Origin: a virus
Direction: 5' to 3' (one strand)
Length of the DNA: 21,302 bases
Virus record (IMG/VR): IMGVR_UViG_3300032156_000088
Location: 1-21,302 of that record
In this document: in pieces, positions 1 through 21,302 of the stretch
How positions within the stretch are numbered: position 1 is the first letter of the stretch
How the letters are laid out: every line of letters starts with the position of its first letter
The notes under the pieces: generated by a model
What the model saw: the letters and a program-made list of their open reading frames with translations, nothing else
What the model was told of the DNA's origin: nothing
The model's database searches: none
Position numbers and translations under genes: made by a program

Positions 1-2
1 GA

Positions 3-131
3 AGCGAAGCACAATTCGCAAGAGTCGAAGCCGAGAAGATCGTGGACCGCGCAGACGACAAGCTGGCATTGATCCATGAACGAGTACGCACACATCAGAT
101 TGCACCAATGGATCTCGGAGGTGGAAAGTGA
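3..131 (+). CDS. C-terminal end of an unknown protein (partial)
   Basis: The frame starting at base 3 is open from the window edge to a TGA at 129-131 and gives 42 residues. It is the only frame open from the edge through this region: the other two reach stops near positions 70-80. The fragment is charged and probably helical (EAEKIVDRADDKLALIHERV) and ends in a Gly-rich tail. The downstream gene starts inside its last codons (GTGA, 128-131), which suggests coupled translation. I do not recognise the family. A gene here, just before the lysis cassette, could be any small late or terminase-region protein. The true start lies outside the window. Confidence 0.5.
   Translation, partial: SEAQFARVEAEKIVDRADDKLALIHERVRTHQIAPMDLGGGK
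117..122 (+). promoter_or_regulatory. Strong ribosome binding site for the GTG start at 128
   Basis: GGAGGT lies 5 nt upstream of the GTG at 128 and nearly matches the anti-Shine-Dalgarno core. It is the main reason for accepting the short GTG-initiated ORF that follows as a real gene. Confidence 0.65.
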
Positions 132-274
132 ATCCGGTGGATGCCATGAACCTGAGTGACCGCGCGAAATACATGGCACTGCTGCACACAGCGGTAGCAA
201 CAGCAGACGCGGAAGAGGCCATCAGCGTGCTCGTCGAGGCAATCACGATCATTGAAAAATATCGACCGGAGTGA
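128..274 (+). CDS. Small hypothetical phage protein, 48 aa
   Basis: A GTG-initiated ORF of 48 residues overlaps the preceding stop as GTGA and has a near-perfect Shine-Dalgarno sequence at 117-122. It fills the space exactly: its TGA (272-274) is three bases before the amidase ATG at 277. The protein looks all-helical and slightly acidic, with Ala, Val and Ile spaced as in an amphipathic helix (residues about 18-43, AVATADAEEAISVLVEAITI). There is no signal peptide or membrane segment. I do not recognise a family. An internal ATG at 146 could also serve as a start but lacks an equally good ribosome binding site. Its position makes it a member of the lysis/late operon. Confidence 0.6.
   Translation: MNPVDAMNLSDRAKYMALLHTAVATADAEEAISVLVEAITIIEKYRPE
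268..271 (+). promoter_or_regulatory. Ribosome binding site that decides the amidase start
   Basis: GGAG at 268-271 is 5 nt from the ATG at 277. An alternative GTG at 271 would overlap this GGAG, leaving no usable spacing. The ATG at 277 is therefore preferred. Confidence 0.5.
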
Positions 275-276
275 AC

Positions 277-771
277 ATGCGAAAGATCAATCTCATCGTC
301 ATCCATTGCACGGCATCCCCCAACGGTAGGCCGATGTCGATCAGCCAGATCCGGAAAGAGCATATGCAGCGCGGCTTCTCGGACATCGGGTACCATTACG
401 TCATCAATGTAGACGGGTCCATAATGAAGGGGCGTCCCGAGCAACTGGTCGGAGCGCACGCGAAGGACCACAATGCAAATAGCCTGGGGATTGCTCTCGT
501 TGGAGGTCTTGGTGGTCCCGACAAACTGAATCCAGGAAAGTTCACGGACGCGCAGTGGGACAGCCTCAAGACGCTTGTGGTAGACCTGTCGCTGCACTTT
601 CCAGGAATGGGCGTCACGGGGCATCGTGATCTGAGCCCCGACTTGGATGGTGATGGCCAGATAGAGCCGAGCGAATGGATCAAGCTGTGTCCAACATTTG
701 ACGTTGGGGACTGGCTGGCAGCAGGGATGAGGCCAGAGCCGGCACACGTATTGGAGCCGCCCAATGCCTAG
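277..771 (+). CDS. N-acetylmuramoyl-L-alanine amidase, T7-lysozyme type endolysin (Amidase_2 fold)
   Basis: This endolysin should cleave the amide bond between MurNAc and L-Ala in peptidoglycan. The 164-residue protein is close to T7 lysozyme (about 150). Visible T7-type signatures, numbered from the ATG at 277, are VIHCTAS with zinc-ligand His10, GYHYVINVDG with the catalytic-region Tyr39/Tyr41, GAHAKDHNANSLGIALVGG, GHRDLSPD with zinc-ligand His116, and K136-L-C138-P with catalytic-type Lys136 and zinc-ligand Cys138. Between the second His and the Cys there is an extra loop, D-L-D-G-D-G-Q-I-E-P-S-E (residues 122-133), that matches an EF-hand calcium loop and is absent from T7 lysozyme. No signal peptide is present, so export should depend on the holin encoded two genes downstream. 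The 3' end overlaps the next gene by 8 nt. Confidence 0.93.
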   Translation: MRKINLIVIHCTASPNGRPMSISQIRKEHMQRGFSDIGYHYVINVDGSIMKGRPEQLVGAHAKDHNANSLGIALVGGLGGPDKLNPGKFTDAQWDSLKTLVVDLSLHFPGMGVTGHRDLSPDLDGDGQIEPSEWIKLCPTFDVGDWLAAGMRPEPAHVLEPPNA

Positions 772-955
772 ACGCACAACAGACCCCTGCATTCCAGGAG
801 AATTCAAGATTGGGAGCGAAAAGCTGTATGCGTCCATGCCTATCTCCCTGCTGGCGCGGCTGGACGACTATGTGCAACAGGCTGGAGTCACTAAATCATC
901 AGTGGTGAAAGCTGCACTGATCAGCTATTTGGAGGCCAAGGGAGGCACATCTTGA
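764..955 (+). CDS. Small ribbon-helix-helix (Arc/CopG-like) putative DNA-binding protein, 63 aa
   Basis: The ATG at 764 overlaps the amidase stop and is preceded by GGAG (753-756) at 7 nt. After a polar N-terminal arm of about 20 residues comes a ribbon-helix-helix layout: a short strand (about 21-27, LYASMPI), helix A (about 28-41, SLLARLDDYVQQAG), a turn at T43-K-S, and helix B (about 44-59, KSSVVKAALISYLEAK). This pattern of a basic strand plus two helices with the G-x-T/S-x-S turn is typical of Arc, Mnt and CopG dimers that bind operators. The assignment rests on this pattern only. The gene is coupled to the holin downstream (TTGA overlap). A role in controlling late or lysis expression is inference; it could also be a structural helper without DNA binding. 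Confidence 0.6.
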   Translation: MPRRTTDPCIPGEFKIGSEKLYASMPISLLARLDDYVQQAGVTKSSVVKAALISYLEAKGGTS

Positions 956-1206
956 TCGAGCGACTGACGCGGTTTCTGTCGGGAGGCACAGCGGAGAGTT
1001 CACGACGGCTGATCGGCTGGCAGAGCGCAGTGGTGTTAGCACTGTTGGCCATCGCCTTGACTGAGGCCATTTCTTTCCGTGCCCACCATGAGTCCTGGGA
1101 CGTGGGCACCAATCTGCTCGCGGCGTTTTTGGCTGTGGGCGGGTACCTGTCCTGGCTGGCGAAGAGCGTTTTCATGAAGCCGAAAGACCCGGAGGACAAG
1201 CCATGA
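952..1206 (+). CDS. Putative holin, two membrane segments, TTG start
   Basis: The 84-residue protein has two likely membrane helices, at about 20-42 (LIGWQSAVVLALLAIALTEA) and 50-74 (NLLAAFLAVGGYLSWLAKSV). They are joined by a short hydrophilic loop (FRAHHESWD), and the C-terminus is charged (KPKDPEDKP). This is the topology of class II holins, which permeabilise the inner membrane at a set time and release the amidase. The start is the TTG at 952, overlapping the previous stop as TTGA and preceded by GGGAGG (940-945) at 6 nt. There is no other Met before residue 75, so a classical dual-start antiholin is not evident. Function rests on size, topology and position between amidase and spanin. 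Confidence 0.75.
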   Translation: MIERLTRFLSGGTAESSRRLIGWQSAVVLALLAIALTEAISFRAHHESWDVGTNLLAAFLAVGGYLSWLAKSVFMKPKDPEDKP

Positions 1207-1856
1207 TCCGCCCAGCGCAGGTTCTCTCGTGGATTCTGGCGGGAATCCTGGCATGCGGAGTGGGCTTCTTCCTGCTCAACGATTACCACCAGCGGCGATA
1301 CGACGCAGCACAAACAACGGCATCAATACTGAAAGGGGAACGGGATGCGGCGATGGAAGCAGCCGGGGCAGCGGAAAAGCGCCAGGCCGAAGCCTCACGC
1401 GAAGTCACGATTGCAGCGGAAGCAGCCGGGGCAGCAGACCAGAACGTGGCGAAGCTCAAGGCACGACTGGCTGCCGTCCAGAAGACACTCGCATCATTAC
1501 CTGCTGTTCCAGGGAATCCCGTGGTCCCTGGGACTGCGGATTCCCTGGGGGTACCTGATGTTCCTGGCCACGATCCAGAGAAGGCTGCAATGGCTGATTT
1601 GATCGCAGGGCAGGACCAGGAAATCCAGGCGCTCAAGCTGGAGATCGGGGCACAGGAGCATCTGGTCTTCGAGATGCAGGGCGTCATCAACAGCCAGAAG
1701 AAGGCGCTGGACCTGGGCTTTCAGCGGGAACGCGCCCTGGAGATTGCCCTGGACGCGCAGAAGCACGTCGCCAAGGCGGGGAAATGGATGGGGCGATTCC
1801 AGGGGTTCCTGATCGGTGTGGGGGCTGGGTATGCAACCAAGAGTGGTAGGATGTAG
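1203..1856 (+). CDS. Putative spanin (Rz-like membrane-anchored coiled-coil protein), 217 aa
   Basis: The ATG at 1203 overlaps the holin stop (ATGA) and follows GGAGGA (1191-1196) at 6 nt. Residues about 6-25 form one hydrophobic segment (VLSWILAGILACGVGFFLL). It is followed by an Ala/Glu/Lys-rich helical region (about 30-97), a Pro/Gly/Val-rich stretch (100-125, several VPG), a second helical region (about 128-190), and a C-terminal Gly-rich hydrophobic patch (RFQGFLIGVGAGYA). An N-terminal anchor followed by a periplasmic coiled coil fits an inner-membrane spanin, which disrupts the outer membrane at lysis. No Rz1-like lipoprotein ORF with a lipobox is visible in the other frames. Cys18 follows Ile-Leu-Ala, which is only a poor lipobox, so a single-protein (u-)spanin is possible but unproven. 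Confidence 0.6.
   Translation: MIRPAQVLSWILAGILACGVGFFLLNDYHQRRYDAAQTTASILKGERDAAMEAAGAAEKRQAEASREVTIAAEAAGAADQNVAKLKARLAAVQKTLASLPAVPGNPVVPGTADSLGVPDVPGHDPEKAAMADLIAGQDQEIQALKLEIGAQEHLVFEMQGVINSQKKALDLGFQRERALEIALDAQKHVAKAGKWMGRFQGFLIGVGAGYATKSGRM
1355..1435 (+). repeat. 18-bp direct repeat inside the spanin gene, 63-bp period
   Basis: GGAAGCAGCCGGGGCAGC occurs at 1355-1372 and again at 1418-1435. The 63-bp offset is 21 codons, or three heptads, so both copies encode EAAGAA in the same coiled-coil register. This suggests internal duplication of a coiled-coil unit. Confidence 0.8.
1509..1548 (+). repeat. 11-bp perfect inverted repeat in the spanin gene
   Basis: CCAGGGAATCC (1509-1519) is the exact reverse complement of GGATTCCCTGG (1538-1548). 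The 18-nt spacer contains a further small palindrome, GTCCCTGGGAC (1524-1534). The element lies in the Pro/Gly/Val-rich segment of the spanin. An mRNA hairpin is possible. No U-tract follows, so it is not an ordinary terminator. Confidence 0.7.
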
Positions 1857-1860
1857 TTGC

Positions 1861-1868
1861 AAAAGGGG
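1861..1868 (+). promoter_or_regulatory. Ribosome binding site that sets the portal start at 1875
   Basis: AAAAGGGG at 1861-1868 ends 6 nt before the ATG at 1875. The TTG at 1857, directly after the spanin stop, is in the same frame but has no comparable site upstream, so ATG 1875 is chosen. Confidence 0.5.
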
Positions 1869-1874
1869 CTTGGA

Positions 1875-4118
1875 ATGGCGAAAAAAAATGAAAACCCGGA
1901 TCAAGTGCTCCTCCAGCGGATCAGGGATCGCCGCAAGCAGGCTGAAGATGCGGAATCCTGGCGTGAGGACTGCCTTGCTGACTTGATCTTCTGCGATCCC
2001 AAGCGGCAATGGCCCGAGTCCATTCGCCGTGAGCGTGAGGCAGAAGGGCGGCCCTGCCTGACAGTGGACCGGATCGGAGCATTCCGGCATCAGCTCATCA
2101 ATGATTTCAGGCAGAACAGGCAGTCAATCCGTGTCCAGCCCGTGGGAGACGGGGACGATATCGAGACGGCCCAGATTCGACAAGGGCTAATTCGGCATAT
2201 CGAATACGATTCAACGGCAGATATCGCCTACGATACGGCATTCGAGGGCCAGGCAATGGCAGGATTCGGGTTTGCCCGTGTCTACGCTGAATATGAGAAC
2301 CCCGAATCATTTGACCAGGTGCTGAAGATTGGGATGATCCCCAATCAGTTCATGGCCCACATTGATCCCGCCAGCGTTATGCCAGACGGATCAGATTCCA
2401 ACTGGGCATTCGTGGAAGAGGATCTAACCCTAGAGGCGTATCAGGAAGCCTACCCGGACTCGAAGGTAGGGAATTGCAGTGCCAAGGATTGGGATACTGT
2501 TGGCAATACCGCTCCAGACTGGATCTCCAAGGATTCTGTCAGGGTGGCGGATTACTACGAACGCAACCGTGTTGTGACGAAGATCACAGACCCGAACACC
2601 GGCCAGACCAGAGATTCCTACCGCCTGGAAGTCAAGATATACAAAACCAATGGCATTGAGATCCTGGAACGGGGCGACTGGGTGGAGGATCATATCCCTG
2701 TTGTGCCGTTCTATGGTGAAACGCTGTTGATCGACGGGAAACTGACTCATTCGGGCCTGATTCGGGGTGCCAAAGACCCCGCCATGCTCTTCAATTTCAT
2801 GAAGACTGCCCAGGCTGAGGCCATCGCACTCACCCCCAAAGCGCCTTATATCGGGCCTTTCGCTGCCAAGGCCGGTTTCGAGAAGGAATGGGCGGCAGCT
2901 AACCGAAAGAACCAGGATTACCTGCCATACAACCATACGGATGATCGCGGGAATCCTATCCCTGCCCCGCAGAGGCAGTTTGCCCAGGCTGATATCGGAG
3001 CGATTACCCAGGCGATGGAGGGCTGTGAGAATGATATGAAGGCCGCTGTTGGCATGTATGACGCCAATCTAGGCAATCGGGAAGGTTCTCAGTCCGGGGT
3101 AGCCATTCGGAACCTTGCAGCGCAGGGGCAGACGGGAAACTTCCACTATCAGGACAATTTCAACAGATCTCTGAGGCATATTGGCCGGATCATCAACAAC
3201 GCAATTCCGAAGGTCTACGATAATGCCCGGATTCTGAGAATCATCAAGGAAGATGACTCCCAGGAGATGATAGGGGTCAACGGGGCGCAGGCCGATGGGC
3301 AAGAGAAGGCGTATGACCTAACCCAAGGCCGGTACGATGTCGTTGTCACGGCTGGACCGTCCTACGCAAGCAAGAGGGCTGAGAACCTGGCCGTGATGAT
3401 CGAGCTTTCCAAGGTCATCCCCGGATTCGCGGAGATCGGCGGGGATCTCATGGTATCCCAAATGGATACTCCCATTGCCCGACAGATCCAGGAGCGGCTC
3501 AAGAAGTCCCTGCCTCCCCAATTCCAGGACAAGAAGCCCGGGCAGGGAGAACTACCGCCTGAGATCCAGCAGAAGCTCCAGCAATACGAGCAGACGATCG
3601 ACCAGATGACCGAAGCCTTGAACAAGGCTCACGATTCGATCGATCAGAAGACTCTTGAGCTTGATGTAAAGCGCGATGTCGCCTTGATCCAGCAGAAAAC
3701 CGAGCTAATCAAGGTTATTGCCACCATGGAAGGACAAGCGGCCCATACGCTCCTGGCCCACGAGCTTCAGCAGGCCCAGGCGAGTATTGACGCCTATGGT
3801 TTCGGCTCCGGAGGCCCAAGCGATCCCGAGATGGAACAGCAGGAGCCCATGGAAGCCCCAACGGAACAGCCCATGGAAGAGATGCCCATGGAAGAGCCAT
3901 TGACTGAAGAGCCCTTGGAGCCCGAGGAATACATCGAGCCCGAGCCCCCACCCCCAACGCCCCAGGAGCTGCACGATGCGGCGATGGTTCAAGCGTTGGA
4001 AAATCAGAGCCAAGCACTAGGCGCAATCGCGCAAGCACTCGACAAGCTATCAGCGCCTAAGAGGTTGATCACGGATAAGATGGGTAGGCCAATCGGAGTG
4101 GAGTCTGTCAATGGTTAG
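1875..4118 (+). CDS. Portal protein, P22 gp1 family
   Basis: The 747-residue protein is close to P22 gp1 (725). Such proteins form the dodecameric DNA-entry ring at one capsid vertex, nucleate assembly and dock the terminase and tail. Family features include the N-terminal helical block (about 12-45) with WREDCLADLIFC, the segment RPCLTVDRIGAFRHQLINDF leading to QNRQSIRV (about 65-85), and then FEGQAMAGFGFARVYAEYEN with P-x-x-F-M-A-H-I-D-P-x-S (about 120-165). A long predicted coiled coil (about 560-620) follows, and the last ~100 residues contain an acidic Met/Pro/Glu tail (about 650-685). ATG 1875 is preferred over TTG 1857. The 3' end overlaps the next gene by 8 nt. P22 places terminase genes just before the portal; here lysis genes occupy that place and no terminase is seen. 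Confidence 0.95.
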   Translation: MAKKNENPDQVLLQRIRDRRKQAEDAESWREDCLADLIFCDPKRQWPESIRREREAEGRPCLTVDRIGAFRHQLINDFRQNRQSIRVQPVGDGDDIETAQIRQGLIRHIEYDSTADIAYDTAFEGQAMAGFGFARVYAEYENPESFDQVLKIGMIPNQFMAHIDPASVMPDGSDSNWAFVEEDLTLEAYQEAYPDSKVGNCSAKDWDTVGNTAPDWISKDSVRVADYYERNRVVTKITDPNTGQTRDSYRLEVKIYKTNGIEILERGDWVEDHIPVVPFYGETLLIDGKLTHSGLIRGAKDPAMLFNFMKTAQAEAIALTPKAPYIGPFAAKAGFEKEWAAANRKNQDYLPYNHTDDRGNPIPAPQRQFAQADIGAITQAMEGCENDMKAAVGMYDANLGNREGSQSGVAIRNLAAQGQTGNFHYQDNFNRSLRHIGRIINNAIPKVYDNARILRIIKEDDSQEMIGVNGAQADGQEKAYDLTQGRYDVVVTAGPSYASKRAENLAVMIELSKVIPGFAEIGGDLMVSQMDTPIARQIQERLKKSLPPQFQDKKPGQGELPPEIQQKLQQYEQTIDQMTEALNKAHDSIDQKTLELDVKRDVALIQQKTELIKVIATMEGQAAHTLLAHELQQAQASIDAYGFGSGGPSDPEMEQQEPMEAPTEQPMEEMPMEEPLTEEPLEPEEYIEPEPPPPTPQELHDAAMVQALENQSQALGAIAQALDKLSAPKRLITDKMGRPIGVESVNG
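3845..3894 (+). repeat. Three 11-bp repeats in the acidic tail of the portal gene
   Basis: GCCCATGGAAG occurs at 3845-3855, 3869-3879 and 3884-3894, all in one reading frame and each encoding Pro-Met-Glu. The segment codes for a low-complexity Pro/Met/Glu run near the portal C-terminus. The identical codons point to recent slippage or duplication rather than protein-level constraint alone. Confidence 0.75.
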
Positions 4119-4416
4119 CTCTGTGGTAGGTTCGGCAATTGTGGACTTCGGAGCATTCCCAGGTCTAAACGAGGTATCTGTCCCGGTCACAGGCCAGGAC
4201 GATATAGCCGCAGACGCGCTCTGTGAGGCTTGGGTTGTGGGCGTTGCTACCGTAGACCACACGGTAAACGATCATGCCTACGCGTCCACACTCATGCACC
4301 CCGTATGCTCTGCGGCGAATGCCGGAGTAGGTTTTACTATCTATTGCAATTCAACAGAGAAGATGCAGGGCAAGTTCAACCTCAATTGGGTTTGGTATAA
4401 CCCGGCGATAGCTTAG
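4111..4416 (+). CDS. Putative small virion-associated protein, 101 aa
   Basis: The ATG overlaps the portal stop by 8 nt and follows GGAG (4100-4103) at 7 nt. The protein looks all-beta and has no signal peptide. Recognisable pieces are the N-terminal VDFGAFPGLNEVSVPVTGQ and the aromatic C-terminal NLNWVWYNP. I recall similar small proteins in other tailed-phage head clusters, without an assigned function, so this is probably a known but uncharacterised structural family. It sits with the 485-residue beta protein, and the two are probably partners. Head decoration or surface attachment is inference from position and predicted beta content. Confidence 0.75.
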   Translation: MVSSVVGSAIVDFGAFPGLNEVSVPVTGQDDIAADALCEAWVVGVATVDHTVNDHAYASTLMHPVCSAANAGVGFTIYCNSTEKMQGKFNLNWVWYNPAIA

Positions 4417-4424
4417 GAGCTAAC

Positions 4425-5882
4425 ATGGCACTCGACAATAATCTTGTATCTATCGCAGGAACCGCACTCGTAGCAGCCAATGGGCTGCCGGTTGACGTGA
4501 AAGGCGGGGCGATTGATGTATTTTACGAGAATGACGCCGGGACTATCACCGGGAACCCGGATTCTCTGTCCCCAGAAGTGGATGGAGACTACCGTCTGAG
4601 AACCGGCTCGGATCTCATGCTAGACAATGAGATCATCAGCTATACAGCGCAGAATACAGGTAAACATCTCTACAACAATACGACGATGACTATGGCATGG
4701 GCGATTGGTGGCCTGAGTTCCAACGCCTCCGGCATCACAACCACTACCACGGGCGTCCTGTTCACGACGAGGGCATTCTTCCCGGTCTACGGCAGTTCCT
4801 CGCTCTATTGCGAGTCTGCCATCTCGTTTGATGCGTCTCCGACAACCAATACGCAGATCGACTTTGGGCTGTTCCTGCCTAATGCGGCGAATCCATTCAA
4901 TCCAACGGACGGTGTTAGTTTCAGGCTCACAAGCGCGGGTATGCAGGGTATCGTCAATTTCAACACCTCCGAGACTTCCACGGGCATTTTCCCGATTTCC
5001 AGCACTGACGCTACCCCGTGGACCTACACCCTAAACAAGAAATACCAATTCATCATCGTCATTACTCAGCGCGGGGCAGAGTTCTGGATTGATAGTGTTT
5101 TGTATGGGGTTATCCCTGTTCCACAGGGGTTAGGCCAGATTTGCGCGTCCGCATCTCTTCCGTATTCGTTCCGCCATGCTATCGCGGGTGGTGCGGCTGG
5201 GGCGGTCCTGAAGTGTAATCTGGCCTATTACAGCGTGTCTCTCGGCGGTCCCGCGATCATCACCACGCCTAGCACGAATGGCGCTAGGACGATGGGCAGC
5301 TATCAGGGGCTCTCGGGTGGAACGATGGGTAGCATCAACCTTATCGGAACTATCACGACGGGCAACGTAGCCAATCCTACGCCAGCGGTTCCTACTACCA
5401 CAACGGCGGCGCTAGGTTCGGGGCTTGGTGGGAGGTTTTGGGAGACTTGCACCCTAGCAGTCAATACAGACGCAATCGTCATGAGCTATCAGGTTCCAGC
5501 AGGGGCGGTAGCTACTCCAGGCCGTAGGCTAGTGCTCCGAGGTATCTACCTGTCCTCACACGTCCAGACGGTCATAGCAGGCGGCCCATGGGTGGACGAA
5601 TGGTTCCTCGCGTTTGGTCATACTTCAGTATCGCTGGCCACTACAGAGGCCGCCACAACCAAGGCACCACGCCGCGTCATGTTGCCGTTCACCCAGCCCG
5701 TGACACTCAACCAGGCTGTATCGACGGTTGTAAACCAGATTACCGACTTTGTAGACTTCGGGGATGCACCCATTTTTGTCAACCCTGGCGAGTTCATCCA
5801 ACTTTGCAAGCGCCGAATTGGAACAGTCGGCACAAGTGGGGTAATCGTCCACAACATCACCCCGGTCTACGGCTGGGAATAA
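4425..5882 (+). CDS. Large beta-rich putative virion structural protein, 485 aa
   Basis: The start is ATG 4425 with AGGAG (4415-4419) at 5 nt. The protein is rich in Gly, Thr, Ser, Ile and Val with few charges, as in phage surface proteins. The N-terminal ~70 residues include VDGDYRLRTGSDLMLDNE. Residues about 75-280 resemble a jelly-roll or concanavalin-like lectin layout (IDFGLFLPNAANPF, KKYQFIIVITQRGAEFWIDS, RHAIAGGAAG). A Gly/Thr linker (about 285-335) leads to a C-terminal beta domain with RRLVLRGIYLSS, FLAFGHTSVSL and IFVNPGEFIQL, ending in GWE. I recall this architecture from other phage genomes as an unnamed structural protein. The portal-scaffold position suggests head decoration or a head fibre. 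Glycan binding is inference only. Confidence 0.75.
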   Translation: MALDNNLVSIAGTALVAANGLPVDVKGGAIDVFYENDAGTITGNPDSLSPEVDGDYRLRTGSDLMLDNEIISYTAQNTGKHLYNNTTMTMAWAIGGLSSNASGITTTTTGVLFTTRAFFPVYGSSSLYCESAISFDASPTTNTQIDFGLFLPNAANPFNPTDGVSFRLTSAGMQGIVNFNTSETSTGIFPISSTDATPWTYTLNKKYQFIIVITQRGAEFWIDSVLYGVIPVPQGLGQICASASLPYSFRHAIAGGAAGAVLKCNLAYYSVSLGGPAIITTPSTNGARTMGSYQGLSGGTMGSINLIGTITTGNVANPTPAVPTTTTAALGSGLGGRFWETCTLAVNTDAIVMSYQVPAGAVATPGRRLVLRGIYLSSHVQTVIAGGPWVDEWFLAFGHTSVSLATTEAATTKAPRRVMLPFTQPVTLNQAVSTVVNQITDFVDFGDAPIFVNPGEFIQLCKRRIGTVGTSGVIVHNITPVYGWE

Positions 5883-6281
5883 ATGAGCCTTCTCCTGGCA
5901 ATCCTGCAAGCTATCACCCCTCCGGACACTAAAAACCAGTTCGGAGGGGGGATGTTTGTGCAGGTACTCAGGAAGAAGAAACACCCCAATCCAGTTCCGC
6001 CAAGGTTCATCGAATATCCAGCAGACGCGAAGGTGTGGGAAGGATTCAAGGAGTTCCCCAACTCCACAGGGAGACACATTCTCCCCGTCAGGCAGAAAAC
6101 GCAGCCGAAGCGATACAAAGGTGCAAGGAAACCTGTTGGCGTTATCAGTCTGGCGAAACTGGCTGCCAATGGAGGTCCGGTAAAGCAGAACATCGAGCGA
6201 TTACTGATCGCGGAATTAGAGACACAAGCGCGAAGAAACAATAATGACGCCTTGGCAGTGCTGCTGCTTTTGGCTTCCTAA
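5883..6281 (+). CDS. Hypothetical protein in the head cluster, 132 aa
   Basis: The ATG begins directly after the preceding TAA, with GGGA (5875-5878) four bases upstream. The protein starts with a short hydrophobic helix (SLLLAILQAITP). A basic, Pro-rich middle follows (LRKKKHPNPVPPRFIEYP and RQKTQPKRYKGARKP), then a helical C-terminal third (about 100-132) ending in a Leu/Ala-rich stretch (ALAVLLLLAS). It is strongly basic, unlike its acidic neighbour the scaffold. No family is recognised. A minor head protein or nucleic-acid-contacting factor would fit the charge and position, but neither is shown. Confidence 0.65.
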   Translation: MSLLLAILQAITPPDTKNQFGGGMFVQVLRKKKHPNPVPPRFIEYPADAKVWEGFKEFPNSTGRHILPVRQKTQPKRYKGARKPVGVISLAKLAANGGPVKQNIERLLIAELETQARRNNNDALAVLLLLAS

Positions 6282-6315
6282 CCAAACTGGCGGAATACGC
6301 TGGTAGGAGAACAAG

Positions 6316-7089
6316 ATGAACGAACCCAGATTCACCGAGTACGAGCAGGCGGAACCCATTATGGAGCCTGTCGCAGAGCCAGAGGCTGCCCCGGAAGCGA
6401 TCCCCGAACCGGAGCCCGAGGTTGAAGAGGCTGAGGTAGAAGCCCTTCCCGATGAAACACCGGAGGACCACAAGAAGCGCAAAGGCGGATTTCAGCGCAA
6501 ACTCGAAAAGGAACGCAAGGCCGCTGAGGATGCACGGGCTGAAGCCGCTTACCTTCGTGGCAAGCTCGAAGCGCTTCACCCGCAGGCCGAAACCGCTCCG
6601 ACCCATGTTGAGGACCAGGACGCCCCGCCTTCTCAAGACTCTTTTGAAACCTACGAGCAATATCTGGTAGCCGTGACGCGATGGGGCGTCCGCCAGGAAC
6701 TGAAGCAGGAACACGAGAAAGCCAAGGTCAATGCCACTAAAAACGCATGGGATACTCAAGAGGCCCTTGCCAAAAGCAGATATGATGACTATAATGATAT
6801 TGCTGATCTCCAGGTTTTGTCGCCTACTCCGGCGATGGCACAGGCGATCATCGAAATGGAGTCTGGTGCAGACGTTTTGTACTGGCTCGGTAAACACCCC
6901 GCAGAAAACGCAAGGATCAAGACTCTATCACCGCTGGCCGCTGCCGTGGCGCTGGGCGAGATCAAGAGCAAACTTGCGAAGCCTGATGTAAGGGCGCAAC
7001 CCTCTCAGGCACCTCCTCCAATCAAGCCGGTTGTCCCGATGGGCCATGGGCCAGTGGTGACGAAGTCCACCCGATTCGAGGTGTATTGA
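6316..7089 (+). CDS. Capsid scaffolding protein
   Basis: The start is ATG 6316 with AGGAG (6305-6309) at 6 nt. The 257-residue protein has the composition expected of a scaffold. The N-terminus is very acidic and Pro/Glu-rich (about 10-50). A charged coiled coil follows (about 52-90, RKLEKERKAAEDARAEAAYL), then more helices (about 110-225), and a short Pro-rich and basic C-terminus (PPPIKPVVP, then TKSTRFEVY). It lies immediately before the major capsid gene, the normal place for scaffolds in P22-like phages. It should co-assemble with coat protein in the procapsid and leave before or during packaging. The call rests on composition and position; sequence identity with P22 gp8 is not apparent. 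Confidence 0.85.
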   Translation: MNEPRFTEYEQAEPIMEPVAEPEAAPEAIPEPEPEVEEAEVEALPDETPEDHKKRKGGFQRKLEKERKAAEDARAEAAYLRGKLEALHPQAETAPTHVEDQDAPPSQDSFETYEQYLVAVTRWGVRQELKQEHEKAKVNATKNAWDTQEALAKSRYDDYNDIADLQVLSPTPAMAQAIIEMESGADVLYWLGKHPAENARIKTLSPLAAAVALGEIKSKLAKPDVRAQPSQAPPPIKPVVPMGHGPVVTKSTRFEVY

Positions 7090-7116
7090 CCCAAACTTAA
7101 ACTGGAAAGGTGAAGT

Positions 7117-8319
7117 ATGCCTACAAATAGTTACAACAATGTAGCGATGATCACCGGGGCTGTTGCTGAAGTCCTGGAAAATCGCATCGCTTTTGCCAAG
7201 ACCTCTTACCACGGATTCGATGACAGTTTCCGCAACATCGGTGCAAAGCACGGTGACACGGCCAATCTTCGCGTCCCTGGCTTTGCCACTTACCGCTCCG
7301 GTCAGAACGCCCAGCCTAGCGCGATGAACGACACTTACGTGCCGGTCACGCTCACTCAGGGCGGCTCTGACTTCATGCTCACGAGCCAGGAATTGGCCCT
7401 GAACATCGACGATCTCAAGAAGCAGCGCCTGGACGCGATGGCTTCGATTGTGGCCTCCGAGATCGACTATGCGGGTATGGCGCTATACAAGAAGGTTGCC
7501 AATACCACGGGCGTTCCCGGTACCGCTCCGACCAACTTCTCTACCGTTCTTGCCGCTGGTTCCAAGCTGGCCCAGCTCGCCGTGCCTCCTGGCGATCTCT
7601 ACAACGTCATGCACCCCGATATGCAGGCAGGCATCATTACCGGCATGTCCGGTACCTTCAATCCATCTGCTGACATCTCTGAGCAGTATCGCAAGGGAAC
7701 CATCGGATACGCGGCAGGCTTCGCACATTCTATGGACTCCCAGGCTCCCACGCACACCTATGGCACCTACACCGGCACTCCCACGGTCGTCGCTCCCGCT
7801 GATGGTGCCACTACCATCGTGACGGCGGCCTGGACTGCTGCGGATACCATGAACATCGGCGATACCTTCACCGTTGCGAATGTTTACGCCGTGAATCCGA
7901 TCACCAAGCGCCAGACCAACTTCCTCAAGCAATTTGTAGTCACGGCTCTGATGACTGCGGACGGCGGCGGCGCTGCCACGGTGTCTTTCGATCCCCCAAT
8001 GCAGCTCACCGGTCCCACGCAGAACATCAACGCTCTGCCCGTCACCAGTGCTCGGATCACTCCTACCGCTGCCACGGCCAAGGTTTCCCCCGTGTCTTTC
8101 GTGGGTCATCCCCAGGCGTTCGTGATGGCATCGGCTGATCTCGAATTGATCCCCGGTGGCCCCGATGTCTGCCATCGCGTGAAGCTCAAGGATCTCAACA
8201 TGAGCGTCCGAGTGAGCCGATTCTGGAACGGCATGACCGATCAGCATCTCTACCGTCTGGATGTCTTGTTCGGCTGGTGTCTCTATCGTCCACAGTTCGT
8301 CGTCCGCAACCAGGGTTAA
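7117..8319 (+). CDS. Major capsid protein, P22 coat (gp5) family
   Basis: The 400-residue protein (P22 gp5 has 430) should have the HK97 fold and form the icosahedral shell. Typical features of the P22-coat family include the N-terminal ENRIAFAKTSYHGFDDSF and VPVTLTQGGSDFMLTSQEL, then FNPSADISEQYRKGTIGYAAGF (about 181-202) with the conserved Y-R-x-G-T-I-G. The later segment GDTFTVANVYAVNPITKRQT starts at about 248, in the region equivalent to the P22 insertion domain, and SFVGHPQAFVMASADLELIP lies near 325-345. The C-terminus LDVLFGWCLYRPQF matches the last strand. ATG 7117 is preceded by AAAGGTGA. Codon use is cytosine-rich at third positions, as expected of a highly expressed gene, and produces a long spurious open frame on the opposite strand. 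Confidence 0.95.
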   Translation: MPTNSYNNVAMITGAVAEVLENRIAFAKTSYHGFDDSFRNIGAKHGDTANLRVPGFATYRSGQNAQPSAMNDTYVPVTLTQGGSDFMLTSQELALNIDDLKKQRLDAMASIVASEIDYAGMALYKKVANTTGVPGTAPTNFSTVLAAGSKLAQLAVPPGDLYNVMHPDMQAGIITGMSGTFNPSADISEQYRKGTIGYAAGFAHSMDSQAPTHTYGTYTGTPTVVAPADGATTIVTAAWTAADTMNIGDTFTVANVYAVNPITKRQTNFLKQFVVTALMTADGGGAATVSFDPPMQLTGPTQNINALPVTSARITPTAATAKVSPVSFVGHPQAFVMASADLELIPGGPDVCHRVKLKDLNMSVRVSRFWNGMTDQHLYRLDVLFGWCLYRPQFVVRNQG

Positions 8320-8331
8320 GGAGAACATCAC

Positions 8332-8760
8332 ATGGCTAGCACCCCTTACACTTCCACTAAGCGGAATGCCCAGGCAGGCATTTACACGCTGAATTTCTAT
8401 ACTCCACTTGCGAGTCTTGCGGCTGCGGATTTCATAACCTCTTACACCATCCCTCACGCTTTCAAGGTCATCGACATCCGATCCACGCCAAACGTTGCCG
8501 CCACTACCGCAGCCAGGGCCGCAACCCTGACTGTTAAAATAGACGGCGTGTCAGTTCCCGGCACTGCTCTGGCTATGACTACGGCCAATCAGACGCCTAT
8601 CGGCAAGGTTACGACCGCTACCGCTACTGATTTGGCTCCTAACGGGCTGAATTATGGCGCGGCTGGATCTGCCATCTCTGTTACTGGTTCGGGCGTGACG
8701 GCCTTCGCTGAAGGATCTTCGACCATCAGCGTTACTTTGCAGAACCTCGAAGATGCTTAA
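8332..8760 (+). CDS. Putative head protein (decoration or minor capsid), 142 aa
   Basis: ATG 8332 is preceded by AAGGAG (8318-8323) at 8 nt, a strong site immediately behind the capsid gene. The protein is Ala/Thr-rich, nearly free of charged residues and predicted all-beta (NFYTPLASLAAADFITSYTI, TLTVKIDGVSVPGTAL, SSTISVTLQNLEDA). This is typical of capsid-associated or fibre-type phage proteins. No named family is recognised. Coat-adjacent position and probable high expression suggest a capsid decoration protein. A strong hairpin follows 12 nt after the stop codon, so this gene may end the most heavily transcribed head segment. Confidence 0.7.
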   Translation: MASTPYTSTKRNAQAGIYTLNFYTPLASLAAADFITSYTIPHAFKVIDIRSTPNVAATTAARAATLTVKIDGVSVPGTALAMTTANQTPIGKVTTATATDLAPNGLNYGAAGSAISVTGSGVTAFAEGSSTISVTLQNLEDA

Positions 8761-8772
8761 AGTCGTATGATG

Positions 8773-8800
8773 GAGGGGCGGAGCGAATACTCCGCCCCTC
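8773..8800 (+). terminator. Strong GC-rich hairpin without a U-tract (possible terminator, attenuator or RNA stabiliser)
   Basis: GAGGGGCGGAG (8773-8783) and CTCCGCCCCTC (8790-8800) pair perfectly over 11 bp around a 6-nt loop (CGAATA). A G-U and a T-A pair could extend the base of the stem. The following bases are TACTAAAGG, with no T run, so this is not a standard intrinsic terminator. It lies between the head protein at 8332-8760 and the next ribosome binding site (8805-8812). Partial termination, processing or 3'-end protection of the capsid message would all fit. Confidence 0.55.
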
Positions 8801-8815
8801 TACTAAAGGTGACAA

Positions 8816-9055
8816 ATGGAACGTATCGATTATCCCCGTTGGCTGCATCATCAGACACTAGATCCAGTCATTGCACGTAACGCGGAAGATGGCGCTAGGT
8901 TGTTCACTCTGGGGTATGATCTTCAGCCGCCACCTTACGTGCCACCTGGATTTGAACCAGCGCCTTACGTGCCACCTGGATTTGAACCAGCGGCTGAGGT
9001 CTTCACCCAGGTAGTCGAAACCGGCAAGAACAAACCAGGGCGGCCCCGAAGGTGA
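8816..9055 (+). CDS. Small proline-rich hypothetical protein with tandem decapeptide, 79 aa
   Basis: ATG 8816 is preceded by AAAGGTGA (8805-8812). The first 38 residues are mixed (ERIDYPRWLHHQTLDPVIAR). Residues 40-59 are two perfect copies of PYVPPGFEPA, encoded by a perfect 30-bp tandem repeat. The C-terminus is basic (KNKPGRPRR), resembling an AT-hook core (G-R-P) but lacking the preceding Arg. No family is recognised. Its position between coat and gp4-like genes suggests a minor head or neck protein, or a small DNA- or protein-binding factor. The stop is 4 nt before the next ATG, and the next gene's ribosome binding site lies inside the last codons. Confidence 0.7.
   Translation: MERIDYPRWLHHQTLDPVIARNAEDGARLFTLGYDLQPPPYVPPGFEPAPYVPPGFEPAAEVFTQVVETGKNKPGRPRR
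8933..8992 (+). repeat. Perfect 30-bp tandem duplication
   Basis: The 30 bases at 8933-8962 (starting CCTTACGTGCCACCTGG) are repeated without a mismatch at 8963-8992. The unit is in frame and encodes the decapeptide PYVPPGFEPA twice. Zero divergence at silent positions points to a very recent duplication. Confidence 0.95.
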
Positions 9056-9059
9056 GCTA

Positions 9060-9779
9060 ATGGGAACAGTGCGGGACTTGATCTCAGGTTCATTCCGGCT
9101 CATGGCGGGGGATGACAAGACGTTCACGGCTGAAGACTACTCGAATGCGCTGTCTGCGCTAAACGGGATGCTCCAGACCTGGACAATTGACGGATTGAGC
9201 GTCTGGACGATCAACAGGACGGTTCTGCCCCTCGTCATCGGGGTGCAAACCTACACGCTTGGCGCGGGTGGAGCACTGAATATGGCGCGTCCTACGTGGA
9301 TCGAAAATATGAGCGTCTTGATCACCACGTCAACTCCCAATGTTGAACTGCCGATTCAGATTCTTCAGGATCAGGACTGGCAGGAGATCCCAGTCAAGGC
9401 CGTTTCGAGCACCTTCCCCACGGCCTGTTATCCGCAGGGTGACTTCCCGTTCAACACACTCAACTTCTGGCCTATTCCCGATGCGGCTTGCTCGGTTGTG
9501 CTCTACACCCCTGGTCCTTTTGGGGCATTTGCTAGCATAAGCGAAGACTTCGCAATGCCGAACGGCTACGAACGAGCGGCTCGGTACAACCTCGCAGTCG
9601 AGATCAGCCCGGAATACGGGATTGAGTGCTCTCCATCTGTCCAGGGGATTGCCTCACTGAGCAAGAGCCAGCTCCGGGCCAGGAACTACCAGGCCGGGCG
9701 CTTGGTGTGTGATAGCGCACTCACGCATGACCGCAGGGGCGATATTTTTTACAGAAGTTATGGCTTCGTAGCTCCATAG
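9060..9779 (+). CDS. P22 gp4-like tail accessory / head-completion adaptor protein
   Basis: The N-terminus has the helical pattern of gp4-like adaptors: VRDLISGSFRLMAG, then DYSNALSALNGMLQTWTIDG with the conserved L-x-x-M-x-x-x-W (about 27-45). The C-terminal helices (AMPNGYERAARYNLAVEISP, about 165-185, and the segment to about 215) match the second helical half. Such proteins form a 12-fold ring under the portal and give the platform for gp10-like proteins; the next gene is gp10-like. At 239 residues it is longer than P22 gp4 (166). The extra length is a central beta-rich insertion (about 55-155, VQTYTLGAGGAL, NFWPIPDAA). The ATG at 9060 is preceded by AAGGTGAG at a tight distance. Confidence 0.85.
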   Translation: MGTVRDLISGSFRLMAGDDKTFTAEDYSNALSALNGMLQTWTIDGLSVWTINRTVLPLVIGVQTYTLGAGGALNMARPTWIENMSVLITTSTPNVELPIQILQDQDWQEIPVKAVSSTFPTACYPQGDFPFNTLNFWPIPDAACSVVLYTPGPFGAFASISEDFAMPNGYERAARYNLAVEISPEYGIECSPSVQGIASLSKSQLRARNYQAGRLVCDSALTHDRRGDIFYRSYGFVAP

Positions 9780-9790
9780 GACGTGTAATA

Positions 9791-11224
9791 GTGAGATTCC
9801 CCGGTTTCATCGGAGCGGCCTATACCACGCGGTCCCTAAGTGTGGACTGCCAGCGATGCGTAGGGCTATTCCCTGAGATCAACGAGGCTAAAACCGCTCC
9901 GAATGGCGAGATTGGCTCTCTAATGTCCACCCCTGGCCTGCGGCGGCTGGCTACCGTGGGCACTGGTCCCATTCGCGGCTTGCTGCGGGTGGCAATCTCC
10001 GGAAACCTCGCCGTGGTGAGCGGGAACAAACTCTATTCCGTGGATTCTTCATGGGTTGCGACCGAAAAGGGAACCCTGCAGACCAGCACCGGCCCGGTGG
10101 ACATGACATCTAACCTCTATCAGCTTGGGATAGTTGACGGTGCACTCGGCTATGTCTACGATTCAACGCAGAAGATTCCATTCTTTGTAGTCCCTGGGTT
10201 CCCCGCTGCGGATCGCATCGACTTCCTAGACTCCTACGTCCTTTTCAACATCAAAGGCACGGGAAGCTTCGGGTTCTCCGCGTTGAATGATATTTCCTCT
10301 GTTGACCCACTCGACTATCAGACTGTAGAAGGATCTCCTGATAACCTTGTCGGATTGGTGGTATCCAACAGGCAGGTGTGGTGTCCTGGGACGGATTCCA
10401 TGGAAGTTTTCATCAACGTGGGCGATCCGGTGAATCCTTTCCAGCGGATTCCCGGCGCGTTCATTGAGTTCGGCTGTGATTCGTCTTTCTCAATCCAGAA
10501 GATCGGGAACTCAATCATCTGGGTTGGAGGCGGGGCCAATGGCGCTGGGACGGTGTGGCGAGCGGAAGGCTACCAACCTACCCGGATCTCAACTCACGCC
10601 ATTGAGTTAGCGCTACAATCGTCCGGCGATCTGTCCAATGCCAGGGCGTGGACGTATCAGCAGGACGGCCATCAATTCTATGCGATCACCGTGCCTGGCC
10701 AGAATACGTCCTGGTTCTATGACCTGGCTACTGGGCTCTGGCACGAGCGGATCAATTTCAAGGCCGGGGCAGAACTTCGGTACCGTGGCGATTGTCACGC
10801 CTTCGTCTACGACACTCACGTAGTAGGCGACTATGAGGATGGACGAATCTACGCCCTGGACTTTGACAAGTTCACCGATGACGGAGACGTGATCATTCGT
10901 GAACGCACGAGTCCTCATCTGGGCGATGATGGCAAGCGCATCTTCTGGGATTACATGCAGATTGAAGCCAGGGTAGGAGTCGGCCTTGACGGGACAACCC
11001 AAGGCGTTGACCCCCAGATCATGATGCAATGGTCGAATGACGCCGGGTACACCTGGACGCCGGAGCGATGGACTACTCTCGGGAAGATCGGGCAATACCT
11101 GGCTAGGGCTATCTGGAGGCGCATGGGGTTCAGCCGGTATCGTGTTGTCCGGGTGCGGTATAGCGAGCCAACACAGCTTGTCTTGCTAGGCGCAAGCATC
11201 AACCTGCGGCCAGGGGTGAACTGA
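9791..11224 (+). CDS. P22 gp10-like packaged-DNA stabilisation (tail hub) protein
   Basis: The 477-residue protein is close to P22 gp10 (472). In P22, gp10 joins the gp4 ring, helps seal the packaged DNA and carries the needle and tailspikes. Family features include the N-terminal CQRCVGLFPEINE, with STPGLRRLATVGTGPIRGLL (about 45-65). Short blade-like repeats of a beta-propeller type follow (LAVVSGNKLYSVDS, RIDFLDSYVLFN, VVSNRQVWCPGTDSMEVF). IGNSIIWVG and WFYDLATGLWHER (from about 308) come next, then a C-terminal beta domain (MMQWSNDAGYTWTPERW). The start is GTG 9791, with AGGA (9778-9781) upstream at a longer distance of 9 nt. The stop overlaps the next start (TGATG). Confidence 0.92.
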   Translation: MRFPGFIGAAYTTRSLSVDCQRCVGLFPEINEAKTAPNGEIGSLMSTPGLRRLATVGTGPIRGLLRVAISGNLAVVSGNKLYSVDSSWVATEKGTLQTSTGPVDMTSNLYQLGIVDGALGYVYDSTQKIPFFVVPGFPAADRIDFLDSYVLFNIKGTGSFGFSALNDISSVDPLDYQTVEGSPDNLVGLVVSNRQVWCPGTDSMEVFINVGDPVNPFQRIPGAFIEFGCDSSFSIQKIGNSIIWVGGGANGAGTVWRAEGYQPTRISTHAIELALQSSGDLSNARAWTYQQDGHQFYAITVPGQNTSWFYDLATGLWHERINFKAGAELRYRGDCHAFVYDTHVVGDYEDGRIYALDFDKFTDDGDVIIRERTSPHLGDDGKRIFWDYMQIEARVGVGLDGTTQGVDPQIMMQWSNDAGYTWTPERWTTLGKIGQYLARAIWRRMGFSRYRVVRVRYSEPTQLVLLGASINLRPGVN

Positions 11225-13467
11225 TGTCTGCCACGCCATCCAGAACACCGTTACCGGCCCCTATCATCGGGCAGCCCTTGGATAGCAGGGGCTGGTTTAC
11301 CGCGCCATGGGCGCAATGGTTCTCCCAGACGGTGTTTCAGAATATCTCTAACGCTCAACCCAGCAATGCACTACCACTTGTGACTACCGTGCTGGGCGCG
11401 GTTGGTGCCGGCGTATTCTATGCCAGAGAAGATCACCAGCATCCCTCACAGCAGCACAACGACATGCCCGGCAGGGATGCCGCTGGTGTCCATCCAGCGT
11501 CTTCCATCACCAATACACCTTCTGGCGGCATTTCCGCGCTCACCGTACAAGCCGCGTTGAATGAACTGGACGGGGGGAAGCAAAATCCAGATGTGGTCAT
11601 CGAAGTAAACGATTCGAACTACACAATCACCACTGGCACCAATGTTCTGATAGCGATTACGGCGATTACGGCCCCAAGGACAGTCCGCCTCCCGCCGGCC
11701 ACACAAAAAGGCCAGGCGATATCAGGGATGGATTGGAGCGGGGATTGTAGCGGCACAAATTATGTAACTGTTCTCGCCGATGGGACAGACAGGATCGAGA
11801 ATCTTGTCTTTGCGAGGTTGGGGTTTCCGTACTTCTCCGTGAAAGTGGTGAGCAACGGCGCTGGTCTATGGACGCTGGTTTACACAAATTTAATCAACCT
11901 CGGTGTTGGCTGCGTAGTGGAACCGACATTGACGGATCTCGGCACTGGGTCCGTAACGATCGGCAGCGGCGCATACAATCTTTTTTCAAACGCCGATGGA
12001 GAGGGCAAAATAAGAACCTACGCGATCCTTGGCGGGACTTTCGCGCTCACTGACCAGGTCAATAACTACGTGGTGGCTGATTACAACAGCGGTTCACCAT
12101 GTGTCCAGGTCATAACAAACGTGAATCTCATCAACGAGACTACGGTAGCGCCTATTTACACGGTATTCCGGAACGGGACGTCCGTTCAGTATCTCGATTG
12201 GGACCATCTCGGCTTGGCGCTCCCAAACAAAATTCACCAATCCATTGTGAAAACCCAGCGGTTCCGGCTGCAACCACCAGGGTTAGGTTTATCTGAGGCC
12301 GCAACTAGAAAGATTCTAGTGTCTTCAGGAACAGTATGGTACGGCGCATCGAAGCAAGTGTGCGCCGCAGTGGACTCATCTATTGACTCTGCTGTGTTGT
12401 ATTACCATGTTGCGGGAGTGTGGACGGCAACAGCCATTACGACTTACGACAATACTCAATACGATGATGGAACCACATTGCAGACACTCACTGCGAATAG
12501 ATACGCGGTGAATTTTGTGTATCGGCTGGTTAGTTCGATTCAAAAGAGGATTGTTACAGTTCTGGGAACCGGTGATTACAAGCTGGATGAAGCCCTCGCG
12601 GCCCAGCCTCCGGGCAACCTCCCACCGGAGATCACTTCCCAATGTATCCTGGTCGGTCGAATCATCGTTCTCAAAAGCGCAACAACAGCGACAAAGATAG
12701 ATTCAGCACTGGCAACGCAATTTTCATCAGCCGGGGTAACAGACCATAGCGGTCTATCAGGACTCCAGGGTGGTGCAACAGCAGAATACTACCACCTTAC
12801 GTTAGCACAGCATACAATAGCGACTCAACCCGCGTCGGCGTCAGTATCTGGATATGCAGATACTTCAACCCAAACATTTGCAGGCGCAAAGACATTTACA
12901 GGCATAACATCGTTAACAAATGTAGCAAACAATTTTGGATCTAATACGGGCACTGGAACAACGTCAGTGGGTATAAACTCTGCCGCAGGAAATTATCGAT
13001 TGGTGTATTTCAAAAGCGGCGGACTGATTAGATGGGGGGTAGGCGCTAGTGGCGATGCTGAGTCCGGATCTGATGCTGGTTCTGCTTTGCATATACGGGC
13101 ATATACGGATGCAGGAGCGTTTATAGATACCCCGATTGTGATAAATAGAGTTGCGGGAGGCGCGATAACTGTTTACAGGCCCGTCACGATGAATGATGGG
13201 GTGGACTTCGCGTTTGGGGCCACAACTGGGACCAAGATTGGGACGGGCGCAACGCAAAAGATAGGCGTTTGGGGCGCAACCCCCATTGTTAGGCCAACGG
13301 CCCTGACCGCCACGGCCACAACGGCCCCGGCAGGGGGCACGGGCGCTACGGCTGGCGCATACGATACAGCGGCTCACCGGGACACGATGATTGCTTGCGT
13401 CCAGAACACAAAGACGCGGCTTGACGAACTGGAAACAAAGCTGAAGGCTCTGGGAATGTTACCGTAG
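11224..13467 (+). CDS. Tail fibre / receptor-binding structural protein, 747 aa
   Basis: The N-terminus (residues 9-40, PLPAPIIGQPLDSRGWFTAP, then WAQWFSQTVFQ) resembles the virion-attachment segment of many short-tail fibres. Residues 66-120 hold fibre motifs (YAREDHQHP, GVHPASSI, TVQAALNELDGGKQ). A long beta-rich shaft follows, with a HSGLSGLQGGATAEYYHLT motif near 507, as in collar-type fibre repeats. A C-terminal module with GTKIGTGATQKIGVWGATP (about 671-690) ends in a coiled coil (about 712-747, ENTKTRLDELETKLKALG-like heptads), probably trimeric. The gene follows the gp10-like gene directly, where P22 carries the gp26 needle, so it may occupy the tail tip. GC falls toward the 3' half (40% in the line at 12841, 62% at 11221). 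Confidence 0.85.
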   Translation: MSATPSRTPLPAPIIGQPLDSRGWFTAPWAQWFSQTVFQNISNAQPSNALPLVTTVLGAVGAGVFYAREDHQHPSQQHNDMPGRDAAGVHPASSITNTPSGGISALTVQAALNELDGGKQNPDVVIEVNDSNYTITTGTNVLIAITAITAPRTVRLPPATQKGQAISGMDWSGDCSGTNYVTVLADGTDRIENLVFARLGFPYFSVKVVSNGAGLWTLVYTNLINLGVGCVVEPTLTDLGTGSVTIGSGAYNLFSNADGEGKIRTYAILGGTFALTDQVNNYVVADYNSGSPCVQVITNVNLINETTVAPIYTVFRNGTSVQYLDWDHLGLALPNKIHQSIVKTQRFRLQPPGLGLSEAATRKILVSSGTVWYGASKQVCAAVDSSIDSAVLYYHVAGVWTATAITTYDNTQYDDGTTLQTLTANRYAVNFVYRLVSSIQKRIVTVLGTGDYKLDEALAAQPPGNLPPEITSQCILVGRIIVLKSATTATKIDSALATQFSSAGVTDHSGLSGLQGGATAEYYHLTLAQHTIATQPASASVSGYADTSTQTFAGAKTFTGITSLTNVANNFGSNTGTGTTSVGINSAAGNYRLVYFKSGGLIRWGVGASGDAESGSDAGSALHIRAYTDAGAFIDTPIVINRVAGGAITVYRPVTMNDGVDFAFGATTGTKIGTGATQKIGVWGATPIVRPTALTATATTAPAGGTGATAGAYDTAAHRDTMIACVQNTKTRLDELETKLKALGMLP

Positions 13468-13475
13468 GAGAGTCG

Positions 13476-13916
13476 ATGTTTTTCAACACTCAATTCACCA
13501 TGGTCCCGCCAGCGGCGGTGGGAGAATCCATCTTCGCCACTCTTCCGGGCGATACCTTTGCTGAGAAGCGTGCCTCGCTGGAGGCATTTTTGAAGACTCA
13601 GCCGCAAGCAGAATGCCCAGTGCAGCATACCTTCGGAGATGGGGTCTATGTTCGCCAAGCATTCAACCCGGCAGATGTTCTAATCGTCGGGGAGACACAT
13701 AAATACGGCCATATCTGCATGATCACCAAGGGGAAGGTGAGCATATTCACTGAGAAAGGTGTTCAAACGCTCGAAGCTGGGGAAGGGTTCATCGGACAGG
13801 CGGGCGATAAGCGCATTGTGTACGCATGGGAAGATTCTGTATTTACGACAGTTCACATGACAAGTGAGCGCAATATCGCCAAACTGGAGATGGAATTGAT
13901 CGGGGAGGGTGTATGA
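13476..13916 (+). CDS. Cupin-fold protein of the virion cluster, 146 aa
   Basis: ATG 13476 follows AGGAG (13466-13470) at 5 nt. After an N-terminal helix (about 28-41) comes a cupin-like beta barrel. VYVRQAFNPADVLIVG leads to H75-K-Y-G-H79-I, then ITKGKVSIFTEKGVQTLEAG (83-102), FIGQAGDKRIVYAWEDSVF (105-123) and TVH127. His75, His79 and His127, perhaps with Glu119, are arranged as in cupin metal sites. I recall similar short cupins beside structural genes in other tailed phages, with no known role. Sugar or small-molecule chemistry, or a metal-dependent structural role on the tail, are both possible. The 3' end overlaps the next start (ATGA). Confidence 0.8.
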   Translation: MFFNTQFTMVPPAAVGESIFATLPGDTFAEKRASLEAFLKTQPQAECPVQHTFGDGVYVRQAFNPADVLIVGETHKYGHICMITKGKVSIFTEKGVQTLEAGEGFIGQAGDKRIVYAWEDSVFTTVHMTSERNIAKLEMELIGEGV

Positions 13917-14644
13917 GCTTTGTGGCTGCGGCTGTTATCGGCGGGGCAGTTGCCATTTACTCTGCCAATCAGGCTAGGAAGTCCGCGCAAGGAGTGGCCA
14001 ACGCTGCGAACAATGCAACTGGTCTGCAATCCCAGATGTATTGGCAGACACGGGAAGACCAGGAGCCGTGGCGCGTTGCAGGCGGGAGGAGCGTCGATAG
14101 ACTCTCAGTCCTGCTGGGCCTCAGCGGAGACACGAGAACAAAAGACTACGGCCAGTTAAACCAGCAATTCAACTATAGCCAGAACACCGATCCGGGAACA
14201 CAATTTCGATTTGACCAAGCAAACAAGGCGCTTGAGCGCAGCGCAGCAGCCAAAGGCAACCTGATGAGCGGTGGGACACTCAAGGCGCTAGCTGGCTACA
14301 ATCAAGACATGGCAAGCCAGGAATACGGGAATGCCTATAACCGCTGGAAGTCGAACCAGGACACCACGTATAACCGATTGGCTGGCCTCGCTGGCCTCGG
14401 GCAGACGTCAACCCAGGCCACTGGCCAAGCCGGGCAGAATTATGCGAATGCGGCTGGCCAGTATGGCATTGGCGGGGCGCAAGCTATCGCGTCAGGCAAC
14501 ATCGCCGGGGCCAATGCTATCGCGAGCGGGTTTAACAACGGGGTCAACAATTGGATGCAGTACCAGCAGCTGCAGGAGATGCAGAAGCAGGGCATGTATA
14601 ATTACCTACGTGGTTCCACAAACGGTGGGCATCCAACACCTTAA
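13913..14644 (+). CDS. Ejection (DNA transfer) protein, P22 gp7-like
   Basis: The 243-residue protein (P22 gp7 has 229) starts with a short hydrophobic, Ala/Gly-rich segment (FVAAAVIGGAVAIYSANQAR). It continues with the diagnostic pattern DPGTQFRFDQANKALERSAA (93-112), KGNLMSGGTLKALAGYNQDM and ASQEYGNAYNRW (to about 145), then Ala/Gly/Gln-rich helical repeats. I know this pattern from gp7-like proteins that are packed in the capsid and leave through the portal to make a channel for DNA across the envelope. The first of three consecutive candidate ejection genes, it matches the P22 order 7-20-16. The start overlaps the cupin stop. Confidence 0.85.
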   Translation: MSFVAAAVIGGAVAIYSANQARKSAQGVANAANNATGLQSQMYWQTREDQEPWRVAGGRSVDRLSVLLGLSGDTRTKDYGQLNQQFNYSQNTDPGTQFRFDQANKALERSAAAKGNLMSGGTLKALAGYNQDMASQEYGNAYNRWKSNQDTTYNRLAGLAGLGQTSTQATGQAGQNYANAAGQYGIGGAQAIASGNIAGANAIASGFNNGVNNWMQYQQLQEMQKQGMYNYLRGSTNGGHPTP

Positions 14645-14655
14645 TAGGGGGAGAA

Positions 14656-16218
14656 ATGGTATTCGATGCAAGCATCTTCCAGAATCTAGGGCGCGGTGTT
14701 ACCCCGATCATGGGGCCGATGGAGATTGCTACCCAAGGGCAGCAGCTCCGAAACCTTGCGAATCAAGGGAAGATCCAGGATATGCAGGTCCAGGGATTGA
14801 ACCGGCAGGCCCAAAATGAGCAGCAATTACGGGATGTGATGAAGCAGTTCGGCGGGGATGAGGAGCGAGCCCTTACCGAACTGCGGAAAGTGGGGACTCC
14901 GCAGGCTCTCGATCTCCATGACAAGATCCTCACGGCAAGCGAAAACAAGGCGCAGCGTGGGGTGATGTTCCAGAAAACCTATCTAGAAATGAGTCAGAAG
15001 GAACAGGAAGCGATTGACTACGCGACAGAACTAGTAGGGAACGCTGCTAGAGCGGTAAAGGCGGCTCCAGGCGAGGCCCAGCCTCAACTATGGGCGCAAG
15101 CCCTTGACGATCTATCTGCCAGACTCCAGCCTGATCCTGGCGATCCACCAAAATTGGGGTCAACGAAGGCCAAGATGGTCCAGCAGATGCAGGCCGAAAA
15201 GCAGGCATTGTTGACTGGGCAGGGCGCGTTGAGGCTTGATGAGCACATCAATAGCTCCTTGACCACCAAACAGTGGATCGAACAGGCAAAAGAGATCACG
15301 AAGCCTGGATCGGATGTGGGGAAGATCATGGCCGATTGGAGGCAAGGCGTGTATGGAGAAGGGCCGGAATCCGTCAAACTTCGGGATTTGGCCATCAAAA
15401 AGGCTACCAACATCAATCCAGGTGGAGCGTATATCAATCTTGGTGGCATGAAGCCTGGAGAGTCTGGGTTTGATGCCGCAGTAGAAGCGACAAAGAACAA
15501 ACTGCTAACCGGGCAGATGCCTTTCCCGAAGGGCCGCGAATTGTCCGACCCTGTCAACAATAAGGCAGTCCATCTGGCAAGAATTGAAGACCCATCGTTT
15601 AATGAGGCTACTCATAACGAAAGGGCCAAGGCGTGGAGCAACCTTAGCAACGGGCCTATTGGTAAGTCAAATAACGCTATCAACACGGCAATCGCCCACT
15701 TGGGCAGGCTTACTGACCTTTACCAGGAGGTATCAGACTCCGGGATGGTTGGAGCTAACCACGCTATGAACTGGATCAAAAAGAATGCTCCGGGAGGGTA
15801 TCCAGCGCTTGATGAGGCGGAAACGGTAATCAACGCGGTTGGAGATGAGCTAGAGAGGGTTTACACCGGACTGGGATCAGAGGGCGGGCGCAAAGCTTGG
15901 AGAGAGAAGATGGACCCAGCGCTTCCGATGGCATCCCGTATGCGGAACGCTATTGGGTTGATTAACCTACTAGAGGGCAAGGTGAAGGCTAATACCAGCC
16001 AATTCAGGAAGGCCTTTGGAGGTATAGACCCGGGGATGTCAGTTCTAACCCCTGAGTCAGAAGAGACGCTCAATAAAATCAAGTCTTGGGCGAAGGGGAA
16101 GAAATCTCAGCCATCGCAATCTGCTCCATCAACCCAAACTCAGACCACCATGACCGCTACAGACTCAAATGGGAATAGGGTCATGTGGAACGGCTCCGCA
16201 TGGGTTCCGGTGAAGTGA
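14656..16218 (+). CDS. Ejection (internal virion) protein, P22 gp20-like position
   Basis: ATG 14656 is preceded by GGGGGAG. The 520-residue protein is mostly helical and Gln/Ala/Lys-rich. Its N-terminus (MGPMEIATQGQQLRNLANQG) is of a type common to phage injection proteins. A middle-to-late block, NNAINTAIAHLGRLTDLYQE (about 340-360), continues through EAETVINAVGDELERVY and ASRMRNAIGLINLLEGKV. I recall this block from phage internal proteins. A Ser/Gln/Thr linker leads to a compact C-terminal tag, DSNGNRVMWNGSAWVPVK. Gene order corresponds to P22 gp20 (471 aa). No transglycosylase catalytic motif is apparent. The stop overlaps the next start (TGATG). Confidence 0.75.
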   Translation: MVFDASIFQNLGRGVTPIMGPMEIATQGQQLRNLANQGKIQDMQVQGLNRQAQNEQQLRDVMKQFGGDEERALTELRKVGTPQALDLHDKILTASENKAQRGVMFQKTYLEMSQKEQEAIDYATELVGNAARAVKAAPGEAQPQLWAQALDDLSARLQPDPGDPPKLGSTKAKMVQQMQAEKQALLTGQGALRLDEHINSSLTTKQWIEQAKEITKPGSDVGKIMADWRQGVYGEGPESVKLRDLAIKKATNINPGGAYINLGGMKPGESGFDAAVEATKNKLLTGQMPFPKGRELSDPVNNKAVHLARIEDPSFNEATHNERAKAWSNLSNGPIGKSNNAINTAIAHLGRLTDLYQEVSDSGMVGANHAMNWIKKNAPGGYPALDEAETVINAVGDELERVYTGLGSEGGRKAWREKMDPALPMASRMRNAIGLINLLEGKVKANTSQFRKAFGGIDPGMSVLTPESEETLNKIKSWAKGKKSQPSQSAPSTQTQTTMTATDSNGNRVMWNGSAWVPVK

Positions 16219-18371
16219 TGGCAAACACTCCTCCTCCTCCTCCTGGGTTCAAACTGGACACCGATATCCCTCCTCCACCGGCTGGGTTCACGATGGATGC
16301 GCCCAAAGAGCAGGCCAAGCCCAAGCTTTGGGATTCCAAGTCCTCCGACGATGACATCATCAAGGCCCTTGGGTATGATCCCGCCGTTCTGAAGAAGTCC
16401 AAATTCTACTCGGATGGCATGTTTTCCAGGATCACCACTGATCCAGGAACGACCGTATCCAAGGAGACTTCTGGGCCTCTGTTCTCTGCTATCAAGGGAG
16501 CCGCCAACGTAGGGATGGGTTTTGACCAGATTGTAAGGCGTGGGTGGAAACTCGCGGGCGTTCTATCTGATGCCGATGTTCAGATGGTCGATGCGAACAA
16601 GAAGTTCGTAGACCTTGAATACGAGCGATCCCATACCCAACTCGGGAACAAAAAGGCTACAGGACTAGCCAAAGGCATTCTGAATGCATCTGAATTTGTT
16701 GGAGAATCGCTTCCGACCTTGTTTCCAGGCGGTCCCACTCTTTCAGGGGTAAAGTTGCTCTCAGGGCAAGGTGTTAAGCAACTCGGGAAGATTGCCGCAG
16801 TAGGCGCAGGAACGGCCCTAACTCAGCCTGTGACTGTTGATCCGAATGATCCCTATTCCTACCTCAAGGCGAAGGCGAAACAGGTCGTTGCGAGCGTGTT
16901 TATGGCTCCAGCGGCTCAACTCGGTATCGAAAGGGGCGCCGTGCCTGCTGCGAAGTTCCTGGCTAAGAACAATCTATTAGCACGTATCTTTGGCAATAAG
17001 GCAGCGCGGGAAGCCGCCATAGAACGGGTCGAAGCCATAAGGACATCAACCCAAAGCCCTTCCTATCCCCAAGGCGCAGAGCCTAGCCTTGGTGAAGCCT
17101 TGCAGAATCCAGGGCTGAATGCTTTGGAAAACAAGGCTGAATACATTCCATTTTCTGGCAGAAGGGCGCAACTCGAAAAGGGGAATAAGGCGCTTTACGA
17201 GAAATTGAAGTCAATGGCGGATCAAGAAAAGCCAGGATTAGGCATCGCCGGGGCTGGACCTGAGATTGCAGAGTCGGCAAGCGGCAAACTGGCAAGCGCT
17301 AAGGCTGAGTTCAAAGAGCCTTACGGATTCGTCCGGGATGTTGTGGGCGATACTCCACCTGTCAGAACGTCAACGCTCAAGGCTTTTGATGACGCCATCA
17401 CTAAGGAAATTGGGATCAGCGGTAAGAACAGCCCCGAAGTGAAGGCCCTATCCTTGGCAAGAGATAACTTCTCCAAGGGTGAAACTGGACGAAACTTCGC
17501 TGATATGGAGGCCATTCAAGACAGGCTCCAATACGATGCCGCACATAGCTCGACAAGTCCCGACCCAGGACAGAAGGCTCTAGGCCGATATGCCAGAGAC
17601 ATTAGCAGAGGAGTCGGCGAGGACATGCATGCCACGATAGCACTCGCAGACCCTACCGGCTTCGCTTCTGATATCTACAGGTCAACAAATAAATCCTACG
17701 GGTCGAAGGTCCGAAGATTCGACCCCAACCAAGCCGCAGGCCCAGAATCAACCAAAAAGGCGGCGCAAACATTCGTAGCGCCGGAAGGTTTCGAGGGGAC
17801 CATCCCAGACAAGCTCTTCGCTAGGGATAACCCGGAAATGGCTAAATATGCCAGGGAAGCACTTGATGAGCGCGGGGCTAAGGCTGTGAGGGCTGAGATC
17901 ATGCGCAGGGCATTGGACGCTGGAGAAGATTCCAAGATATTCAGCCCGAACAAGGCCGCAAACGTCCTAGACAAGCACGAAAACTTCATCAAAGAATTTT
18001 TCAACCCACAAGAGGCTAAGCAGATCGAAGGGTTCAAGAATGCGCTTCGGGATATGCAGCGGAGCGGGCAATACCTAGAGCAAGTGACAACAGGGAAGTT
18101 TGCAGAACAGGCGAAGAGTATGACGGCCCCGTTGACAGCCGTAGGTGCTGCCATAGCTACTAAAAGCGTTATCCCGCTTGTTATCGGTGCTGGCGGCATG
18201 ACGGCTGCAAAACTGTACACGAAGCTATCAGGAACCAAGGCCGGGAAAGAATGGCTTCTCGGGATGGCAAAGACTAAGCCTAATTCTTTGCTAATGAAAA
18301 CTCTTATGAATCAACTCCCAAAGATTGTCGGGACCAAAGCAGGCGAAGAACCAACCCAGGAGCAAAAATGA
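16218..18371 (+). CDS. Ejection (internal virion) protein, P22 gp16-like position
   Basis: The start is set at ATG 16218, overlapping the upstream TGA as TGATG and preceded by GGTGAAG. An in-frame ATG at 16185 would lie deep in the upstream gene and has no site. The 717-residue protein begins with five consecutive prolines and a repeated motif (PPPPPGF at 5-11, PPPPAGF at 18-24). Hydrophobic stretches follow at about 150-200 (LFPGGPTLSGVKLLSG, IAAVGAGTALTQPV) and near the end at about 637-668 (APLTAVGAAIATKSVIPLVI). Such late hydrophobic segments suit a protein that inserts into the host membrane during DNA entry. Length and order parallel P22 gp16 (609 aa). No enzyme motif is seen. The 3' end overlaps the tailspike start by ATGA. 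Confidence 0.75.
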   Translation: MANTPPPPPGFKLDTDIPPPPAGFTMDAPKEQAKPKLWDSKSSDDDIIKALGYDPAVLKKSKFYSDGMFSRITTDPGTTVSKETSGPLFSAIKGAANVGMGFDQIVRRGWKLAGVLSDADVQMVDANKKFVDLEYERSHTQLGNKKATGLAKGILNASEFVGESLPTLFPGGPTLSGVKLLSGQGVKQLGKIAAVGAGTALTQPVTVDPNDPYSYLKAKAKQVVASVFMAPAAQLGIERGAVPAAKFLAKNNLLARIFGNKAAREAAIERVEAIRTSTQSPSYPQGAEPSLGEALQNPGLNALENKAEYIPFSGRRAQLEKGNKALYEKLKSMADQEKPGLGIAGAGPEIAESASGKLASAKAEFKEPYGFVRDVVGDTPPVRTSTLKAFDDAITKEIGISGKNSPEVKALSLARDNFSKGETGRNFADMEAIQDRLQYDAAHSSTSPDPGQKALGRYARDISRGVGEDMHATIALADPTGFASDIYRSTNKSYGSKVRRFDPNQAAGPESTKKAAQTFVAPEGFEGTIPDKLFARDNPEMAKYAREALDERGAKAVRAEIMRRALDAGEDSKIFSPNKAANVLDKHENFIKEFFNPQEAKQIEGFKNALRDMQRSGQYLEQVTTGKFAEQAKSMTAPLTAVGAAIATKSVIPLVIGAGGMTAAKLYTKLSGTKAGKEWLLGMAKTKPNSLLMKTLMNQLPKIVGTKAGEEPTQEQK
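16230..16244 (+). repeat. CCT x5 trinucleotide repeat (five prolines)
   Basis: Codons 5-9 of the gp16-position gene are five identical CCT codons. The run is prone to replication slippage, and a Pro5 stretch at the start of a coding sequence is a known ribosome-stalling, EF-P-dependent context. Confidence 0.9.
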
Positions 18372-20230
18372 GCGCTATGCCCTTCAGTTTTCCCGTATTC
18401 AAGGCGTTCACCCAGACGGGCACATTGGCCCCGCTGGTAGGCGGCAAGCTCTACGCCTTCGCCGCAGGGACTTCCACGCCTCTTGCAACCTACTCTGACG
18501 CCGCATTGACCACCCCGAATGCCCATCCTGTAGTTCTGGACGCGAACGGGGAAGCGATCATCTATCTTGGTGCAGCACCATACAAGATGCGTCTGGAAAA
18601 TTCGGCCTCGGTGGTGCAGACCGGGTGGCCGATTGACAACATCCAGAGTAGCGTGGCCATCTCGGCGCTCTACACTGATGCTCTCCGATCCGATCTTGCC
18701 GATGCTTCTGACATCGACAATGGAGACGCCAAGATCGCAGTCGAACAGCCTTTCACGGGCGCGGTTGCCAGGACGCAGCACGACAAGAACAAGGAATGCA
18801 TCAGTGTCCTTGATTTTGGCGCTGATCCTACAGGCGTAGCTGATAGTACCGTATATTTCCAGGCAGCAAGTGATTCCATTACCACGCCTGGGAGTCTTCT
18901 GATCCCAGCTGGGACCTATAAAGTGCAAGGATGGATCATCACAAATTCCGACCTTAATATCATATGCCATGGGTCTCTAATCCCAGCCGCAAATACCACT
19001 ACTCCAGTTGTACAACTTGGGACTGATGCTATCGTATGCTTTCGCGTCACAGGCAATTTATCTACCACTAGTGGTGGATTATGGTCCACCTGGACTAATG
19101 CTATCGGTATCAGTTTTAAGGGACTGGTTGAAGCCAATCTATTGTTGAACGTGAACGGGTTCAATGTTGGGCTAGATTTCTGCCCAGCAGCAACGGCTGT
19201 GGCATATAACAGCTTTTACCTTCAGCGGGTATATAATAATGCCACTGGCATCTATATGCGCCCAACGTCAACGGGCTACACAAACGAAATGCACTTTTTT
19301 GGTGGCAGGTTCGCTCATACGGGGACCACAAATCTCGCGTCTTTGACACACATTAATCATGAGTCTGAAGGCGCAAATATTGTAAACAACATCCATTATT
19401 ATTGCCCGTGTTTTGAGGGCGGCGCCAAAATGATAAACTGGGACTCCATTTTTTGCTCAGTGCGGCAAGCGCGAGGGGAAATCTATAAAGCTGGGACACA
19501 AGCGGTAGATTATGCGCAGCCATATATCGATTTTCATTCACGGTCAAAAAATAATATAATTGAATTTGGATATATCAGCGCCATGCAAACCGCAGGAGGC
19601 GGAATGGGCGTTGACTTGGGAGTAGCCACTAGGGTAAATAATTATAGCGCAACAGTCTCTGGGAATCAAACATTATACTGCTATCCTGGAGCGCTGGTAC
19701 ATATAACGGTCGGGGGCGTGACCTTTGCATCCGTTATCACTAGCTCAGCCTATGGAGCTCCCTCTACTACTATCAGGATAACGGACCCAATTATCACGGG
19801 TAATAGCACCGCCACCGTGGTTCCAAGTGTAGTGAACAGTGCGAATTGGCCTGGGAACAGTGTTCGATTCACCCGGTTACAAATCCCAGGAGAGAATGTT
19901 TATACCTTTTATAAAGACGAAAGACGGACATACTCAAGATCATCCATTACTATCAGCAACATGGATTCGCATAGTCCAGCTCTCGTATTGGTGCCAGGGG
20001 GAGCAGGCGCAGAGGATGTTTTACGAGTAATAGAATTTGATAGTTTATCCGCAAATCTTACTGGGACTGGGCAACTATACCTAAAAGACAAGTTGCTAAC
20101 GACTGGGGGCATCGGTGTTGGCAATTCTGCGGCAGGAACTACCCCCAGCGGCTGTGTCAAAAAAATCCAGGTATTCGATGCAGCCGGGGCGTCACTTGGA
20201 TATCTTGCTGTCTATTCGGCGATCACCTGA
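18368..20230 (+). CDS. Tailspike with beta-helix (pectate-lyase-like) domain
   Basis: The 620-residue protein overlaps the upstream stop (ATGA at 18368-18371). Residues about 6-92 form a conserved virion-attachment domain (VGGKLYAFAAGTSTPLATYS, NAHPVVLDANGEA, PYKMRLEN, WPIDNI). A short linker leads to ISVLDFGADPTGVADST (145-161), the entry motif of pectate-lyase-superfamily beta-helices. Many short beta turns rich in Asn, Gly and Thr follow to about residue 590. The C-terminus, KKIQVFDAAGASLGYLAVYS, is a motif I recall from fibre and spike ends. It is probably trimeric, binding and possibly cleaving a surface polysaccharide; catalytic residues cannot be named. Base composition changes sharply inside the gene: 68% GC in the line at 18421, 33% at 19501. 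Confidence 0.88.
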   Translation: MSAMPFSFPVFKAFTQTGTLAPLVGGKLYAFAAGTSTPLATYSDAALTTPNAHPVVLDANGEAIIYLGAAPYKMRLENSASVVQTGWPIDNIQSSVAISALYTDALRSDLADASDIDNGDAKIAVEQPFTGAVARTQHDKNKECISVLDFGADPTGVADSTVYFQAASDSITTPGSLLIPAGTYKVQGWIITNSDLNIICHGSLIPAANTTTPVVQLGTDAIVCFRVTGNLSTTSGGLWSTWTNAIGISFKGLVEANLLLNVNGFNVGLDFCPAATAVAYNSFYLQRVYNNATGIYMRPTSTGYTNEMHFFGGRFAHTGTTNLASLTHINHESEGANIVNNIHYYCPCFEGGAKMINWDSIFCSVRQARGEIYKAGTQAVDYAQPYIDFHSRSKNNIIEFGYISAMQTAGGGMGVDLGVATRVNNYSATVSGNQTLYCYPGALVHITVGGVTFASVITSSAYGAPSTTIRITDPIITGNSTATVVPSVVNSANWPGNSVRFTRLQIPGENVYTFYKDERRTYSRSSITISNMDSHSPALVLVPGGAGAEDVLRVIEFDSLSANLTGTGQLYLKDKLLTTGGIGVGNSAAGTTPSGCVKKIQVFDAAGASLGYLAVYSAIT

Positions 20231-20329
20231 AATAAGCGATTGTCGGAACCTTGATAATCGGTTTCGTAGCTCTACGGTATTTTCAATATTTACGTGCTGA
20301 AAACCCGATTTAGGCGTACTCATAACGAA
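20231..20329. other. Intergenic gap between convergent genes
   Basis: This 99-bp AT-rich gap separates the tailspike (plus) from the methyltransferase (minus). Only weak pairings are seen: CGATT...AATCG (5 bp, wide loop) shortly after the tailspike stop, CGTA-GCTC-TACG followed by GTATTTT, and CATAA-CGAA-TTATG at 20321-20334 across the methyltransferase stop codon. None is a convincing intrinsic terminator, and no ORF, tRNA or promoter is evident. Confidence 0.5.
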
Positions 20330-20896
20330 TTATGAAGGTTCGCCCAATTCAAAGTTAGGTTTCATGAACGCACACCAATGCGTCTTTTGCGCTTTCCCAG
20401 ACGGATGCCCGAAAAGCGGCATGTATGGAGCGCATTTCACGATTTCCTTGAGCGGCACGTCGCATTCGTTCCATTTGAAAATCAACACACCACCAGCCTT
20501 CAAAACTCGGAAGCACTCAGAGAATCCACGGCTCAAATCGTCGCGCCATGTCTCTTTGTCGAGTCTCCCGTAGGATTGCGCCATGAAGCTGTTTTCCCCA
20601 AGGAACAAATGCGGCGGGTCAAACACCACCATCTGGAAAGTCTCGTCTGGATATTCCATGTCTCGGAAGTCATGGACTCGGTCGGGAAGGCATTTCCTGA
20701 TCCGGGCATCCTTTCCGCTGCCAACAACCTTTGGCGGCATCACGCGACAGTCGGCGAAAAGCACGTTCGGATTTTCCTTATCAAACCAGAATTGTCGGCC
20801 ACCGCAGCAGGCATCCAACACCGGCGGGAAACCTAACCTGGCGGTCAAGTCGGACGTGCCGCAAGCGGCTCCTTCAAACGGTTGTGCTTGTTCCAT
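20330..20896 (-). CDS. SAM-dependent methyltransferase (putative DNA N6-adenine / N4-cytosine type)
   Basis: The 188-residue protein has a class I methyltransferase core. Motif I is at VLDACCGGR (26-34), an acidic second strand lies at VLFADCR (45-51), and motif IV is FDPPH (92-96). It is followed by FSECFRVLKAGGVLIFKWNE (125-144), typical of the strands after motif IV. DPP plus an aromatic residue is the signature of amino-methylating DNA enzymes; here the fourth position is His. Motif I precedes IV, as in alpha and gamma orders. No separate target-recognition domain is visible. The ATG at 20896 is preceded by AAAAGGAGAG (complement 20903-20912) at 6 nt, and the gene overlaps its upstream neighbour by 23 nt. 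Protection of phage DNA from host restriction is a reasonable inference; an RNA or small-molecule target is not excluded. Confidence 0.85.
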   Translation of the reverse strand: MEQAQPFEGAACGTSDLTARLGFPPVLDACCGGRQFWFDKENPNVLFADCRVMPPKVVGSGKDARIRKCLPDRVHDFRDMEYPDETFQMVVFDPPHLFLGENSFMAQSYGRLDKETWRDDLSRGFSECFRVLKAGGVLIFKWNECDVPLKEIVKCAPYMPLFGHPSGKAQKTHWCAFMKPNFELGEPS

Positions 20897-21218
20897 CGTT
20901 ATCTCTCCTTTTAGGTTTCGGTTCGCGTTTGGGGGGTGCGCCCCTGACCGCTCTATCTAGTTCTGTTGGCTGGTCGAGCTGCCAACGTAGACGGATCATG
21001 GATGGCGAATAGTTGCTTTTGAACTCTTTGTTCACCGGCATACAGTTGGTAAATACATCTTCATAAGCACTCACCTTGGCTTCTGCATCAAGGCATTGCT
21101 TCATCCAAAGATCACGTTCTCGCAGGGCAAAATAAAGATCGTCCTGCACAGCGCCTAACCCATCGCTCGACCTTGACGCTGCCTCGGGTGGCAAACCATT
21201 TTCGTTGTTCTCGCTCAT
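20874..21218 (-). CDS. Hypothetical phage protein, 114 aa
   Basis: The start is placed at the ATG at 21218 because it has an excellent ribosome binding site (GGAGGAGG at complement 21224-21231, 5 nt away). The frame stays open further upstream but has no such site there. The N-terminus is acidic and Asn/Glu/Ser-rich (SENNENGLPPEAASRSSDG). The middle is helical, probably a short coiled coil (DDLYFALRERDLWMKQCLDA, then EAKVSAYEDVF, about 26-56). The C-terminus is very basic (GAPPKREPKPKRRDNDG). No family is recognised. It overlaps the upstream partial gene by 4 nt (ATGA) and the methyltransferase by 23 nt, as in an early-gene operon. Confidence 0.7.
   Translation of the reverse strand: MSENNENGLPPEAASRSSDGLGAVQDDLYFALRERDLWMKQCLDAEAKVSAYEDVFTNCMPVNKEFKSNYSPSMIRLRWQLDQPTELDRAVRGAPPKREPKPKRRDNDGTSTTV
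20903..20912 (-). promoter_or_regulatory. Ribosome binding site of the methyltransferase gene
   Basis: On the minus strand, AAAAGGAGAG ends 6 nt before the ATG at 20896. It lies inside the 3' end of the upstream 114-residue gene, so the two are probably translated together. Confidence 0.65.
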
Positions 21219-21301
21219 CGTTTCCTCCTCCGTTTGAAATGCTCCCCGGCTGGTCCGGTTAGCTTGGTTGATAGAACGACACCCAAACAACCAGACCAAG
21301 G
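21215..21301 (-). CDS. C-terminal end of an unknown minus-strand gene (partial)
   Basis: On the minus strand the frame from 21301 to the TGA at 21217-21215 is open to the window edge. It gives 28 residues ending in a basic tail (HFKRRRKR). Its stop overlaps the ATG of the 114-residue gene as ATGA, matching the coupling seen elsewhere in this genome. Because only 28 codons are visible it may be a chance open frame. A second frame, in phase with the 114-residue protein, is also open here but lacks a start with a ribosome binding site. Confidence 0.35.
   Translation of the reverse strand, partial: PWSGCLGVVLSTKLTGPAGEHFKRRRKR
21224..21231 (-). promoter_or_regulatory. Strong ribosome binding site deciding the 21218 start
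   Basis: GGAGGAGG on the minus strand lies 5 nt before the ATG at 21218. It favours the 114-residue product over a longer reading of the same frame that would begin near the window edge. Confidence 0.65.
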
Positions 21302-21302
21302 A

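Follow-up and report, generated by a model that had tools for sequence, protein, structure and literature searches.

Receptor-binding proteins of Klebsiella phages consist of a conserved N-terminal anchor and an exchanged specificity part (PMC8262889), and the exchange of tailspike recognition parts is already well documented. At the opposite end of such proteins, the tailspike of phage K1F and the tail fibre of T5 carry C-terminal intramolecular chaperones that have an alpha-helical core and are self-cleaving (PMC10579305).

The window, by which we mean the whole stretch of DNA analysed here, is a virus record of 21.3 kb that carries a P22-like portal and coat protein, a head-closure protein, and a DNA-ejection protein. 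Its tailspike gene (18368..20230 on the + strand, stop codon included) is an open reading frame for 620 amino acids with PHROG tail/tail spike matches, and it overlaps the gene before it at that gene's stop codon. We lean towards reading the product as a probably trimeric tailspike built by recombination from a head-binding domain, an Sf6-type neck, a foreign AT-rich beta-helix, and an exchangeable terminal module. In this arrangement the head-binding domain would anchor the spike to the podovirus tail, the neck would serve as a reused joint where the foreign beta-helix became attached, and the beta-helix would most likely bind or cut a host surface polysaccharide. The last ~40 residues, a short strand followed by a beta-hairpin, are in this reading an exchangeable module that closes many spikes and fibres of phages without being tied to one kind of body; its task is most likely to register or cap the three chains while the spike folds. 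Elsewhere in the window, the gene directly after the tailspike (20330-20896, - strand) has a weak methyltransferase-domain match just under the Pfam cut-off, and a small open reading frame of 79 amino acids at 8816-9055 contains a short proline-rich repeat, YVPPGFEPAPYVPPGFEPA.

Segments of the tailspike

By homology, the window tailspike divides into four segments. The head-binding (virion attachment) domain comprises residues about 1-100 (18368..18667, + strand) and is homologous to the N-termini of tail genes in L003, L005, L006, L008, L009, L011, L014, and L040; in all of these except L040, the match covers residues 4-100 and the likeness to the window tailspike was seen to end or weaken past this domain. 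Residues about 6-100 match the head-binding domains of the tailspikes in PDB 7eeq and 9vyg (E 4e-6), while residues 6-103 match Rhodoferax, Vibrio, Xanthomonas, and spring-water phages. The corresponding domain of Rhodoferax phage P26218 is 58.7% identical to the window's over 75 residues, and in this phage, as in 7eeq and 9vyg, everything past residue about 100 differs from the window. One phage can carry two tail genes in succession whose head-binding domains are related, as at L040 2533-6117 and L003 16940-18887.

The homology joint between the head-binding domain and the neck lies at residue about 100-113. The neck segment itself extends over residues about 105-194, and the Sf6-type neck with the first beta-helix turns, delimited by an Sf6 PDB match, tblastn, and pairwise alignments, over residues about 113-194 (18704..18949, + strand). 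The Sf6 tailspike (PDB 2vbe/7sg7) matches window residues 114-194 with an E of 4e-13, and with tblastn residues 113-222 match Sf6 and mostly phages of Escherichia, Klebsiella, Salmonella, and Erwinia. The neck starts at a different residue from one protein to another: 383 in EC1-UPM, 213 in a Klebsiella phage, 146 in phiEt88, and 129 in Sf6. The earlier note had divided the protein into three parts; its modular character stands, but the neck is a separate exchangeable piece that brings the segments to four.

A pectate-lyase-like beta-helix match covers residues 145-332 (18800..19363, + strand), where the tailspike scores above the curated cut-off of the PF12708 profile (39.8 bits vs a cut-off of 27). 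Beyond the neck, the AT-rich core at residues about 195-578 (18950..20101, + strand; GC3 0.43) gave no credible match in homology searches. No relative of the core emerged from a pattern scan, which detects close relatives only, and no relative was found that combines this core with another head-binding domain. The full-length structure prediction has a mean pLDDT of 37, too poor for a fold search, and is better only at residues about 145-200 and the C-terminal hairpin; a beta-helix past residue 332 is therefore not confirmed.

Base composition and exchange of the recognition part

A contrast in GC content had been the first sign of a mosaic gene. The two values quoted for it, 68% for the 60 bases from 18421 and 33% for the 60 bases from 19501, agree with our direct counts of 68.3% and 33.3%, both of which come from near-extreme windows; mean GC is 57.9% over residues 1-145 and 46.2% over residues 160-585. 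A change-point test places a step in GC3 at codon 145 (18803), with GC3 0.68 before it and 0.43 after it, and this step of 0.25 was matched by no permutation. Its 2-log-unit support interval covers codons 139-152 (about 18785-18824 in the window), and the flat-prior posterior is wider, at codons 102-157. The compositional switch proposed near 18840 is thus real as a step in GC3, but 18840 falls just beyond the support interval. Because codon positions 1 and 2 of the gene have no significant step (p 0.6), the change in composition is mainly synonymous. The step falls not at a homology edge but inside the segment that resembles Sf6, close to where the conserved neck motif ends, and this position fits recombination at the motif without proving it.

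Separate searches with the segments, a check put forward in the earlier note, returned differing sets of matches: environmental phages for residues 6-103, mainly enterobacterial phages for residues 113-222, and nothing credible for the core. In addition, the head-binding domain of the L040 spike is homologous to the window's (E 2e-9) and the last 39 residues are shared with it, while the middle has no significant similarity. Exchange of the recognition part in the window tailspike is supported at the sequence level because the segments have different match sets and L040 shares only both ends. The AT-rich core might instead reflect selection or relaxed codon use inside a single tailspike lineage with no exchange, a reading that gains from a similar low-GC3 stretch in another tail gene of the window, since such stretches could then be a property of receptor-binding regions. 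We consider this improbable, given that the step sits at synonymous positions, the segments match different phage groups, and L040 retains both ends with another middle.

Replacement of the core between two conserved ends, as originally suggested, is therefore supported as far as the exchange is concerned, but conservation of the C-terminal end is a matter of protein sequence and not of GC content. The supposed GC rise towards the C terminus was not borne out: GC3 is 0.49-0.52 there vs 0.43-0.44 in the core (p 0.22-0.37, not significant), and for total GC a nominal p of 0.03 is obtained only when the segment is made to start at codon 580. We rejected such a rise as a sign of a conserved end, as it is not significant and the GC3 of the module tracks that of its host gene.

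Other genes in the window also have internal changes of GC3. The tail gene at 11224-13467 has a sharper dip than the tailspike, the strongest in the window, at 12271-13171 (0.33-0.43, with flanks at 0.64). The dip contains a short GC-rich stretch, and protein matches to residues 126-564 cross its first edge in several phages. A third gene, at 1203-1856, has an upward step near 1608 (p 0.002) that takes GC3 from 0.57 to 0.83.

Occurrence and conservation of the C-terminal module

The last 42 residues of the tailspike (TGGIGVGNSAAGTTPSGCVKKIQVFDAAGASLGYLAVYSAIT; 20102..20227, + strand), with a predicted beta-hairpin, form a module common to 42 other IMG/VR proteins. Searches for it combined the 56 residues at the C terminus, a pattern at the DNA level, and profile alignments; the pattern-based scans undercount it. 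In each of the 43 distinct proteins found, the window's included, the module ends 0-2 residues from the stop; the one exception to this terminal position, L023, is a partial chance match. The module-bearing open frames range from 113 to 1118 codons, and their bodies, together with that of Pseudoalteromonas phage H103, fall into 18 groups without detectable mutual similarity, the largest being joined partly via a common beta-helix entry. Judging from neighbouring genes, copies occur in phages of both siphovirus type (tape measure) and podovirus type (portal or head-tail adaptor). The gene adjoining the module-bearing spike of L040 encodes a further spike whose head-binding domain is related but which has no module; the module is thus optional, a point against our reading. 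At L044 1106-1444, the module lies on a 113-codon frame that overlaps a 389-codon frame, which could represent a frameshift, an error in sequencing, or a small gene in its own right.

The module consensus is GLGVGNSAAATTPGxVxKKIEVFDAxGxSLGFxPVYxSIT. In a stop-anchored alignment, columns upstream of position -40 carry about 1 bit of information each, and from there to the C terminus the value climbs to 2-4 bits in most columns. Four positions do not vary in any of the 43 proteins. GC3 of the module ranges from 0.10 to 0.97, tracking the body of its own gene (rho 0.93) and its locus (rho 0.96), so that the protein sequence is what is conserved. Relative to the window copy, protein identity reaches 0.82. 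DNA identity to that copy is only 0.42-0.68, which led us to discard a recent transfer of DNA, or contamination of the assembly, as the origin of the module. Together these values indicate an old module that is maintained by selection acting on its protein sequence. The C-terminal end thus has a wide distribution of its own and is not something left over from a single ancestral tailspike.

Among 50,697 phage records searched with tblastn, the module was found only in phage H103, in divergent form, and doubtfully in Rhizobium phage RHph_N3_8. The latter, which measures 18 kb and has genes for a collar connector and for encapsidation, may hold a distant module at the end of a tail fiber protein (L126 1285-3120); the match, with a profile E of 0.08 and a tblastn E of 5e-3 to H103, is too weak to settle the point. 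In host genomes the module was present in 0 of 398 from one phylum, that of the Gilliamella contig, a search that included no positive control and so shows little. Pfam, PHROGs, NCBIfam, and PDB gave no convincing match. As candidate identities we rejected DUF7377 (best E 0.033, 7/38 members, below the cut-off), phrog_18569 (weak, best E 0.035, 7/38 members), and NHL-repeat (weak matches).

It is about an even call, in our judgement, whether the last 40 residues constitute a widespread and undescribed terminal folding or capping module that occurs on both podovirus and siphovirus backbones, probably in phages whose hosts differ greatly, and that escaped notice because hardly any isolated phage carries it. 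By "undescribed" we mean that a limited literature search found no published description.

Role of the module and comparison with known systems

The 57 C-terminal residues are predicted to fold as a short strand followed by a beta-hairpin with strands at 33-40 and 46-53; pLDDT is about 80 at the hairpin and the pTM of the monomer is 0.45 (moderate). Structure searches with the module gave best viral matches of E 0.17 and no solved counterpart. We infer that this hairpin, at the end of the chain, sets the register of the trimer or caps it. A role in assembly or capping fits better than a receptor tip because the module is terminal, independent of the body, and conserved across very different base compositions. 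A dedicated downstream chaperone was also considered and rejected, as no downstream family is common to >5 loci.

Many fibres bind receptors at their distal end, which is where the module lies, and each of the 13 module-bearing records tested, L040 included, has a single copy; the module might accordingly be a small adhesin that recognises a surface structure found on many kinds of bacteria, and not an assembly element. Receptor tips are usually variable, however, whereas the module is strongly conserved across loci with a GC of 0.32 to 0.68, and therefore presumably across very different hosts, and it follows beta-helix bodies that would carry the binding site themselves. A receptor-binding tip is for these reasons unlikely. 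Slightly less likely again is a short self-cleaved intramolecular chaperone that is absent from the mature spike. The terminal position, the independence from the body, and the C-terminal chaperones known in other tail fibres (PMC10579305) speak for it, but the module has only about 40 residues, is predicted as a strand and hairpin without a helical core, matches no known chaperone family, and gives no sign of cleavage in the data. If the capping role that we prefer is correct, a strictly terminal module, conserved as protein on many spikes and fibres that are otherwise unrelated, would represent a general assembly element open to in vitro tests. It would also flag those spike and fibre genes of uncultivated phages that go unannotated with the family libraries now in use.

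The tailspike of Shigella phage Sf6 (gp14; PDB 2vbe, 4urr, 7sg7) has the neck motif and beta-helix entry in common with the window protein, and these parts are homologous; its N-terminal domain, most of its core, and its C-terminus differ, with neither head-binding nor C-terminal domain homologous and the pairwise alignment spanning only residues 113-307 of the window protein. The tail fibers protein of phage H103 (AKA61186.1) has its divergent module at the exact C-terminus (HMM E 2.5e-7), where the match covers the hairpin part only and not the GVGN part, and no similarity of its body to the others was found. The chaperones of K1F and T5 resemble the module as terminal, body-independent ends of trimeric tail proteins and may be functional analogues. 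However, they are much longer, have an alpha-helical core, and cleave themselves, while the window module, of about 40 residues, has no convincing chaperone match in Pfam, NCBIfam, or PHROGs and lies in 57 residues predicted to be all-beta. With the Klebsiella phage receptor-binding proteins, the window tailspike shares the plan of an anchor and an exchanged part, to which it adds a neck and a shared C-terminal module.
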